The notes under the pieces: generated by a model
Told to the model about the DNA's origin: nothing
Seen by the model: the letters and a program-made list of their open reading frames with translations, nothing else
Database searches by the model: none
Source: Butyrivibrio proteoclasticus B316
Lineage (GTDB): Bacteria; Bacillota; Clostridia; Lachnospirales; Lachnospiraceae
Assembly (NCBI RefSeq): GCF_000145035.1
Contig: NC_014387.1
Span: 2,408,001 to 2,472,000 of the forward strand
Direction: 5' to 3'
Length of the DNA stretch: 64,000 bases
Program-made: the position numbers and the translations under genes
In this document: one piece after another, positions 1-64,000 of the stretch
How positions within the stretch are numbered: position 1 is the stretch's first letter
Layout of the letters: every line of letters starts with the position of its first letter

Positions 1-858
1 TTTAATCTTGTTTACTGTAGACTGGGCTATTTCCATAGGATCTCTCATTTCAAGAAGTGTCAGGATATCCGAGTCGTTGATCTGTCTATACAGGATAAGA
101 CCATTTCCTGAAACGTCCTTAAGTGAAACAATACAGACATCATCACCCATCATCTTGCCAAACGGATTCTGGAAAGTCTGATCTACGATCTTACTCTCTG
201 AAGCCCCTGTAAGTTCCATATAAACCTGCTTGGCAGGGCGTCCGTTAAGCTCTCCCAGATAATATTTGGACTTATCTGTCTTGGAGGCAATAAGCTGTTT
301 ATTGTCCTTAGGAACATAGATATTCTCTTTGTAAGTTTTAACTCTGCCACCCTCATTTTTGATGATGGCAAATACCATGGCATCTTCGTAAACTGTTCCA
401 TTTACTGCAACCTTACCAGCATCACCGGTTGCGCCCATAACCTGAAGGTTGTACTTTTTAACAAGGCCGCTTAAGGTTGTGAGAACTGCAGCGTCGTTAC
501 CTGTACAGAAGTCGATGATAGCTGTATTCTCTTTGCCCGGTTTAACGGACTCTATTGCTTTTTCTATTCTCGTAATGTACCTGGCCGGAGATACAGAAAC
601 CTTCTCCAATACTCCTGTGGCAACGTGTGCTCCATCCTTAAAGGCCATAACAGAAACACCATTTTCAAGGATGGCTGTGTCATAACCCATGGCAATGCAG
701 CTGATACTAGGTACGCCGGGATATAACTTTTCAAGTTCCTTAACATTTTCCTCAAATCTGTCTGCAGAACTGGTCATAATAATAAGCTTAGCTGTTCCAA
801 GACCCTTAACAGCATCTGCTACCTTTCCTGAAGCGCTTTTACCATAAAAGATATTCAT
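1..858 (-). CDS. FIST-domain sensory protein (C-terminus outside window)
   Basis: The first 286 codons of a minus-strand gene are present and the 3' end lies beyond the left edge. The protein starts MNIFYGKSASGKVADAVKGL and carries the FIST N-terminal pattern, with a central GATGDAGK stretch followed by NGTVYEDAMVFAII. This is characteristic of FIST_N/FIST_C sensor domains, which are thought to bind small ligands such as amino acids. In Lachnospiraceae such domains occur alone or fused to a methyl-accepting chemotaxis module; the missing end decides which applies here. An AGGAG lies 11 nt before the ATG. No signal peptide or membrane helix is visible, so the visible part looks cytoplasmic. 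Confidence 0.75.
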   Translation of the reverse strand, partial: MNIFYGKSASGKVADAVKGLGTAKLIIMTSSADRFEENVKELEKLYPGVPSISCIAMGYDTAILENGVSVMAFKDGAHVATGVLEKVSVSPARYITRIEKAIESVKPGKENTAIIDFCTGNDAAVLTTLSGLVKKYNLQVMGATGDAGKVAVNGTVYEDAMVFAIIKNEGGRVKTYKENIYVPKDNKQLIASKTDKSKYYLGELNGRPAKQVYMELTGASESKIVDQTFQNPFGKMMGDDVCIVSLKDVSGNGLILYRQINDSDILTLLEMRDPMEIAQSTVNKIK

Positions 859-891
859 AGTTTTCTGTTCTCCTGTTTATTAAAAAAAATA

Positions 892-925
892 ATAGAGTGC
901 CACACAATAAATTGTAACACTCTAT
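892..925 (-). terminator. Rho-independent terminator after the FAD oxidoreductase gene
   Basis: The outer arms ATAGAGTG (892-899) and CACTCTAT (918-925) pair. On the minus strand the stem is followed by a T-rich tract at 880-891. It closes the patatin/oxidoreductase transcript before the FIST gene. Confidence 0.8.
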
Positions 926-987
926 CGATAAGAAATTCTCTATATTAAGTATTAATAATTATTAAATTTAGATAAAACTTTTGACGG

Positions 988-3051
988 TTAAATACGCATA
1001 GCAACTTCATAGGCCCGCCATATTACACTTCGAAGATTTCCAACCTGCTTGCAGTCCCCAATGTAATCCATGTTACTTTCTCTCTCATTTTCCTTAACAA
1101 CAGGATTGGGAATATATCCGGCACTGGAAATGACACTGTCACAGTCTATTGTAAATTCCTTGCCGTTTTTGTCTGCACATACTATGCAGTCTTCCCAAAC
1201 CTCCTTGAGAGTAGTTTCAAGATATACAGGAACTCTGTACAGATCAAACCATTCCCTAAGGTATGAGCTGTTTGCAAGACATACACCCTTCTGAGAGATG
1301 ATGTCATCCTTCATTTCAACTATCACAGGTGACTTGCCCTGAAGTGCAAGCTCATAAGCTATTTCGCACCCTGTAAGGCCGCCGCCAATAACCGCAACCT
1401 TATCGCCAACTTCCCTGCCGCGCAGGTATTCGCAGGCTTCTATCATAAGCTCATGTCCGGGTACAGACTTTAATATCCTTGGAACTGCACCTGTCGCGAT
1501 TATTATGTCATGCTTGCCAAACTCTTTGACGCTTGTTATCTCTGTATTAAAGTGAATTTCTATTCCCAGGACATCCATCTGTCTGATGTACCATTTGAGA
1601 AGGTCCCTGAGCTTTCCCTTATAGGATTCAGCGCTTGCAGCAATAAAGGTTCCGCCAAGTTCATCAGTTTTTTCATAGATAACAGGTTCATGTCCACGCA
1701 GCTTTAGTACTCTGGCAGCCTCCATACCACCGATACCGCCGCCTATAATGATGACCTTCTTGGGGTGCCCTGTCTTTTTGATATGATGTTTGTCCTTCTG
1801 CATCGTTTCGGCGTTAACTGCACATCTGGCCAGGTGAAGACTGTCAGACAGGTCCTGATCATTAGGAACTCCTTTGTAATGGCACATGTTAAAGCAACCA
1901 TTATGGCACAGGATACAAGGTCTAATGTCCTCTTGCCTATCTTCCATGAGCTTGGTGAGCCACTCAGTATCAGCAAGGAACTGTCTTGCAAAGCCGGCTC
2001 CGTCTATTCTTCCATCAGCCACAGCCTCTGCTGCCACTTTAGGATCCATTCTTCCGGCACATACTACAGGAATATCAACATATTTCCTGAGGGCCGCAAC
2101 ATCCTCAAGATTGCAGTTCTCAGGCATGTAAATTGGAGGATGTGCCCAATACCAGGCATCATAGGTTCCGTTATCGCAGTTGAGCATGTCATAGCCTGCA
2201 TCCTGCAGGTATTTGGCAGCTCTTTTGCTCTCTTCAAAGTCACGTCCTACCTCGTCGTAGTCTTCCCCGGGAAGGGCTCCCTGTCTGAAGCCTCTGGTCT
2301 TGGAAATAACGCTGTAGCGAAGAGATACAGGAAAATCCTTGCCGCAGTTTTTCTTGATCTCCTGCACGATCTCGCAGGCAAAGCGGTACTTGTTCTCAAA
2401 GCTTCCGCCGTACTCATCAGTCCTCTTATTGACATAATCAAGTGTGAACTGATCGAGGAGATACCCTTCATGAACAGCGTGAACCTCTACTCCGTCAACT
2501 CCTGCTTCCTTGAGAAGCTTGGCAGTTTTGCCAAAAGCCGTTACATATTCGTGAATCTCTTCAACTGTAAGAGCTCTTGAAGGCACTACATCTGACCAGC
2601 GGTTTGGTGACTCGCTGGCTGAAGCTGTGATCTTATCAAGGTCCATTACAGGCTTACTCAGGACTCTTAGCAGTTTATTGGTATATAGTTTTTCCATCAT
2701 GGGACTTATGGTAAAAGAGCGTCCAAAACCGGCAGTCAGCTGCACAAAGAGCTTAGCTCCTGTCTTGTGGAACTCTTTCATCCAAACTGCAAGATCCTGA
2801 TACATTTTCTTATTTGTATACAGCCACTGTCCAAACATTGGATTATAAACCGGCTGGCATCCAGGGAGAACAAGACCTGCGTTATTTCTGGCTACTTCAA
2901 GAATGAAATCAGCCCCGGCCTTATCAAAATGGTTCTTTTCCATCCATCCAAGAAGATTGGTTCCTCCCATAGAAGTAAGAACGATTCTGTTCTTGATCTG
3001 ACAATTACCTATTTTCCACGGAGTAAAAAGTGGCTCATATTCTTTGTTCAT
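988..3051 (-). CDS. Old-yellow-enzyme family FMN/FAD/4Fe-4S oxidoreductase (2,4-dienoyl-CoA reductase / 2-enoate reductase type)
   Basis: A 687-residue protein. An N-terminal TIM barrel of the NADH:flavin oxidoreductase family begins EPLFTPWKIGNCQIKNRIV and contains the substrate-binding VHAVHEGYLLDQF segment. A cysteine cluster CILCHNGCFNMC with a later RCAVN should bind 4Fe-4S. The C-terminal half has two Rossmann motifs, VIIIGGGIGGMEAA and VAVIGGGLTGCEIA, for FAD and NAD(P)H. Family members reduce activated C=C bonds such as enoates, dienoyl-CoA and steroid-like substrates; the actual substrate cannot be read from sequence. I chose the ATG at 3051. An upstream in-frame TTG at 3081 is possible, but the ATG fits the usual N-terminus. 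It overlaps the end of the lipase gene by 17 nt, so the two are probably translationally coupled. Confidence 0.88.
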   Translation of the reverse strand: MNKEYEPLFTPWKIGNCQIKNRIVLTSMGGTNLLGWMEKNHFDKAGADFILEVARNNAGLVLPGCQPVYNPMFGQWLYTNKKMYQDLAVWMKEFHKTGAKLFVQLTAGFGRSFTISPMMEKLYTNKLLRVLSKPVMDLDKITASASESPNRWSDVVPSRALTVEEIHEYVTAFGKTAKLLKEAGVDGVEVHAVHEGYLLDQFTLDYVNKRTDEYGGSFENKYRFACEIVQEIKKNCGKDFPVSLRYSVISKTRGFRQGALPGEDYDEVGRDFEESKRAAKYLQDAGYDMLNCDNGTYDAWYWAHPPIYMPENCNLEDVAALRKYVDIPVVCAGRMDPKVAAEAVADGRIDGAGFARQFLADTEWLTKLMEDRQEDIRPCILCHNGCFNMCHYKGVPNDQDLSDSLHLARCAVNAETMQKDKHHIKKTGHPKKVIIIGGGIGGMEAARVLKLRGHEPVIYEKTDELGGTFIAASAESYKGKLRDLLKWYIRQMDVLGIEIHFNTEITSVKEFGKHDIIIATGAVPRILKSVPGHELMIEACEYLRGREVGDKVAVIGGGLTGCEIAYELALQGKSPVIVEMKDDIISQKGVCLANSSYLREWFDLYRVPVYLETTLKEVWEDCIVCADKNGKEFTIDCDSVISSAGYIPNPVVKENERESNMDYIGDCKQVGNLRSVIWRAYEVAMRI

Positions 3052-3871
3052 AACAATATTTTTCTCCCGCTTCTCTTCCAAGTTTATAGACTCTCTCTAT
3101 CTGCGCAGGATCTTTTTCTACTGCGCTGATATTTAGAGGCTCTTCAGGTCTTATTACCCTGATCTTACCTTCTAGTTCCTGCTGCCTTATGTATTTCTTT
3201 TCCTCATTGTACATGATATAGCGTTCTTCCATGCACTTTATCATATTGGGATATTTCCTGAGCGACCATCTTACAAGAGGCATGTATTTCTGTTTGCCCT
3301 TGACATAGTCTATAGGCTGCGTCTCAACCACAAGAATGTCATCATAGCCCTGATCCTGCATGAACTTAAGAGGAATTGAATCAGATATTCCGCCGTCCAG
3401 ATAAATGCCGCCATCTATCTCTACAGGCCTTGATACTATTGGCATTGACGCAGATGCCTGAATCCATTTTAGGTCTTCGTTCTCATTCTCAGTACATTTG
3501 TGATAAACAGGTTTACCTGTGCGAATATCCGTCGCCACACAGTAAAACTCCATCGGATTTTCGTAGAAAGTCTCCACATCCCACTTATCAAGCTTAAATG
3601 GCAGCTCGTCATAGCAAAAGGGAACATTGTAGATATCTCCCGTTGCGATCAGCGATCTGATACTGTGATAACGCGGATCACTGCAATACTTTTTGTTATA
3701 TCTGTAGGCTCTTCCAATCTGCCTCGACTTAATATTACAGCCAAAGGTAGCTCCGGCCGATACTCCGACTGCCCCGTCAAAAGAGATATTTTTTTCCATG
3801 AGAACATCCAAAACGCCGCAGGTGAACATTCCCCGCATAGCGCCGCCCTCAAGAACCAGCCCTTTTTTCAT
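3035..3871 (-). CDS. Patatin-like phospholipase / acyl hydrolase
   Basis: A 278-residue cytoplasmic protein. The oxyanion glycine loop is at the N-terminus (LVLEGGAMRGMF), the nucleophile elbow is GVSAGA and the catalytic aspartate is in IYLDGGISDSIP, so the Ser-Asp dyad of patatin enzymes is complete. It belongs to the YjjU/RssA-like bacterial patatin group. Members hydrolyse acyl esters of phospholipids, but the physiological substrate is unknown. The start MKKGLVLEGG is supported by AGGAGC six nt upstream; an in-frame start 36 nt earlier lacks support. It is the first gene of a two-gene unit with the oxidoreductase, whose start lies inside its 3' end. Confidence 0.88.
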   Translation of the reverse strand: MKKGLVLEGGAMRGMFTCGVLDVLMEKNISFDGAVGVSAGATFGCNIKSRQIGRAYRYNKKYCSDPRYHSIRSLIATGDIYNVPFCYDELPFKLDKWDVETFYENPMEFYCVATDIRTGKPVYHKCTENENEDLKWIQASASMPIVSRPVEIDGGIYLDGGISDSIPLKFMQDQGYDDILVVETQPIDYVKGKQKYMPLVRWSLRKYPNMIKCMEERYIMYNEEKKYIRQQELEGKIRVIRPEEPLNISAVEKDPAQIERVYKLGREAGEKYCYEQRI

Positions 3872-3930
3872 ACTACTGCTCCTAATAATTTGTATGCAAG
3901 CATCCATTCACTTGCCGGTCTTGTGCAACA

Positions 3931-3958
3931 AAAAGAGTAGCGTCTCCACTACTCTTTT
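3931..3958 (-). terminator. Rho-independent terminator after the EAL gene
   Basis: The ten-bp arms AAAAGAGTAG (3931-3940) and CTACTCTTTT (3949-3958) are perfect. They are followed on the minus strand by a short T run, and lie between the EAL gene stop (3988) and the patatin start. Confidence 0.85.
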
Positions 3959-3987
3959 AATCCCTCTTATAATGTTAATACAAAGAC

Positions 3988-5883
3988 TCAGGCTTGTGAA
4001 TATTTTTTGACAAATTCATCCAAAGGAAGAGGCTTGGAATAATAATACCCCTGAAGATATTTACATCCAATGTCTGTCATGCTCTGAGCCATTTCCTCGG
4101 TTTCTATTCCCTCTGCCGTTATTCCAAAGCCCATGTTTGCAAATGTTTTAACCATATTCGGAAGCAAAACATCAGGTTTACTGCAATAGTCCCAAACGAT
4201 ACTCACATCGAGCTTGATATTGATAAACGGGCACCTCTTAAGTCTTGTGAGGTTAGAATAGCCTTTCCCATAATCATCAAGTACAAAGTGAAAACCCAGG
4301 TCTTTGAGCTGATTAGTCTGATTGACTAAAAGCTGGTCATCAACCATAGCTTCCTCAGTTATCTCCAGATGTATAAACTTAGGTTCAATATTATACTCTC
4401 TTACATATTTCATAAGACTTTGGGCAAGATCTGCCTTCATAAACTGAACCGGGGACAGATTGAAATTGATCCATTTAAGTCCAAGCTCTTTTACCTTATT
4501 ATCTCTAATGAACCTGCATAATTTAATGAACATCTGCTCGCCAATTTCATTAATTCGGCCATTATGCTCTGCTACAGGAATAAAAAGACCAGGTGAAATG
4601 TAGTTTCCTTCAGAATCCTTTATTCTGGCAAGGGTCTCTGCTCCACAAAGTTTTCCGGTAGAAGAATCAATGATCGGTTGAAGAAATACTTCGCAGGCAT
4701 CGTGGTCTATAGCATACTCTATGGACTTTTTAATATCCATGTCTCTCTTTGCTTTTTCTGCAAAGGTATCGTCAATAACAATTAGTCCTTCTTTGTTAAC
4801 CTTCTCTGCTTCGTTAAAGGTATTCTGAAGAAGGCTAGTCATGGTATCATATTCAATTTTCTTATTATGCGTATTTAATATCGCACAGCCAATATCAAGA
4901 TAGAGTTCAGTATTATCAGCAATCCACGGAGAGCTAAATCTTTCCTGTAATATATCCCGTATACGCCCCGTATCAGCAAGATAATCGGTTATCAAACAGA
5001 ATCTTCCATTTCTGGTATAGAAAGGCTTATAATTGGTAAATGTCTTTTTAATGTAGTCACCGATCAGGCATATGCCCTGGTCCATCTGACGCATTCCGTA
5101 TAGTTCTCTCACATCCTTGTAATGGTGAATGACAAAAACAAATATCTTATATTTCTTATAACCGTTTATTTCCTCCAGATATTCCCTGAGAGCTTTGGAA
5201 TTAAATATCCAGGTTTTTCCTTCAAGATAAAATTCCGGATTCATAAAGGACAGATAAGCGATAAGTAAACTAAGCAGGCAGAAGGTATCCATGAGAAGGT
5301 ACTTTGGGAATAAGAGCCTGAAAATAGTCCCTATCAGAAGTATCGAATTGATCCATAGAACCGACCAAACTTCCTTTTTACCCTTTAGCTTATCTATGTT
5401 TGCCAAAACCGCCAAAAGGCTAAGGCCCAGATATATCCAGAATTCCACATATAATCCAAAGTATAAAGGTGCGCTGTGATATCCGGTCTCATCTATATAG
5501 TAGAATAGCTTTGTAATTGGCGTTGTAAGCACTAGTATTGTCACTACAAAAAATGGAAGCATTGAGACAAAATATATTCTTCTGTCATTGAGATAGGGAA
5601 TATGCAGAACAGAAACCGTAAATGCAAAAAAGAAAAAGGCTCTGGCAAAAAAGCCGATGAAATATATATCATTTACAACATACAAAGTCCACGCAGAAAA
5701 ATCCTGGTAGTTCATATCTGCCCAGGATGATACTATATCAAAAACCATTACTACGCATTCAACTCCGATCAGATGAATAAAAGTGTGATTCATTCTGATA
5801 GATATACGAGGTAGAACAAAATAGTAACCCATTATTACGCTAAGGATCAGCAAACTCGGGAAAACATAAGTGAAATCCCACAT
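3988..5883 (-). CDS. Membrane-bound EAL-domain cyclic-di-GMP phosphodiesterase with degenerate GGDEF domain
   Basis: A 631-residue protein. About 220 N-terminal residues form six to seven hydrophobic segments. A GGDEF-like domain follows whose signature is lost (RNGRF in its place), and then a C-terminal EAL domain. The EAL motif reads ETL with the catalytic Glu kept. NFNLSPVQ, LEITEEA, DDYGKGYSN, the lysine of NIKLD and AEGIETEE are all present, so phosphodiesterase activity is plausible. The inactive GGDEF domain may act as a GTP sensor (inference from the family). The ATG at 5883 has GAGG eight nt upstream; a GTG nine nt earlier is less likely. It is monocistronic, ends at a strong terminator, and is divergent from the aminotransferase gene. 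Two related proteins occur at 32.7-36.6 kb. Confidence 0.88.
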   Translation of the reverse strand: MWDFTYVFPSLLILSVIMGYYFVLPRISIRMNHTFIHLIGVECVVMVFDIVSSWADMNYQDFSAWTLYVVNDIYFIGFFARAFFFFAFTVSVLHIPYLNDRRIYFVSMLPFFVVTILVLTTPITKLFYYIDETGYHSAPLYFGLYVEFWIYLGLSLLAVLANIDKLKGKKEVWSVLWINSILLIGTIFRLLFPKYLLMDTFCLLSLLIAYLSFMNPEFYLEGKTWIFNSKALREYLEEINGYKKYKIFVFVIHHYKDVRELYGMRQMDQGICLIGDYIKKTFTNYKPFYTRNGRFCLITDYLADTGRIRDILQERFSSPWIADNTELYLDIGCAILNTHNKKIEYDTMTSLLQNTFNEAEKVNKEGLIVIDDTFAEKAKRDMDIKKSIEYAIDHDACEVFLQPIIDSSTGKLCGAETLARIKDSEGNYISPGLFIPVAEHNGRINEIGEQMFIKLCRFIRDNKVKELGLKWINFNLSPVQFMKADLAQSLMKYVREYNIEPKFIHLEITEEAMVDDQLLVNQTNQLKDLGFHFVLDDYGKGYSNLTRLKRCPFINIKLDVSIVWDYCSKPDVLLPNMVKTFANMGFGITAEGIETEEMAQSMTDIGCKYLQGYYYSKPLPLDEFVKKYSQA

Positions 5884-6176
5884 TTTTGGCACCTCTATTA
5901 TATAGATGATTGTCAGTTTTTTCGTATATATCTTTTATTGTATTCGCTATTTCGATTTTTATTTCACACAATTATATCTTACTATACTTTAGTTGATAAG
6001 CACTATTTGTTTTTCAGATTTAATAGAAATCTTATAATTGTAATTTCACTCCTTTAACGTAATAAATTATGTTGCATTTTCCGGGGGCTACGTTGTAATA
6101 TTGTCATAGTGTTTTTGGGACAAAATTTTTATAGGCTAGAAATCATAAAATAATTAGTTTTACGAGGAGACGGACT

Positions 6177-7469
6177 ATGAAGAAATATGCAGAAATGAGC
6201 AAGCAGGAACTTGAGGATGAGATTGTTCAGCTCAAGGCTCAGTACAAGAAATTTCAGGAGATGGATTTGAACCTCAACATGGCAAGAGGTAAGCCATGCA
6301 GAGAACAGCTTGATCTGTCAATGGGGCTTATGGACGCCCTCAATTCAGAAGCAGATTTATCCTGTGAAGACGGAACAGACTGTCGTAACTATGGGGTTCT
6401 TACAGGTATTGATGAAGCCAAGGTTTTAATTGGTGCTATGATGGAGAACAAGCCTGAGAATATTATCATCTATGGAAACTCCTCGCTCAACGTAATGTAC
6501 GATACAGTTTCAAGAGCTTATACTCACGGTATCATGGGTAACACTCCATGGTGCAAGCTCGATAAGGTTAAATTCCTCTGCCCTGTTCCAGGATATGACA
6601 GACACTTTGCCATTACTGAGTACTTTGGCATTGAGATGATCAATGTTGATATGACTCCTGAAGGCCCTGATATGGACAAGGTTGAAGAACTGGTATCTTC
6701 TGATGAATCTATAAAGGGTATCTGGTGTGTTCCCAAATACTCCAATCCTCAGGGATACTCCTACTCCGATGATACAGTAAGACGTTTTGCAAGACTAAAG
6801 CCCGCAGCCAAGGATTTCCGTATTTTCTGGGACAACGCTTACGGTATTCACCATCTCTATGACAACAATCAGGATTATCTTATTGAAATCCTTGAAGAGT
6901 GTAAGAAAGCCGGCAACCCGGATCTTGTATACAAATTTGCTTCTACTTCCAAGATCACCTTCCCGGGAAGTGGTATCGCAGCTCTTGCTACATCTCTTAA
7001 TAACCTCGATGACATAAAGGCTCAGCTCACCAACCAGACCATAGGTCATGACAAGGTTAACCAGCTTCGTCACGTAAGATTCTTTGGTGATATAAATGGC
7101 ATGAAAGCTCACATGAGAAAGCATGCAGAAATAATAAGACCCAAGTTTGAAGCCGTTCTTGAAATCCTCGACAGAGACCTTACTCCTTGCGGAATCGGCG
7201 ACTGGACCAAGCCAAACGGCGGCTACTTCATCAGCTTTGACGCTCCTGAAGGTTGTGCCAAGGCAATCGTAGACAGAGCCAAGAAGGCAGGCGTTACAAT
7301 GACTAACGCCGGAGCTACATATCCATACAAGAAGGATCCTCATGACAGCAATATCCGTATTGCTCCTACATATCCTTCACTTCCTGATCTCAGAACTGCC
7401 ATGGATATCTTCACAGTATGCGTAAGACTTACTGCTGCTACTAAAATGCTTGCAGAAATCGCAGAGTAA
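6177..7469 (+). CDS. PLP-dependent aminotransferase (aspartate aminotransferase, PF12897-like)
   Basis: A 430-residue fold-type I aminotransferase. It begins MKKYAEMSKQELEDEIVQLK and has the LNLNMARGKPCREQLDLS segment typical of the aspartate aminotransferase family first described in actinobacteria (sometimes labelled MocR-like, although there is no DNA-binding domain here). The PLP-binding lysine is in KFASTSKITFPGSG, preceded by FWDNAYGIHHL. It is expected to move amino groups between aspartate and 2-oxoglutarate in the cytoplasm. The start is supported by GAGGAG seven nt before the ATG. It is one of only two plus-strand genes in the window and stands alone, with a bidirectional terminator behind it. 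Confidence 0.88.
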   Translation: MKKYAEMSKQELEDEIVQLKAQYKKFQEMDLNLNMARGKPCREQLDLSMGLMDALNSEADLSCEDGTDCRNYGVLTGIDEAKVLIGAMMENKPENIIIYGNSSLNVMYDTVSRAYTHGIMGNTPWCKLDKVKFLCPVPGYDRHFAITEYFGIEMINVDMTPEGPDMDKVEELVSSDESIKGIWCVPKYSNPQGYSYSDDTVRRFARLKPAAKDFRIFWDNAYGIHHLYDNNQDYLIEILEECKKAGNPDLVYKFASTSKITFPGSGIAALATSLNNLDDIKAQLTNQTIGHDKVNQLRHVRFFGDINGMKAHMRKHAEIIRPKFEAVLEILDRDLTPCGIGDWTKPNGGYFISFDAPEGCAKAIVDRAKKAGVTMTNAGATYPYKKDPHDSNIRIAPTYPSLPDLRTAMDIFTVCVRLTAATKMLAEIAE

Positions 7470-7500
7470 AATAAGCCATCATTATTTTTCTAAAAATCAA

Positions 7501-7556
7501 TAAGCATCAAATGCCTTGTTTCTACGCTACTTGGAGAAATCGGCATTTGATGCTTA
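7501..7556. terminator. Bidirectional terminator between convergent genes
   Basis: The perfect 15-bp arms TAAGCATCAAATGCC (7501-7515) and GGCATTTGATGCTTA (7542-7556) surround a 26-nt loop. T-rich sequence lies on both sides. It separates the plus-strand aminotransferase from the minus-strand membrane protein. Confidence 0.85.
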
Positions 7557-7575
7557 ATTTATTTAGGATATCATT

Positions 7576-8346
7576 TTATTTTCTTAGTTTATCAATGAGC
7601 TTATCTACCGAGCCGGTATCAAGTATGGTCACATTTGAGTTAAAGATTGTCTTTCCAAGCCAGATGAGAAATACAAATACCAGTACCGGAATTATGCAGG
7701 CTGTAACGAGCATTACTGCAAGTGCTTCCATAAGATCTCCGATAAATTTGGTGATCTTCTCGATAGTAGTATTGGTGAGTGTTGTAAGTTCTCCGATAAA
7801 ACCACCCTCTGTCTCATCCTCTATCTCAAGATCATTATATTCCTCAACAGCATTATTAACTCTCTCTGCCTGAGTCTGATACACCATATCAGATAACATT
7901 ACACTCGCCGGAACTATCAGAAATATGATAATGGCAAATATTGCAATCTTTCCGGATGTTCTCATCCAGCTGTCTTTGCCAAACAATATTGATGCTGCCA
8001 AAATGATACATGCAAGTGGGATCAGGAACGAAAAAGCCACATACCCCGTTATGCATATCATAAATTTCTCAAGGTACAAAGAGCTTAGTACTACCAGAAA
8101 GTACTTAGCAAGCTCTGCCAGCTGTTCAGCAAGTGGTGTACACATATCTCCGGGCAAAAGAGAAAGTGTAGCCGAAGTTGCAGCCGCTCCTCCCGAAAGA
8201 GTCATTACAGTAGATATTTTGTCCTCAGTCTGCTCAATTGAATGAGTGTGATTATCCGGATTTCCGGCCCATGGTGCAAGTCTTGTAAAAGATATTACAG
8301 CCAGCAGAATAAGAAGTACAGCCAGCGTTATTTTCTTAAGATTCAT
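7576..8346 (-). CDS. Uncharacterised membrane protein, last gene of the larE/DUF4230 group
   Basis: A 256-residue protein that I do not recognise as a named family. It has an N-terminal hydrophobic segment (LAVLLILLAVISFT) that may be a signal or anchor, an extracytoplasmic stretch rich in Ser/Thr, two or three central membrane helices (YVAFSFLIPLACIILAA and IAIFAIIIFLIV), an acidic segment around EEYNDLEIEDETEGG, and a last helix (LVTACIIPVLVFVFLIW). The ATG at 8346 has AAGGAGG six nt upstream. It follows the DUF4230 gene by 11 nt, so the two products may work together in the membrane (inference). The gene ends at the bidirectional terminator. Confidence 0.7.
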   Translation of the reverse strand: MNLKKITLAVLLILLAVISFTRLAPWAGNPDNHTHSIEQTEDKISTVMTLSGGAAATSATLSLLPGDMCTPLAEQLAELAKYFLVVLSSLYLEKFMICITGYVAFSFLIPLACIILAASILFGKDSWMRTSGKIAIFAIIIFLIVPASVMLSDMVYQTQAERVNNAVEEYNDLEIEDETEGGFIGELTTLTNTTIEKITKFIGDLMEALAVMLVTACIIPVLVFVFLIWLGKTIFNSNVTILDTGSVDKLIDKLRK

Positions 8347-8357
8347 TTTCATCCTCC

Positions 8358-9017
8358 TTATTCGCAAATAACCTTGTACTGCGAAACTCCCTGATATTTA
8401 CTGACAAAGTTATATACCAGTTCCTCTGCCCTTTCCTGAGCCCTGTCAAGAATACCATTTTCCAGAGCTTTATCTTTGGCAGCCTTCTCAAATTCAGATA
8501 AGGAGGAATTAAAGTCACTCATATCAAGCTTGTTCCACATTGACTCTTTTTCTGAATATGTCTTAAAAGAATCTTTGTCGATGATAACTGTCTGTATTTC
8601 TGCCTTGGGAACCTCTACCCTTATCACTTTATTTTCATCATCCTTGCGGATCTTGATCCTCTCAAAGTCAACTCCTGCAGTTACTGAGCCTTCATAGCTA
8701 TATGCAAGTTCTGATGTAGCATCAAAGAATTTCAGTACCTTCTTTTCCTTGGTATAGGTCTCAACCTGGGTAAAATAATATTCCTGAGTGACCAAAAAGC
8801 CCATATCATCAAGGCCTTCCTCAATGATCTTGGTATCTATGGTTACTTTTACCTTGTCCTCCTTAGGCTTAAGAACCGCTGTCTGAGGTATTTCCTTTAC
8901 AGTATCATCTGTCTTTTTATCCTTGAAATAACCGGCGCACAAAATGATCATTGCAAGGACAGAAATACCAATTATCACGCCATAAATGATATTCTGAGTC
9001 TTAGCTGATATCTTCAT
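8358..9017 (-). CDS. DUF4230-domain membrane-anchored protein
   Basis: A 219-residue protein with one N-terminal membrane helix (IIYGVIIGISVLAMIILCAGYF) and an outer or periplasm-facing domain matching the DUF4230 pattern: LDDMGFLVTQEYYFTQVETY early, EGSVTAGVDFERIKI centrally, and VEVPKAEIQTVIIDKDSF. DUF4230 has no established function. The downstream membrane-protein gene follows at 11 nt and the larE stop is 1 nt before its start codon, so these three genes form a tight unit. GGAAAA lies just upstream of the ATG at 9017. An in-frame start 39 nt further upstream would overlap larE and is less likely. Confidence 0.75.
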   Translation of the reverse strand: MKISAKTQNIIYGVIIGISVLAMIILCAGYFKDKKTDDTVKEIPQTAVLKPKEDKVKVTIDTKIIEEGLDDMGFLVTQEYYFTQVETYTKEKKVLKFFDATSELAYSYEGSVTAGVDFERIKIRKDDENKVIRVEVPKAEIQTVIIDKDSFKTYSEKESMWNKLDMSDFNSSLSEFEKAAKDKALENGILDRAQERAEELVYNFVSKYQGVSQYKVICE

Positions 9018-9018
9018 C

Positions 9019-9879
9019 TTATTTTTCCTTTCCTGATCCTGTAATAGACTTATCAAGCACAGCGTTCATGCTGCCCATCTGGTATCCCTGAAGGTCAAGT
9101 GTCACATAAGTAAAGCCAATTTCCTTAAATCTGGATGTAAGCTCTTTTCTCATATCAGTAGCCGCAAGCTTGTCTATTTCTTCCGCAGGAACTTCAATCC
9201 TTGCAAGATTACCATGAATGCGCACCCTTTCATTGACAAAACCTCTCTCAATCAGAAACTCCTCGGCCTTATCAACCATCTGCAATTTCTCAACAGTAAT
9301 GTCTTCTCCATAGACAAATCTGGAGGCAAGACAAGCATAGGAGGGCTTACTCCAGGTAGGAAGACCAAGAGCTCTTGATATTTGTCTAATATCATCCTTA
9401 GTAAGCTCAGCTTGCCTTAAAGGGCTTGTAATCTCAAGCTCCTCCACAGCCCTTAGTCCCGGGCGATAGTCTCCAAGATCATCCATATTGGAACCTTCTG
9501 CAACGTACTCTATTCCATTTTCTGCAGCTATTCTCTTAATCTCAGAGAAAATCATATTCTTACAGTGATAACACCTATCCGGGGGATTATGCCTTACATT
9601 TTCCTTACTGAGAGGATCCACTTTACAGGTAAGCTGCCTGATACCGCGCTCGGCGCAGAAATCATGGGCTTCTCTAAGTTCCCTGTCCGGAACAAAAACA
9701 GCAGTGCATGTCACAGCAATAGCCTTATCTCCAAGTACATCGTGCGCTACCACCATTAATAGAGATGAGTCCACACCTCCGGAAAACCCTACTGCAAGTG
9801 ATCCCAGACTTTTAATATATGCTCTGAGTTTATCCAGCTTAGCCTGAACATCTCCAGATAACTTATCATTAATCGACAT
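9019..9879 (-). CDS. larE: ATP-dependent sacrificial sulfur transferase LarE
   Basis: A 286-residue PP-loop enzyme. The PP-loop FSGGVDSSLLM is near residue 33. The RCYHCKN motif, the EGSNMDDLGDYRPG segment and PSYACLASRF follow. In Lactobacillus LarE the cysteine of this last motif donates its sulfur during synthesis of the nickel-pincer nucleotide cofactor of lactate racemase; in other LarE proteins three cysteines bind an Fe-S cluster that relays sulfur. No larA, larB or larC is present in the window, so the partner genes must be elsewhere or the protein has another sulfur-transfer role. AGGAAA precedes the ATG. A terminator-like hairpin separates it from the cheY-like gene. Confidence 0.85.
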   Translation of the reverse strand: MSINDKLSGDVQAKLDKLRAYIKSLGSLAVGFSGGVDSSLLMVVAHDVLGDKAIAVTCTAVFVPDRELREAHDFCAERGIRQLTCKVDPLSKENVRHNPPDRCYHCKNMIFSEIKRIAAENGIEYVAEGSNMDDLGDYRPGLRAVEELEITSPLRQAELTKDDIRQISRALGLPTWSKPSYACLASRFVYGEDITVEKLQMVDKAEEFLIERGFVNERVRIHGNLARIEVPAEEIDKLAATDMRKELTSRFKEIGFTYVTLDLQGYQMGSMNAVLDKSITGSGKEK

Positions 9880-9931
9880 ATTGTTTTCCTTTCGGTTATG
9901 ATCAGTTCTTTGTAGTCGTATATATTTTTAA

Positions 9932-9958
9932 AGCTGACCGGATACCATCCGATCAGCT
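9932..9958 (-). terminator. Terminator-like hairpin between cheY-like gene and larE
   Basis: The 12-nt arms (9932-9943 and 9947-9958, one mismatch) enclose a 3-nt loop and are followed on the minus strand by TTTAAAAAT. It probably ends or attenuates the long priA-to-cheY transcript. Confidence 0.65.
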
Positions 9959-9962
9959 CTGA

Positions 9963-10316
9963 TCAACACATTCTGATTGCATATAAAATATCTTCATCCG
10001 TATAGGGCTTGGTAACTAAAGCTACTGCACCAGCCTTCCTGGCTTCTTCCTTTTCCTGATCCTGCCCTTCCTCTGCAATAAGAATAACTCTTGCATCCGG
10101 ATCATGCTCTTTAATTTTCATAAGAGAATCAAGCCCGTTCATCTCCGGGATAGTAATATCCATAACTACTACATCAGGACTAAGCTTAACATATAATTCC
10201 AGTCCTTCTCTTCCATCTATGGCTTCACCTACAACCTCAAATCCAGAATGAGATATAAGATTTCTGATCATCTTGCGTGAAACTCTGGAATCATCTACTA
10301 TCAGCACGCTCTTCAT
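9963..10316 (-). CDS. Single-domain CheY-like response regulator with non-canonical Ala at the Thr/Ser switch position
   Basis: A 117-residue receiver domain without an output domain. The acidic pocket D8/D9 (LIVDDS), phospho-acceptor D53 (VVMDITIPEMNG) and K103 (TKPY) are present. Counting 22 residues back from K103 places Ala81 (LIAEEG) at the position of the conserved Thr/Ser that hydrogen-bonds the phosphoryl group (T87 in E. coli CheY, S82 in Thermotoga CheY). It may therefore be phosphorylated but signal unusually (inference). GGAGG lies seven nt before the ATG at 10316, which favours this start over one 15 nt upstream. It follows the histidine phosphatase gene by 47 nt. No chemotaxis genes are nearby. 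Confidence 0.85.
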   Translation of the reverse strand: MKSVLIVDDSRVSRKMIRNLISHSGFEVVGEAIDGREGLELYVKLSPDVVVMDITIPEMNGLDSLMKIKEHDPDARVILIAEEGQDQEKEEARKAGAVALVTKPYTDEDILYAIRMC

Positions 10317-10363
10317 AAGCAAACCTCCCAAAATAGGCTGTGCGAAAATGATTTCGTATATAA

Positions 10364-10942
10364 TTATATCACTTTTTGGTCAAGAAAAGTGTGCTTACCA
10401 TTTACTGATTCATATACTCTTATCTCGCAGTTCTTGGGGCGTGGACGCCATACATAGCCTCTCCTTACATCTTCAAGGTAGCCCCTTATAACTCTTATGA
10501 TCCCGCCGTGGCAGGCTACAAGCACGTTCTCATGATCCTGCGCTTCAAGTTCCGTAAAAAAGCTGCGAACCCTCTCAATCATCTGATCAGTAGTCTCTAC
10601 TGTAGGCGGTGCCGGAAACACTTCAGGGAGCATCCAGTAGAGGTTCATGGGAAGCCCCATTGTAGCGTATGGCTTCTGCTCATACTTACCAAAATCCGTC
10701 TCTATGATCCTCTCATCTATGATTATCTTGGAGCGATCAACGCCGCCTATTATAGAAGCAGTTTCAATTGCCCTGTCAAGAGGACTGGCATAGACAGCAT
10801 CAAATTTAACGTCTCCTATTAGCTCTCTTGCCGCCTTGGCCTGTGCTCTTCCTGTTTCATTAAGCGGAACGTCTGATCTTCCCTGCATGAGCTTCTGGGC
10901 ATTAAGATCAGTCTGTCCATGTCTGGTAACCCATATCTTCAT
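10364..10942 (-). CDS. Histidine phosphatase family protein (phosphoglycerate mutase-like)
   Basis: A 192-residue cytoplasmic protein with the family signature near the N-terminus: MKIWVTRHGQTDLNAQKLMQG, containing the RHG phosphohistidine, followed by LNETGRAQA. YASPLDRAIETA and the second histidine in ACHGGIIRVI complete the active site. Members remove phosphate from small molecules such as phosphoglycerate, alpha-ribazole phosphate or sugar phosphates; the substrate cannot be assigned. It lies 20 nt downstream of rsgA, where many Firmicutes have rpe and a thiamine pyrophosphokinase gene, so the usual order is altered here. GGGAAAAG precedes the ATG. Confidence 0.85.
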   Translation of the reverse strand: MKIWVTRHGQTDLNAQKLMQGRSDVPLNETGRAQAKAARELIGDVKFDAVYASPLDRAIETASIIGGVDRSKIIIDERIIETDFGKYEQKPYATMGLPMNLYWMLPEVFPAPPTVETTDQMIERVRSFFTELEAQDHENVLVACHGGIIRVIRGYLEDVRRGYVWRPRPKNCEIRVYESVNGKHTFLDQKVI

Positions 10943-10962
10943 AAATAGTTATCTTTTCCCTC

Positions 10963-11934
10963 TCAGCGTCGCGCCTTTTTGCTGTAATCAGGTCGCATAT
11001 TCTTGAGTTCTTCATAGAGAACCTTATAGTTGTCATATCTGACTTTTGCTATCTTGCCTTCTGCTATAGCTCTTTTTACTCCGCAATCTGGTTCAGCAAT
11101 ATGAGAGCATCCGCCGAACCTGCATTCTGGCTCATATTCAGCAAATTCAGGATAGAACTGCATAAGGTTATCCGGAGTGACATCCCTCATCTCAAGAGAT
11201 GTAAATCCCGGAGTGTCGATCACATATGTATCACATGTAGTTCCCTCTCCATCTGCACTTCCATCTACATTGATATCTACATTTCTATCAACATTATCAG
11301 ACAATTCCTCAACAAAGAATAGTTCTGAATGCCTTGTGGTATTCTTGCCTCTTTCTATTTTGCGGCTGAGATCTCCTGTCTGCATCTGTGCATTAGGAAC
11401 AAGCTTGTTTAAAAGAGATGACTTACCCACTCCACTTGGTCCTGCCAGAGTAGTAGTCTTGCCCTTAAGCAGTTCCTTGAGCTCATCCAGTCCCTTTTCT
11501 TCTATTACGCTTATAAAGAGAACCTTGTAGCCACACTTCTCGTAGGCATCGTGCAGTTCCTGCTGCTCACTGGCTGTAGCAATATCCTGTTTGTTAAAGC
11601 AGATGATAACAGGAAGATTTTGCTGACGCATCATAATAAGGAATCTGTCCAAGAGGTTATAACTTGGATTAGGCTTAACTATCGCAAACAAAATAACCGC
11701 CTGATCCACATTGGCAACAGGCGGTCTAAGTAGCTGATTTTTTCTGGGAAAGATTTCTGTAATGTTTCCCAGTTTCTTTTCCTCGTCGATGATATCAATT
11801 TCCACATCATCGCCCACCAGCGGTTTCAAATTGGTTTTGCGGAATATGCCCTTTGCCTTACATTCGTATACCTTTTCTTCATAAGTCTCTACGTAGTAAA
11901 ACCCGGCAATTCCCTTAAGAATTCGTCCCTTCAA
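10963..11934 (-). CDS. rsgA: Ribosome small subunit-dependent GTPase A
   Basis: A 323-residue circularly permuted GTPase that helps mature the 30S subunit. An N-terminal OB fold begins MKGRILKGIAGFYYV. G4 (CFNKQD) precedes G1 (GPSGVGKSSLLN), the switch region (KNTTRHSELF) and G3 (DTPGF). The zinc-binding C-terminal domain has ECRFGGCSH and EPDCGVKRA. An unusual acidic insert of about 22 residues with NVD repeats sits between the switch and G3 (DNA about 11225-11310). The start is a TTG at 11934, with AGGAG ten nt upstream inside the end of prkC, which gives the N-terminus usual for the family. It is downstream of prpC-prkC as in most Firmicutes. Confidence 0.93.
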   Translation of the reverse strand: MKGRILKGIAGFYYVETYEEKVYECKAKGIFRKTNLKPLVGDDVEIDIIDEEKKLGNITEIFPRKNQLLRPPVANVDQAVILFAIVKPNPSYNLLDRFLIMMRQQNLPVIICFNKQDIATASEQQELHDAYEKCGYKVLFISVIEEKGLDELKELLKGKTTTLAGPSGVGKSSLLNKLVPNAQMQTGDLSRKIERGKNTTRHSELFFVEELSDNVDRNVDINVDGSADGEGTTCDTYVIDTPGFTSLEMRDVTPDNLMQFYPEFAEYEPECRFGGCSHIAEPDCGVKRAIAEGKIAKVRYDNYKVLYEELKNMRPDYSKKARR

Positions 11935-11938
11935 AGGC

Positions 11939-14017
11939 TTAATTCTCCTGTGTAAAAGTAACTGCTCTTGTTACTGTTATCTCTTTGGTCTCTCCACCAA
12001 CAGTCTCTCCTGCTTCATTGGTAGTTGTAGGTGATGTTGCTGTATAAACAAATGTCAGAGTTCCTGTAGGAGATGTAATTCCCTTGGAATTCATCTGAAT
12101 AGGAAAATCTGAAGTAGTTGTATTAAGAAGTGTTGTTCCATCTGAAGTAACAAGTGTCACATGAACTGAAATTCCAGCCTGATAGTTCTCGCCCTCAGTA
12201 GGTGCGGAAATATCTGAAACATAGCTGTATGTAACAGTTGCAGGGCCTGTAGAAAGCTCCATGTTGATCACTGTGCCCTCAGATACTGATGTTCCATAAG
12301 CAATACTCTGTGCGCAGATAAGACCTGTAAGATTAGGGTCTTCATTGCTGGTCTCAACAACAGAACCTGCTGTAAGTCCGGCTTCTACCAGCATGATAAC
12401 AGCCTCTTCAGAAGTCTTGCCGATAACATTAGGAACTGTAACCTGTCCATCTGCCTTGGCTGTAGAAACAGCTGCGGTAGCATTTCCTGCAGAAGCATTA
12501 GCTCCTGTGCTGACAAATACACTTATCGTTGCTCCGCTCTTTGCTCTGTTACCTGCTGCCGGATTAGTATATGATACAAGGTCCTTGGCAAGGCTGCTGC
12601 CTGCATCCTCACCTTTTTCAACCTTAAAACCTTTTTCATTGAGGGTTGCTACAGCCTCAGCATATGATTTGCCGGAAACATCAGGAATTATGATTCCATC
12701 AGCTGTTTCCTCCTGGGCTGCTCCTGAGCTTGCCTCAGAACTTGCTGCAACACTTGATCCTTCTGCTCCGGCCTCAGAATTGCCTACAAGACCGAGCTTT
12801 CTTCCGACGAGCAACAGCCCCATAAATCCAATGAGAACTGCAAGCACTATAGCCATAGCGATAGTAAGCTTCTCTATTCTGCCTGCTCCCTGTGGATTCT
12901 GCTTACGATATCTGTCGCGATCCCTGTCATATCCATAGAAATCGTCATCTTCGTCGTAGTCTCGTCTAGTTCTTCTGCGATCCCTGTCTCTGTCGCGGTC
13001 TCTGTCTCTATCTCTGTCGCGATCATTGTAATGACTGTCATCTTCCTCATAATCGCGAAGTTCTTCATCCTTAAGTCTCATCTTCTCAGTGTCTGAGAAT
13101 CTGCCTGTACCATTTTTAACAGAAGAAACCTCCTCTTCAGAAGCAACTCTTGTGGCACCCTCCTCATCAGGATTTGAAAGAGATACAAAATCCTTGTCAG
13201 GTGTTATAAGTGAACGCTTAAGGTCTGCAATAAGCTCTGCTGCGTTCTGATATCTTCTGTCAGGACTCTTCTGGCAGCACTTGAGAACAATTTTCTCTAC
13301 ACTGATTGGAATCTCATCATTATAATCTGCAGGAGTAGGTAATTCCTCCTGAATATGCTTGATAGCTATAGCCACAGTTGTGTCACCGTTAAAAGGAACA
13401 CGACCTGTCAACATCTCAAAGAGAGTAATACCCAGTGAATAAATATCACTCTTGGCATCACTATAGCCGCCTCTCGCCTGCTCAGGTGATGTGTAATGAA
13501 CTGATCCCATAACATTGGAAGTGATAGTATTACTGGTCGCTGCCTTGGCTATACCAAAATCAGTAACCTTAACCTTACCTTCCTTGGAAATCATTATGTT
13601 CTGAGGCTTGATATCTCTGTGGATAATGTTGTTGTTATGTGCAGCCTCAAGACCCATAGCTACCTGAATAGCGATACTTACAGCCTCTTTGACTGATAGC
13701 CTTGATTTCTTTTCAATGTACTTTTTAAGAGTAATACCGTCAACAAGCTCCATTACAATGTAATTGACACCATCTTCGTCACCTACATCATAAACATTAA
13801 CGATATTTGGATGCATAAGCCCTGCTGTAGACTGTGCCTCTACACGGAACTTGGAAACAAAATTCTCATTTTCGGAGAATTCCTGTTTGAGTACCTTAAC
13901 AGCTACAAGGCGGTTAAGCTTATGATCTTTTGCTTTATAAACATCGGACATGCCGCCGGTGCCAATCTTCTCAAGCACTTCATAGCGGTCTCCGATCACC
14001 ATTCCTAACTTAATCAT
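11939..14017 (-). CDS. prkC: PASTA-domain serine/threonine protein kinase
   Basis: A 692-residue transmembrane kinase that senses cell-wall fragments and phosphorylates proteins in growth and cell-wall control. The kinase domain covers about residues 1-275: glycine loop GTGGMSDVY, lysine in AVKVLK, HRDIKPQN, DFG and SPEQA. A highly charged juxtamembrane linker follows, with an Asp-Arg dipeptide run of about nine repeats near residue 345. Then come one membrane helix (LTIAMAIVLAVLIGFMGLLLV), two clear PASTA domains (IIPDVSGKSYAEA and VTVPNVIGKTSEEA) and a Ser/Thr-rich outer C-terminus. GGAGG lies five nt before the ATG. The start overlaps the prpC stop by 8 nt, so kinase and phosphatase are coupled. 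Confidence 0.95.
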   Translation of the reverse strand: MIKLGMVIGDRYEVLEKIGTGGMSDVYKAKDHKLNRLVAVKVLKQEFSENENFVSKFRVEAQSTAGLMHPNIVNVYDVGDEDGVNYIVMELVDGITLKKYIEKKSRLSVKEAVSIAIQVAMGLEAAHNNNIIHRDIKPQNIMISKEGKVKVTDFGIAKAATSNTITSNVMGSVHYTSPEQARGGYSDAKSDIYSLGITLFEMLTGRVPFNGDTTVAIAIKHIQEELPTPADYNDEIPISVEKIVLKCCQKSPDRRYQNAAELIADLKRSLITPDKDFVSLSNPDEEGATRVASEEEVSSVKNGTGRFSDTEKMRLKDEELRDYEEDDSHYNDRDRDRDRDRDRDRDRRRTRRDYDEDDDFYGYDRDRDRYRKQNPQGAGRIEKLTIAMAIVLAVLIGFMGLLLVGRKLGLVGNSEAGAEGSSVAASSEASSGAAQEETADGIIIPDVSGKSYAEAVATLNEKGFKVEKGEDAGSSLAKDLVSYTNPAAGNRAKSGATISVFVSTGANASAGNATAAVSTAKADGQVTVPNVIGKTSEEAVIMLVEAGLTAGSVVETSNEDPNLTGLICAQSIAYGTSVSEGTVINMELSTGPATVTYSYVSDISAPTEGENYQAGISVHVTLVTSDGTTLLNTTTSDFPIQMNSKGITSPTGTLTFVYTATSPTTTNEAGETVGGETKEITVTRAVTFTQEN

Positions 14018-14774
14018 TTAGTCCTCCGTCATGTGCCGCTTCATCAGCAAACGGCTCTATAAGGATAACAGCTATATTATCCTTACCCCCATTGTTATTA
14101 GCCGCAACTACAAGCTTCTGGGCTTTCTCGATAATATCTCTTTGCCCACTTACTATCATGCGAATTTCTTCGTCCTCTAACATATTTGTAAGTCCGTCAG
14201 AGCACATGAGAACTATATCCCCTCTGTTCAATTCCACATTAAAAAAGTCAACGTCCACGGTTTCATCCGCACCGATGGCCCTTGTAATAATATTCTTGTC
14301 AAGGGAATGTCTGGCTGTCTCTCTGTCGATACCGCCCATTCTGACCATTTCCTCAACAAGAGAATGATCTCTTGTAATCTGGGTAATCTTGTCGCCACCA
14401 ATGACATAAAGTCTTGAATCCCCAACATTAGCGACCTGTAAATATCTTCCTAGAACAGTACATGCAACAACAGTTGTACCCATACCAAAAAGCTTGGGAT
14501 CTTCAGAAGCCTTGATCCTGAGTTTGGTATTGGCTGTCTTGATAGCCTTCTCCAAAATCTTGATCGGGCTCTGCTCAAAAGACTTCTCTATCTCTTCAAC
14601 CATAGTGTCTACCGTAAATCTGGAAGCATAGTCCCCTGCGTTATGACCGCCCATGCCATCAGCTACAATAAACACATTGGATAGATTACCAATCTTCCTG
14701 TCTGAAGAAAACACATAATCCTGATTCAGTTTTCTCTTTTTTCCAATGTCCGTAACGGAAAAAGTCTTTAACAA
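14010..14774 (-). CDS. prpC: PP2C-type serine/threonine phosphatase
   Basis: A 254-residue metal-dependent phosphatase that reverses PrkC phosphorylation in the cytoplasm. It shows the PP2C motifs: TDIGKKRKLNQD at the N-terminus, ADGMGGHNAGDYAS, a central VGDSRLYVI, LMCSDGLTNML and GGKDNIAVI near the end, so all metal ligands are present. I chose the TTG at 14774. GGAGG lies seven nt upstream and the protein then starts LLKTFSVTDIG, as in homologues; the in-frame TTG at 14789 would place that ribosome-binding sequence inside the gene. It lies 53 nt after rlmN and overlaps prkC. Confidence 0.93.
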   Translation of the reverse strand: MLKTFSVTDIGKKRKLNQDYVFSSDRKIGNLSNVFIVADGMGGHNAGDYASRFTVDTMVEEIEKSFEQSPIKILEKAIKTANTKLRIKASEDPKLFGMGTTVVACTVLGRYLQVANVGDSRLYVIGGDKITQITRDHSLVEEMVRMGGIDRETARHSLDKNIITRAIGADETVDVDFFNVELNRGDIVLMCSDGLTNMLEDEEIRMIVSGQRDIIEKAQKLVVAANNNGGKDNIAVILIEPFADEAAHDGGLND

Positions 14775-14827
14775 AAAAGCTCCCTCCAACCCTGTCTTTT
14801 TTCAATCAACACAAATAAGCAGAAATA

Positions 14828-15886
14828 CTAATTCTCCTCCAAATGTCGCCTGCGAAGCTGTCCACAGGCTCCATCAATATCTCTGCCCATTTCTCTTCTA
14901 ATAGTAACATTTATTCGGCTTTTTTCAAGTTTATTTTTGAAGCCTAGAGCTCCAGCGCGGTCTGTAGGCTTAAAGTCTCTCTCCTTAATAGGATTGACCG
15001 GAATAAGGTTAACTACACAATTAAATCCTGATAATAAGTCCGTTAATTCTCTTGCATCCTCGTCAGTATCATTGACACCGGCAACAAGTGAATACTCAAA
15101 AGTAAGCTGCCTTCCTGTCTTGTCAAAATATGTCCTGCAGGCATCAAGAACCTCATGGATCTCATACTTGTTGGCAATAGGCATGAGTTCTTTACGCTTA
15201 TCATTGTTGGACGCATGAAGTGAAAGTGCGAGATTGATAGCCAGGTTCTTATCTGCAAGTCTCAATATATTAGGCACTATTCCACAGGTTGAAACCGTAA
15301 GATTTCTCTGGCTCATGTTAAGGCCGTCTTCATTGGTCAAAAGATCTATGAATCTCAGAAGGTTGTCATAGTTATCCAGCGGCTCACCACTTCCCATTAC
15401 TACAACTCTTCCAACCTTCTCGCCTGTAATTCTGGAGATAGCATATATCTGATCGAGCATCTCAGAAGGCAGAAGATTTCTAACAACGCCATCAATCGTT
15501 GATGCGCAGAACTTACATCCCATGCGGCATCCAACCTGAGACGAGATACAGACGCTGACACCAAACTTGTATTTCATAAACACACTCTCGATCATATTTC
15601 CATCCGAGAGGGCAAACAGGAATTTCTTGGTATCATCCAGTTTGGACTCCTGTACCAGTTCGCTTTTAAGTGAAACGAAATCGAACATTTCCCTGCATTT
15701 TTCTTTTAATGATTTGGGAATATTGGTCATCTCATCATAATCTCTTGCAAGCTTGACGTGCATCCACTCATAGAGCTGTTTGGCTCTGAACGCGGGCTCG
15801 CCTGCCTCCTTGATCAAAATGGTGAGTTCATCAAGTGTAAGTGACTTGATATCAATTTTCCCATTTATTCCTTGTATATAACTCAT
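14828..15886 (-). CDS. rlmN: 23S rRNA (adenine2503-C2) dual-specificity methyltransferase RlmN
   Basis: A 352-residue radical SAM enzyme that methylates A2503 of 23S rRNA and A37 of some tRNAs. The SAM-cluster motif is CRMGCKFCAS. Typical segments VMGSGEPLDNYDN, STCGIVPNI, NLALSLHASN and a conserved C-terminal methyl-acceptor region (GACGQLRRRH) are present; the cysteine of the last motif is one of the two catalytic cysteines. The length is normal for the family. It sits 6 nt downstream of rsmB, in the common Firmicute order fmt-rsmB-rlmN-prpC-prkC. Confidence 0.95.
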   Translation of the reverse strand: MSYIQGINGKIDIKSLTLDELTILIKEAGEPAFRAKQLYEWMHVKLARDYDEMTNIPKSLKEKCREMFDFVSLKSELVQESKLDDTKKFLFALSDGNMIESVFMKYKFGVSVCISSQVGCRMGCKFCASTIDGVVRNLLPSEMLDQIYAISRITGEKVGRVVVMGSGEPLDNYDNLLRFIDLLTNEDGLNMSQRNLTVSTCGIVPNILRLADKNLAINLALSLHASNNDKRKELMPIANKYEIHEVLDACRTYFDKTGRQLTFEYSLVAGVNDTDEDARELTDLLSGFNCVVNLIPVNPIKERDFKPTDRAGALGFKNKLEKSRINVTIRREMGRDIDGACGQLRRRHLEEN

Positions 15887-15892
15887 AAATAA

Positions 15893-17245
15893 TCAAATCC
15901 TCTTGAGCTTGGCTATGAAGAAGCCATCTGTTCCATATTCTCCGGGAATCAGCTGTATATATCCTTTTGAAGCGCTTTCCCTAAGAGGCTCAGGAAGCTT
16001 GTCTGTAAAATCTTCCAGTTTAAAAGGAAGTTCATTGCATATCTTCCTGACCATTTCCTCATTCTCTGCCTTGTTGACAGTACATGTTGAGTATATAAGT
16101 GTTCCGCCAATCTTGACATAATCCCAGCAGGACTTAACAATCTCCCACTGAAGTTTCGTCAGCTCTTCAAGTCCCTTGGGCTTAATGTTGTGCTTGATAT
16201 CGTTCTTGCGCCCTAGTATGCCAAGTCCCGAGCATGGAACATCCAGTAAAAGAATATCCGCCTGGCTCTTAAGTTCCTCGTCATGTATCTTGGCATCATT
16301 AACCTTGATATTAACATTATTAAGTCCAAGCCTTAGTGCATTGTCCTCAATAAGCTGAATCTTTTTATCTGAAAGGTCTCTTGAGTAAACTGTTCCATCC
16401 GGATAAACCCTCTCAGCAGCATGCATGCTCTTGCCTCCGGGAGCAGCGCATACATCAATGACAACCTGCTTGTTCTGAGGATCAGCCACTTCTACTACGA
16501 GCATAGAGCTCACATCCTGAACTGCAAACTGACCTTCCTTAAATCCCGGAAGATACTTGATATTATCAGTCTTCTCAAGTTCAAGGGCATAAGGTAAAAG
16601 AGAATTTGCTCTGACGGTTGCTCCCGCTTCCCCCAGGTTCTGTTCAAGTTCCTGCACTGATATGCTCTGTGGCAGATTTCTGGTCACTCTGATAGTAGTA
16701 GGCCTTGGTGATAAAAAGAATTCAAGCATCTTTTCAGTCTTATCAAAACCATATTCGCCTATCCACATTTCGCACAGCCACTCAGGCATCGAATACATCA
16801 CAGATAAATAGTCTGTTCCACCGTTTTCTTTTTTATCCGGATATTTGATCTGGTCCTTGCCGCGTGAAACATTGCGCAGAACGCCATTCACAAATCCCTT
16901 AAGGCCGGCAAACTTATGCTTGGCAGCAAGTTTAACAGCCTCATTACATGCAGCGCTATCAGGTACTGAGTCCATGAACATTATCTGATAGGTGCTCATT
17001 CTCATCAGAGCTCTTATAAATGGCTGCATCTGTCTGACAGGCGTTTTGGCATATGAATCAATAATGTAATCTATCTGGATATTTCTCTCAAGGCATCCTT
17101 CTGTAACTCTTTTGATAAAAGATTTATCTCTTGTATCAAGATAGTCGTATTTTTCCAGAGTGTCCTTTAAAAGGGATGGCTTTCTATTGCCATCCCTGTC
17201 ATATTCTATAAGTATATTTAAAATTATTTCTCTTATATTTATCAT
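15893..17245 (-). CDS. rsmB: 16S rRNA (cytosine967-C5)-methyltransferase RsmB
   Basis: A 450-residue protein with an N-terminal NusB-like RNA-binding domain (MINIREIILNILIEYDRDG to about residue 140) and a SAM-dependent RNA m5C methyltransferase domain. The SAM-binding segment is VIDVCAAPGGKSMHAA. The catalytic cysteines are in LLLDVPCSGLG and YSTCTVNKAENE. It modifies C967 of 16S rRNA. It begins 11 nt after the fmt stop and is part of the translation-related operon. Confidence 0.95.
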   Translation of the reverse strand: MINIREIILNILIEYDRDGNRKPSLLKDTLEKYDYLDTRDKSFIKRVTEGCLERNIQIDYIIDSYAKTPVRQMQPFIRALMRMSTYQIMFMDSVPDSAACNEAVKLAAKHKFAGLKGFVNGVLRNVSRGKDQIKYPDKKENGGTDYLSVMYSMPEWLCEMWIGEYGFDKTEKMLEFFLSPRPTTIRVTRNLPQSISVQELEQNLGEAGATVRANSLLPYALELEKTDNIKYLPGFKEGQFAVQDVSSMLVVEVADPQNKQVVIDVCAAPGGKSMHAAERVYPDGTVYSRDLSDKKIQLIEDNALRLGLNNVNIKVNDAKIHDEELKSQADILLLDVPCSGLGILGRKNDIKHNIKPKGLEELTKLQWEIVKSCWDYVKIGGTLIYSTCTVNKAENEEMVRKICNELPFKLEDFTDKLPEPLRESASKGYIQLIPGEYGTDGFFIAKLKRI

Positions 17246-17256
17246 AATGTTATTGT

Positions 17257-18252
17257 TTAGTCCCCTAATTTAGCCCCAACCTCGAGCTTGTATCCCATAA
17301 GAAAATCTTTAACCGGCATTCTCTTCTTGCCTTCAAGCTGGACTTCAAATATCTGAAGGTATCCATCTCCTGTAAGTACAACAAAAGAATCCCTGAGTAC
17401 TGCCATAACAGTACCATAAGCTTTATCATCCAGCGCCTTAGCTCTAACGCCATCCTTGTCATCACCAAGTTCCTTGGCCATCTGCCTGAATTCAAGCTCC
17501 ATAAGCGCCTTGGCTCTCCAAATCTTGAAGCTCTTTTTGTTAAGAGAAGTATAAGCACTTGGCCATGGATTAAGGCCTCTGACAAGGTTTCTGAGCTTAT
17601 CTGCATCATCGCTCCATTGGATCCTGCCCATATCCTTGCTGAGCTTACCGCACTTGGTAGCCCTATCCTCATCCTGAGGAACTGGTGTTATCTCGCCTCT
17701 TTCAAGCTTGGGCAATGTCTCAACTATAAGCTCTGCTCCAAGTGCAGAGAGTTTATCAAAAAGACCTCCCCCGGTCTCATCCTCCGCAATAGGAATAGTT
17801 CTCTGTGTAAGAATATCGCCTGTATCCATTCCGGCTGCCATCTGCATGATCGTAACACCTGTCTCTTTGCGGCCATCTAGAATAGCCTGCTGAATAGGTG
17901 CTGCTCCTCTGTACTCTGGAAGAAGTGATGCATGAATATTAACGCATCCAAGCCTTGGAATATCCAGAATCTCCTGTGAAAGAATCTGGCCAAAGGCTGC
18001 GACAACATAGATATCAGCATCATATTTACGGAGCTCAGCTACATTTTCAGGTAGCTTGATCCTGACCGGCTGAAATACAGGAAGTCCATGCAAAAGCGCA
18101 CACTCTTTGACATCTGATACCTGAAGCTCTCCGCTTCTGCCCTTGGGTTTATCCGGCTGTGTTACAACAAGTACAACCTCATGGCCTGCCTCGATTATCT
18201 TCTCCAGAGCAGCCCTTGCAAAATCGGGAGTTCCCATAAAGACTATCTTCAT
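17257..18252 (-). CDS. fmt: Methionyl-tRNA formyltransferase
   Basis: A 331-residue enzyme that formylates initiator Met-tRNA using 10-formyl-tetrahydrofolate. The N-terminal Rossmann domain starts MKIVFMGTPDFARAALEKI. The formyltransferase signature with catalytic Asn, His and Asp is visible as GCVNIHASLLPEYRGAAPIQ and TIMQMAAGMDTGDIL. The C-terminal tRNA-binding domain contains RGLNPWPSAYT. It lies 3 nt after def, with GAGGAAG from the end of def as ribosome binding site, so formylation and deformylation are co-expressed. Confidence 0.96.
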   Translation of the reverse strand: MKIVFMGTPDFARAALEKIIEAGHEVVLVVTQPDKPKGRSGELQVSDVKECALLHGLPVFQPVRIKLPENVAELRKYDADIYVVAAFGQILSQEILDIPRLGCVNIHASLLPEYRGAAPIQQAILDGRKETGVTIMQMAAGMDTGDILTQRTIPIAEDETGGGLFDKLSALGAELIVETLPKLERGEITPVPQDEDRATKCGKLSKDMGRIQWSDDADKLRNLVRGLNPWPSAYTSLNKKSFKIWRAKALMELEFRQMAKELGDDKDGVRAKALDDKAYGTVMAVLRDSFVVLTGDGYLQIFEVQLEGKKRMPVKDFLMGYKLEVGAKLGD

Positions 18253-18255
18253 ATA

Positions 18256-18747
18256 TTATTCTTCCTCTTCCTGCTGTGCTATCAGCTCTTCATTATCAAC
18301 AAGTTCGCCCTCAACCTTATCGACATACATTTTTCCATTGAGGTGATCATTTTCATGCTGAATAGCTCTTGCAAGAAGCTCTTCTCCCTCGATGATAAAT
18401 TCATTTCCATCAAGATCAGTAGCCTTTGCCTTAACATAGTTAGCTCTCGTAACAATACCCGACTTACCCGGAACAGAAAGACATCCTTCATATCCTGTCT
18501 GCTCACCGCTTGTCTCAAGGATCTCCGGATTGATGAATACCATAGGATCTTCTCCTGTAACATCAATTACGAAAATTCTCTTCAAAATACCTACCTGTGG
18601 AGCAGCAAGTCCAACGCCATTAGCTTCATACATAGTCTCAAGCATATCTTCCACAAGCTCTTTTATTCTAGGTGTGATTTCCTTGACTTCCTTACAGTTC
18701 TTGACAAGAACATCATCACCGATTTCTCTGATAGTTCTAAGTGCCAT
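18256..18747 (-). CDS. def: Peptide deformylase
   Basis: A 163-residue metal enzyme that removes the N-formyl group from new proteins. All three motifs are present: GVGLAAPQVG, EGCLSVPG with the metal-binding Cys, and QHENDHLNG, an HExDH variant in which the usual leucine is Asn. The C-terminus is an acidic and Gln-rich tail. AAGGAG lies six nt before the ATG at 18747; an upstream in-frame start adds eight residues without support. It forms a pair with fmt, as is usual. Confidence 0.95.
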   Translation of the reverse strand: MALRTIREIGDDVLVKNCKEVKEITPRIKELVEDMLETMYEANGVGLAAPQVGILKRIFVIDVTGEDPMVFINPEILETSGEQTGYEGCLSVPGKSGIVTRANYVKAKATDLDGNEFIIEGEELLARAIQHENDHLNGKMYVDKVEGELVDNEELIAQQEEEE

Positions 18748-18878
18748 CTTTTTCTCCTTACTAGAATGCAAACCTTATGATAACGGGATTGTTCAAAATA
18801 TTACTTGCTTCCCACAATCCTATCACATCAATATAAAGTATACCACAGGATAAAGATTGGGTAAAAGAGCCATGAATA

Positions 18879-21140
18879 TCAGAAGCCGTTTACAGGGTCG
18901 AAATCAAACTGGACTGAGATCTTTTTGAGTTTTCCCATGTCTTCTAACTGGTGGATGTATTTTTCCAGCATGTCTTTGTAGGCGATAAGCCCATCGTAGT
19001 CATCCATTTTAACGTAGACTGCCATTCTGTAGACATCGTTTATCTTGCCTATGGCAGCTGATGCAGGTCCAATAAAGATAGCACCATCTCTTTTGTTTTG
19101 CTCCATTATTGCACGGAGCCTTGTAGCAAACTGCATTCCCAGATCTTCATCATAGCTAAGTATCTGCACCGACATCATATGTGATATAGGCGGATAACGC
19201 AGAAGATCCCTGTAGGCTATCTCTTCTTCATAAAAAGCCTCATAGTCCTGTCTGGACGCTGTCTGAACACTATAATGCTCAGGCTCATAGGTCTGAATGA
19301 CAACATTTCCCGGCTTCTCTCCTCTTCCGGCTCTACCTGCAGCCTGTGTCAGGAGCTGGAAAGTTCTCTCACTTGCCCTGTAATCACTTGCATGAAGTGA
19401 CATATCCGCCGCCAGTATTCCTACCAGTGTGACATCAGGGAAATCATGTCCTTTTACTATCATCTGTGTTCCTACAAGGACATCTGCTTCTTTGGATGCA
19501 AAGGCTGAAAGAATCCTGTCATAGCTTCCTTTAGTCCTCGTTGTATCAGCGTCCATTCGAAGCGTTCTGGCATTGGGCCACATCTTCTTAACTTCATCCT
19601 CTATCTGCTGAGTTCCTGCCCTGAAGGATGAAACATACTTGGAAGAGCACTTAGGACATATTTTAGTAAGAGGCTGCTCATAGCCACAGTAATGGCATAC
19701 AAGCCTTCCTCCCCTGTGCTCTGAAAGAGACACATCACAGTGTGGACATTTAAAGACATAGCCACAGGATCTGCAGGACACAAAGCCTGCAAGGCCTCTT
19801 CTGTTAATGAACAGCATAGCCTGCTCACCCTTATTAAGCCTGTCTTCCATAAGTTCCTGAAGGCGTCTTGAAAAGATCGATCTGTTGCCTGTTCTGAGTT
19901 CCTCTCTAAGATCTGCTATTTCAACCTGAGGTAACGTTCCTCCTGTCAGTCTTCTCTTTAATTCAAATAAATGATACTGCCCTGTAGTTGCTCTATAGTA
20001 GGATTCAAGTGAAGGTGTGGCAGATCCCAGAACAACACTTGCTCCACCCGGAACTAACTTAGCAAGCTCAATGGCAGTTTCACGAGCATGGTATTTGGGC
20101 ATGGACTCACTCTTATAAGAAGATTCATGCTCTTCATCAATTATAATGATTCCTGTGTTTGGAAAAGGTGTAAAAAGAGCTGACCTTGGTCCGATGATTA
20201 TATCTATATCCCCGGTTCTTGCTCTCTCCATCTGATCATACTTCTCTCCTGGTGAAAGAGAAGAATTCATTACTGAAACTCTGTCTCCGAAATGTCTGTA
20301 GAATCGCATCAGAGTCTGATAGGTAAGAGCAATTTCCGGAATAAGCACTATTGCCTGCTTACCTCTTTTTATGATTTCATCAATAAGCGCTATATAAACT
20401 TCGGTCTTGCCGCTTCCGGTAATACCGTGTATAAGATATGTATCTCTTTTGCCCGCATCATAGTCAGAAATAAAGCTATCTACTATCCCCTGCTGTTCAG
20501 GGCTCAGTTCTTTGGCTCCATATCTGTCTGAATCACCGGCAATCGGCTTTCTATAGTATTCTTCCTCATCAATCCTGATAACGCCCTTTTCAGCAAGGCT
20601 CTTAAGAGTTGCAGCCGTGACATGGAGTTTTTGAGTTATCAGCTCATATGGTATCCTGTCATCCGGGGCTAAAAGTAGCTCAGCAAGTATCCTCTCTCTT
20701 GCCTTCTGATTCTTTTTGGATGCACATTCGTAGTAGTACTCCCTTGCCTGCCTCAGATCCATGCGAAGAGATACAAATTTATGCTTCTGTATATTCTGTT
20801 TTTTGGTCGCAGGAAGGACTGTCTTAAGAGCAGCTATCATGGTTGAGCCATAATATCTTTTCATCCAGGCTGCAAGCCTAATAGAGATATCTTCGGCTCC
20901 AAGCTTGTCTTCCGGAACCGCAGCTATCTCTTTAATCTTGTCAGGATCCCAATTGGGTTCATCGGTCAGTTCAAGTACATACCCTTTTCTCATGGTATTG
21001 CCCTTACCAAAAGGTACTTCAACCGGACAACCGACTTCCACTTTGTCTTTTAATCTGTCCGGGATACGATACTGAAATAACCGATCAACCTTCTCATGAG
21101 ATATATCTATTATTATGTTTGCGTATTCAAGGGCAGTCAT
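18879..21140 (-). CDS. priA: Primosomal replication-restart helicase PriA
   Basis: A 753-residue superfamily 2 helicase that reloads the replisome at stalled forks. The N-terminal 3'-end-binding domain is followed by Walker A (GITGSGKTEVYIALI), IIDEEHESSYK (DEEH box), GSATPSLESYY, and the zinc-binding cysteine set CRSCGYVFKCPHCD / CHYCGYEQPLTKICPKC in the usual place. AAGRAGRGEKPG is motif VI. It begins just after murE (stop at 21147) without a strong ribosome binding site and starts the long run towards rsgA; a 131-nt gap separates it from def. Confidence 0.95.
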   Translation of the reverse strand: MTALEYANIIIDISHEKVDRLFQYRIPDRLKDKVEVGCPVEVPFGKGNTMRKGYVLELTDEPNWDPDKIKEIAAVPEDKLGAEDISIRLAAWMKRYYGSTMIAALKTVLPATKKQNIQKHKFVSLRMDLRQAREYYYECASKKNQKARERILAELLLAPDDRIPYELITQKLHVTAATLKSLAEKGVIRIDEEEYYRKPIAGDSDRYGAKELSPEQQGIVDSFISDYDAGKRDTYLIHGITGSGKTEVYIALIDEIIKRGKQAIVLIPEIALTYQTLMRFYRHFGDRVSVMNSSLSPGEKYDQMERARTGDIDIIIGPRSALFTPFPNTGIIIIDEEHESSYKSESMPKYHARETAIELAKLVPGGASVVLGSATPSLESYYRATTGQYHLFELKRRLTGGTLPQVEIADLREELRTGNRSIFSRRLQELMEDRLNKGEQAMLFINRRGLAGFVSCRSCGYVFKCPHCDVSLSEHRGGRLVCHYCGYEQPLTKICPKCSSKYVSSFRAGTQQIEDEVKKMWPNARTLRMDADTTRTKGSYDRILSAFASKEADVLVGTQMIVKGHDFPDVTLVGILAADMSLHASDYRASERTFQLLTQAAGRAGRGEKPGNVVIQTYEPEHYSVQTASRQDYEAFYEEEIAYRDLLRYPPISHMMSVQILSYDEDLGMQFATRLRAIMEQNKRDGAIFIGPASAAIGKINDVYRMAVYVKMDDYDGLIAYKDMLEKYIHQLEDMGKLKKISVQFDFDPVNGF

Positions 21141-21146
21141 AGATTA

Positions 21147-22634
21147 TTACTTGCGCTCCTGTAAAATCTCCTGAATGATCACTCTCTCGTCCATAGGGTA
21201 TTTAACACCCTTGATTTCCTGATAGTCTTCATGACCTTTACCTGCAAGAACAATTATATCACCCTGCTCGCCATGGTCTATCGCATATCTGATGGCTTCT
21301 TTTCTATCTGTAATCTTGATATATTTGCCATCAGTCTTCTTCATGCCTGTCTCAATATCATTCATGATATCTTCAGGCTCTTCATATCTTGGGTTATCAG
21401 ATGTTATGATCGTGAAATCAGAATACTTACCGCTGACTTCACCCATCTCAAAACGTCTGAGCTTACTCCTGTTACCGCCGCATCCAAAGACACTGATAAG
21501 TCTGTTAGGATGATAATCGCGGAGAGTAGTAAGAAGGCTCTTAAGTGCCATTGCATTATGAGCATAGTCTATCATCAGAGTAAACTCATCAGAAACCTTG
21601 ACCATCTCGATTCTGCCCTTAACCTTGGCATCCTTAAGTGCAGGAGCTATCTCCTCAGGTGTACATCCAAGTTCCTGAGCAACAGCTATAGCGCAGAGAG
21701 CATTGTAAACACTGAACTTACCTGGTGTTCTGATCTCTGCATGCATATTGATAAGTCCTTCTGTATCAAAGAATACGCCAAGCTCACCCGGTTTGCGAAT
21801 ATAAGCAAGGTTGATTGCTCTAAGATCAAGTCCTTCGCCAAAGCCATAGGTATATGCCTTACATGTATGTCCCTCAAGAATATCATCAGTGTGAATGTCA
21901 TCGCCATTGCAGATTCCAATTCTGCACTGTTTGAACAAAAGTCCCTTGCAGTGCATATAATCTTCGAAATCCTTGTGTTCGTTAGGGCCGATATGATCAG
22001 GCTCGATATTAGTAAATATTCCAATATCAAAGATAAATCCCTGAGTTCTATGAAGCATCAGTCCCTGAGATGAAACCTCCATAACTACGCTGTCACAACC
22101 TGCTTCTACCATTCTGGCCATGTACTCCTGGAGGGCAAAAGACTCAGGTGTGGTATTCTCAGCATGAATGTGCTCTTCACCGATAATAACCTCGATAGTT
22201 CCAATAAGTCCAACCTTATGGCCGGCATTCTCCAGCATATTTCTGATAAGGTATGTTGTTGTAGTCTTGCCCTTTGTCCCTGTGATACCGATAGTCTTGA
22301 GTTTTCTGGCCGGATGATCAAAATAGGCAGCGGATATGAACGCCATCGCATACCTTGTATTTTCCACTCTGATAACTGCAATTTTGCAATCACCAGGAAG
22401 TTCAACATCATGCTCTACTACGATTGCAGCAGCTTTCTTATTGGCAGCTTCCATAGCACATGAATGACCATCAAAGTTTGCGCCTTTAATACATATAAAA
22501 AGAGATCCCTCGGATATTTTTCTGTTATCGTTGACAACATCCTTGATTTCAACCTTGTCCGCATCCAGTATTTCTGCGGAATTTCCAGCTGTAACTGTGC
22601 ATTTTAACTCCTCTAATAATTTAGATAGAATCAT
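21147..22634 (-). CDS. murE: UDP-N-acetylmuramoyl-tripeptide synthetase MurE
   Basis: A 495-residue Mur ligase that adds the third amino acid of the peptidoglycan stem peptide. The ATP-binding loop is GITGTKGKTTTTYLI, followed by NTTPESFALQ and the Mur ligase domains. The specificity motif reads DNPR (SDNPRYEEP), which in the family indicates meso-diaminopimelate rather than lysine. GGAGG lies seven nt before the ATG. It is followed by priA after 6 nt. Upstream are a recJ terminator and a perfect palindrome at 22774-22794. Confidence 0.95.
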   Translation of the reverse strand: MILSKLLEELKCTVTAGNSAEILDADKVEIKDVVNDNRKISEGSLFICIKGANFDGHSCAMEAANKKAAAIVVEHDVELPGDCKIAVIRVENTRYAMAFISAAYFDHPARKLKTIGITGTKGKTTTTYLIRNMLENAGHKVGLIGTIEVIIGEEHIHAENTTPESFALQEYMARMVEAGCDSVVMEVSSQGLMLHRTQGFIFDIGIFTNIEPDHIGPNEHKDFEDYMHCKGLLFKQCRIGICNGDDIHTDDILEGHTCKAYTYGFGEGLDLRAINLAYIRKPGELGVFFDTEGLINMHAEIRTPGKFSVYNALCAIAVAQELGCTPEEIAPALKDAKVKGRIEMVKVSDEFTLMIDYAHNAMALKSLLTTLRDYHPNRLISVFGCGGNRSKLRRFEMGEVSGKYSDFTIITSDNPRYEEPEDIMNDIETGMKKTDGKYIKITDRKEAIRYAIDHGEQGDIIVLAGKGHEDYQEIKGVKYPMDERVIIQEILQERK

Positions 22635-22773
22635 TTTTCCACCTCCGTTTAAGCACTTTTTAAACTTAATTTATGATTAATTTAAGTTAATAATTAACTA
22701 ATTTAGATTAATTCTAATTTTTATAATTTTTTCACATTTTATTCACATTTTTTTGATAATATAATATTCAAGA

Positions 22774-22794
22774 AGTGAGTACAACCTACTCACT
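22774..22794. repeat. Perfect 8-bp inverted repeat upstream of murE
   Basis: AGTGAGTA (22774-22781), a 5-nt spacer, and TACTCACT (22787-22794). It lies in the 230-nt recJ-murE gap, about 140 nt before the murE start, in very AT-rich sequence. It could be an operator or a second terminator stem; no T run follows on the minus strand. Confidence 0.5.
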
Positions 22795-22810
22795 ATCTCC
22801 CCCTCATAAG

Positions 22811-22850
22811 AAACCGCAGACACACGCTGACGCGTGTGTTTTTGTGGTTT
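22811..22850 (-). terminator. Probable terminator hairpin after recJ
   Basis: A long hairpin with a GC-rich top (ACACGC / GCGTGTGT) and an A/T base (AAACC / GGTTT) lies 15 nt beyond the recJ stop. The stem base ends in TTT on the minus strand, but the tail after it is not T-rich, so strength is uncertain. Confidence 0.6.
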
Positions 22851-22864
22851 ATGGGGTTCTTTTT

Positions 22865-24712
22865 TTATAAAAAGTCATTCATAACAAATTGAAGGCTTTC
22901 TCTTCCCTGATAGCTGTTAATATCGGGATAATAGGCTACATTTACTTTCATTGAACCATCAGTATTTCCGCTATACAGATCATCGACTGCGTCATGTCCA
23001 AATTTCTCAGACAGATAATCGTGCCATTTATCCATATCTCCAAAATACATCATTTCATAAATTCTGCCGCTTTCATCTGTAACACGGTATTTACCGCAGT
23101 TCCTGTTCTTACCAAGAATGCGTCCGGATAAAAATACTACGTCTCTCTGCGCAAAAATCGGTTTGGTATTACCATTTCCAAAAGGTTCAAGGCGCTCAAA
23201 TTCGCGGACAAGGTCAATATCTGCATATTTAAGCGGCATTACCATATCAATATGAAGAGTTGGCTCAAAATCTCCGGCAGCAAGGTCACAGTTCTGATTT
23301 AACCTATCCTTTAGAATATCTATATTCTCTTCAGGCAGGGATAAACCGGCAGCCATCTTATGTCCGCCAAATTTAGTAAACAGCTCCTTGCAGGCTGAGA
23401 GATTCTCATACATATCGTACTTATCTATTGATCTTCCTGAGCCCTTTGCTCCTCCATCGGCAGCCTTGGTCAGTACTATTGTAGGTCTGTAGTATTTCTC
23501 TTTGACCTTACCGGCAATTATACCGGCAATTGATTCATGTACATCGGGAAGATAGATAACAAGAACCTTGGGAAGTTCTCCAGCATAATCAGCCTTCTGC
23601 TCTTCCACTATTTCTATCGCCCTGTCAACGCCCAGTTTGGTCATATCCTTGCGGCTATCATTGAGCTGCTTGAGGTTTGCTGCCATCATGGCTGCCTCAT
23701 TCTCATCCTCTTCAAAAAAGAGTTTAAGTGCACGCTCTGCAAGATCTAGTCTTCCGGTAGCATTAAGGCATGGCCCAAGAACAAAGCCATAGTGATAGCA
23801 TAAAATTTTCCCTTCATCTAAGCTATTCTGATGAATGAGAGCTCTAAGTCCGACATTTTCTGTATGACCTATAAGCCTAAGTGATTCCTTGACGATCACT
23901 CTGTTCTCGTCCTTAAGTTCCATTACATCGCAAACAGTAGCTAGACCTGCATAAATAAGCATCTCGGTAAAATAATTACCAAGTTTGTCACTGCTGTCCT
24001 CGAAAAATTCAGATAAAACCTGCATAAATTTGTACGCTACAACTGCTCCGCAGATTTCCTTGAATGGATAATCTCCATCAGCTCTCTTTGGATCAATTAC
24101 TGCATCAGCTGGAGGAAGAATCTCCACTCTTGAGTCTTCCTGATCGCCTGTAATATCAGAATTAGGCTCGCTTATCTCAAATGGTACTTCATGATGATCA
24201 GTAACAATAACTGTCATGCCCTTATCCTTGGCATGTGCAATCTGCTCACTTGCTGCTATACCATTATCACAAGTAATAATGGTGTCTATTCCTGCTTGTA
24301 AAGCCTCGTCAACAAGCTTGATACTAAGGCCATATCCATCCTTGACTCTGTCAGGAAGGACATAGTCTACCTGAGCTCCTAAAAGTTCGAGGCCTCTGGC
24401 AAGAATATATGTTGAACAGATACCATCAACATCATAGTCTCCAATTACCCTGATCTTGTCTCCTGCCTGAATCCTCTCATACATTATACGAGCACCAAGA
24501 TCCATGTCAGCCATAAGTCTAGGATCATGAAGAAGTGATAAATCTCCATCAAGGTATCTGCTAACTGCCTCGTCTGAGCAGTCTTCTGCTTCTGTTTCTC
24601 TGCTATTTATCAGTCTGTTAGCTATGAGCCTTGCAGTAATATTCCTAATGCCAAACTTACCGGCGAGTCTGTCAAAATCGGCTTTCTTATTAGCCACCAT
24701 CCATTTTGCCAT
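22865..24712 (-). CDS. recJ: Single-stranded-DNA-specific exonuclease RecJ
   Basis: A 615-residue DHH-family nuclease that resects 5' ends in recombination and mismatch repair. The metal-binding motifs are visible: GDYDVDGICSTYIL, TCDNGIAASEQ, TDHHEVPF and, further on, CLNATGRLDLA and FGGHKMAAGLSL of the DHHA1 domain. The C-terminal OB fold follows. GAGG lies six nt before the ATG. It is flanked by terminator hairpins on both sides, so it is probably transcribed alone. Confidence 0.94.
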   Translation of the reverse strand: MAKWMVANKKADFDRLAGKFGIRNITARLIANRLINSRETEAEDCSDEAVSRYLDGDLSLLHDPRLMADMDLGARIMYERIQAGDKIRVIGDYDVDGICSTYILARGLELLGAQVDYVLPDRVKDGYGLSIKLVDEALQAGIDTIITCDNGIAASEQIAHAKDKGMTVIVTDHHEVPFEISEPNSDITGDQEDSRVEILPPADAVIDPKRADGDYPFKEICGAVVAYKFMQVLSEFFEDSSDKLGNYFTEMLIYAGLATVCDVMELKDENRVIVKESLRLIGHTENVGLRALIHQNSLDEGKILCYHYGFVLGPCLNATGRLDLAERALKLFFEEDENEAAMMAANLKQLNDSRKDMTKLGVDRAIEIVEEQKADYAGELPKVLVIYLPDVHESIAGIIAGKVKEKYYRPTIVLTKAADGGAKGSGRSIDKYDMYENLSACKELFTKFGGHKMAAGLSLPEENIDILKDRLNQNCDLAAGDFEPTLHIDMVMPLKYADIDLVREFERLEPFGNGNTKPIFAQRDVVFLSGRILGKNRNCGKYRVTDESGRIYEMMYFGDMDKWHDYLSEKFGHDAVDDLYSGNTDGSMKVNVAYYPDINSYQGRESLQFVMNDFL

Positions 24713-24790
24713 AAATTACCTCAACTTAATATATTAAAAAATGCGTAGTACTATGAAAAATATGTATTTCAAACATACTTAACAGCTTTG

Positions 24791-24823
24791 TTTAATACTA
24801 AATGTAATTCATTTAGTATTAAA
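24791..24823. repeat. Perfect 13-bp inverted repeat upstream of recJ
   Basis: TTTAATACTAAAT (24791-24803), a 7-nt spacer, and ATTTAGTATTAAA (24811-24823). It lies about 80 nt upstream of the recJ start and just after the secDF terminator. It is purely AT, so an operator or extruding palindrome is as likely as an RNA hairpin. Confidence 0.6.
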
Positions 24824-24829
24824 CAAAAC

Positions 24830-24857
24830 GAGCCGACTCCCGAGTGGAAGTCGGCTC
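24830..24857 (-). terminator. Rho-independent terminator after secDF
   Basis: The perfect 9-bp arms GAGCCGACT (24830-24838) and AGTCGGCTC (24849-24857) are followed on the minus strand by GTTTTGTTT. It lies 15 nt beyond the secDF stop. Confidence 0.9.
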
Positions 24858-24872
24858 TGTAAATATTCTATG

Positions 24873-27140
24873 TTATGCTGCCTGCTTTGTAAACAGTGTC
24901 TTGAACTTAGTCTTAAGGTCATACCACATAGGTGACGCAATAAAGATTGAAGAATAAGTACCACAGATTACACCAACCATAAGAGGAAGTGCGAAAGCCT
25001 TTATATCAGCAACACCAAATGCATAAAGAGCACATACTGTGAAGAATGTTGTAGCTGATGTGAACAAGCTTCGTGTAACTGTCTGAGCTACACTTCCGTT
25101 AACAAGATCTGCGTATTCCTTCTTGCTAGTTGCATTAGCAAGGTTCTCTCTGATACGGTCGAAGGTAACGATTGTATCGTTGATAGAGTAACCGATGATT
25201 GTAAGTACAACAGCTATGAATGTGTTACCTACTGCATATCTTGTAAATGCATAAGATACAATTACGATAAGTGCATCATGAGCAAGTGCGATAATAGCAG
25301 CAGCACCGAACTTGATATCCTTGAATCTGATCCAGATATAAATGAGCATACATACAAGTGATACTAAAAGAGCAATAATAGCATCAACTCTCATCTCGCT
25401 ACTGATAACTGAACTGATTGTCTCTGCTGCAATGTTGTCAGCTGATACTTCGTAGTTATTAACAAGTACATCTTCTACTGCCTCTCTCTGCTTAACATCA
25501 AGAGTTGATGTCTTGAAGATAACCTGATTTGTGCCTGTAACTGTCTGAATCTGGATCTGATTGATTCCAGCAGCCTTCTTGATATCCTCAGCTACTGTCT
25601 TCTCAAGATCAGCAAGTTCCTTGGCTTCTGAGAAAGTAACTGTTGTAGATGTACCACCTACGAAATCAAGGCTGTAATTGAATGCTCCCTTGCCCTGACC
25701 TGCGTTAACACCCATTGCGATGAAGCCTGCAATAACAATTGCACATGATACTCCGTAGAATACCTTTCTCTTGCCAACGAAATCAAACTTAACAGGAGCC
25801 TTAGCCTTACCATAGAGAACAGGGTTCTGGAGGCCGATTCCATATAAGAGTGAAGTGATTGTTCTGGTAATAACAAGAGCAGTGAACATTGAAAGGACAA
25901 TACCAAACATAAGAGTTATAGCAAATCCCTTAATTGAACCTGTTCCCAAAATGAAGAGCCAGAAAGCAACGATAAATGTTGTAACGTTACCATCGATGAT
26001 AGATGAAAGAGCCTTGTTATATCCGGCCTTTCTGGCTTCATTAACATCCTTACCACCGGCAATTTCTTCCTTGATCCTGGAGAATACAAGAACGTTAGCG
26101 TCAACCGCCATACCGATTGAAAGAATAATACCTGCAATACCAGGCAGTGTAAGTGTCTGCTCAAATGCTGAGAGCATGAACACCATAAGTGATGAATAGA
26201 ATGCAAGTGCAAGTGTTGCAGAAAGACCAAGTACTCTGAAGAATACGATCATAAATACTGCAATAAGTGCAAAACCAACAGCTGCTGCATAAAGTGAAGT
26301 TCTGATAGCATCTGAACCAAGCTGAGCACCTACTACGTTAGAACGAAGTTCGTTAAGCTGAAGCTTAAGTCCACCGATTCTGATCATTGATGCAAGATTT
26401 GCAGCATTCTCGTAATCTGTCATTCCTGTGATAACAGCCTTACCATCTGTAATAGCAGCCTGAACCTTAGGAACGCTAATGAACTGACCATCATAGTAGA
26501 TACCGATGCTCTCACCATTAGCATAAGCCTTGGTTGTAGCCTCTGCAAACGCAGCTGCTCCGGCATCTGTAAAGTCAAGAGATACTACAGGCTCATTTCC
26601 GCCGTATGAATCCTGCTGGTATACAGCCTGTGCTGTCTCTACATCTGAACCTGACAAAACAATTGAACCATCTGCCTCAAGTTCCTCTATAGTCTTACTG
26701 AGTTCATAAGTGTAGAAAAGGCCATATGTTGAATCAAGCTTGTACTCATAGTTTGGATTGCCCTCTGAATCTGTCTGAGCAATAAAGTACAAGTTACCTG
26801 GCTGGCCAAGCTCTTCCAAAATAGCATTGGCATCTGATACACCAGGAATCTCAATGTTAATTCTGTTAGAACCTTCCTGATAAACAAGTGACTCTGTGCT
26901 GTACTGATCTACACGCTGCTGGAGCTTGTAAATTGTATCAGACATGTCCTCTTTGTCAGGATTCTCATCCCCAACTACTTCATAAGTGATGCTGACACCA
27001 CCTGCAAGATCAAGTCCTAAAGGAATACTGGACAGAGATCCTGACTTGTCCGAACCAAGTCCTACAACTGCTGAATATCCAAGTCCCCCAAGGAGAGCCA
27101 GCATAAGGATTAGTCCGATGACTGATTTTAAGCGTTTCAT
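24873..27140 (-). CDS. secDF: Fused protein-export membrane protein SecDF
   Basis: A 755-residue single-chain fusion of SecD and SecF, the proton-driven accessory of the Sec translocon. The SecD part starts with one helix (SVIGLILMLALLGGLGYSAVV), has the LGLDLAGGVSITYEV motif, a large outer domain and then a five-helix block with GMAVDANVLVFSRIKEE. The SecF part repeats the plan: SLDFVGGTSTTV, the outer domain, and GYSINDTIVTFDRIREN. Both functional Asp-containing motifs are intact. GGGAGG lies nine nt before the ATG. It follows scfB by 16 nt and may be co-transcribed with it. Confidence 0.95.
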   Translation of the reverse strand: MKRLKSVIGLILMLALLGGLGYSAVVGLGSDKSGSLSSIPLGLDLAGGVSITYEVVGDENPDKEDMSDTIYKLQQRVDQYSTESLVYQEGSNRINIEIPGVSDANAILEELGQPGNLYFIAQTDSEGNPNYEYKLDSTYGLFYTYELSKTIEELEADGSIVLSGSDVETAQAVYQQDSYGGNEPVVSLDFTDAGAAAFAEATTKAYANGESIGIYYDGQFISVPKVQAAITDGKAVITGMTDYENAANLASMIRIGGLKLQLNELRSNVVGAQLGSDAIRTSLYAAAVGFALIAVFMIVFFRVLGLSATLALAFYSSLMVFMLSAFEQTLTLPGIAGIILSIGMAVDANVLVFSRIKEEIAGGKDVNEARKAGYNKALSSIIDGNVTTFIVAFWLFILGTGSIKGFAITLMFGIVLSMFTALVITRTITSLLYGIGLQNPVLYGKAKAPVKFDFVGKRKVFYGVSCAIVIAGFIAMGVNAGQGKGAFNYSLDFVGGTSTTVTFSEAKELADLEKTVAEDIKKAAGINQIQIQTVTGTNQVIFKTSTLDVKQREAVEDVLVNNYEVSADNIAAETISSVISSEMRVDAIIALLVSLVCMLIYIWIRFKDIKFGAAAIIALAHDALIVIVSYAFTRYAVGNTFIAVVLTIIGYSINDTIVTFDRIRENLANATSKKEYADLVNGSVAQTVTRSLFTSATTFFTVCALYAFGVADIKAFALPLMVGVICGTYSSIFIASPMWYDLKTKFKTLFTKQAA

Positions 27141-27156
27141 ACTAAAAATCCTCCCG

Positions 27157-28596
27157 TTAACCTTCTTCTTCGGCTAAAGCCGCTTTTATCATAATGGCAC
27201 ATTCTATGCGCTTCCTCTGAAGCTCACATCCGTGCTTATATGTCGTATTGATGTCGCCATTGAAATTATAAGCGTTGGCAGCACATCCGCCGCTACAATA
27301 ATATCTGGCAAAACACTTCTCACATTCAGGTCTGGAATAAACATTGCTCTTCTTGAACATTTCACGAATGTCATTTCTGGTTATTCCATCGAAGACGTTC
27401 CCCATAATGAAGTCTTCATTACCCACAAACTGGTGGCAAGGATAGAGATCACCCCAAGGTGTAACACCCAGATACTCACATCCTGAACCACATCCTGAAA
27501 GTCTCTTGGCTACGCAAGGGCCTCCCTCAAGATCAATGTTGAAGTGGAAGAAATTAAAGCCTCTTCCCTCATTATGTCTCTCAATATAGAATTTGGCAAG
27601 CTTGTCATATTCCTCACAGAGCTTAGGAATATCCTCGTCCTTAAGAGCATACCAGTCTTCAGGCTTGGCTACAACAGGTTCTACTGAAATCTGTTTAAAT
27701 CCGAGGTCCGCAAGATGCTTGACATCTTCTGAGAAGTCGAGGTTGTTATGTGTAAATGTTCCTCTTACAAAATATCTGAGCTGGTGACGGCTCTCAGCAA
27801 CCTTCTGGAATTTGGGAACTATGTCATCATAGCATCCCTGGCCGCCCTTTCTGGGACGCATGAAATCATTAACTTCCTTACGTCCGTCGATAGAAAGAAC
27901 TATATTTCCCATCTCCTTGTTAACATACTCAAGTATCTCGTCATTAAGGAGAGTTCCGTTTGTAGTAATTGTAAATCTGAAATTCTTGTTGTGCTCTTTT
28001 TCTATTGATCTGCCGTACTCAACGATTTTCTTGACAACTTCCCAGTTCATAAGTGGTTCACCGCCAAAGAAGTCAACCTCAAGATTACGTCTGTTACCGG
28101 AATTCTTGATAAGGAAATCAAGTGCAGCCTTACCAACTTCCTCAGTCATAAGAGCTCTTCTGCCATGATATTCACCCTCATCAGCAAAACAATATTTGCA
28201 TCTGAGATTACAATCATGAGCTATATTAAGGCAAAGTGCCTTGATAACTGTATCTCTGTTCTGGAAATCCTCTACATAATTCTCATAAACATCATCAACA
28301 TAGAGAACTTCTGAAGCTCTGAGTTCAAGAAGCTCCTCGATAGCTTCCCTGATCTCATCCTCTGAGTATCTGTCTCTCACATCTGTAGTTGCGAGAACAT
28401 CCTCTAAAAGCCACTTAACATCGGCTTCATCTACGCCGTTATTGTCCTCAGCAGCTGCTGCAGTGCCATATTTGTCCTGCAGTCTTTGTTCTATGACCTC
28501 TACAAGGTCAAAAACAACATCATCAACAACATGTACTGATCCGCTATTAACGTCCAGAACAATATTATAACCGTTGTTCTTGTAAGCGTGAATCAT
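27157..28596 (-). CDS. scfB: SCIFF peptide maturase, radical SAM/SPASM thioether-forming enzyme
   Basis: A 479-residue enzyme that installs Cys-to-residue thioether links in the SCIFF peptide, making a ranthipeptide. A RiPP recognition-like N-terminal region precedes the radical SAM motif CNLRCKYCFADEG (residues about 128-140). The SPASM auxiliary-cluster cysteines are in CGSGCEYLGVTPWGDLYPC and CEKCFARYYCSGGC. Length and motifs match the clostridial SCIFF maturases. AGGAG lies five nt before the ATG. Its precursor gene scfA is 156 nt upstream, separated by three hairpins, and secDF follows directly; this neighbourhood is common in Clostridia. Confidence 0.94.
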   Translation of the reverse strand: MIHAYKNNGYNIVLDVNSGSVHVVDDVVFDLVEVIEQRLQDKYGTAAAAEDNNGVDEADVKWLLEDVLATTDVRDRYSEDEIREAIEELLELRASEVLYVDDVYENYVEDFQNRDTVIKALCLNIAHDCNLRCKYCFADEGEYHGRRALMTEEVGKAALDFLIKNSGNRRNLEVDFFGGEPLMNWEVVKKIVEYGRSIEKEHNKNFRFTITTNGTLLNDEILEYVNKEMGNIVLSIDGRKEVNDFMRPRKGGQGCYDDIVPKFQKVAESRHQLRYFVRGTFTHNNLDFSEDVKHLADLGFKQISVEPVVAKPEDWYALKDEDIPKLCEEYDKLAKFYIERHNEGRGFNFFHFNIDLEGGPCVAKRLSGCGSGCEYLGVTPWGDLYPCHQFVGNEDFIMGNVFDGITRNDIREMFKKSNVYSRPECEKCFARYYCSGGCAANAYNFNGDINTTYKHGCELQRKRIECAIMIKAALAEEEG

Positions 28597-28667
28597 ATAA
28601 ACTCCTAACTAATATAAAGTCAGATTCAAAAATACAGGCATCTGACTTGTATAATCACAAAAAGTGA

Positions 28668-28688
28668 GGCAGCGACAAAGTCGCTGCC
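28668..28688 (-). terminator. Hairpin between scfA and scfB, likely partial terminator
   Basis: The perfect 9-bp arms GGCAGCGAC (28668-28676) and GTCGCTGCC (28680-28688) flank a 3-nt loop. On the minus strand CACTTTTTG follows. It probably lets most transcripts end after scfA, giving more precursor than enzyme. Confidence 0.7.
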
Positions 28689-28690
28689 CG

Positions 28691-28736
28691 ACATGACTAA
28701 ATCATGTTTCCGGGATAAAATATATACTTCCCGGAA
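28691..28736. repeat. Two further hairpins in the scfA-scfB gap
   Basis: ACATGA / TCATGT (28691-28696, 28702-28707) and TTCCGGGA / TCCCGGAA (28708-28715, 28729-28736) are perfect inverted repeats immediately after the scfA stop codon. They may protect the 3' end of the short scfA message (inference). Confidence 0.6.
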
Positions 28737-28752
28737 TATCTGTAACCGGTAA

Positions 28753-28899
28753 TTACTTGCTAAGCTGTTCGCAGCTCTGATTTCCTACTGTGCAGGAAGT
28801 CTTGCAAGCAGACTGGCAAGATGTCTGGCACTCGCCGCATCCGCCCTTCTTCATTGATTCCTTAAGATTTCTTGTAACTAATGATTTAACGTGTTTCAT
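28753..28899 (-). CDS. scfA: Six-cysteine ranthipeptide precursor SCIFF
   Basis: A 48-residue precursor peptide, too short for most ORF callers. The leader is MKHVKSLVTRNLKESMKK. The core begins GGCGECQTSCQSACKTSC and ends with a sixth cysteine in NQSCEQLSK. The cysteines at 21, 24, 28, 32, 36 and 43 make the six-cysteines-in-forty-five pattern. The maturase downstream is expected to link cysteines to neighbouring residues, often Thr. AGGAGGC lies just before the ATG. A candidate promoter is at 28958-28986. The biological role of SCIFF peptides remains unsettled despite near-universal presence in Clostridia. Confidence 0.95.
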   Translation of the reverse strand: MKHVKSLVTRNLKESMKKGGCGECQTSCQSACKTSCTVGNQSCEQLSK

Positions 28900-28957
28900 A
28901 ATTGCCTCCTACTTGAAAATCTGGTACATACCATCTTTCGAGTTTTTACATCGATTC

Positions 28958-28986
28958 AGTATAACATATTTTCATAAATTTATAAA
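28958..28986 (-). promoter_or_regulatory. Candidate promoter of scfA
   Basis: On the minus strand, a weak -35 TTTATA (28981-28986), a 17-nt spacer and a good -10 TATACT (28958-28963) stand about 60 nt upstream of the scfA start. Confidence 0.6.
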
Positions 28987-28992
28987 GAGCTT

Positions 28993-30279
28993 TTATTCTT
29001 TATTATCTTCCTCTGTTTCCTGCTCATGAACAGGCTCAACATGCATCAAAACCTTGGTAATCCTATTGCGCTTGATAGCCCTTGCAGTAAGAGTTATTCC
29101 ATTATCAAGGTTGACAGTTTCTCCATATCCCGGAAGTCTGTCGAGGTTTTCTATCATAAGTCCGCCGATAGAATCATAGTCCTCGGAATCAAGGTTGGTT
29201 CCAAGCGCATCATTGATATCATCAAGCTTCATGTTACCTTCCACCAGATACTTGTTGTCTCCAAGATCCTTGATAAACTGAGCTTCATCAGAGTCATATT
29301 CATCTCTGATCTCACCAACAATTTCTTCCAGAAGATCTTCCAAAGTGATCATGCCAACTGTTGTGCCGTATTCAGACAGGACAAAGGCCACATTCTGAGA
29401 CCTTTCTCTCATCTCAACCAAAAGATCTGCCGTCTTCTTGAATTCATAGGTATAATAAGCTTTTCTGATGTAGTCCTTAATCTTGAAATTATCTTTATCC
29501 TGAACGAGAATAAGGTCCTTGATATTTATAAGACCAATGATATTATCCTGTTCATTCCCTTCATAAACAGGTATTCTGGTGTACATTTCGTCCTTGAACA
29601 CCCTCATGACTTCGTTATAGTCGTCATCTGAGCTGACACATGACATATCGATCCTTGGTATCATGATGTCCTTGGCAACCGCATCACTGAAATCAAATAC
29701 ATTGTAAATGATCTCTTTTTCTCCGGTCTCAATTACGCCGTCCTCATGGCTTACATCAACGTAGGTCTTAAGCTCATTCTCTGTCATAGCCACCCTGTTC
29801 TGCACATCAACTCTTAAAAGCTTTAAGATTGCAGATGCTACTCCGTTGATGATAAAGCTAAGCGGCTTGGTAATAGCCATGATAAAAAGAATAACCCCCG
29901 CATACCAAAGAGATATATTCTCCGAATATGCTGTTGCTATGGTCTTAGGAAGGATCTCTCCAAATACCAGTACAACAAGTGTGAGAACACCGGTACCAAT
30001 TCCTACCGCCAGACTTCCCCAGAGGTCTGTAACAAAGATTGTCATAAGTGCCGATGCGCTCAGATTAACTATATTATTACCAATCAGGATCGCTGATAGC
30101 ATCTTCTGTGTGTCTTCACAAATTCTGATAACAGATGCAGCTCTTTTATTTCCTTCATCTGCAAGTGCCTTGATCTTGACTCTGTTTACAGTCATAAAAG
30201 CTGTCTCTGCAGAAGAGAAAAAAGCTGAAAGAAGCACTAACACAATTAGCACTATCAGCCTGACCAAGTGAACGTTCAA
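28993..30279 (-). CDS. CNNM/CorC-family membrane protein with CBS pair (HlyC/CorC type)
   Basis: A 428-residue protein. The N-terminal DUF21/CNNM membrane domain has about four helices, beginning LVRLIVLIVLVLLSAFFSSAETAF. A tandem CBS domain follows (PRIDMSCVSSD and VAFVLSEYGTTVGMITLEDLLEE), then a C-terminal CorC_HlyC transporter-associated domain. Relatives export magnesium or other divalent cations; the older name haemolysin is misleading. The start is a TTG at 30279, with GGAGG seven nt upstream, and it overlaps the stop of the HAD gene (TTGA), so the pair is coupled. Confidence 0.9.
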   Translation of the reverse strand: MNVHLVRLIVLIVLVLLSAFFSSAETAFMTVNRVKIKALADEGNKRAASVIRICEDTQKMLSAILIGNNIVNLSASALMTIFVTDLWGSLAVGIGTGVLTLVVLVFGEILPKTIATAYSENISLWYAGVILFIMAITKPLSFIINGVASAILKLLRVDVQNRVAMTENELKTYVDVSHEDGVIETGEKEIIYNVFDFSDAVAKDIMIPRIDMSCVSSDDDYNEVMRVFKDEMYTRIPVYEGNEQDNIIGLINIKDLILVQDKDNFKIKDYIRKAYYTYEFKKTADLLVEMRERSQNVAFVLSEYGTTVGMITLEDLLEEIVGEIRDEYDSDEAQFIKDLGDNKYLVEGNMKLDDINDALGTNLDSEDYDSIGGLMIENLDRLPGYGETVNLDNGITLTARAIKRNRITKVLMHVEPVHEQETEEDNKE

Positions 30280-30941
30280 AGTTCTTCCTCCTGTATAACC
30301 TCAAGTATTTGCATTGGATCCGTCACAAAAATATTGTTTCCGGCTCCTGCCTTAATAAGCTCTTCCTTCGTTCTAAAGCCCCACAGACATGATATACATC
30401 TAAGGCCACTGTTAACAGCTGTCATATGATCAACTTCAGAATCACCTACGTATACACAGCTGTCCTTGCTGACGCCAAGTTGTCTGATTGCCTCTTCCAC
30501 TGTGTCCGGAGCAGGCTTTTTGCGAATACCGGCAGATTCGCCGATAGCAACCTTGATGAACCTGCTAAAATACAGCTCATTGAGCTCTTTAACAGCGTTC
30601 ATGTATTTATTGGATACAATTGCCATGTTATACCCTTTATCATGAAGAGCTTCCAAAAGCTCCATAATATGAGGATATGGCCCCGTCTTGTCGTTACAGT
30701 GGATCAGATAGTGTTCCTTGAAACAGGCAAAGGCTTCCTGAAAAACAGGGTTATTCTTGCCATCAGGTACTGAAAGCTCCATTAGTCTCTCAACACCATT
30801 TCCTACAAAGTGTCTGATCTCTTCTAGTTCCCTCTTCGGCATTCCATACTGTGAAAGCGCATAATTAACGCTGTCCATCAAATCCTCAAGTGTATTCAGA
30901 AGTGTTCCGTCAAGGTCAAAAATAATAGTATTACATTTCAT
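30276..30941 (-). CDS. HAD-superfamily phosphatase (phosphoglycolate phosphatase-like)
   Basis: A 221-residue HAD hydrolase. Motif I is IIFDLDGTLLNT, motif II is the Ser/Thr in MAIVSNKYM, the lysine is in KKPAPDTVEEA and motif IV is YVGDSEVDHMTA. A helical cap lies between motifs I and II. The order resembles Gph/PpaX enzymes, which dephosphorylate phosphoglycolate or pyrophosphate, but specificity cannot be deduced. It lies 6 nt after the rhamnose mutarotase gene and overlaps the CNNM gene. Confidence 0.87.
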   Translation of the reverse strand: MKCNTIIFDLDGTLLNTLEDLMDSVNYALSQYGMPKRELEEIRHFVGNGVERLMELSVPDGKNNPVFQEAFACFKEHYLIHCNDKTGPYPHIMELLEALHDKGYNMAIVSNKYMNAVKELNELYFSRFIKVAIGESAGIRKKPAPDTVEEAIRQLGVSKDSCVYVGDSEVDHMTAVNSGLRCISCLWGFRTKEELIKAGAGNNIFVTDPMQILEVIQEEEL

Positions 30942-30947
30942 TGTAAA

Positions 30948-31262
30948 TCAGTCTAAATGGAACACAGGGTGCAAATCGACTGCAACAGGGCTGTTGTCAG
31001 GATTGGTTTCCATGATATCAGCCATGAAATCCCACCATTTGCGGTTGATCTCGGTATCTGCACTCTTTGCCCACAACTCCTCATCTTCTATTTCTATGTA
31101 TCCATAGAGAACAAGAGTCTCTGGGTCAAGATAAATACTATAGTTGTGTCCTCCATGCTCATGGATCATCTGCTGCATTTCAGGCCACAGCTCATTGTGT
31201 CTCTTCTCGTACTCTTTTTCCATTCCCGGATACAGCTTCATTTTAAAGCCTTTTCTGATCAT
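30948..31262 (-). CDS. rhaM: L-rhamnose mutarotase
   Basis: A 104-residue protein matching RhaM along its length. It begins MIRKGFKMKLYPG and contains YEKRHNELWPEMQ with the catalytic histidine, HGGHNYSIYLD, INRKWWDFMADIM and NPDNSPV near the end. It interconverts the alpha and beta anomers of L-rhamnose in the cytoplasm. No other rhamnose gene is nearby. GGGGG lies nine nt before the ATG at 31262; a longer reading from 31319 adds 19 residues absent from the family. Confidence 0.92.
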   Translation of the reverse strand: MIRKGFKMKLYPGMEKEYEKRHNELWPEMQQMIHEHGGHNYSIYLDPETLVLYGYIEIEDEELWAKSADTEINRKWWDFMADIMETNPDNSPVAVDLHPVFHLD

Positions 31263-31344
31263 CTTTGTAATCCCCCAATCTGGTTTTTCTCTTATTGTGT
31301 CACAACCAGACTTCCCCATCTACGCAATTATTCTCAATTGCTTA

Positions 31345-32610
31345 TCAATTTAGAGGTTTTTCATAGAAATCCCTGATATCTTCATAACCCTCTTCACTTA
31401 GCTGCTGTTTCTGGAATTTCTTGTTCTTGGCCATACGAACAGTGAGAACCTTCTTGCCTGCAGCTCGTTCTTTCTGAGCTTCAGCGATGATCTCTGTAAG
31501 TCTCTCTCCCTTGATGCCTTTTTCTATAAGGAAAGCCACCTTATCATTCTCGCCAGGAATCTTGAAGCCTTCATCCATCATGATCATGATAATACGCTCA
31601 AAGCCAATAGAAAATCCACATGCAGGTGTATCCTGGCCAAGGAATTTGCCAACCATCTTGTCGTAACGTCCGCCACCACCGCAGCTTCCGCCATACTGTG
31701 TCATTGCAATCTCAAAAATAGTTCCTGTGTAATAGCTCATTCCTCTAACAAGTGTAGGATCAAACTCCATCTCGAACTGAGCTGTCTTGGAAGCGTCTAC
31801 ACTGCTGATGATCTCGTTAAGGTTATTCTTGGTGTCTTCATCAAGGAAATCACCAATTTTATCAGCGATAACCTTGATAGCTTCAAGGTTCTTCTTGCCT
31901 TCAGCCTCTCTGAAAAGTTCAAGATATTTATCAACGTTCTCCTGAGGATAGCCCTGCTTAACAAGTTCCTCTGCCACTCCGTCTATACCTATCTTGTCCA
32001 TCTTATCAAGAGTGATGAATACATTGTCATACTCTTCCTCGGCAAATCCGCTGTAAGCAGCCATAGCCTTGAGCATTCTTCTATCATTGATCCTGATTTT
32101 GAAATCCTTAAATCCAAGTCTTCCAAGTGTGGTAGTTGTAGCAAGGATAAGCTCTATTTCCGCAAGATTGGAAGGCTCGCCAAGAATATCGATATCGCAC
32201 TGCATGAACTGACGGTATCTGCCCTTCTGAGGTCTGTCAGCTCTGAAAACATTGCCCATCTGAAGAGCCTTAAAAGGTGATGGGAGCTCGTTAGCGTGAT
32301 TAGCATAGAAACGAACAAGAGGCACTGTCAGATCATAACGAAGACCTGAATCTGTGAGATCATTTTCCTCTTTGGCAGTCTCAAGATTGAGTTTCTCTCC
32401 TCTCTTCATTACCTTAAAGATAAGCTTCTCATTCTCACCACCCTGTTTGCTGTTGAGATTGGCCAAAGACTCAACAACTGGTGTCTCTATTGAAGTAAAT
32501 CCAAATTCTGCATAGGTCTTCTTGATAACACCAATGCAATAATCCCTCAGCTGCATTTCTGAGGGAAGAATATCTCTCATTCCTGTAACAGGTTTCTTAA
32601 TTAATGCCAT
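31345..32610 (-). CDS. hisS: Histidyl-tRNA synthetase
   Basis: A 421-residue class II synthetase that charges tRNA-His. Motif 1 (GMRDILPSEMQLRDYC, FTSIETPVVE), the motif 2 region (QMGNVFRADRPQKGRYRQFMQCDIDILGE), the histidine-binding loop (RGMSYYTGTIFEI) and motif 3 (GFSIGFERIIMIM) are present, as is the C-terminal anticodon-binding domain. AAGGA is upstream of the ATG, and a good promoter is at 32647-32675. Confidence 0.96.
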   Translation of the reverse strand: MALIKKPVTGMRDILPSEMQLRDYCIGVIKKTYAEFGFTSIETPVVESLANLNSKQGGENEKLIFKVMKRGEKLNLETAKEENDLTDSGLRYDLTVPLVRFYANHANELPSPFKALQMGNVFRADRPQKGRYRQFMQCDIDILGEPSNLAEIELILATTTTLGRLGFKDFKIRINDRRMLKAMAAYSGFAEEEYDNVFITLDKMDKIGIDGVAEELVKQGYPQENVDKYLELFREAEGKKNLEAIKVIADKIGDFLDEDTKNNLNEIISSVDASKTAQFEMEFDPTLVRGMSYYTGTIFEIAMTQYGGSCGGGGRYDKMVGKFLGQDTPACGFSIGFERIIMIMMDEGFKIPGENDKVAFLIEKGIKGERLTEIIAEAQKERAAGKKVLTVRMAKNKKFQKQQLSEEGYEDIRDFYEKPLN

Positions 32611-32646
32611 AAATTACCATCCTTACCATATAAAAATTCAAATCTA

Positions 32647-32675
32647 ATCATACACTTAAGCTCACTTTATTGCAA
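32647..32675 (-). promoter_or_regulatory. Candidate hisS promoter
   Basis: On the minus strand, -35 TTGCAA (32670-32675), a 17-nt spacer and -10 TATGAT (32647-32652), about 37 nt before the hisS ATG. No T-box-like leader fits in the short distance. Confidence 0.7.
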
Positions 32676-32712
32676 TGCCCCACTAGAGTGTTCAAAGCAT
32701 ATGCACAATGCA

Positions 32713-34668
32713 CTATCCGTTATGCTCTTTGAGGAACTGCACAAACTGATCTTTGGGCATAGGGCGGGCATAGAAGAATCCTTGAATATGATCGCACCCA
32801 AGCTTAATAAGCTGACGCGCCTGCTCACCTGTTTCAACGCCCTCTGCCACAATCTCTTTTCCAAGAGATTTGATGATCCTGATAAGATTTAACATGACCA
32901 TATAAGATTTCTCAGAGTCAAAAGCAGACTGAATGATGCTCTTATCAAGTTTAAAGATCTCTACAGGCATAGTCGCAATTCTTACTATGTTGGAATAACC
33001 CGTTCCAAAATCGTCCATGGAAAAAGTAATACCTTTATCCCTGAGTCCTGTGATATTCTCATCCATTACAGCAGTAATACCCTGTTCATAAGTCTCTGTG
33101 ATTTCAAAATTGATCTCGCTGGTATCCACTCCATATTTATCAAGTGTTCCCATTACGTTATCCGCAAGATTAGTCTGAATACAGTCAACTACGGATAAGT
33201 TTACTTCTGTATATTCAAGGCCGTATTTTCTGACATCTGCATTTGCGATCATATCACACACATTATTCAGAACAAATCTGTCTATTTCAAGAATTGTACC
33301 GTTTCTCTCTGCTATAGGCATAAAGATTGCAGGAGAGATAAATCCAAGCTGCGGATCCTTGAGCCTCAAAAGTGCTTCACAGGATGAAAACTTGCCTGTT
33401 ACCGGAGAATATATCGGTTGATAATATACTTCCAAAAGTCCGTCTTCAAGAGCATGCTTGACTATGCTGTCGACTTTTTTATCATGTTCAATGACTTTAA
33501 GATTAATGTCAGAGAAATGCACAATGTCTCTTGCCTGCTTAACCAGTACCTTATCCAGAACCACCTTTACTTCCTGATATCTCTCCAGAGAGTCTATTTC
33601 TTCAGGGAAAGAGAGAACATAAGGCGTTTCAAAAAACTTAAGCTCCTCATCTCCCACTTTCCAGATATCCTTAAAGCGCCTTCTGACCTGATCGGAGGTC
33701 TTCTCTATGATGCTCTCATCAGCAGTCACTCCCGGAAACAGGATAATAAAGTCATCCATATAAGGATAATATACTATTCCATCAGGGCTTAAGCCCTTCA
33801 AATAATCTGTCATCTGTGAGAGCAGCTCAGCAGACAGCTCCGGAGATTTTTCTCCAACTGCTGCCGAAAGCCTGTCGATATGTATTCCATAAAGAGTGAA
33901 TTCTTTTTTCTGCAAAAGATTTGTCAAAATAGAAAAATGTAGCGCATTCCGGGTGGCAGCTCCCGAGAATCTGTCTACAAACTCACTTGGGTTTTGGAAA
34001 GTATATACACACAAAAGAAGCGCCAGTGAAACACTAAATTCAAAGATAGAGCTTGATTTAGTAAAGATCCTGACCGGAACAGCAAGCATCATCAGAAAAT
34101 AATAAACCCACAGCGCATAGGCTTTTTCTGTACTAAGCGACCTGGAATATTTGATGAGAAGATAAGTTGCAAAGGCAAAATACAGATCCGCACCCAGGTA
34201 CACAGTCGCCCCCTGAGGGTATATGTATTTCAGATTTCCTTCCTCTGTGAAATAGAAATAGAAGTTTGTAAAAAAGCCTATGACAAACACTGCTATAGCA
34301 TAGAACACCGGGAAGATCATAACCGCTTTTTTCCAAAGCCTGTCAAGATTAAGCTGGAAAAGGCTCATTACATAAGTAATAGACAAATAAGGAAGAAGGT
34401 GCGCAAACATCTTTTCAGCTATGACAACATATGTGTTTCCCTCATATCCAATAATAGTTTTGGCAACATCGCTATACAGATAAATATTATGGACAAATCC
34501 CATAAGATTTAGCATAAATGCATCAAGAATAAGTGCACCAAAAATATGCCCCTGCTTATTGTAGACCTTATCCTCAGAAGCATGTATCAGATAAGTCACC
34601 ATAATAAGCAAAAGAGATGCAATCGAAAAGCATATATTATAGGATTGAGGGTTAGTAATAAGTTCCAT
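32713..34668 (-). CDS. Membrane EAL-domain cyclic-di-GMP phosphodiesterase with degenerate GGDEF domain
   Basis: A 651-residue protein. The N-terminal third has seven or eight hydrophobic segments. A degenerate GGDEF domain (YMDDFIILFPG where GGDEF is expected) precedes the EAL domain. EAL is intact (SSCEALLRLKD) with EVNLSVVDC, NFEITETYEQG, DDFGTGYSN, FKLDKSII and AEGVETGEQ, so hydrolysis of cyclic di-GMP is likely. It starts 8 nt after the stop of the degenerate EAL gene and uses GAGGAAGG inside that gene's end, so the two are co-expressed. The stop is TAG, one of the few in this window. Confidence 0.9.
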   Translation of the reverse strand: MELITNPQSYNICFSIASLLLIMVTYLIHASEDKVYNKQGHIFGALILDAFMLNLMGFVHNIYLYSDVAKTIIGYEGNTYVVIAEKMFAHLLPYLSITYVMSLFQLNLDRLWKKAVMIFPVFYAIAVFVIGFFTNFYFYFTEEGNLKYIYPQGATVYLGADLYFAFATYLLIKYSRSLSTEKAYALWVYYFLMMLAVPVRIFTKSSSIFEFSVSLALLLCVYTFQNPSEFVDRFSGAATRNALHFSILTNLLQKKEFTLYGIHIDRLSAAVGEKSPELSAELLSQMTDYLKGLSPDGIVYYPYMDDFIILFPGVTADESIIEKTSDQVRRRFKDIWKVGDEELKFFETPYVLSFPEEIDSLERYQEVKVVLDKVLVKQARDIVHFSDINLKVIEHDKKVDSIVKHALEDGLLEVYYQPIYSPVTGKFSSCEALLRLKDPQLGFISPAIFMPIAERNGTILEIDRFVLNNVCDMIANADVRKYGLEYTEVNLSVVDCIQTNLADNVMGTLDKYGVDTSEINFEITETYEQGITAVMDENITGLRDKGITFSMDDFGTGYSNIVRIATMPVEIFKLDKSIIQSAFDSEKSYMVMLNLIRIIKSLGKEIVAEGVETGEQARQLIKLGCDHIQGFFYARPMPKDQFVQFLKEHNG

Positions 34669-34675
34669 TCAAAAA

Positions 34676-36628
34676 TCAACCTTCCTCAAAATAAGCATCA
34701 ATAAATTTAACATAAGAGCTGTCCTGCATTGGCTGTCCCATATAATCGCCCATAAGGAAATCGCAGCCGATTTCTTCAGCTATCTGCTTATCATCTTCAT
34801 TCTCTATATCCGCAGCGCCCACCATGATACTTACATCATGGAAAAGATTTATCATTCCCTCTGCCACAAGTTTCATCTTGTCAGAAAATCTGGCCATTCG
34901 CAGAACTGATATATCAAAGTTTACCTGAAAAACAGGAAGTGACAGTATTCTGTCAAGATCTCCATAACCGCTTCCAAATTTATCAACAATTATGTAGCTA
35001 TTCATCTCACCCATGAGCCGCAGGTTATGTTCCGCTACTTTATTCATGGTCGTAAGCGTCGTCTCCGTAAGCTTAAGACTTATCCAGGATGCCTCTGCCT
35101 GCTCTTCCCTCAGAATTTTCTTTATCTTTCTGATGAAATCATTTTTGGATATTTCTCCCTGAGACATGCCTACAATTGCTCTATATTTGCCTTTTTTATC
35201 TCCACCATTCCAAAATGACAGAGCACGGCACGCACTTCTGTACACATACTCATCCACATCTATAAGAGCCTGACTACTCTTGGCATCAGGGATAGAATAT
35301 CTTAGATCAATTTCATTTCCATTATCATCCTTTGGGAAAAATAACACATCTGCGCTGTAATTGATCCTGTAAATTTTGGACAAGACAGGCTGATACTTAA
35401 TAGTAGCATTTTTCTTATCAAGGCTGGCTCTTGCCATTGCATCAAAATCTCTTGCCTTTTTGGCCTTCCAAAACTCTGCATCATCCAGAACTACTATCGT
35501 ATCCTTGCTATTTGCAATATCCTCAGTAACTACATCAATCCTGCTAATAAGTCCGGCTGTAGTTTCATAGTTGTCAGGATACTTAATAAGAAAGCAGTGT
35601 CCCTCAATCCTGATCGCCATTCCTGCACTATTCCAGGGATCATTCAACCTCTTGGCTATTCCTTCAAGGAACTCTTTTATCAGCTCATCGTTTTTGCTAT
35701 GGATTGAAACGGCAAACATATACTCTGCATATCTGTACGCATAGCTTTGAAGTCCATATTCCTTGCGCCCGGCATTCCTGAGATATTGAGCAATAAGCTT
35801 GATCACATTCTGAGCCTGTTTATAACCAATTTCCGCGCCCAGTTCACCGATATTATCTATAGTTACAAAAATAGTACTATGGGGCTCTTTTCTCTTAACT
35901 TTAAGATCCAGACCTTCCAAAAAAGCCTTTCTGTTGAGCATATTAAGGCTTTCATCCACCATCTCGCTCGGGTTCTGAAGTGTGATAAACACAAGCGTTA
36001 CGCTTACAGTATTGCAGAAGTTTTCTATGAGAAGTGTCGGATAAAAGAACTGTAGAACGATACCAATGATAATAAAGACAACATAGGATGCAATAAACAT
36101 CCTTGTCTTAAGTCTCATAAGACTATTGTATCTGAGCATAAGGCTCACTCCAGCTGCCAGATAATACATCGCAAGAGCATAGTATAGCCATATTCCCGGA
36201 GCCCTATGGTACAATCCGTCACTACTGTAATAAAACAGTATCGGAACAAACCAGTTTATAACTACTGCTGTCACTCCGACCAAATACCCAAAAGCAACAA
36301 ACATGAAATTTTTAAGTTCCCTGAAATTCACATAGATGTCCAGAACAGACATTACATAGAGCATATAAGATGTCGCAGAAAAAAGGTGCGCAAGATAATA
36401 AATTGATCCAAAGCTCTTTTCCGCAAACAAATACCAGGATGTATCCATGGGATTCATCTGAAGATAAGTTTCTATTCTCTCTGCCGCAGTTGCGGTAAAA
36501 ATCGCAAATACAAGAAGGCCATAAGCTTTCTGTCTATAAGCAGGCACAGCCTTTCTAGACATAGTAGTTATAGCAATAGTCGCAATTATACATATAGCGC
36601 AGATATCAAAGTAGTAATTATACTGCAT
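34676..36628 (-). CDS. Membrane protein with catalytically degenerate EAL domain
   Basis: A 650-residue protein laid out like its downstream neighbour: seven or so membrane helices, a GGDEF-like domain and an EAL-like domain. The catalytic residues are lost. The EAL triad reads ADV (INYSADVLFF), DDFGTGYS reads DKFGSGYG, the usual lysine segment reads VNFDIS, and AEGVET is AADIEN. It is therefore probably a receptor, binding protein or regulator rather than a phosphodiesterase (inference). GGAGG lies seven nt before the ATG. It is the second gene after the 86-residue protein and the first of the EAL pair. Confidence 0.87.
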   Translation of the reverse strand: MQYNYYFDICAICIIATIAITTMSRKAVPAYRQKAYGLLVFAIFTATAAERIETYLQMNPMDTSWYLFAEKSFGSIYYLAHLFSATSYMLYVMSVLDIYVNFRELKNFMFVAFGYLVGVTAVVINWFVPILFYYSSDGLYHRAPGIWLYYALAMYYLAAGVSLMLRYNSLMRLKTRMFIASYVVFIIIGIVLQFFYPTLLIENFCNTVSVTLVFITLQNPSEMVDESLNMLNRKAFLEGLDLKVKRKEPHSTIFVTIDNIGELGAEIGYKQAQNVIKLIAQYLRNAGRKEYGLQSYAYRYAEYMFAVSIHSKNDELIKEFLEGIAKRLNDPWNSAGMAIRIEGHCFLIKYPDNYETTAGLISRIDVVTEDIANSKDTIVVLDDAEFWKAKKARDFDAMARASLDKKNATIKYQPVLSKIYRINYSADVLFFPKDDNGNEIDLRYSIPDAKSSQALIDVDEYVYRSACRALSFWNGGDKKGKYRAIVGMSQGEISKNDFIRKIKKILREEQAEASWISLKLTETTLTTMNKVAEHNLRLMGEMNSYIIVDKFGSGYGDLDRILSLPVFQVNFDISVLRMARFSDKMKLVAEGMINLFHDVSIMVGAADIENEDDKQIAEEIGCDFLMGDYMGQPMQDSSYVKFIDAYFEEG

Positions 36629-36650
36629 GCGCCAGCCTCCAAAGAGAAAA

Positions 36651-36911
36651 TCAAAGCCATTTAAGCGGATTACTGATCACCTTGGCTTTGCTCATAAAGT
36701 CATCAAGATTCCCCCTTAAATACTCCTCCAATCCCTTTATCTCCTCAGTTGAAAAGCCGTTCTGACTGACAATCCTACAATCAGGAAGAAGTCCCTCGGC
36801 AACTTCAGGGCCGCTGTCTCCATTCCTTTCAAACTTCACACGGACTATTTTTCGATTGTCTTTATCTCTGACTATAGCAGAATATGTCATTGTCATATCA
36901 CCGTCAGCCAT
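36651..36911 (-). CDS. Small uncharacterised protein ahead of the EAL pair
   Basis: An 86-residue soluble protein that I do not recognise. It starts MADGDMTMTYSAIVRDKDNR, has an alternating beta-like first half (KIVRVKFERNG), a middle GLLPDCRIVSQNGFS and an amphipathic helical C-terminus ending SNPLKWL. There is no signal peptide or membrane segment, and one Cys. GAGGG lies six nt before the ATG, so it is well supported as a real gene. It ends 22 nt before the degenerate EAL gene and heads the operon, which suggests a role linked to that signalling unit (inference). Confidence 0.7.
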   Translation of the reverse strand: MADGDMTMTYSAIVRDKDNRKIVRVKFERNGDSGPEVAEGLLPDCRIVSQNGFSTEEIKGLEEYLRGNLDDFMSKAKVISNPLKWL

Positions 36912-36953
36912 GTTCTGCCCTCACTTATCATGCACTGCTAGTTAATTGAAAAA

Positions 36954-36987
36954 AGTGTTATCGAAAGCGCGAACTTCCGATAACACT
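36954..36987 (-). terminator. Rho-independent terminator after the GH35 gene
   Basis: The perfect 10-bp arms AGTGTTATCG (36954-36963) and CGATAACACT (36978-36987) are followed on the minus strand by TTTTTT. It lies 14 nt beyond the GH35 stop and ends the sugar locus. Confidence 0.92.
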
Positions 36988-37000
36988 ATTATACATAAAT

Positions 37001-39202
37001 TTATGCAATTTTGATACTATATTGTGTGCTTAATCGTATTTCTTTTAATATGCAGGCTTTTCCGTCTATCATCTTTGGCCACTCCTGTAAATACATGCGC
37101 TCCTTATCTTTTTCTGTTAAAGGAGTTATCAGTATTTCCGCATCCAAAGCGCTATCTGCGTATCTCTTTAGGCCAATCTCCCACAGCTGTCCTGTGTAGA
37201 AGGTATCTGTAGCAATTTCGCCGTCTATAATGAGCTTGCCTATATCACCGGTAAAATCAAGATGTGCATAAACTTCATTTGCATCAGGTGACATATTTGT
37301 AACAGAAAACTTATAACGAAGCACATCGTTTTCGTTTCCGGTTAATTCAAATGAGACTTTTGCAGTATTTTTATATACTTCATTGCTCTCATACATTGCA
37401 AAAGCATCTGAAGTTGTATATTCGCCTTCATCGCAAGCACCTTTCCTGCAGGCAAATTTATTGAGTTCTCCGGCAATCTCAGGATATACCCTGAACACGA
37501 GCCCGGAATCCTGCTCAGTTTCAAAGAACAGATTCACATCACCACAGGCATCAGTCACAGCCTCTGCTGCAGAAATGATCAGATGTTCTCTTCCATCTAT
37601 TACAACTTTAGACGCATGTACAGCTTCTTCTCTGCTCAAAACAATGATCCTGTTGCCATCAAGGTCGCCCTGCACATCCATGGATACTTCCCTTTCAGTA
37701 TCAGTGTAGAAAACGTACGCATCGCGTCCCTTGCCACAGGCATCGTGGATAATGCACATAGGAGTAGCATCAATAGTCACAAGAGCATTGGCTCCTATTT
37801 CCATGTTGAATGGGTAAAAGAAAAAGTCTCCATCTGCCACATCACGCTTTGCAAAGGTTGCAAGCTTAGTAGTGCCATCTTCAGCATAAGCTGTAAGCTC
37901 TACGTCTTTGTGAAGAGCCATCTCATATCTTCTCTGATAATTGTTTACAAAGAGATATCCTGTGTTATACTCTCTGCCATTTACATCAGTTTTTTTCTTA
38001 TATCTGACTGAGCTTCGAAGATCAGTTAAATTATCAGGCTTAAGAGGATTTCCAGGCTGTGCGACATAGCCCATATCACACAGATCATTTCCAAAGTCAT
38101 GAATAAAGCTCGCTATAAGCCTTACCTCTCTATAAGTACCTTCCATCTGGCCAAATTCACGAAGAGGAGCATTAAAATCATATGAATACTCAGGAAGGTC
38201 ATTAGGATAGCCTGTAGCTCTGCTCTCCTGAAGAGTTGTGAGTTTCCCCTTAGGATTTGTTCCTCCGTGATACATATAATATCCCAAAAGATTAGCACCG
38301 CATCCAATCTTGGTCATGGTCATCGCAGCTGTATCAAGCCCTGTAGCTATAGGTCTTCTGTGATGGGTAACCTGAACGCCACCACCAAGCTCAGCTGTAA
38401 GGAAAGGAAACTTATCCATATCAAAAGTAATTCCAGCGCCAAGTCCGTGATCTGATCCGATGTTATGGTCATTTCTCTCTCTTGTAAAAATATAGTTTCC
38501 GCTTGGTTCTATCTCTGTAAGTCTCTGATCCCACGGAGCCTCGCAGTAGCCGCCCATGACCGGGAGCATTCCTCCTGTAACAGCGCCTCCCCAGCCTGTA
38601 GCTGTGTATATAGGAGTAATAAAGCCAATCTCCTGCGCCATTTTCTTAAGAATCTGCATATGTTTCTCACCTTCATCGCCGGTGAGACCTCCACAGTGTC
38701 CAAACTCATTTTCTATCTGTATTCCTATAACAGGACCATCATCTTTGATAAAATATCCCTTAGCCTGCTCATAGGTTTTGGAATAAAAGTTTCTCACATG
38801 CTCAAGGTACTGCGGAGCATTGCTTCTGACTTCATAGCCTTTTTCCCTTGCATCCTCCAAAAGCCAGTCAGGGAAGCCGCCATTTCTGGCCTCTCCGTGT
38901 GCCCATGGGCCAATCCTTAAAATGCTGTACATTCCAACTTTTTTGACAGTCTCAAGGAAATCCCTAAGACATCTGTCGCCTGTAAAATCGAATTCACCCT
39001 GTATCTCTTCATGATGTATCCAGATAACATAAAGAGAAACTATATCTATGCCACCAGCCTTCATTTTACAAAGCTCCTGCTCCCAGTTTTTCTTGGGGTA
39101 TCTGCTAAAATGCATCTCTCCCATCATAGGGAACCATCTTTTCCCATCAACAAGAAGGCTTACATTGTCAAAACCAACCTTCGACTCAGAAGTTATCTTC
39201 AT
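37001..39202 (-). CDS. Glycoside hydrolase family 35 beta-galactosidase
   Basis: A 733-residue enzyme without a signal peptide, so cytoplasmic. The GH35 catalytic barrel starts with LVDGKRWFPMMGEMHFSRYP and WEQELCKMKAGGIDIVSLYV. The acid/base Glu lies in IGIQIENEFGHCGG and the nucleophile Glu in FLTAELGGG. C-terminal beta-rich domains follow. It should release terminal beta-galactose, and perhaps related sugars, from oligosaccharides brought in by the transporter upstream. GAGGAG lies seven nt before the ATG at 39202. It is the last gene of the locus, behind the LacI regulator. Confidence 0.9.
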   Translation of the reverse strand: MKITSESKVGFDNVSLLVDGKRWFPMMGEMHFSRYPKKNWEQELCKMKAGGIDIVSLYVIWIHHEEIQGEFDFTGDRCLRDFLETVKKVGMYSILRIGPWAHGEARNGGFPDWLLEDAREKGYEVRSNAPQYLEHVRNFYSKTYEQAKGYFIKDDGPVIGIQIENEFGHCGGLTGDEGEKHMQILKKMAQEIGFITPIYTATGWGGAVTGGMLPVMGGYCEAPWDQRLTEIEPSGNYIFTRERNDHNIGSDHGLGAGITFDMDKFPFLTAELGGGVQVTHHRRPIATGLDTAAMTMTKIGCGANLLGYYMYHGGTNPKGKLTTLQESRATGYPNDLPEYSYDFNAPLREFGQMEGTYREVRLIASFIHDFGNDLCDMGYVAQPGNPLKPDNLTDLRSSVRYKKKTDVNGREYNTGYLFVNNYQRRYEMALHKDVELTAYAEDGTTKLATFAKRDVADGDFFFYPFNMEIGANALVTIDATPMCIIHDACGKGRDAYVFYTDTEREVSMDVQGDLDGNRIIVLSREEAVHASKVVIDGREHLIISAAEAVTDACGDVNLFFETEQDSGLVFRVYPEIAGELNKFACRKGACDEGEYTTSDAFAMYESNEVYKNTAKVSFELTGNENDVLRYKFSVTNMSPDANEVYAHLDFTGDIGKLIIDGEIATDTFYTGQLWEIGLKRYADSALDAEILITPLTEKDKERMYLQEWPKMIDGKACILKEIRLSTQYSIKIA

Positions 39203-39234
39203 AACTTTTCTCCTCATTCTCTCCTATACAATAC

Positions 39235-39265
39235 ATGGGCGGTGATCAGTAAAATCATCGCCCAT
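39235..39265 (-). repeat. Inverted repeat between lacI-type gene and GH35
   Basis: The twelve-nt arms ATGGGCGGTGAT (39235-39246) and ATCATCGCCCAT (39254-39265) pair with one G-U. It falls between the regulator stop and the GH35 start. It may be a partial terminator or an operator; the tail is not T-rich. Confidence 0.55.
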
Positions 39266-39271
39266 GGCTTA

Positions 39272-40270
39272 TCACTTAGTACTTTCTTTTAAAATTACTT
39301 CGTAATTCTTGAGCATCTTGCTCTGAGCATTCTCTCCTGCTATTATCGCCAGCAGAGTTCTGGCCGCCTCAGCTCCAAGATTTCTGTCGTTAAAATTAAG
39401 GGATGTAACTGAAGGAACAGTACTCTCAAGAAGCGAGCTATTATAAAAAGACGCAACCCGCAGATCATCGGGAATTCTTATATGTTCATCACGGCATCTT
39501 GAAATAACCTCTCCTGCGATACTGTCATCCATACAGATAACACCGTCTATATTTTTCTTAAGAAGCGTTTTGATAATACCGCCTATTTTGATATTATTCT
39601 CAATATCCAGATAGACAAGATTCTGATCAACTTCAAGTCCCATACTCTCAAAAGCATCAACAAAACCCTCGTATCTGGTCCTGGTAATAATATGGTTGGT
39701 AGAACCACCTATCAGTGCAAGCTTCCTGAGTCCTTTTGCAAGCAGTATAGATGTAAGTTCCTTGCACGCTCCAAGATTGTCATTGTCCACAGTAATAATA
39801 TCAGGATCATCAGTCTTACCGATGGCAACAAAGGGAACCCCCGACTCTTTGAGATACATTGCCGGTGTATCATTGACCATTGTTCTGGTCAGCACAACGC
39901 CATCAACCTTATGATTCTCAATTATTCTCTTCAAACTGGACAGATCATCACCTGCAATAAGCGACACCACTATATCATAACCAAAACTCGATGTGATCTC
40001 ACTCATTCCTATCATACATCTCTGGAAAAAAGGAAGATCTACAGCGTTATAATCACAGGGCCAGACGACGCCGATATTAAAAGTCCTCTGCTGAGCAAGC
40101 GCCCTGGCCATGACATTAGGCCTGTAATTGTGCTTTTCAATAAATTCCATAACCTTGGCTCTGGTACTGTTGCCGACTCTTCCCTTTCCGGAAATAGCCC
40201 TGGAAACAGTAGTCTTGGAAATACCAAGAGCCTTGGCCACGTCATCAATTGTAATTTTATCGTCAGTCAT
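39272..40270 (-). CDS. LacI-family transcriptional regulator of the sugar locus
   Basis: A 332-residue repressor. The N-terminal helix-turn-helix is textbook LacI (ITIDDVAKALGISKTTVSRA) with the hinge region RPNVMARALAQQRT, followed by a periplasmic-binding-protein-like effector domain (FNIGVVWPCDY, RISSF-type effector segments, GAEAARTLLAII). It most likely senses the imported sugar and controls the transporter operon, whose promoter region holds several palindromes with the central CG typical of LacI operators (44209-44223, 44289-44304). It lies between the permease genes and GH35 in the same direction. Confidence 0.9.
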   Translation of the reverse strand: MTDDKITIDDVAKALGISKTTVSRAISGKGRVGNSTRAKVMEFIEKHNYRPNVMARALAQQRTFNIGVVWPCDYNAVDLPFFQRCMIGMSEITSSFGYDIVVSLIAGDDLSSLKRIIENHKVDGVVLTRTMVNDTPAMYLKESGVPFVAIGKTDDPDIITVDNDNLGACKELTSILLAKGLRKLALIGGSTNHIITRTRYEGFVDAFESMGLEVDQNLVYLDIENNIKIGGIIKTLLKKNIDGVICMDDSIAGEVISRCRDEHIRIPDDLRVASFYNSSLLESTVPSVTSLNFNDRNLGAEAARTLLAIIAGENAQSKMLKNYEVILKESTK

Positions 40271-40303
40271 ATATTCTCACCATAATTCACAAGGAACATA
40301 CTC

Positions 40304-40325
40304 TTCTCTGGGATTCTCTGGGATT
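40304..40325. repeat. Short 10-bp tandem repeat upstream of the lacI-type gene
   Basis: TTCTCTGGGA occurs twice in direct succession (40304-40313 and 40314-40323) followed by TT. It lies 34 nt upstream of the regulator start codon. Confidence 0.6.
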
Positions 40326-40327
40326 CA

Positions 40328-40400
40328 CACTAACCTCGAAAGTACCTCGGTAAGTGTTCACCCATGGCTCGCACTAGCTTCGACAGTACCTCAGCAAGTG
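40328..40400 (-). ncRNA. Two tandem 29-nt hairpins with compensatory base changes after the second permease gene
   Basis: Copy A (40328-40356) and copy B (40372-40400) are 29 nt each and differ at five positions. Each folds as four outer pairs, one A-A mismatch (plus strand), three inner pairs and a 13-nt loop. Two differing stem positions co-vary (A-T to G-C at 6/24, C-G to T-A at 8/22), so structure is kept while sequence changes; the fifth difference is in the loop. They lie in the 136-nt gap between the permease stop and the LacI gene. I know no named RNA or protein-binding motif for them. Confidence 0.55.
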
Positions 40401-40406
40401 CTCTGC

Positions 40407-41288
40407 TCAGCCCTTTACCGCTCCACCAGTAACACCCTCTACGTAGTATTTCTGAAGGAACATGAACAAAATTGTAACAGGAACCGCAACAACAATTCCA
40501 CCTGCGCAGAATCTTGTGAAGTAACCCTGATAGTCCCCTACAACCATCCATCTCTGCATGGCAACTGCTACATTGTAACTTGCATCATGTCCAAAAGCAA
40601 TATATGAAGCAAAAACGTAATCACACCATGGTCCCATAAATGCTACAAGAGCTGTGTAAATGATAATTGGCTTAGCCATAGGGATTATCATCTGGAAAAA
40701 GACTCTTGCGCGGGAAGCACCGTCAATTCTGGCTGCCTCATCAAGTGCCTTGGGAATCGTGTCAAAGTAACCCTTACATACGTAGTAGCCCATACCTGAG
40801 CTTGCTACAGATACAAGAATGAGTCCCGGAATAGCGCCTGCCTGAGTAAGTCCCATCTGTTTGAGAAGGAAATACAGACAGATCATTGTAAGGAATCCAG
40901 GGAACATTCCCAGAACCAGCCAGAATCTCATAAGGAATGTTCTTCCGGCAAATCTCATTCGTGAAAGTGCATAACTTACGCAAAGAACAATACATGTGTT
41001 AAACAGTGATACAAATATAGAGATAACAAGTGTATTGGCATACCATCTAACATAATTGGTCTGGCCATTAAACAAAAACCTGTAGTTATCAAGCGAAAAT
41101 GTGTGAGGAATTATGTAGTCTACAACTCCGCCATACTCTATAGAAGCATCAAAAGATCTAAAGCTTGCCATAAGAAGTCCAAAATATGGGAACAGCCATA
41201 TAAGGCTTATGACAATAAGTAAAACATAGCCGAAGAAATTGCCTACAGCTCTTTTTCTTTTCATAGAACTCATATTAGTATTAGCCAT
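40407..41288 (-). CDS. Sugar ABC transporter permease, MalG type
   Basis: A 293-residue inner-membrane protein with six predicted helices and the permease EAA loop ALDEAARIDGASRARVFFQMIIP, which contacts the ATPase. It starts MANTNMSSMKRKRAVGNFFGY and shares the MANT start with its partner. It forms the translocation channel of an oligosaccharide importer with the preceding permease; the start codon overlaps the partner's stop by one base (TAATG). No ATPase gene is in the locus, so a shared MsmX-type ATPase is expected elsewhere. Confidence 0.92.
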   Translation of the reverse strand: MANTNMSSMKRKRAVGNFFGYVLLIVISLIWLFPYFGLLMASFRSFDASIEYGGVVDYIIPHTFSLDNYRFLFNGQTNYVRWYANTLVISIFVSLFNTCIVLCVSYALSRMRFAGRTFLMRFWLVLGMFPGFLTMICLYFLLKQMGLTQAGAIPGLILVSVASSGMGYYVCKGYFDTIPKALDEAARIDGASRARVFFQMIIPMAKPIIIYTALVAFMGPWCDYVFASYIAFGHDASYNVAVAMQRWMVVGDYQGYFTRFCAGGIVVAVPVTILFMFLQKYYVEGVTGGAVKG

Positions 41289-42688
41289 TATTGGAAGCCC
41301 TCCTCGTCCTTGACAGATGGTAATAAGTTATAAACAACAAGGCTGATTCCAGCAGTTACAACGAATACCATGATACCTATTACGGCAGCCATACGGTAAT
41401 TGGTATCGTTAATAGTCATCTTATAAAGCCATGTTATAAGAAGATCCGTACGTCCGGCTCCTCCAACAAGGTTTCCTGTCTTGGGCTGTCCCTGTGTCAA
41501 AAGGAAAATAACGTTAAAGTTATTCAGGTTACCAGTATACTGAGTAAGCAGGAATGGTCCTGTTACAAACAGCATATAAGGCATTGTAATGTTAACGAAC
41601 ATCTGCCATGGAGTTGCACCGTCAATACGTGCACTCTCATAGAGATCTTCAGGAATATTCATAAGAAGTCCGGTTGCTATCAGCATCATGTATGGAATAC
41701 CGATCCAGATATTAACAACAATGATCGTGATCTTGGCAAGTGTTGGATTAACCCAGAACTGAATCGCCTGATCGATAATTCCCCACTTAAGAAGATATCC
41801 GTTAATAAGTCCATCATTAGCAAACAGCTTGGAAACATACAAAAGTGATACAAACTGTGGAACAGCAATAGTCATTACAAGGATTGTTCTCCACAATTTC
41901 TTAAATTTGATTCCCTTTTTATTGATCAGCATAGCAACTGCAATACCAAGGAAGTAATCGATAAATGTAGCAAAAAAGGCCCATACAAGTGTCCATACAA
42001 GAACTGTCACAAATGTTCCACCAAAGCCTGCTGTACCAAATGAGAACAGATTTTTAAAGTTCTCAAGGCCAACCCATGTAAAAAGATTTGAAGGTGGCTG
42101 ATGGTTAGCGTCGTAATTGGTGAACGCAACACATATCATGAACACGATAGGCAACACTGTAAATACAAAGACTCCCGTAACAGGAAGTGCAAGAAGTGTC
42201 TTGTCAAAATTGGAATCAAAGAGTGACTTGAAGTCATCTGTGTTTGACGGAAGCTTTCTGCCACTTTTGATAATAAGTTCTTCGTTGCGATTAACTCTGA
42301 CATTTATTCTCCAAATAGCTATAAATGCAACAACCGCAAACAAAGTAAGAAGACCAAACAACAGTATCAAAAAGCTGTTATCTCCGTATACTGTTTTTCT
42401 TCCCTGCTTGGTAGTAGCAATAGTTCCAAGACTTCCTATCTTGGAAAAATATGACCATCCAAATGAGAATATAAAATATAAAAGTCCACACTCAGCAGCT
42501 AAAAGAGTCAGTCCCCTCAGCCATAAGCCGCGAAGCAAAGACCCAAAGCCAAAGATCAGAAATGAAATCTTTGTCTTAAAATCTCCCTCTTTAAAAGTAA
42601 TACCGATTTCCTTTAGGTCTTTTCCCAACATACTAAAGAAATCAGCAATTGCATTTTTCTTTTTTTGGCCACCTTTTGTATTAGCCAT
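41288..42688 (-). CDS. Sugar ABC transporter permease, MalF type
   Basis: A 466-residue membrane protein. An N-terminal region of about 150 residues has extra helices, as in the maltose-type MalF proteins, followed by the six-helix permease core with the EAA loop DLYESARIDGATPWQMFVNITMP. It pairs with the MalG-type permease and with the lipoprotein encoded upstream. GGAGG lies eight nt before the ATG at 42688; an in-frame TTG 15 nt earlier overlaps that site and is unlikely. The length and extra N-terminal helices favour an alpha- or beta-glucan/galactan oligosaccharide importer (inference). Confidence 0.92.
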   Translation of the reverse strand: MANTKGGQKKKNAIADFFSMLGKDLKEIGITFKEGDFKTKISFLIFGFGSLLRGLWLRGLTLLAAECGLLYFIFSFGWSYFSKIGSLGTIATTKQGRKTVYGDNSFLILLFGLLTLFAVVAFIAIWRINVRVNRNEELIIKSGRKLPSNTDDFKSLFDSNFDKTLLALPVTGVFVFTVLPIVFMICVAFTNYDANHQPPSNLFTWVGLENFKNLFSFGTAGFGGTFVTVLVWTLVWAFFATFIDYFLGIAVAMLINKKGIKFKKLWRTILVMTIAVPQFVSLLYVSKLFANDGLINGYLLKWGIIDQAIQFWVNPTLAKITIIVVNIWIGIPYMMLIATGLLMNIPEDLYESARIDGATPWQMFVNITMPYMLFVTGPFLLTQYTGNLNNFNVIFLLTQGQPKTGNLVGGAGRTDLLITWLYKMTINDTNYRMAAVIGIMVFVVTAGISLVVYNLLPSVKDEEGFQ

Positions 42689-42804
42689 ACCTGCTTCCTC
42701 CAAGTTCTCCTAACAATAATTCTTCCGGCAGAAAGAGTCTTTCCACCGGAAGAACATTAAGCAAAAGTTTCGTAATAATCGGCAGAATTGCCTGTGATTA
42801 TCAA

Positions 42805-44142
42805 TTATTTAGCATATGACTCAAGGTCAGCCTGGTATGCTTCAAGTGCAGCTGTAAGGTCCTCATCAGAAGCTTTCTGGAAGGCATCCTTAACATCGCC
42901 TGCAAGTGACTCAGCACGTGACCAGTAGTCTCCAGGGTAGTTGCCCTGTGGAATTGTATATGCGAACTGCTCTGCAAGAGCTGAAAGAGCTTCGTTAGCC
43001 TTAACCTCGCTTGATGCCTGTGCATTTAAGTTAGATGGGCCCCACTGAACTGCTTCAAATCTTGCAAGCTGAACTTCCTCGCTTGTAAGGTAGTATGCAA
43101 GGTCATCACAGATCTGAAGCTTGTCTTCATCTTCCTGAGGCTTAACACCAAGGAGTTTGCATCCGTTGAATCCGCTGAGCTGATATGTCTTGCCGTCTGA
43201 ACCTGTGAATGTAGGAAGCTTAGCGCATGCGTAGTTGTCACCAAGAACTTCTTTAACTGTACCTGCATCCCATGTTCCATCAATGATTGCTGCGTAGTTA
43301 ACAGCATCACCAGCTGAAGAACCAGCCTGGTAAGCAGATGAAGAAGCAACCTCGATCATCTCCTTAAGAGCTACAAGGCCCTTATCTGATGCATAGTCAA
43401 CATTGCATGCTGTAAAGTTACCATCTGCATCTGTATCGTATGTGAGCTGGCAGCCTGTTCCGAAGAAGAATGCTACCTGATACCAACCTGTCATATCCAT
43501 GTAGAAGTTCTTACCAGCTGCTTCGCACTGCTCAAGAATGCCTTCAAGTGTAGAAGGATCTGTTACAACGCTCTTATCATAGTAAAGGAAATATCCGTTA
43601 TCAGCTGTCATAGGATAAGCGTAAAGAGTTCCGCCAACCTTACCAGCTTCTACAACACCTGCTGAGTTTGCAGACTCAACTGCTGAAAGGTAATCAGGAT
43701 TAACTTCCTCAAGAGCTCCTGCTGTAACAAGTCTTGTAAGCTGATCCTGTGCAAATCCGTATACATCAGCGCCAGCTGTTACATCTGTGATGATGTTGCC
43801 GGCTGCATCGCCTTCTCCTACAGGCTCAACTGTGAAGTTAACACCTGCATACTGAGGATATGCTGTCTTGAAGTTCTCGATCTGCTCATTAGTGAAATCT
43901 ACAACGTTCTCAGCAACCCAAACCTTAACTTCCTTGCCATCGTAAGCTGCTGGATCAACGTCAGCTGCAGCTTCCTGAACTGCCTCTGTAGTTTCCTGTA
44001 CAGCCTCAGCTGTCTCTGTTGTTGTCTCCTGAACAGCTTCTGCTGTATCAGTAGCAGTCTGTGCTGCATCAGAACCACATCCAACAAGAAGGGATGCACC
44101 CATAGCAGCTGTTAATAAAACAGATACCAATTTCTTTTTCAT
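42805..44142 (-). CDS. Sugar ABC transporter substrate-binding lipoprotein, MalE type
   Basis: A 445-residue extracellular binding protein. The signal peptide (MKKKLVSVLLTAAMGASLLVG) ends in the lipobox LVGC, so the cysteine is lipidated and anchored in the membrane. A Thr/Glu/Ala-rich spacer (TDTAEAVQETTTETAEAVQE, an imperfect repeat) is followed by the two-lobed family 1 binding domain. It captures the oligosaccharide for the two permeases. GGAGG lies seven nt before the ATG. It is the first gene of the operon, 116 nt ahead of the MalF-type gene. Confidence 0.92.
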   Translation of the reverse strand: MKKKLVSVLLTAAMGASLLVGCGSDAAQTATDTAEAVQETTTETAEAVQETTEAVQEAAADVDPAAYDGKEVKVWVAENVVDFTNEQIENFKTAYPQYAGVNFTVEPVGEGDAAGNIITDVTAGADVYGFAQDQLTRLVTAGALEEVNPDYLSAVESANSAGVVEAGKVGGTLYAYPMTADNGYFLYYDKSVVTDPSTLEGILEQCEAAGKNFYMDMTGWYQVAFFFGTGCQLTYDTDADGNFTACNVDYASDKGLVALKEMIEVASSSAYQAGSSAGDAVNYAAIIDGTWDAGTVKEVLGDNYACAKLPTFTGSDGKTYQLSGFNGCKLLGVKPQEDEDKLQICDDLAYYLTSEEVQLARFEAVQWGPSNLNAQASSEVKANEALSALAEQFAYTIPQGNYPGDYWSRAESLAGDVKDAFQKASDEDLTAALEAYQADLESYAK

Positions 44143-44175
44143 TTTGTTTCCTCCAATTAGTAAAATGTTTACACT

Positions 44176-44199
44176 GGCCATAAACCGATTTTAATGGCC
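44176..44199 (-). repeat. Inverted repeat in the leader of the sugar operon
   Basis: GGCCAT (44176-44181) and ATGGCC (44194-44199) pair, extended by AAA/TTT towards the loop. It lies about 35 nt before the binding-protein start, inside the predicted 5' UTR. Confidence 0.55.
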
Positions 44200-44208
44200 T
44201 TTTTTCCG

Positions 44209-44223
44209 TTGCGCAGAGCGCAA
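44209..44223. promoter_or_regulatory. Candidate LacI-family operator just downstream of the sugar promoter
   Basis: The perfect palindrome TTGCGC-AGA-GCGCAA lies about 20 nt downstream of the -10 box at 44242-44247, where a bound repressor would block RNA polymerase. The flanking CCG and CGG extend the symmetry apart from one inserted base. Confidence 0.6.
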
Positions 44224-44241
44224 TCGGTTGCTCTATTAAAA

Positions 44242-44270
44242 AGTTTATGCTTTGTGCATTTTTTTGTCAA
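44242..44270 (-). promoter_or_regulatory. Promoter of the sugar transporter operon
   Basis: On the minus strand, a perfect -35 TTGACA (44265-44270), a 17-nt spacer and -10 TAAACT (44242-44247) lie about 100 nt upstream of the binding-protein start. Confidence 0.8.
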
Positions 44271-44288
44271 TAAAGCACTTTATATGAT

Positions 44289-44304
44289 AAACCGTATACG
44301 ATTT
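44289..44304. promoter_or_regulatory. Second LacI-type palindrome upstream of the -35 box
   Basis: AAACCGTATACGATTT is symmetrical around CGTATACG except for one position pair. It lies 19 nt upstream of the -35 element and resembles LacI-family operators with a central CpG. Confidence 0.55.
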
Positions 44305-44332
44305 TGTACAATGTGCACATTGACTTTTTGAG

Positions 44333-44368
44333 CGGTAACGTTTTCGGTTACGTTTCCGGTAACGTTTT
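44333..44368. repeat. Three tandem 12-bp repeats upstream of the sugar promoter
   Basis: CGGTAACGTTTT (44333-44344), CGGTTACGTTTC (44345-44356) and CGGTAACGTTTT (44357-44368) stand in direct succession, followed by GCGCAAGCGG. Units one and three are identical. The 12-bp spacing places repeats near the same helical face, which suggests multiple copies of a regulator-binding site. Confidence 0.65.
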
Positions 44369-44415
44369 GCGCAAGCGGTAGCTCAAGGCACTATACATTG
44401 TTAATAACCCCGTGT

Positions 44416-45591
44416 TTACTGCCTTTTGCGGTAATATGCTCCATCCTGTATCAGTGCCCCCTTATAATTTAGTTCCATCAGGTAACCCATTAACTGAGGC
44501 ACGGAAATGTCTATTCCTCTTAGATTCAAGCCCTCCAGGATCTGAGAAGACGAAACCGGAATGATATCTACTAGTTCCAATATCTCATCTTCTATAGTTT
44601 CAGGGCCTTCACTCTCCTCCCTGGATCCGAGGTTATATTGGTCTTCGTTATGATTTCGTCTTATGTCATCTGTTTTTTCACGACACCTGCTACTTCTTGC
44701 GCCCTCCCAGAGCCTTTCCAGCACATCATCTACTCCAATAGCCACGCCTGCTCCCTGACTTATGAGCAGATTGCAACCATCGCTTAGCCTGTCTGTGACT
44801 CTTCCCGGAACAGCAAGTACTTCTCTGCCCTGCTCAAGTGCTGTATCCACCGTAATCTGCGTGCCTGACTTTTCTCTTGCCTCAATGACCAGAACGACAT
44901 CCGCAAGACCGCTTATAATTCTGTTCCTCATAGGAAAGAAATTTGCTTTGGGATAAGTTCCGGGCGGAAACTCGGAAATTACGCCTCCCATTTCACATAG
45001 ATTGTTATAAATTTCCAGGTTATCCTCCGGATAGCAGATATCAACGCCGCTTCCTACAATCCCGTAGGATTTTCCTCCGGCAGCAAGAGCTGCTTTCTGG
45101 CTGATGCCATCAACGCCCCTTGCCATACCACTTATCACCTGCACGCCCGCAAGAGCCAGCCCTCGCCCAAATACTCTCGCCATGTATCTGCCGTATTCCG
45201 AACACATTCGCGCTCCGATTATAGCCACACTGGGCTTAGCCGGGTCAGGAAGTTCCCCTTTTACATATAATGCAAAAGGCGGATCCGGAATATTCTTAAG
45301 CTTATCCGGGAATCTAGAGTCTATTCTTGATATAAAAGAGATATCCTTTTTGGCAAGCTTTGCTGCCTCTTTATCAAAGTCCCATATTCTTTTAGACTGC
45401 TCAAGATTTTTAATCTGCTTATCTGTCAGAAGCCCCTTGAACTCTTTGACATCAGCCTTGTATATATCACTGCAGCTCATTCCATTGCACAAGAGCTTAT
45501 CTATACTCTTATTTCCAAGCCCCTGCACATTAAAGAGCCAATGGGCATATTCATTTTCTTTGTTTTTATTATTATCAGTCATGTTTTTCAC
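44416..45591 (-). CDS. dprA: DNA-processing protein DprA
   Basis: A 391-residue protein that loads RecA on single-stranded DNA during transformation or recombination. An N-terminal helical domain precedes the Rossmann core, with SVAIIGARMCSEYGRYMA, GVQVISGMARGVDGISQKAAL, YGIVGSGVDICYPEDN and FPMRNRIISGLADVVLVIEA. The C-terminal winged-helix domain follows a charged linker. The start is uncertain: a GTG at 45591 or an ATG at 45582, neither with a strong ribosome binding site. It follows yifB by 44 nt, a common pairing. Confidence 0.93.
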   Translation of the reverse strand: MKNMTDNNKNKENEYAHWLFNVQGLGNKSIDKLLCNGMSCSDIYKADVKEFKGLLTDKQIKNLEQSKRIWDFDKEAAKLAKKDISFISRIDSRFPDKLKNIPDPPFALYVKGELPDPAKPSVAIIGARMCSEYGRYMARVFGRGLALAGVQVISGMARGVDGISQKAALAAGGKSYGIVGSGVDICYPEDNLEIYNNLCEMGGVISEFPPGTYPKANFFPMRNRIISGLADVVLVIEAREKSGTQITVDTALEQGREVLAVPGRVTDRLSDGCNLLISQGAGVAIGVDDVLERLWEGARSSRCREKTDDIRRNHNEDQYNLGSREESEGPETIEDEILELVDIIPVSSSQILEGLNLRGIDISVPQLMGYLMELNYKGALIQDGAYYRKRQ

Positions 45592-45635
45592 TACTATACG
45601 TGCTCATCTATCCTTTCTAGTCTTCGTATTGATGA

Positions 45636-47204
45636 TCATTCCTCATTCTGATGCCAGTACTTGCCGTCAGTCATCCTATATCCGACAGCCTCCATCAGGT
45701 GTATTTTCTTAATATCCCGCGACTGGTCAATATCGGCAATAGTCCTCGCCACTCGCAGTATCTTGTGGTAAGCCCTCGCACTTAGCTCCATTGAGCAAAA
45801 AGCATTTTCAAGAAAGCTTTCCTCCTGTAATCCAAGTCTGCAAAACTTTTTAATATCAGTGGGAGTCATCTCAGAATTAAAGCGTATTTCCGTTCCTTTA
45901 AATCTTTCTTCCTGAAGTTTTCTTGCGGCAAGTACTCTTTTTCTGATGCTTGCACTAGACTCATTTACTCTTTTTGTTTTCTCGGTAAGATCAGAAATAT
46001 CGACTCTTGGCGCCTCCACACAAATATCAGTCCTGTCAAGGATAGGGCCTGAAATATGTCCAAGATATCGCCTTATATCATTGGGCGTGCACTTACATCT
46101 GTTTCTGTCAGGGTAATAGCCGCAAGGACAAGGGTTAAGAGCGCCTACTAATTGGAAATCCGCAGGATAAGTGAATTTTCCCCTGCTGCGGACAATATTT
46201 ACTTTTCTGTCCTCAATCGGTTGTCTTAAGAGATCAAGCTTGGATCTTGGAAACTCAGGCATCTCATCAAGAAACAGAACTCCTCTGTGAGAAAGAGATA
46301 TCACGCCAGGTCTCGGAATACTGCCTCCTCCAACCAGCGCATTTTCTGTAATTAAGTGATGTGGACTCATAAACGGACGTTTTGTGATAAGAGCATCATT
46401 TTCTCCCATCATTCCCGCTACTGAATATATCGTAGAAACTTCAAGACTCTCCTTTAGAGACAAAGGAGGAAGAATCGTTGGCATTCTCTTTGCCACCATG
46501 CTTTTCCCTGCACCCGGCGGCCCGACGATCAAAATGTGATGAAAGCCTGCTGCCGCTATTTCTACAGCTCTTTTGACTGCTGCCTGACCATTTATATCTG
46601 CAAAATCAAGGCTTGTTTCTTCATACTCACTCTTTCTAAAAAGCTCTTCAATGTCAACCCTGGTAGGACTTATAAGGTCATCTCTTTGATCAGGCGGTGC
46701 ATCAAGATATGCAACAGCCTCCTGAAGTGACTCCACCCCAATAATCCTGATCCCATCAATAACTGCGCCTTCTCTTGCATTCTCCTTTGGCAGGATAACT
46801 GTAGAAAAGCCTGCTTCTCTGGCCTTGATCACTATAGGGAGCGTGCCGTTTATCCTCTTAACTTCGCCGTCAAGTCCCAGTTCTCCAAGAATCATCACGC
46901 CTGTTAAGCTCTCTTCCCTGATCTCTCCCATAGCCGTTAAAATTCCGATTGCTACAGGCAGGTCTACGATGACATTTTCCTTTTTGATATCCGCCGGGGA
47001 AAGATTGATTGTGATCTTGGAAGCTGGGATAACATACCCCATATTTTTAAGTGCCACCCTGACTCTTTCTCCGGCTTCTCTGACTTCACCACTCATAAAG
47101 CCAACCATATTAAATCCCGGCAGTCCGCTGGAAACATCAACTTCCACCTGCATCAGGTAGGATGATATCCCATGTACTGCCCCTGAAACCACCGAACTAA
47201 ACAT
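45636..47204 (-). CDS. YifB/ComM-family magnesium chelatase-like AAA+ ATPase
   Basis: A 522-residue protein. The N-terminal Lon-protease-like domain (VEVDVSSGLPGFNMVGF) is followed by the Mg-chelatase AAA+ domain with Walker A LIVGPPGAGKSMVAKRMP and Walker B GVLFLDEMPEF. A conserved Cys set NPCPCGYYPDRNRCKC comes next, then a C-terminal helical domain. ComM, the studied relative, is a helicase that promotes branch migration in natural transformation. Adjacent dprA and the pilT gene upstream make a DNA-uptake link plausible (inference). AGAGG lies six nt before the ATG. Confidence 0.92.
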   Translation of the reverse strand: MFSSVVSGAVHGISSYLMQVEVDVSSGLPGFNMVGFMSGEVREAGERVRVALKNMGYVIPASKITINLSPADIKKENVIVDLPVAIGILTAMGEIREESLTGVMILGELGLDGEVKRINGTLPIVIKAREAGFSTVILPKENAREGAVIDGIRIIGVESLQEAVAYLDAPPDQRDDLISPTRVDIEELFRKSEYEETSLDFADINGQAAVKRAVEIAAAGFHHILIVGPPGAGKSMVAKRMPTILPPLSLKESLEVSTIYSVAGMMGENDALITKRPFMSPHHLITENALVGGGSIPRPGVISLSHRGVLFLDEMPEFPRSKLDLLRQPIEDRKVNIVRSRGKFTYPADFQLVGALNPCPCGYYPDRNRCKCTPNDIRRYLGHISGPILDRTDICVEAPRVDISDLTEKTKRVNESSASIRKRVLAARKLQEERFKGTEIRFNSEMTPTDIKKFCRLGLQEESFLENAFCSMELSARAYHKILRVARTIADIDQSRDIKKIHLMEAVGYRMTDGKYWHQNEE

Positions 47205-47284
47205 CTAAATCCTCTCTTGCATATTTTTCTCTTTTTCCGGTAAAACAGGTAATCGCCGGAAAAATCGCGCATAGACAAAAAAAT

Positions 47285-47310
47285 CGACCTGCCAATTATA
47301 TAGCAGGTCG
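47285..47310 (-). terminator. Rho-independent terminator after pilT
   Basis: The perfect 8-bp arms CGACCTGC (47285-47292) and GCAGGTCG (47303-47310) are followed on the minus strand by ATTTTTTTG. It separates pilT from yifB. Confidence 0.88.
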
Positions 47311-47330
47311 TTTCAAAAAATCTTTGCGAT

Positions 47331-47362
47331 TTTCTTAAGATTTCTTTAAGATTTTCTTAAGA
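47331..47362. repeat. Three short direct repeats directly after pilT
   Basis: TTCTTAAGAT, TTCTTTAAGAT and TTCTTAAGAT follow one another with TT spacers, immediately beyond the pilT stop codon and before the terminator. Confidence 0.5.
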
Positions 47363-47365
47363 TGG

Positions 47366-48427
47366 TCATCTCAGCATCTTCATTTGCATTGTATCAGGAT
47401 CCTGAGCAAACTGAATAGCCATTTCTCTTGATATCTTCTGAGCCCTGTATAATTCCAGGATAGCATCATCCATAGATATCATTCCCAGTTTACGGTTAGT
47501 CTGCATTACAGTTATGAGCTGATGTGACTTACCTTCTCTAATAAGGTTACGAACAGCGCTGTTAACATGAAGTACTTCAAAGGCTGCAATTCTGGAGACT
47601 CCATCATTTGTAGGGATCAGCTGTTGTGAAATAATAGCTTCCAAAACACTTGCAAGCTGGATTCTGATCTGTTGCTGCTGGTGAGATGGAAATACATCTA
47701 TAAGTCTGTCTACTGTGTTGCTGGCACCTATTGTATGTACTGTTGATAAAACAAGGTGACCTGTTTCTGCCGCAGTTATGGCAGTACTGATAGTTTCAAG
47801 GTCTCTCATCTCTCCCACAAGGATAACATCAGGATCTTCTCTAAGAGCGGCCCTTAGCGCATTGGCATAGGTATTTGAGTCAGTGCCGATTTCTCTTTGG
47901 TTTACAATTGACATCCTATGCTGATAAGTAAACTCAATAGGATCCTCAAGGGTAATAACATGCGCTTCTCTGTTATTATTGATAAGATCAATGATCGAAG
48001 CAAGCGTAGTAGACTTACCGCTTCCGGTAGGACCGGTTACAAGAACCAGTCCTCTTTTCTTTTTGTAAAGTTCACTAACACCTTCAGGAATCCCAAGGCT
48101 GTCAGCAGAAGGAATTTCAGATGCAACAACTCTGAAGGCCATAGCTATAGAGCCTCTTTGCTTGAACACATTAAGTCTGTATCTGCCGACTCCGCGGATA
48201 GAAAAAGACATATCGTGCTGGCCGATTTCTTCAAGCTTTTCAAGCTGCTTCTCAGACATGATTTCCTGCGCAATTGCCAGGGTATCAGGAGGAAGCATCT
48301 TGCCAAAGTTCTCCATAGCAATAAGCTTGCCATTTAATCTCATCTTCGGCGGAAGACCAACAGTTACATGTACATCAGATGCTCCATTTTCTTTTGCTTC
48401 TCTTAAGATATCTTCAATAATTGACAT
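47366..48427 (-). CDS. pilT: Type IV pilus retraction ATPase PilT
   Basis: A 353-residue hexameric secretion-type ATPase. An N-terminal PAS-like domain begins MSIIEDILREAKENGASDVH. The core has Walker A GPTGSGKSTTLASIID, the Asp box ITLEDPIEF, Walker B DVILVGEMRDLETI and the His box TGHLVLSTVHT. The C-terminal motif in ELYRAQKISRE is close to the retraction AIRNLIRE region (AVRNLIREGKSHQ is present). It powers retraction of type IV pili for twitching or DNA uptake. No other pilus gene is in the window. GAGGGG lies eight nt before the ATG. Confidence 0.93.
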   Translation of the reverse strand: MSIIEDILREAKENGASDVHVTVGLPPKMRLNGKLIAMENFGKMLPPDTLAIAQEIMSEKQLEKLEEIGQHDMSFSIRGVGRYRLNVFKQRGSIAMAFRVVASEIPSADSLGIPEGVSELYKKKRGLVLVTGPTGSGKSTTLASIIDLINNNREAHVITLEDPIEFTYQHRMSIVNQREIGTDSNTYANALRAALREDPDVILVGEMRDLETISTAITAAETGHLVLSTVHTIGASNTVDRLIDVFPSHQQQQIRIQLASVLEAIISQQLIPTNDGVSRIAAFEVLHVNSAVRNLIREGKSHQLITVMQTNRKLGMISMDDAILELYRAQKISREMAIQFAQDPDTMQMKMLR

Positions 48428-48506
48428 ACTAGCTTCCCCTCATGAAAAGTGATTATCAATATATAGAATTAATTATGACGTCAAAAGAGAAAAAAATCAA
48501 ATCCTA

Positions 48507-49100
48507 TCATGTAAGTTCATCTAAAGTATTTCCATAAGATGAAAGAAATTCATTAACAAAGTCCAACACCTCAGGAAGCTCCTGATAAAGGCTTCTGATG
48601 GACTTACCGGTGCTCTCCTTGGCAGTTCTAAACTCTGCATTTCCTACATTCACTTCGCTGATACACTTAATAAGCGCAGAAAGCTTATCTGCTGCCTTGA
48701 CAAGCTTTCTGATATATTTATCCTCCTCTGTATCTGAAGGAACAAAAATTTCCTCATAGGTAGGTCTCATATCATCAGGTAGTTTATCTAAAAGCTTACT
48801 GTCAGCAAGAGCCTCAACCTCTTTGTAGGCATGCTTGAGGTCAGAGTTAAAGTACTTGACCGGTGTAGGCATATCTCCTGTGATTATCTCAGAAGCATCA
48901 TGATATAAGCCTATAAGTGCTGCCTTGTTGGCATCAAGATGCTTGCCATATCTCAAATTACCTATTGTGCAAAGAGCATGCGCGATCATAGCAACCTCCA
49001 TTGAATGCTCGCACAGATTCTCCTGCCTTGTATTTCTCATAAGTGCCCATCTATCGATATATTTCATTCTGGATATAAGGGCAAAAAAGTTGTAGTTCAT
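48507..49100 (-). CDS. HD-domain 5'-deoxynucleotidase (YfbR-like)
   Basis: A 197-residue HD-domain phosphohydrolase. It starts MNYNFFALISRMKYIDRWAL and has RNTRQENLCEHSMEVAM with the first metal ligand His and the HD pair in LIGLYHDASEIITGDMP, plus a later Asp in LVKAADKLSAL. This matches YfbR, which removes phosphate from deoxyribonucleoside 5'-monophosphates. GAGG lies seven to eight nt before the ATG at 49100. The gene starts 14 nt after the pepF stop and is probably co-transcribed with it. Confidence 0.88.
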   Translation of the reverse strand: MNYNFFALISRMKYIDRWALMRNTRQENLCEHSMEVAMIAHALCTIGNLRYGKHLDANKAALIGLYHDASEIITGDMPTPVKYFNSDLKHAYKEVEALADSKLLDKLPDDMRPTYEEIFVPSDTEEDKYIRKLVKAADKLSALIKCISEVNVGNAEFRTAKESTGKSIRSLYQELPEVLDFVNEFLSSYGNTLDELT

Positions 49101-49114
49101 ATATATTCCTCTTT

Positions 49115-50911
49115 TCACATCAGAGTTTCAATTTCGTCAATTATACTTCCAATGTAGTCAATCGTATCGAGAAGAGCTGCGTCAGTTGTCACGTCAACAC
49201 CTGCCATTTTGGCAAATTCTACAGGATCCACACTTCCGCCTGCCGCAAGAGTCTTTTTCCAATCTTCTACTGCAGGAGCACCTTCCCTACGGATTCTCTT
49301 CATCACCTGAGTTGCAACTGTAAGGCTTGCACTGTAGCTATAGGAATAAAGTCCCATATAGTAATGAGGCTGACGCATCCATGTAAGCTCGCAGCCATCA
49401 GTAAGCTCCACTTCATCGCCCCAGAATTTCTCCAAAACGCCTCTGAATATTTCACAAAGTGTCTCGCATGGAACTGCCTCTCCCTTGTCAACACGCTTAT
49501 AAACCTCTCTCTGGTAAGCCGCCTCTAAAAGGTGAGTAACAAAATTGTGATAGTATGTATTTGAAATCTGTGAAGCAAGTACCCATCTGCGGAAACGCTT
49601 ATCATCTTTATTCTGTTCCTTGAGATACTCTGCCATAATAAGCTCGTTGATAGTAGAAGGAGCCTCTACAACATACTGAGAGCACTCATTGTCAAAATAA
49701 CTCTGATTCTGCTGACAGGAATAGAAATGGCCTGCATGTCCAAGTTCATGGGCAAGAGTAAACACGTCACTCATACGCTCATTCCAGGATAAAAGAATAA
49801 ATGACCCTCTCCTGTAGGGACTAGCGCAGAATCCGCCTGTAGACTTTCCTATATTCTGGGCAAAATCAATCCATCTCTCATCATACGCTCTTTTCAGCAT
49901 TTCCTGATATTCAGGTCCCATGATGGAAAGACCATCCAAAATGTATTCTTTGGACTTTTCTATAGTTACCTTAGGGTTATACTCAGGATCAAGCGGGAGC
50001 TTAAGATCTGCATAGGTCATTTTATCAAGGTTATGAGCCTTCTTTATAAGTCTTGCAAACTTGCGCATATGTGGCGCCAACTTGTCCATTATAAGATCAA
50101 TCTGGCGGTCATACATTTCTCTTGTGACCTTCTGATTAAACAGAAGATGATCAAATACACTGTCAAAGTGCCGAAGCTCAGATACAAGCTTCTCAGAGCG
50201 AACCTTAGCCCCATACTGGCCTGCTGTAGTATACTTATATTCACCAAGCTTATCTGAAAAGGCTTTAAATGCCGCTCTTCTGACCTCTGTATCCTCTTCG
50301 TACTCATAATCATCCTCAAAAAGAGAATAACCAAGCGGATATTTCCTGCCATTAACCTCAAAGTCAGGGAATTTAATATCTGCAAGTTTGGTCTGCTCAT
50401 ACATCTGATATGGAGCGCTAAACACCTCCCCAAGTGATGCCATCACTTTTTCAGATTCTGCATTTAACATGTGTGGCTTAAATCTCAGCACATCCTTGAG
50501 GTAATTCTTGCCTATAGTAGCGCTCTCGATTGCCTCTTTGAGCACGTTCTCAGGAAGCTCTGCAAGTTCACTGTCGATAAAAGAAAGCCTTGCAAGCTCC
50601 TTCATATACTCGCCGGTAACAAATCCGTCCAGCTTATTCATCTCTGCATCAGTATAATCCACAGAAAGATTAAGACTTGTATAATTGGAAACCCTGTCTA
50701 CTCCGATCAAAAACTCGTTGTACTTATCGAGGCAGGCATTTATCTTATCTTTGTCTGATAGCTGTCCCTTGTACTCTTTTTCTATATCAGCACTTAACCT
50801 TTTCATTCTGTCAAGCTCTGCCAGCATGTCTTCCTTGGTCTTGAAAATAAGAGAAGTGTCCCATTTAAGCTTTTCTTCAACTTCACTTCTCTTCTTGAGT
50901 GTCTCTGCCAT
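49115..50911 (-). CDS. pepF: Oligoendopeptidase F (M3 family zinc peptidase)
   Basis: A 598-residue cytoplasmic metallopeptidase that cuts short peptides. The N-terminal M3 helical domain starts LKKRSEVEEKLKWDTSLIF. The zinc site is FTLAHELGHAGHFYS (HELGH), with the third ligand in the EAPSTINELIMAEYL segment. It is family-typical in length and has no signal peptide. GGAGG lies just upstream of the ATG. It is followed by the YfbR-like gene. Confidence 0.94.
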   Translation of the reverse strand: MAETLKKRSEVEEKLKWDTSLIFKTKEDMLAELDRMKRLSADIEKEYKGQLSDKDKINACLDKYNEFLIGVDRVSNYTSLNLSVDYTDAEMNKLDGFVTGEYMKELARLSFIDSELAELPENVLKEAIESATIGKNYLKDVLRFKPHMLNAESEKVMASLGEVFSAPYQMYEQTKLADIKFPDFEVNGRKYPLGYSLFEDDYEYEEDTEVRRAAFKAFSDKLGEYKYTTAGQYGAKVRSEKLVSELRHFDSVFDHLLFNQKVTREMYDRQIDLIMDKLAPHMRKFARLIKKAHNLDKMTYADLKLPLDPEYNPKVTIEKSKEYILDGLSIMGPEYQEMLKRAYDERWIDFAQNIGKSTGGFCASPYRRGSFILLSWNERMSDVFTLAHELGHAGHFYSCQQNQSYFDNECSQYVVEAPSTINELIMAEYLKEQNKDDKRFRRWVLASQISNTYYHNFVTHLLEAAYQREVYKRVDKGEAVPCETLCEIFRGVLEKFWGDEVELTDGCELTWMRQPHYYMGLYSYSYSASLTVATQVMKRIRREGAPAVEDWKKTLAAGGSVDPVEFAKMAGVDVTTDAALLDTIDYIGSIIDEIETLM

Positions 50912-50981
50912 ATAATCCCTCCGATATAAAATTAGTTTAAATAAGGCGCAAGCCTAAGTCCCGGTTTGCGCCTGGTATTTA

Positions 50982-52151
50982 TTAGAATAAAAAATCAGCC
51001 ATTACTGTGTTACTGACATCCATACCCGTTTCTGTCAGACGGATATGATCACCGTTTTGTTCCAATAATTCTTCTGAAATGTACTTCTCAATTATTTTAC
51101 CATAAACATCGTAAATGTCTCTTCCAAACAGACTTTTAAATTCAGAAATACTAACCCCTTCAACGAGGCGAAGCCCCAGAAACATAAACTCTTCCATACA
51201 ATCAGAACGAGATAATTTCTCAAATTCTGTTCTGAGCTGATGAAATTTATCCAAGAAGGAAGTATTATCAAGAAGAATACTCTGATACAAGTTAAAATCC
51301 GAAATATTCTTCCATCTGGAATCATCTGTCATACTGGATGCCCCCAGTCCAAGTCCCAGATAATTTCCTCGTCTCCAGTAGACTTTATTGTGGTAGCATT
51401 CGCATGTTTTGTCGCCATCACTGCCCTTAGCATAATTGGAGATCTCATATCTGTGGTATCCGTTCTGAGCAAGAAATCTCCTGGTCTCATGATACATCTG
51501 CCTGTCAGTATCTTCATCAGGCAGGTTCAGATCCATATCATAAAAAGGAGTTCCCTCCTCGACTATCAGGCTATAAGCCGAAATATGCTCAGGTCCCAGA
51601 CTGACCACCTTCTCAAGTGTTTCCATATACGAATCCATAGTTTGGTCAGGAAGCGCACTCATAATATCAATATTGATATTGTCAAATCCAGCCTTTCTGG
51701 CATTTGCAAAAGTTTCATAGAACATAGCGGAATTGTGAGCTCTTCCAATTTTCTTAAGCTCTCCGTCATTTAAAGACTGTGCTCCAATACTGATCCTGTT
51801 TATCCCGGCTCTTCTGTAATCCGTAAGCTTATCCAAAATAGCTGATGCCGGATTAACTTCAATACTGATCTCGGCATTAACATCTACTTGAAAGTTCTCT
51901 CTGATGTGCTCAAGTGTATTACATATATGCGCCGAATCCACAAAGCTTGGAGTTCCTCCTCCAAAGAAAATACTCTTTATCGTGAAATCTCTGTAACTAT
52001 TGCAAGCCATAGCTATCTCGGCATCAAGTGCATTGAAATAGCTTTTTATTTCTCCGGCCTTACAATTAAATGACAAAAAGTCGCAGTAAAGACATTTCCT
52101 GACGCAAAAAGGAACATGGATATATAATGATAATTCTTTTCCCATAATCAT
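50982..52151 (-). CDS. hemW: HemW-family radical SAM protein
   Basis: A 389-residue radical SAM protein. The N-terminus MGKELSLYIHVPFCVRKC carries the CX3CX2C cluster motif continued by LYCDF. FFGGGTPSFVD, EVNPAS and the C-terminal HemW domain (FMFLGLRLVEGVSISEF) follow. HemW proteins insert haem into target enzymes and are often misnamed oxygen-independent coproporphyrinogen oxidase. The order lepA-hemW is common in Firmicutes. The ATG at 52151 or 52145 is possible; no strong ribosome binding site is visible, so coupling with lepA is likely. Confidence 0.9.
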   Translation of the reverse strand: MIMGKELSLYIHVPFCVRKCLYCDFLSFNCKAGEIKSYFNALDAEIAMACNSYRDFTIKSIFFGGGTPSFVDSAHICNTLEHIRENFQVDVNAEISIEVNPASAILDKLTDYRRAGINRISIGAQSLNDGELKKIGRAHNSAMFYETFANARKAGFDNINIDIMSALPDQTMDSYMETLEKVVSLGPEHISAYSLIVEEGTPFYDMDLNLPDEDTDRQMYHETRRFLAQNGYHRYEISNYAKGSDGDKTCECYHNKVYWRRGNYLGLGLGASSMTDDSRWKNISDFNLYQSILLDNTSFLDKFHQLRTEFEKLSRSDCMEEFMFLGLRLVEGVSISEFKSLFGRDIYDVYGKIIEKYISEELLEQNGDHIRLTETGMDVSNTVMADFLF

Positions 52152-52163
52152 AAATACTAAAGA

Positions 52164-53975
52164 TCAATCTGTATTATCAAGCTTGAGTACGCTAAGGAAT
52201 GCTGACTGTGGAACTTCAACATTACCGATCTGGCGCATCTTCTTTTTACCCTCTTTCTGTTTCTCAAGAAGCTTCTTCTTACGGGAGATGTCACCGCCAT
52301 AGCACTTGGCAAGCACGTCTTTTCTATAAGCCTTGACTGTTTCTCTGGCGATTACCTTGCCTCCGACAGCTGCCTGAATAGGGATCTCGAACATATGCCT
52401 TGGAATCTCATCCTTGAGCTTCTCACACATCTTACGTCCTCTCTCGTAAGCACCATCCTTGTGAACTATGAATGAAAGGGCATCAACCTCTTCCCTGTTG
52501 ATCAGGATATCAAGCTTAACAAGGTCAGATTTCTCATATCCCTTGAGTTCGTAATCAAATGAAGCATAGCCTCTTGATCTTGATTTGAGAGCGTCAAAGA
52601 AATCATAAATGATCTCATTAAGTGGAAGCTCATACTTGAGAATAGCTCTGGACTGCTCGATGTAGTCAGTACTAAGGTATTTGCCTCTTCTCTCCTGGCA
52701 CAGCTGCATGATTGCACCAACATAGTCAGTTGTAACCATAATCTCGCCGTTAACAATAGGCTCTTCCATATATTCAATCTCAGATGGATCAGGAAGGTTA
52801 GTTGGGTTAGTAAGGTCAAAGCATGTTCCATCTGTCTTGTGAACCTTGTAAACAACGGAAGGTGCTGTAGTAACAAGGTTAAGGTCGTATTCTCTTTCAA
52901 GTCTCTCCTGGATAACTTCAAGGTGAAGAAGTCCAAGGAAACCAGCTCTAAATCCAAAGCCAAGAGCCTGTGAAGTCTCTGGCTCATAGAATAAAGATGC
53001 ATCGTTGAGCTGGAGCTTCTCAAGGGCATCACGAAGGTCTGAATAGTGAGCAGAATCTGCTGGGTAAAGGCCGCAGTAAACCATAGGCATTACCTTCTTG
53101 TAACCAGGAAGTGCCTCTAAGCATGGGTTAGCAAGGTCTGTTACAGTATCACCAACTCGTGTATCCTGAATATTCTTGATGGAAGCGGTGAAATATCCTA
53201 CATCACCTGCAGAAAGCTCATCACTTGCAATAAATCTTCCAGGGCCAAAGTATCCAACCTCTACAACATCAGCCTCAGCATCAGTTGCCATGAATTTAAC
53301 CTTCATGCCCTTTCTGATAACACCGTCTCTTACACGAACAAATACAATAACTCCTCTGTAGGAATCGTAAATACTATCGAAAATAAGCGCCTTAAGAGTG
53401 CCATTTGGATCTCCTACAGGAGCTGGAATCTTGTGAACAACAGCCTCAAGTACGTCCTCGATACCGATGCCATTTTTGGCAGAAATAAGAGGTGCATCCT
53501 GAGCTTCGATTCCGATAACATCCTCGATTTCATCCTTAACCTCCTGTGGCTGAGCACTTGGAAGGTCAATCTTGTTGATAACAGGAAATACATCAAGGTC
53601 GTGGTCAAGAGCCATATATACGTTGGCAAGAGTCTGCGCCTCAACACCCTGAGTAGCATCTACTACGAGGATAGCTCCGTCACAGGCTGCAAGAGATCTT
53701 GAAACCTCATATCCAAAGTCAACATGACCTGGTGTATCGATCATGTTAAAGGTATATTCCTGTCCGTCCCTGGCCTTGTAGATCATTCTGACAGCCTGTG
53801 ACTTGATTGTGATCCCTCTCTCACGCTCTATATCCATATTATCAAGAACCTGGTTCTGCATCTCTCTAAGAGTAAGCACACCTGTTTTCTCTATCATTCT
53901 GTCTGCCAGTGTGGACTTACCATGATCTATATGTGCAACGATACAAAAATTTCTGATTTTATTCTGATCTGCCAA
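52164..53975 (-). CDS. lepA: Translation elongation factor 4 (LepA)
   Basis: A 603-residue translational GTPase with the EF-G-like domain order but the LepA-specific C-terminus. G1 is [13 protein letters not shown], followed by [20 protein letters not shown] and [10 protein letters not shown]. The C-terminal segment ends [21 protein letters not shown]. It acts on stalled or mis-translocated ribosomes. I chose the TTG at 53975, which gives the family's usual start ([17 protein letters not shown]) with GAGG nine nt upstream; another TTG at 53990 overlaps that site. Confidence 0.96.
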
Positions 53976-54062
53976 ATTTATATTCCTCAATTCCTATAAT
54001 TTATTCATGCAAAAATGAAAATTGCCCACAACATCATACCATGTAAGCACCTAAAAATCCAC

Positions 54063-54127
54063 CAAAAGAAAGGGCGCTCATTCTAATGGAATCCGTGACA
54101 TTTTCACATAGAACGCCCCTTCTTTTG
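54063..54127 (-). terminator. Terminator hairpin after the secreted repeat protein gene
   Basis: CAAAAGAAAGGGCG (54063-54076) pairs with CGCCCCTTCTTTTG (54114-54127), 13 of 14 positions, around a 37-nt loop. It lies 33 nt past the stop of the secreted protein gene and upstream of lepA. Confidence 0.75.
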
Positions 54128-54159
54128 CTAGTCTCTATTCAATTATTGCGACGTGATAA

Positions 54160-55242
54160 TTAACCTATTGGTGTTGCTCCAAACATGTAAGCAAGATATT
54201 CATATCCGCAGAATCCATTTGAATCTAATAGCAGCATTACATCGGTTCCTGCCGGAATGATAACGCGATACTTCACGCCCTTGCTAACATATATAACATT
54301 TACGCTTACATCAGATCTTTGAGTCAATGCCTCCATCATACTTCTTGTAAAGCAAACTTCATCATTAGCCTCAATTACTACTGCGCCACCCAGCTGAGCA
54401 GATGTAATAGCATTAACAACAGCAGTAGTATACTGAATAGGTGTCATTTGGTGCATATCAAGAACTACTGTCACTGTTGGGGCTTCTGCGTTTCCAAGCT
54501 CCTGTGTAGGAAGAATATTCCCAGCACTAGTATTTATAAGTGTAATATTTGCAGGGGCAACTGGCTCCTCTACAACTGTCTGCTGCTCAGGCGCTGGTGC
54601 AGGAGATGGCGCTGGGGATGGTGTAGGTTCTGGTTCAGGTGTAGGAGCTGGTGCTGGTGCAGGGGTTTGCTCTGAACCTGATTCGCCAGAACCAGATTCA
54701 CCGGCACCTGATTCACCGGAGCCTGATTCACCGGAGCCTGATTCACCGGAGCCTGATTCACCAGTCTTCTTATACAAAGTAACTTTATAATTAGTACTGC
54801 CACTTTCAAAGTATTCAAGCTTAATATATTCATCTGAAGCAAGAGGTGTACTTCTTCCTGTGATATAAGGATCAATTAGATTTTCAGCTCTAGTATGTGC
54901 CTGCGAAGAGCTTGCACCCCATTGGCAGTCAAAGGCATGTCCTGCTTCGTAAGTATTCCCGTCAGCGCTGTTATCAGTCACCTGTGTTCCTGCGCCAGCG
55001 CCTGCTGGATAAGGATCATCGTCATTATGATGCTCATCTTCTGACAAAAAGAATCCATTTCTTCCGGTAAAAAGATAATCTTCTTTACCATCATCAGTAG
55101 TATCAAGCCTGTATAAATTACCAGTTTGAGAATATTCAGTTGCTTCGTCAGCAAATGCTGTAACCTTAAATCCAACCATCTGAACAACAAATACTGAGGC
55201 AAGCACAAGCGTTCCCAGCGCTTTTCTTGTCTTTCTATTCAT
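54160..55242 (-). CDS. Secreted repeat-rich protein of unknown function behind a repeat-containing leader
   Basis: A 360-residue protein with a signal peptide (residues about 1-31, cut after TAFA). A mature N-terminal region of about 130 residues has YRLDTTDDGKEDYLFTGRNG. About six imperfect Gly-Ser-Gly-Glu-Ser pentapeptides follow, encoded by 15-bp repeats near 54674-54763, then a Pro-rich PAPTPEPEP linker. The C-terminal region of about 120 residues contains CFTRSMMEALTQRSDV and YRVIIPAGTDVMLLLDSNGF, a pattern I recall from other clostridial secreted proteins but cannot name. There is no LPXTG or lipobox, so it is probably released or non-covalently attached. AGGAG lies six nt before the ATG, which overlaps a leader reading frame (ATGA). 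Confidence 0.75.
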   Translation of the reverse strand: MNRKTRKALGTLVLASVFVVQMVGFKVTAFADEATEYSQTGNLYRLDTTDDGKEDYLFTGRNGFFLSEDEHHNDDDPYPAGAGAGTQVTDNSADGNTYEAGHAFDCQWGASSSQAHTRAENLIDPYITGRSTPLASDEYIKLEYFESGSTNYKVTLYKKTGESGSGESGSGESGSGESGAGESGSGESGSEQTPAPAPAPTPEPEPTPSPAPSPAPAPEQQTVVEEPVAPANITLINTSAGNILPTQELGNAEAPTVTVVLDMHQMTPIQYTTAVVNAITSAQLGGAVVIEANDEVCFTRSMMEALTQRSDVSVNVIYVSKGVKYRVIIPAGTDVMLLLDSNGFCGYEYLAYMFGATPIG

Positions 55243-55280
55243 ATTTCTCTCCTTTCACTACAGCTTTTAGCAACAAAAAA

Positions 55281-55321
55281 CGCCCAATCAGGCAAGGAAG
55301 ACACTCCAAGCCAATTAGGCG
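55281..55321 (-). terminator. Terminator inside the leader of the secreted protein gene
   Basis: CGCCCAATCAGGC (55281-55293) and GCCAATTAGGCG (55310-55321) form an imperfect GC-capped stem followed on the minus strand by TTTTTT. It lies between the pentanucleotide repeat and the secreted-protein start, so it could attenuate that gene. Confidence 0.75.
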
Positions 55322-55372
55322 CATTTTTAGGGTTCATATAAAACTGCACAGCAAAAAAGCTTAAACAGGTAC

Positions 55373-55420
55373 TGATGTGATGTGATGTGATGTGATGTGA
55401 TGTGATGTGATGTGATGTGA
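55373..55420 (-). repeat. Pentanucleotide microsatellite (TCACA), 9.6 copies
   Basis: On the minus strand TCACA is repeated nine times plus TCA without interruption over 48 nt. Uninterrupted five-base units change the reading frame when copies are gained or lost, which is the classical substrate for slipped-strand phase variation. Confidence 0.95.
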
Positions 55421-55421
55421 A

Positions 55422-55494
55422 AGCATATCCCATCTCCTTGTTGCTTGTCAACAGTTATTTGCATAATTGTAATAATTTTTTGTGCGTAATCCAA
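55422..55494 (-). promoter_or_regulatory. Two overlapping candidate promoters before the repeat leader
   Basis: Upstream candidate: -35 TTGGAT (55489-55494), 17-nt spacer, -10 TACAAT (55466-55471); its transcript would include the AAGGAG and leader ATG. Downstream candidate: -35 TTGACA (55446-55451), 18-nt spacer, -10 TATGCT (55422-55427); its transcript would begin inside the repeat. Sequence alone does not decide between them. Confidence 0.55.
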
Positions 55495-55551
55495 TTAAAT
55501 GCCAATTAAAGAATATTAAATTTGAATATGTTTTCCATAAACATTAATCCC

Positions 55552-55580
55552 TTGACATACACTTGAAATTAGACTAATAT
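55552..55580 (+). promoter_or_regulatory. rpsT promoter
   Basis: -35 TTGACA (55552-55557), a 17-nt spacer and -10 TAATAT (55575-55580) lie about 90 nt upstream of rpsT on the plus strand. Confidence 0.85.
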
Positions 55581-55672
55581 ATAATCCGTATGTGGCATTA
55601 ACTGTCCGTGTCCGGCTTAATGCGCACACGAACATGATAATAAACAATTTGTAATTATAATCGGAGGTAATT

Positions 55673-55936
55673 ATGGCTAATATTAAATCCGCCAAGAAGA
55701 GAATTTTAGTTAACGAGAAGAAGGCTGCTAGAAACCAGATGATCAAGTCTGCTGTTAAGACAGAGATCAAGAAGGTTCGTACTGCTATCGAAGCAGGTAA
55801 TAAGGAAGAGGCTGCTAAGGCACTCCTTGCTGCTACTTCAGCTATTGATAAGGCTGAGTCAAAGGGCGTTTTCAAGAAGAACACAGCTTCTAGAAAAGTT
55901 TCTCGTCTTGCTCAGGCTGTTAACAAGATGGCTTAA
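55673..55936 (+). CDS. rpsT: 30S ribosomal protein S20
   Basis: An 87-residue basic, helical ribosomal protein: [20 protein letters not shown] at the start, Lys/Ala-rich throughout, ending [12 protein letters not shown]. It binds 16S rRNA in the body of the small subunit. CGGAGG lies six nt before the ATG, and codon choice is that of a highly expressed gene. It is monocistronic, with its own promoter and strong terminator, and is one of two plus-strand genes in the window. Confidence 0.97.
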
Positions 55937-55971
55937 CTTTTACATAATAAATACTTATAAGTACAAAAATA

Positions 55972-56001
55972 AAACTCGTGTCTTCTCACCGACACGAGTT
56001 T
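55972..56001. terminator. Bidirectional terminator between rpsT and the CmpB-like gene
   Basis: The perfect 11-bp arms AAACTCGTGTC (55972-55982) and GACACGAGTTT (55991-56001) are followed by a T run on the plus strand and preceded by an A-rich run. Confidence 0.93.
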
Positions 56002-56022
56002 TTTATTGCCTTTTTCTTACTA

Positions 56023-57045
56023 TCAACCTGCATTTTCTACATCATTATCTTTGGCTTCTAAATCACCAGTCCGTTTGTATCTCTCGCAAACTTTGTTTTT
56101 GATCTCCTCCATGCTAAAGCTAAACTTAGCTGAGGACATCGTTGGATTACCCATAATAGTCCTCTCTTTGTACCACTCAAAGAAGTTCCTGACAGGGCTA
56201 GGCGTCAATCTATCCATTATGATCCTGTATTTAGCATATAGTTCAGCAGCCTCTTCACGGGCAGAAATAACATAATCCGCAGGGTTGAGCATTATTTTTT
56301 CTCTTAACGCAGCAAAAGATTTCTCAAGAGATGCTCCAAGTACATCAATTCCACTGCTGATTCCTGCGCTTAATCCTTCCACTCTGCTGCTGATACTGTT
56401 TCCTATGCCGCCGATCTTACTGCCAATGCCTTCCTTGACATCCTCTCCTTTAAAAGCAATAAGTACATCAAGACGCTTTTGCATTCTGCGAAGTTCTTCC
56501 TTGGCCTTGTCCATATACATAAGAAAATCCCTAAGTTCAAGGGCTGTCTTAAAAGCGATCATAAAATCGCAGCTGACTAGCATTGTAAGTACTGTTGTGG
56601 TCACTGATACAAATCCCATTGGGAGCATCAATAGAACTTTCTCAATTGGAAGCTGTAAGAAATGAGAAAAAACTACTGTACAGACGCCCCAAAACAGCGA
56701 AGACTCAAGGCATATGTATCCTTTGTAGTTAAACTTCTTGTGATCGTAAGTCCAATATCTCACCTTAAAAAGAGTTTCCATGATGACTCCGGTAAGATAT
56801 TCAAGCACGGTAGCACCTATGCATCCGGCTATGTAAACAAGCAGAAAGTTGTCATAAAAAGGCTTGGATACAACAAGCATCATGATCCCGCCGCATCCAT
56901 ACAAAGGCAAAAAGGGGCCTCTCATAAAGCCCCTATTAACTACTCTTTTTTCTAATACTGATACGTAAACTGATTCCCAACACCATCCACAAAAACTGTA
57001 GAAGTAAAAAAGAAAAAGCCACTGTGGTGGATTATAGTTAAACAT
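56023..57045 (-). CDS. CmpB-like multispanning membrane protein (PF06541, putative ABC transporter permease)
   Basis: A 340-residue protein. The N-terminal 150-160 residues form about five membrane helices with the family's YFYSFCGWCWESVYVS and NRGFMRGPFLPLYGCGG motifs. The soluble C-terminal half has a predicted helical or coiled segment (KAKEELRRMQKRLDVLIAF) and ends in an acidic tail. The family is annotated as a putative ABC permease, but no ATPase or binding protein accompanies it and the function is unproven. GGGGGG lies four nt before the ATG at 57045. Confidence 0.82.
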   Translation of the reverse strand: MFNYNPPQWLFLFYFYSFCGWCWESVYVSVLEKRVVNRGFMRGPFLPLYGCGGIMMLVVSKPFYDNFLLVYIAGCIGATVLEYLTGVIMETLFKVRYWTYDHKKFNYKGYICLESSLFWGVCTVVFSHFLQLPIEKVLLMLPMGFVSVTTTVLTMLVSCDFMIAFKTALELRDFLMYMDKAKEELRRMQKRLDVLIAFKGEDVKEGIGSKIGGIGNSISSRVEGLSAGISSGIDVLGASLEKSFAALREKIMLNPADYVISAREEAAELYAKYRIIMDRLTPSPVRNFFEWYKERTIMGNPTMSSAKFSFSMEEIKNKVCERYKRTGDLEAKDNDVENAG

Positions 57046-57065
57046 TAGTCCCCCCTGTTAATTGT

Positions 57066-58007
57066 TTACTGCTCCGGATTAGAGAAATCTATTACCTGAT
57101 TATCAGGTGCGCTTGTCTTCTCAACAGAAATAGCCTTGAGTACAGGGCCCTCACCCTGATACTCAGGTACATATTCCTTAACAACCTTGGCTGTAACAAG
57201 TACCCAATCTTTCTCTTCGAGTGATTTAACATCGTCATATTCACAAGCAAAGCCAAGGAACTGCATATCCTGTGCGCAGCATGTCATAGCCATTCTACCC
57301 GGAACAAATCTGTTATCAGGGAACTCCTCAGGCTTAAGTACCATACCTTTAAATCTAACAGTTTTGCCCTCATATCTCTCAACATGATCAAGAGCATCAA
57401 GATAAAACATTCCATAGCCATAGTTGTTGAGATCTATAGGATTTGCATTTAGATCAAATGGGAGATCTTCATCAAGAGTAACGTCAACCTCGCCATTCTT
57501 GTCCTCAAAAATAATATCTGCCTTCTGGTTGATTGCCTTGACATTTCTCTTATAAGATGCAAGATCTTCTATTCCATCACATCTGTTGAAAAGAATAAGA
57601 TCTGAATTGCGAATCTGCTCAGCAAGAAGAGACTTCATATTGTTGAAATAAAGTTCAAAACTTGAAGCATCAATAACGGTAATCTGCTGTTCAAGATTCC
57701 ACATTACAGGAAGTCTCATATTCTTGAAGTTCCACATACCATTGTACTCAACAAGAATACGCTCCGGATTATGCTTGGCATCAAGTGCTACAAGTGCATC
57801 AGGGTTAAAATCTTCCTCTTCTTCTATTCTCTCTACAACTGTGTTAGTAGACTTGAGGAGTTTTTCCTCATAATCATTCTCGCCATCTTCGCAAACGATC
57901 AAAAGGGTCTTTCCTTTTGTCCTGAAGTAAGGCTGTGCAATTGTATAGCGGAAAAAGTCTGTCTTACCGCTGTCCAAAAATCCATTAATAATATATACCG
58001 GTTTCAA
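57066..58007 (-). CDS. CobW-type P-loop GTPase fused to a DUF1980-like C-terminal domain
   Basis: A 313-residue protein. A P-loop NGFLDSGKTDFFRYT opens a G3E/CobW-like GTPase domain, with VEYNGMWN at the Walker B-like position and LFNRCDGIED near the NKXD position (NRCD here). The last 110 residues (VERYEGKTVRFKGMVLKPEE, then RMAMTCCAQDMQFLGFACEY) resemble the C-terminal OB-like domain of YcgQ/DUF1980 proteins. The canonical CXCC metal motif of CobW is absent. I chose a TTG at 58007 with AGGAG seven nt upstream; an ATG at 58025 overlaps that site. It follows the His-rich CobW gene by 70 nt, so a shared metal role is likely (inference). Confidence 0.75.
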   Translation of the reverse strand: MKPVYIINGFLDSGKTDFFRYTIAQPYFRTKGKTLLIVCEDGENDYEEKLLKSTNTVVERIEEEEDFNPDALVALDAKHNPERILVEYNGMWNFKNMRLPVMWNLEQQITVIDASSFELYFNNMKSLLAEQIRNSDLILFNRCDGIEDLASYKRNVKAINQKADIIFEDKNGEVDVTLDEDLPFDLNANPIDLNNYGYGMFYLDALDHVERYEGKTVRFKGMVLKPEEFPDNRFVPGRMAMTCCAQDMQFLGFACEYDDVKSLEEKDWVLVTAKVVKEYVPEYQGEGPVLKAISVEKTSAPDNQVIDFSNPEQ

Positions 58008-58077
58008 TTTAGCTCTCCTAATCATATATAACACCAAATACCGCTGCGCCAACAGGCGCACCGGTATTCATAAACAA

Positions 58078-59373
58078 TTACAGTCTGCGGAACAGTTTCT
58101 CAAGATTCTCTTCCTTGAGCTGAGAACCGATGACACAGAACTTACCTGTTACATCAGCAGCGCCATCTCTGACATCAGCCTCTCCAGGAACGTAATCAAA
58201 CTCAATCCACTTGCCATCTGCTGTAGGAACGACACCCTTTGTACGAAGGACAATTCCGTATTTCTCTTCATCCTCAAGCTGTCCAAGCATCTTCTCAATC
58301 TCATCCTTGGAATACTTAAGTGGTGTTTCCATGCCCCAACTGGTGAATACATCATGAGCTGCATGATCATGGTCATGATGGTGATGATGCTCATGCTCGT
58401 CTTCATCTTCATCGTCGTGATGATGGTGGTGATGATGTTCATGCTCATCCTCATCTTCATCGTCGTGATGATGGTGGTGATGATGCTCGTGCTCATCCTC
58501 ATCTTCATCGTCGTGATGATGGTGGTGATGATGCTCATGCTCATCCTCATCTTCATCATCGTGATGATGGTGGTGGCAGCACTCATGCTCATCTTCATCA
58601 TCGTCATGGTGATGGTGACAGCAACATTCGTCATCATCGTCGTCATCGTCATGGTGAGCACTGTAAACAACAGATCCATCCTCTGCAACAGTCTTGTGGC
58701 TTCCATGATGATGGTGATGATGGTGATGCTCTTCCTCTTCCATTACCTGCTTAAGAAGCTCAGCCTCAAGGTCATTATTACCTTCAAAAGTATCAAGGAT
58801 TTCTTTTCCTGTGATCTGATCAAGAGGAGTTGTGATAATAGTAGCCTTGTCATTATGCTGACGGATAAGCTCTACAGCTTCCTCTATCTTCTTCTGATCA
58901 GCCTTGTCTGTTCTGGTAAGGATAACAGTACCTGCATTCTCAATCTGATTAATAAAGAACTCACCAAAGTTCTTGATATAAACCTTAGCCTTGGAAACAT
59001 CAACTACTGTAACAGCGCTGTTAAGTTCCATTTCTGATGAGCCTTCTGCAATGTTCTGAATTGCTCTCATAACGTCTGAAAGCTTACCTACACCTGATGG
59101 CTCAATAAGAATACGCTCCGGTGCATACTGTTCCATAACCTGCTTAAGTGATGTTTCAAAATCACCTACAAGTGAACAGCAGATACATCCTGAATTCATC
59201 TCTGTAATCTCGATACCGGCTTCCTTAAGGAATCCTCCGTCAATACCAATCTCACCAAATTCATTCTCAATAAGAACTACCTTGGTTCCATTTAATGCTT
59301 CTTTTAAAAGCTTCTTGATAAGAGTTGTCTTACCAGCTCCCAAAAAGCCAGAAATAATATCTATCTTGGTCAT
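58078..59373 (-). CDS. CobW/ZNG1-family GTPase metallochaperone with very long His/Asp/Glu-rich insert
   Basis: A 431-residue protein. The GTPase domain has P-loop SGFLGAGKTTLIKKLL, ENEFGEIGIDGG, the metal-binding CXCC motif (MNSGCICCSL), LIEPSGVGKL and LTRTDKAD. About 125 residues follow (roughly 215-340) made almost only of His, Asp, Glu and some Cys, encoded partly by a 48-bp tandem repeat, before the CobW C-terminal domain. Such tails bind zinc, nickel or other divalent ions, so this is probably a metal-storing insertase, typical of zinc-limitation responses (inference). No Zur box was recognised. The ATG at 59373 has GGAG five nt upstream, and a consensus promoter lies at 59424-59452. 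Confidence 0.9.
   Translation of the reverse strand: MTKIDIISGFLGAGKTTLIKKLLKEALNGTKVVLIENEFGEIGIDGGFLKEAGIEITEMNSGCICCSLVGDFETSLKQVMEQYAPERILIEPSGVGKLSDVMRAIQNIAEGSSEMELNSAVTVVDVSKAKVYIKNFGEFFINQIENAGTVILTRTDKADQKKIEEAVELIRQHNDKATIITTPLDQITGKEILDTFEGNNDLEAELLKQVMEEEEHHHHHHHHGSHKTVAEDGSVVYSAHHDDDDDDDECCCHHHHDDDEDEHECCHHHHHDDEDEDEHEHHHHHHHDDEDEDEHEHHHHHHHDDEDEDEHEHHHHHHHDDEDEDEHEHHHHHDHDHAAHDVFTSWGMETPLKYSKDEIEKMLGQLEDEEKYGIVLRTKGVVPTADGKWIEFDYVPGEADVRDGAADVTGKFCVIGSQLKEENLEKLFRRL
58385..58575. repeat. 48-bp tandem repeats encoding the His/Asp/Glu insert
   Basis: The sequence around CGTCGTGATGATGGTGG recurs with a period of 48 bp (at 58413, 58461, 58509 and a diverged copy near 58557). Each unit encodes 16 residues: seven or so His, then alternating Asp/Glu. 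The copies are nearly identical, so length variation between strains is expected. Confidence 0.85.
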
Positions 59374-59387
59374 ATATACTCCAATCT

Positions 59388-59401
59388 GCACAAATCTGTG
59401 C
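59388..59401. repeat. Small palindrome in the 5' UTR of the His-rich CobW gene
   Basis: GCACA-AATC-TGTGC lies between the promoter and the ribosome binding site. It is a possible operator for a metal-responsive regulator, but it does not match a Zur or Fur consensus that I recognise. Confidence 0.4.
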
Positions 59402-59423
59402 TATATACACTACAACAAACATC

Positions 59424-59452
59424 ATTGTAAGCACAGACAAACAGAATGTCAA
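59424..59452 (-). promoter_or_regulatory. Promoter of the CobW gene pair
   Basis: On the minus strand, -35 TTGACA (59447-59452), a 17-nt spacer and -10 TACAAT (59424-59429) lie about 50 nt before the gene start. This also places the promoter just downstream of the coiled-coil gene's readthrough end. Confidence 0.82.
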
Positions 59453-59461
59453 ATTATACGA

Positions 59462-59623
59462 TTAATATGTAACTTCAGCCGCTACGATCTGCCCCGACAC
59501 ATGTCCGCAAGATGCACTGTATCCAAGCAGTCTTTGGTTGTCACATCTTCCTGTCTGACCAATTCCGTTTGCAAAAATACGGCCTCCACAAGAAGTACAG
59601 GAGCCAACATAAAAAATGTTCTA
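59462..59623 (-). pseudogene. In-frame Cys-rich extension of the coiled-coil protein beyond a TAG codon
   Basis: Directly after the TAG at 59621-59623 the same frame stays open for 52 codons to TAA at 59462-59464. The encoded segment contains SCTSCGGRIFANGIGQTGRC and SASCGHVSGQIVAAEVTY, with four cysteines in a CXXC...C...C layout, and clearly reads as protein. Upstream sequence in the same gene has related GCYQTPIYGLCGGSG. The TAG is therefore a recent nonsense mutation, a sequencing error, or a readthrough codon. Confidence 0.75.
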
Positions 59624-61381
59624 ATCCAGCTTACCATCACCATCCACGTCAAAATAATAACCACCATAATCAACATCTGTGGCTACTCCGCTTCCGCCAC
59701 ACAGACCATAAATCGGAGTCTGATAACATCCTCCGGCAGTTGGACTGGTCTCCACGCCATAAGCTTCACCTGATGAAAAAGACTCATCTACCACAGTCAT
59801 ATCAGTTGTTTCACTACTATGGACATGATGTGTATATCTGATTGATTTATACATACCGGTAAGTTCAGAAGATATTGTAATACTGTCATAATAACCAGCC
59901 GCCAGAGTCTGACTCTTGTTGCTGTCAGCCAGAGTAACCTGCACTGCTCCATGATCAGGCATCGATCCAACCACTATAGCACCATTCACATAAGCAGTTT
60001 TTCCTGATAAAATATGTTCAGCACCCGCAGTAGCATCGCTGGTTGCAGTTCCAATTATTTCATTATCATTTATGACAACTGACTGTCCCGCCATTATCTT
60101 GGATGGAGATACAGAATGCTCAGAATCTTCAATTTTTCTTTCTGCATCCAGTTTCATATTTCCAAGAGCTCTAATACCTTCATCAATATCATTAAATTTG
60201 GCATCCTTTTTTACGGAAATCCCAAATGTGAGCAATGTGGATGCCAACTGCTTTTTGCCATCACTCACACGCTGAAAAACCGAATCAAGTTTATTATTAA
60301 GCTCTGTTTTGGAATTTTCAATGCAGGTCTTCAAATCGCCAAATCCATTTCCAACAGACTTATTCATAATGTTGAAATTATTTGAGACATTATTATTTAC
60401 TTCTTCTATGTCCTTATTCACACCTTGAATTCCATTGTTAATGTCATCTCTGTTTCTTTGAAGTTCACTGTTTATATCGTCCTTGTTTTTTTGTAGCTCA
60501 CCTCTCACATCTTCTCTGTTTCTCTGAAGCTCATTGTTAATATCTTCCTTGTTTTTCTGTATCTCGCAACTCACATCGTTTCTGTTTCTTTGAATTTTGT
60601 TATTCACCTCTTCGATATTTGTATCCATGGCTTTCTGATAAGCTTCAAACTTTTTGTCAACACTCTCACTTAGTGTCTCAATATCCTTTTGGAACTGAGT
60701 AAGTGACTGTGAACTTTTACTTTCCATATTTTTATCCATGGATGTCAGTTCATTCAAAAGATCTTTTTGATTCTGGGCAACCTTTTCTCCAAGTTCTTTA
60801 TTTCCTGAATCAATCTCTTTTTTCAGCTTGTCCATTATTTCTTTAATCTGCTGATTTGCACTATCATACTGTTCTTTAACGAGTGTGATTTCAGAAGTTA
60901 TTTCTTTAAACTCCTTATTTATCTGCTCCTTATTGTCTTCATCACCCTTCTCAATTATTGTTTTCAGATTTTCTATTCTGCTGGAAGTCCCCGAAATGCT
61001 TGTATGAACTTCCTTGAGCTTATTATCAAGGTTTGTCACTTTCTCTGTGATTTCCGTCTTGCCCTCACTTGTATCTGTCTTCTCACTAATAGAGTTAAGG
61101 CTCTCCTGATTACTTGTAACTACCTTATCAAGTTCATTTAGATAATTCCCGATTTCACCAAGCTTATCCACTGTATCCTGATTGGCCTGCCTCTCACTTT
61201 CAACAAACTCCTCAGATGTTTTTGTTGCAACTATTGGCGTACTGATATAGATCAGCCCTCCACTTAAAACAAGTGCAATAATAACAGCAATTGCCACTAC
61301 TTTAGTATCATGCCTCTTGAGCTTTTTTAGTAATTCCTTCACGGAATTAGTTCCATTTTCCTTTTTCCTGAATAATTTCAT
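59621..61381 (-). CDS. Long extracellular coiled-coil protein with single membrane anchor, C-terminus cut by TAG
   Basis: A 586-residue protein. A short positively charged N-terminus (MKLFRKKENG... KKLKRHDTK) precedes one membrane helix (VVAIAVIIALVLSGGLIYIS), so the bulk faces outwards. About 350 residues of coiled coil follow, including six 11-residue repeats of the type LQRNREDINNE (hendecads, DNA near 60430-60610). A globular part has SGKTAYVNGAIVVGSMPDHG, a pattern seen in phage-tail-like and surface proteins, and then a Gly/Cys-rich end (GGCYQTPIYGLCGGSG, DVDGDGKLD). The TAG stop is followed by an in-frame extension. AGGAAG precedes the ATG at 61381. Function unknown; a surface fibre is plausible. 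Confidence 0.75.
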   Translation of the reverse strand: MKLFRKKENGTNSVKELLKKLKRHDTKVVAIAVIIALVLSGGLIYISTPIVATKTSEEFVESERQANQDTVDKLGEIGNYLNELDKVVTSNQESLNSISEKTDTSEGKTEITEKVTNLDNKLKEVHTSISGTSSRIENLKTIIEKGDEDNKEQINKEFKEITSEITLVKEQYDSANQQIKEIMDKLKKEIDSGNKELGEKVAQNQKDLLNELTSMDKNMESKSSQSLTQFQKDIETLSESVDKKFEAYQKAMDTNIEEVNNKIQRNRNDVSCEIQKNKEDINNELQRNREDVRGELQKNKDDINSELQRNRDDINNGIQGVNKDIEEVNNNVSNNFNIMNKSVGNGFGDLKTCIENSKTELNNKLDSVFQRVSDGKKQLASTLLTFGISVKKDAKFNDIDEGIRALGNMKLDAERKIEDSEHSVSPSKIMAGQSVVINDNEIIGTATSDATAGAEHILSGKTAYVNGAIVVGSMPDHGAVQVTLADSNKSQTLAAGYYDSITISSELTGMYKSIRYTHHVHSSETTDMTVVDESFSSGEAYGVETSPTAGGCYQTPIYGLCGGSGVATDVDYGGYYFDVDGDGKLD

Positions 61382-61488
61382 TTCCTCTTCCTTTCTCTTT
61401 TGGCGCACAAAAAAGGCACCAAAAAGAAACGTCAAAGAATCTTAAAAGTAGCCTTTGCAGCGCATATTCTAAAATATTGGTGGAAAAA

Positions 61489-61510
61489 ATCATCGAGTGA
61501 ACCTCGTGAT
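61489..61510 (-). terminator. Rho-independent terminator after the Gx transporter gene
   Basis: ATCATCGAG (61489-61497) pairs with CTCGTGAT (61503-61510) with one bulge, and TTTTTT follows on the minus strand. It separates the rnf-linked genes from the coiled-coil gene. Confidence 0.8.
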
Positions 61511-61598
61511 CATTGCCGACTGAATGTCAGCGAAAATAAATTATACAGAAAAAAATATCGTTTTCAATACTATTAATTGTGAATTGTTTGTGAACGCA

Positions 61599-62090
61599 TT
61601 ATTTAATCTTATCAAGCCGTGAACAAACCAGTCCACCTATAATGCCAATCACTACACCGCTAAAAATACCGGAAATCCACAGTACCGGAAGATACCAGGC
61701 AATTGCCTTTGTATTCATCAGTACCATCGCAGCCAGAATCTGGCCAATATTGTGAGTTATTCCTCCGGCAGCACTAATTCCAATAATCTTAAATCTTTTT
61801 GTCCTTTTGAGGAGTATCATCACGATAGTACTAAGCATTCCTCCGGTAATGGAAAATGCAAAGCTCATTGCTGTTCCAAAAAGGATTGATACTACAACTA
61901 TCCTGAGAATATTGATTGCCATAGCACTCTTGTCATCCAAAATGTAAAGGGTCACAAGGACTACAATATTCGTAAGTCCAAGCTTCATACCGGGAACTGC
62001 AACAAATGCAGGTATCTGAGATTCTACATAGCTTAAGATAAGTGCAAGGGCTATCAAAACTCCATATATCGATACTTTCTTAGTGCTCAA
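61599..62090 (-). CDS. Gx transporter family protein (heptaprenyl diphosphate synthase component I-like)
   Basis: A 163-residue integral membrane protein with about five helices, matching PF07456: VSIYGVLIALALILSYVESQIP, GMKLGLTNIVVLVTLYIL, a central SITGGMLSTIVMILLK and GGITHNIGQILAAMVLM. Its placement with nusG-II and rnf genes is usual in Clostridia; the role may be precursor transport for quinone or flavin-type cofactors, not proven. The start is the TTG at 62090, with GGAGG six nt upstream; an ATG 18 nt earlier would contain that site within the gene. Confidence 0.85.
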   Translation of the reverse strand: MSTKKVSIYGVLIALALILSYVESQIPAFVAVPGMKLGLTNIVVLVTLYILDDKSAMAINILRIVVVSILFGTAMSFAFSITGGMLSTIVMILLKRTKRFKIIGISAAGGITHNIGQILAAMVLMNTKAIAWYLPVLWISGIFSGVVIGIIGGLVCSRLDKIK

Positions 62091-62119
62091 CTCTCTCTCC
62101 TCCTGCATTTATAAGCTTG

Positions 62120-62503
62120 TCATGATACTGTGTCATACTCAGGCTCTATGGTTTTCTCATCCCTTATCTCTATTATGACTCTGTTGGGAAGACATATTAT
62201 CGACTGACCAACATTGCTGATCCGCCCCATTCCCATGCAAAGATGGTCGGGACACGAAGCCTCTGACATGTAGGCTACACCATCCGCTATCACCAAAATG
62301 TTGCGGCCACCATCGTATCCTTGGATTTCATACGTTCCATCATCCTCAATTGAATAGATGTCAGTCACAACTCCGTCAACGCTTACAACCACCTGTTTAC
62401 CTTCATGCTTGGTAAAAAAAATGATCACTCCCACAACAGAGGTCATTATCAGCAAGAATATTATAAGTATAAGATCATTTTTTCCAAATATTTTTTTATT
62501 CAA
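62120..62503 (-). CDS. NusG domain II-containing membrane-anchored protein
   Basis: A 127-residue protein. One N-terminal helix (LILIIFLLIMTSVVGVIIFF) is followed by an outer NusG-domain-II fold with GKQVVVSVDGVVTDIYSIED, the conserved SCPDHLCMGMGRIS cysteine pair and IICLPNRVIIEI. It is not a transcription factor. Such proteins accompany Rnf and Gx transporter genes. I chose the TTG at 62503 (GAGG seven nt upstream). A longer frame from an ATG at 62563 would be encoded by the terminator stem and is rejected. Confidence 0.85.
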   Translation of the reverse strand: MNKKIFGKNDLILIIFLLIMTSVVGVIIFFTKHEGKQVVVSVDGVVTDIYSIEDDGTYEIQGYDGGRNILVIADGVAYMSEASCPDHLCMGMGRISNVGQSIICLPNRVIIEIRDEKTIEPEYDTVS

Positions 62504-62539
62504 CAATTTTTCCTCGTCTGCGAGCAAGTAATGAAAAAA

Positions 62540-62573
62540 GAGATAGCGCGTGCCAGTTAGCATACGCTATCTC
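62540..62573 (-). terminator. Rho-independent terminator after rnfB
   Basis: The perfect 9-bp arms GAGATAGCG (62540-62548) and CGCTATCTC (62565-62573) are followed on the minus strand by TTTTTT. It lies between rnfB and the nusG-II gene. Confidence 0.9.
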
Positions 62574-62651
62574 TCATAATACCACAAAAGCCAGTAAACT
62601 AGCATCCTATAATTGTATCATCCAGTAAAAAACTGTAATGAACGTTACTAT

Positions 62652-62689
62652 TCATCCTTATCAACAACAGCAATTCCATTAACCACATG
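62652..62689. repeat. 38-bp perfect direct repeat, copy 1 (outside rnfB)
   Basis: Identical to 62982-63019 inside rnfB. This copy starts 10 nt beyond the rnfB stop codon and is not part of any gene. Confidence 0.92.
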
Positions 62690-62698
62690 AGTTCATTG

Positions 62699-63499
62699 TC
62701 ATACTGCCTGTATTGCTTTCTTAGGACACTTTGATACGCAGGTTCCACAATGTGTGCACTTTTCCTGATCTATTGATGCCACATTATTCTCAACTGTTAT
62801 CGCACCGGCAGGGCAATTCTTTTCACAGATATGGCAGGCAATGCAGCCAACCTTACAATATCCGTTAACAAGTTTACCCATATCCTGAGATTTACAGGCA
62901 ACTGACTCCTGTGCGTCGTAAGGAATAAGGTCTATAAGGTGACGAGGACAGATGTCTATACACTTTCCGCATGCCTTACACTCATCCTTATCAACAACAG
63001 CAATTCCATTAACCACATGTATTGCATCAAACTGACAAACAGAAACGCAGCTTCCGCCGCCAAGGCATCCATATGAACAGGTCTTAGAACCGGCTCCGGG
63101 AGCCTGCATCTGAAGTCTACAGTCAGCTACACCATTGTACTCGTATTGCTGCTGCGCATTTTCACAGTCGCCGCCACAGTGAACAAAGGCAACCATTCTC
63201 TTGGAATCAGAGGCTTCTACGCCCATTATTTCTGAAATAGTTGCAGCAACAGGAGCTCCACCTACAGGGCACTGGTTAACTGCCGCTTCACCCTTTGCTA
63301 TTGCCGCTGCACAACCTGAACATCCGGGATATCCGCAGCCACCGCAGTTATTTCCGGGAAGAGCTTCCAGGATCGCTGCTTCTTTTTCATCTACATCAAC
63401 ATGCAACTTCATGTCTGCTATGCCAAGGATTATTCCAATTACAATTACAATTCCGACACCAGCAACGACACAGGTTGCTATAAGTATTCCACTAATCAT
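62699..63499 (-). CDS. rnfB: Rnf complex iron-sulfur subunit RnfB
   Basis: A 266-residue subunit of the membrane ferredoxin:NAD+ oxidoreductase that couples electron flow to ion export. One N-terminal helix (ILIATCVVAGVGIVIVIGIILG) is followed by the 4Fe-4S domain GNNCGGCGYPGCSGCA...NQCPVGG. Several ferredoxin-type clusters come after it (CGGDCENAQ, CSYGCLGGGSCVSVC, CKACGKCIDICPRH, CIACHICEKNCPAG, CTHCGTCVSKCPKK). AAGGAG lies eight nt before the ATG. It follows rnfA, the usual last gene pair of an rnf operon. A 38-bp piece of it (62982-63019) is repeated just after its stop codon. Confidence 0.95.
   Translation of the reverse strand: MISGILIATCVVAGVGIVIVIGIILGIADMKLHVDVDEKEAAILEALPGNNCGGCGYPGCSGCAAAIAKGEAAVNQCPVGGAPVAATISEIMGVEASDSKRMVAFVHCGGDCENAQQQYEYNGVADCRLQMQAPGAGSKTCSYGCLGGGSCVSVCQFDAIHVVNGIAVVDKDECKACGKCIDICPRHLIDLIPYDAQESVACKSQDMGKLVNGYCKVGCIACHICEKNCPAGAITVENNVASIDQEKCTHCGTCVSKCPKKAIQAV
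62982..63019. repeat. 38-bp perfect direct repeat, copy 2 (within rnfB)
   Basis: This copy encodes HVVNGIAVVDKDE in the ferredoxin region of rnfB. The two copies are 330 bp apart, which is an exact multiple of three. Confidence 0.92.
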
Positions 63500-63565
63500 T
63501 ATCCTATCTCCTTGTAATTTGTTACACGATATATGGATAACACTTTTTATCCCTATACCTATAAC

Positions 63566-64000
63566 TTATTTGAGTGCCGAAAATCCTGTAAATGCTATAG
63601 CCATGAGCCCTGAGGTAAGAAGTACGAGCGGCATTCCCTTAAATGGAGCAGGGATATCGTTATACTGCATCTTCTCTCTGAGTCCTGCCAGAATAACTAT
63701 AGCAATTGTAAATCCAACAGCTGTAGCGAAGCCGCAAACCACGCTCTGAAGAATAGTATATCCATCTGTAACGTTGTTGAGCGCAACACCAAGAACTGCG
63801 CAGTTTGTTGTGATAAGAGGAAGATATACACCAAGCGCCTGATAAAGGGATACGATGTATTTCTTGAGGATCATCTCAACAAACTGAACCAGCATAGCTA
63901 TTACAAGGATGAAAACAATAGTCTTAAGATATGAAAGATCCAGTGGGTTTAAAATAAACTTATAAATTATGCTACATACAAGTGAAGCCAGCGTAATAAC
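63566..64000 (-). CDS. rnfA: Rnf complex membrane subunit RnfA (N-terminus outside window)
   Basis: The last 144 codons of rnfA. The frame stays open to the right edge (the first visible residues are VITLASLVCSIIYKF, then YLKTIVFILVIAMLVQFVEM). It has the family segments ALGVYLPLITTNCAVLGVAL, with the iron-ligand cysteine shared with RnfE, and VVCGFATAVGFTIAIVILAG. It is an integral subunit of the Rnf ion pump next to rnfB. The start of the gene and the rest of the rnf operon lie beyond the window. Confidence 0.93.
   Translation of the reverse strand, partial: VITLASLVCSIIYKFILNPLDLSYLKTIVFILVIAMLVQFVEMILKKYIVSLYQALGVYLPLITTNCAVLGVALNNVTDGYTILQSVVCGFATAVGFTIAIVILAGLREKMQYNDIPAPFKGMPLVLLTSGLMAIAFTGFSALK

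Follow-up and report, generated by a model that had tools for sequence, protein, structure and literature searches.

The locus described here shares part of its design with each of two familiar systems. As in the neisserial opa genes, classical contingency loci with CTCTT repeats, slippage in a pentanucleotide tract would shift the reading frame near a start codon, but the opa repeat lies within the gene itself, without a leader or a terminator. As in the pyrBI attenuator of Escherichia coli, where translation of a leader open reading frame (ORF) that runs through a terminator to the structural gene prevents termination, the leader ORF can traverse the terminator and end at the structural gene; however, pyrBI is controlled by UTP-dependent pausing and not by a repeat. 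Closer precedents come from Streptococcus gallolyticus, in which both pil1 and pil3 combine a repeat-bearing leader with a terminator, and in which 22 GCAGA repeats in the leader-peptide gene ahead of the pil1 terminator control expression (Danne et al. 2014, PMC3894217). At 22 units, expression is low and the pil1 leader peptide stops 49 bp (39 bp in the legend to Fig. 6 of that paper) short of the terminator; at 21 or 23 units, expression is high and the peptide stops 4 bp ahead of the hairpin or inside it (PMC3894217). Tests of chloramphenicol, the ATG, stop codons and the terminator agree with this control, and the mapped start site lies upstream of the repeats, ~400 nt before pilA (PMC3894217).

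Here, we analyzed a window of 64,000 nt from Butyrivibrio proteoclasticus B316, whose genome comprises 4,404,886 bases in four contigs; the first contig (3,554,804 bases) holds the window at positions 2408001 to 2472000. On the minus strand of the window, between rpsT and lepA (gene names from reading the translations), a leader ORF precedes the gene for a secreted protein (Table 1). Like pil1 and pil3, this locus has a pentanucleotide repeat just after the Shine-Dalgarno (SD) sequence and ATG of a leader ORF and a premature terminator before the gene. Also as in pil1, one frame stops 38 to 49 nt before the hairpin and the others end just before, in or through it; the distances in the window are 38 nt before the stem for the present frame and 4 nt with one unit more, and with one unit less the frame runs through. 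The window differs from pil1 in its unit (TCACA, 9.6 copies, against 22 of GCAGA), its host (Lachnospiraceae), its product (a small secreted protein rather than a pilus), a long frame that ends on the start codon of the gene, and a promoter-like pair flush with the repeat, a feature not described for pil1. A statement that no such system has been described would not hold for bacteria at large, given pil1 and pil3 (PMC3894217); for Lachnospiraceae, a literature search returned no paper on a frame-switching repeat-leader attenuator.

Table 1. Features of the leader locus and its neighbors (positions within the window)
Feature	Position	Strand	Remarks
rpsT	55673-55936	+	Name by reading of translation
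Direct repeat TTTAATTGG x2	55491-55510	-	11-bp step, over the -35 of P2; possible regulator site
P2, candidate upstream promoter for the leader	55466-55494	-	TTGGAT-N17-TACAAT, 8/12, below scan threshold
P1, promoter-like pair	55422-55451	-	TTGACA-N18-TATGCT, 10/12, flush with the repeat; predicted start in the first unit
SD of leader ORF	55434-55439	-	AAGGAG, then N7, ATG (55426), CTT, tract
Leader ORF, present copy number	55361-55426	-	21 aa (MLSHHITSHHITSHHITSVPV); stop 55363-55361, 38 nt before stem; predicted OFF
Frame with one unit less	55239-55426	-	60 aa, through the hairpin; TGA 55241-55239; predicted ON
Frame with one unit more	55327-55426	-	34 aa; stop 55329-55327, 4 nt before stem; predicted partial ON
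(TCACA)9.6 simple sequence repeat	55373-55420	-	Perfect, 48 nt; codons 3-18 of leader ORF
Intrinsic terminator	55275-55322	-	Stem-loop 55322-55281, then T6; predicted from fold
SD of secreted-protein gene	55249-55254	-	AAGGAG, 6 nt before its ATG (55242)
Secreted-protein gene	54160-55242	-	360 aa; signal-peptide-like start, GESGS/PA-rich linker, C-terminal domain common to other secreted proteins of the genus
lepA	52164-53990	-	Name by reading of translation

The sequence-only reading had proposed an uninterrupted (TCACA)9.6 tract directly behind AAGGAG-N7-ATG, a present frame that stops at 55361 ahead of a terminator at 55281-55321, a long frame entered upon loss of one unit, and a stop just before the hairpin upon gain of one. 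The tract was confirmed to the base, and each of the other elements was recovered (Table 1). The repeat unit, whose length is not divisible by three, lies inside the leader ORF with its SD and ATG; the three frames end at +9, +43 and +131 past the repeat, and the TGA of the long frame overlaps the ATG of the secreted-protein gene as ATGA. The lengths of unit (5) and codon (3) share no divisor, so TCACA reads as the pentapeptide SHHIT in every frame, and slippage would keep the repeat peptide and alter just the point at which translation ends. Shuffling the upstream 140 nt produced AAGGAG-N5-9-ATG in 0.4% of cases. The frames themselves differ in that one stops well before the hairpin and another reaches it, a layout that appeared in 74% of cases when the interval between repeat and hairpin was shuffled and that thus carries little weight by itself at this single locus.

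Between the leader and the gene lies a predicted intrinsic terminator, as in pil1. A 61-nt piece containing it folded at -24.6 kcal/mol, compared to -11.5 kcal/mol (sd 2.3) in shuffled sequences (z = -5.7; 0 of 200 shuffles as stable), and over 111 nt the z score was -3.8. Folded as a whole, the 195-nt leader was of ordinary stability (z = -0.7), with 44 of 200 shuffles at least equaling it. Several other kinds of leader were considered and rejected. There was no match to Rfam at the gathering threshold in the window, the single match at the leader was at chance level (E = 3.7, below threshold, on the other strand), and the paralogue of the gene elsewhere in the genome gave none, which argues against a riboswitch. 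An amino-acid attenuator of the His type was also set aside: the leader is His-rich, but TCACA yields SHHIT in every frame and the downstream gene does not look biosynthetic. Nor does the leader appear to be conserved with the gene family, since the paralogue lacks the repeat and its hairpin is weak (-6.0 kcal/mol; z = -0.3), and no repeat was seen on reading the upstream DNA of the homologue in Butyrivibrio sp. Su6.

The TCACA tract was the sole perfect array of period 4 to 8 with at least 25 nt and at least three units in the 64-kb window, and four TCACA units occurred at this locus only in the 4.4-Mb genome. Four units were found in 1 of 79 genomes of the genus and five units in 1 of 397 sampled genomes of the family, in both cases the B316 genome itself (0 in the other 78 and 396). 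The repeat is young and private to this genome among those searched. The two database proteins nearest to the secreted protein are 49% and 40% identical to it; a paralogue is encoded in the same contig at positions 1756143 to 1757153, and Su6 encodes a 361-aa homologue. Upstream of these last two relatives, for which upstream DNA was read, the TCACA repeat was absent. A family profile of the protein matched 57 of the 79 genus genomes, although many matches reflect the low-complexity linker, and many other genus members have just the C-terminal domain in common with it.

In 20 of 24 relatives with the rpsT locus, lepA lies divergent from rpsT within the 1,500 nt fetched, and in 19 of those 20 the lepA P-loop is 209 to 385 nt from the rpsT ATG. 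DNA similarity to relatives spans at most the first ~147 nt from rpsT; short matches beyond that point (best E = 9e-5) look like chance. The possibility that the leader belongs to the rpsT-lepA region was rejected on these grounds. Since lepA sits divergently near rpsT in most relatives and similarity stops at ~147 nt, the secreted-protein gene and its leader are probably an insertion in the B. proteoclasticus lineage, judging from these sequence comparisons.

Loci with the same layout were found elsewhere. A scan of a genome collection for GGAG, an ATG and five CANAN units returned at least 118 stretches, with 80 loci among the matches listed, 75 of them with perfect tracts of 25 nt or longer (76 in all). 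Some of the listed loci are in-gene repeats; others are leaders in which all three frames are short and a terminator starts ~30 to 86 nt on. From the matches listed, 13 leader representatives were picked for short frames and a terminator that could be seen: the window, Lactococcus ACAAC, Streptococcus AAATC and AGCAC, L. chungangensis GAGCA, Ruminococcus AGCAC, Streptococcaceae CAGCA, two forms of a Lachnospiraceae GCAGA family, Enterococcus canis AGAGC, Brachyspira AGACC, Lactobacillus ACAGC and Lachnospiraceae XPB1003 ACAGA. Because terminators are alike in the two Streptococcus forms, and likewise in the two GCAGA forms, these make ~11 groups unrelated by eye among the matches listed, and the layout thus occurs in Streptococcus, Lactococcus, Enterococcus, Lactobacillus, Ruminococcus, Brachyspira and Lachnospiraceae. 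All 13 had both an early-stopping frame and one reaching the hairpin (8.5 expected; P = 0.004, with thresholds set after the picking), and 11 of 11 did so when one of each terminator-sharing pair was dropped (~7.2 expected; P ~ 0.008; both counts among the matches listed). When a strong terminator within 140 nt was required as a fixed criterion, 8 of 17 leader-type arrays (window included) had one, compared to 1.0 expected, and 3 of 25 in-gene arrays did, compared to 1.2 expected, among the matches listed. Under a looser criterion, the counts were 14 of 21 and 14 of 33, leaving 7 of the 21 listed leader-type arrays without a terminator. Genes downstream encode, among others, an LPXTG protein that carries a SpaA domain, N-6 DNA methylases, a CBM2 protein and an M23 peptidase; weak matches below threshold also suggest SipW-dependent biofilm-matrix proteins.

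One such leader lies just beyond the homologue in Su6, where the repeat scan found AAAAGGAG-N9-ATG, (GCAGA)8.2 and a terminator of -35.6 kcal/mol. Its downstream gene encodes a protein of 1,329 aa, which combines a signal-like start and MBG, Ig-like and YDG domains with the C-terminal domain of the window protein (35% identity over 85 aa; 5e-11). GCAGA is the unit of both this leader and the pil1 switch (PMC3894217). The Su6 leader (L173) belongs to the Lachnospiraceae GCAGA family, whose leaders carry MRNRxTLLRAEQ, or in two cases MQTMLQSCRAEQ and MRTMLQSCRAEQ, and whose terminators are similar. These leaders (L173, L139, L157, L235, L284, L302 and L345) resemble the window in design, in genus or family and in having secreted proteins downstream; they differ in leader and terminator sequences, which are unrelated to those of the window by eye, and in carrying TTGACA or TTTACA between SD and ATG. 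For the seven leaders with a detected terminator among the matches listed, perfect tracts range from 8.2 to 18.2 units, and the stop lies at +5 (L139, L302 and L345), +22 (L157) or +64 to +79 (L173, L235 and L284). Homologous GCAGA leaders of other species thus differ in copy number and phase. Left out of this comparison were arrays with no terminator detected (the first array of L124, at +69; L348, at +94; L159; and the second array of L124) and those of L180, of which one lacks a leader ATG despite its terminator and the rest lack a terminator. A run of five GCAGA units was present in 7 of the 397 genomes of the family and in 4 of the 79 of the genus, and the pattern read backwards in 0. DNA of the L139 terminator matched 5 of the 397 family genomes; in the two of these five that were read (L421 and L422), the layout with TTGACA is kept and the repeat lost.

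The promoter-like pair P1 covers the SD and ATG of the leader. Its TTGACA starts 31 nt before the tract, and its TATGCT, at a spacer of 18 and one base from the tract, contains the leader ATG. A transcript that starts in the first repeat unit, as predicted, cannot carry that ATG; with P1 as sole promoter the leader would be untranslated, and the attenuator reading therefore depends on an upstream promoter. A promoter scan found 7 promoter-like sites in 2 kb, compared to 5.8 in shuffles, so that P1 gains weight from its position only: TTGACA at -35 to -29 of the repeat appeared in 0.2% of shuffles. The same position recurs at other repeats. Among the matches listed, exact TTGACA at -35 to -29 was present in 26 of 77 arrays (window included), a set selected for SD and ATG and not for promoters, compared to 10 occurrences in the 80 positions from -120 to -41. 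In IMG/VR arrays selected by repeat alone (GCAGA, AGCAC and TCACA), TTGACA lay at -34 to -30 in 14 of 79, with 4 elsewhere in -120 to -6 and 0 of 80 at the corresponding offsets on the opposite side. Unselected period-5 arrays with at least 8 copies and distinct flanks had TTGACA at -36 to -26 on one side in 19 of 41 cases, although this set is mostly from IMG/VR and a few homologous arrays may survive de-duplication. In the same 41 arrays, the other 179 permutations of TTGACA averaged 0.23 and no hexamer scored higher, while control positions further up held TTGACA in 1 of 42. Arrays with too little flank were dropped before these counts were made.

The spacing behind these TTGACA hexamers is also that of a promoter. 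In the 46 flush contexts, NANNNT occurred 17 times at spacer 16 and 21 times at spacer 17, compared to 1 to 7 times at spacers 8 to 15, 5 at 18 and 10 at 19; at least four of the six TATAAT letters were matched at spacers 16 to 18 in 31 of 46 contexts, and in 6 of 46 at control spacers 8 to 10. Length mattered: TTGACA was present in 1 of 59 arrays of 5 to 7 copies and in 19 of the 41 longer ones (P = 3e-8; the windows searched differ slightly). The association also depends on the unit, with flush TTGACA in 12 of 18 GCAGA, 5 of 9 AACAG, 1 of 7 AGCAC, 0 of 4 AGGAC and 0 of 2 TCACA arrays, and the unit of the window had a flush promoter in 0 of 6 distinct TCACA arrays elsewhere. For AACAG arrays and the Streptococcus AAATC leaders, the promoter points from the other side; L237 and a tetranucleotide array of L329 are flanked by promoters on both sides. 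Some arrays lie inside phage genes, with the promoter in coding sequence (a C-5 methylase in L273 and L276; PAPS reductase in L290), and in the L296 and L324 genes, alike by eye, the tract sits at about the same codon (134, 135 and 141), with another unit in L324. Among tetranucleotide arrays met by accident, a flush promoter was present at 5 of 7 viral loci and 0 of 2 elsewhere, and among period-7 arrays at 1 of 3. A single mobile element spreading repeat and promoter was rejected as the source, since the 46 flush contexts have no common 16-mer over most of the promoter stretch and the units differ.

We conclude that the window locus, at a probability of roughly two in three, is a phase-variable transcription attenuator, most likely an independent member of the pil1 kind in Butyrivibrio and in its OFF phase. 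The slippage-controlled passage of ribosomes through the terminator proposed by the sequence-only reading is the best reading here too, given the pil1 analogue and the layout in ~11 unrelated groups among the matches listed; it missed P1, the promoter-like pair flush with the repeat, and it depends on an upstream promoter. In the proposed mechanism, a transcript from the candidate promoter P2 (55494-55466) would carry the short leader ORF, whose third codon opens the (TCACA)n tract, and replication slippage would change n. At the present n of 9.6, ribosomes would leave at 55361, allowing the terminator to form and keeping the gene OFF. With one unit less, they would cross the hairpin and end on the ATG of the gene, so that transcription continues, translation is coupled and the gene is ON; with one unit more, they would stop 4 nt before the stem, probably giving partial ON. 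Changes in repeat number thus probably switch the secreted protein on and off, with states predicted from sequence. Several observations count against the attenuator: the repeat is private to its genome and absent upstream of the two relatives; P1 (10/12) covers the SD and ATG while P2 is weak (8/12); and the leader as a whole is of ordinary stability, with a frame layout common by chance. RNA polymerase outruns ribosomes in Bacillus subtilis. Such outrunning would weaken antitermination by translation, though pil1 works in a Firmicute.

The strongest competitor, which we nevertheless consider unlikely, takes P1 as the main promoter. Transcripts would then start inside the repeat, the SD and ATG would be untranscribed, the frame would be irrelevant and the gene would be expressed by terminator read-through; repeat number could at most tune the structure or stability of the 5' end. 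P1 matches at 10 of 12 positions with the ATG within its -10 hexamer, and the flush position at so many other arrays (26 of 77 among the matches listed and 19 of 41) makes an accident unlikely. However, AAGGAG-N7-ATG is itself improbable by chance (0.4%), and strong SD-ATG pairs also lie ahead of 4 of 7 arrays that were selected solely by their repeat (L232, L235, L237 and L238). Moreover, -10-like hexamers are enriched further up, at -60 to -37 (2.5 per position, compared to 1.1 further up, in arrays among the matches listed), and the start mapped for pil1 is upstream of the repeats (PMC3894217). An upstream promoter that serves the leader would be expected at -60 to -37.

Two further explanations do away with either the switch or the role of the terminator in it. 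The leader could be a small gene or small RNA in its own right, complete with a terminator, its repeat a neutral microsatellite and the secreted-protein gene expressed by leak through the terminator or from a weak adjacent promoter. A young, private repeat, a frame layout found in 74% of shuffles and the insertion of the whole unit between rpsT and lepA would all fit, but only ~20 nt separate the T tract from the SD of the gene, and the scan found no promoter-like site there on the minus strand; both the overlap at ATGA and the repeated occurrence of this layout ahead of other secreted proteins would have to be coincidences, and we regard this explanation as quite improbable. Still less probable, in our judgment, is a purely translational switch, in which the long frame brings ribosomes to the start of the gene through the ATGA overlap and a leaky terminator plays no part. 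The overlap is the point in its favor; yet the gene carries an AAGGAG 6 nt ahead of its ATG, so that coupling is not needed, the hairpin is strong, and transcript levels change in pil1 (PMC3894217).

The phase-variable attenuator and the flush promoter may be reconciled as two layers. The upstream promoter would make the leader message, as the analogy with pil1 supports; the frame would decide attenuation, as anatomy and precedent support; and the flush promoter would perhaps set the switching rate, which is conjecture. Extending this last point, we propose that flush promoters drive slippage: many long repeats of bacteria and phages may have their own sigma-70 promoter on one or both sides, with starts in the first unit, serving to open the repeat and set its slippage rate rather than to express a gene, and the window would be one of these with a leader attenuator in addition. 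We offer this general idea tentatively and consider it rather less than even odds. The positional association is established by counts, and the mutagenic step would involve opening of the repeat by scrunching, an R-loop or collision with replication. In-gene and two-sided flush promoters are not readily explained by gene expression, and opening of the repeat for slippage would fit them. A link between convergent transcription and the instability of repeats has been reported for eukaryotic systems (PMC3463551 and PMC4176329); a search of the open-access literature found no bacterial precedent for a promoter flush with a repeat.

If it is true that the flush promoter drives slippage, this would answer the old question of how mutation rates stay high at selected sites in contingency loci, and the answer would be a simple cis element open to removal and assay. 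Previously, stochastic switching through a repeat within a leader peptide was known from the pili of one pathogen. Here, the design recurs in several Firmicutes lineages and in Brachyspira, preceding secreted or LPXTG proteins, proteins that weakly resemble biofilm-matrix components, and DNA methylases, and this recurrence makes such switching directly testable in commensal Lachnospiraceae.

Just 5′ of the candidate leader promoter lies a direct repeat, two copies of TTTAATTGG, which we take to resemble a response-regulator box. TTTAATTG was also present upstream of the paralogue of the secreted protein in the same genome (L037) and upstream of its homologue in Butyrivibrio sp. Su6 (G087). Elsewhere in the window, two CobW-type GTPase genes are adjacent, and the repeat scan traced the insert of the first to tandem DNA repeats with 48-nt units. 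By appearance, both look like metal-handling proteins.

Additional features of the window
Feature	Position	Strand	Remark
Direct repeat TTTAATTGG x2	55491-55510	minus	11-bp step
CobW-type GTPase, first of pair	58078-59391	minus	long His/Asp/Glu-rich insert
CobW-type GTPase, second of pair	57066-58061	minus	DUF1980_C domain

Among the surveyed repeat loci, pentanucleotide tracts were observed within phage C-5 methylase (L273, L276) and PAPS-reductase (L290) genes from IMG/VR, together with L296 and L324, which are alike by eye. In these genes, a consensus promoter is flush to the tract, and different units occupy about one common site. The reading frame is open across the tract in L290; L324 appears to be out of frame. 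TTGACA is flush at both sides of a TGAC x11 array (L329) and, likewise, of the repeat in L237; these are converging promoter-like sites.

In the leader of L126, from Lactococcus chungangensis, the GAGCA tract is perfect over 66 units and spans 331 nt. A hairpin of −24.6 kcal/mol lies 3′ of the tract, followed by a protein whose matches to TapA/TasA are weak and sub-threshold. Because arrays reach the contig end in L133, L146, and L188 (where the stretch is the entire contig), and L238 holds a run of N in its array, assemblies probably under-report repeats of this kind. Two loci (L421 and L422) keep the GCAGA-type leader region and terminator; the long repeat is gone, leaving AGCAAGCAAGG or GACAGACAGACA. 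These loci are possibly frozen switches.
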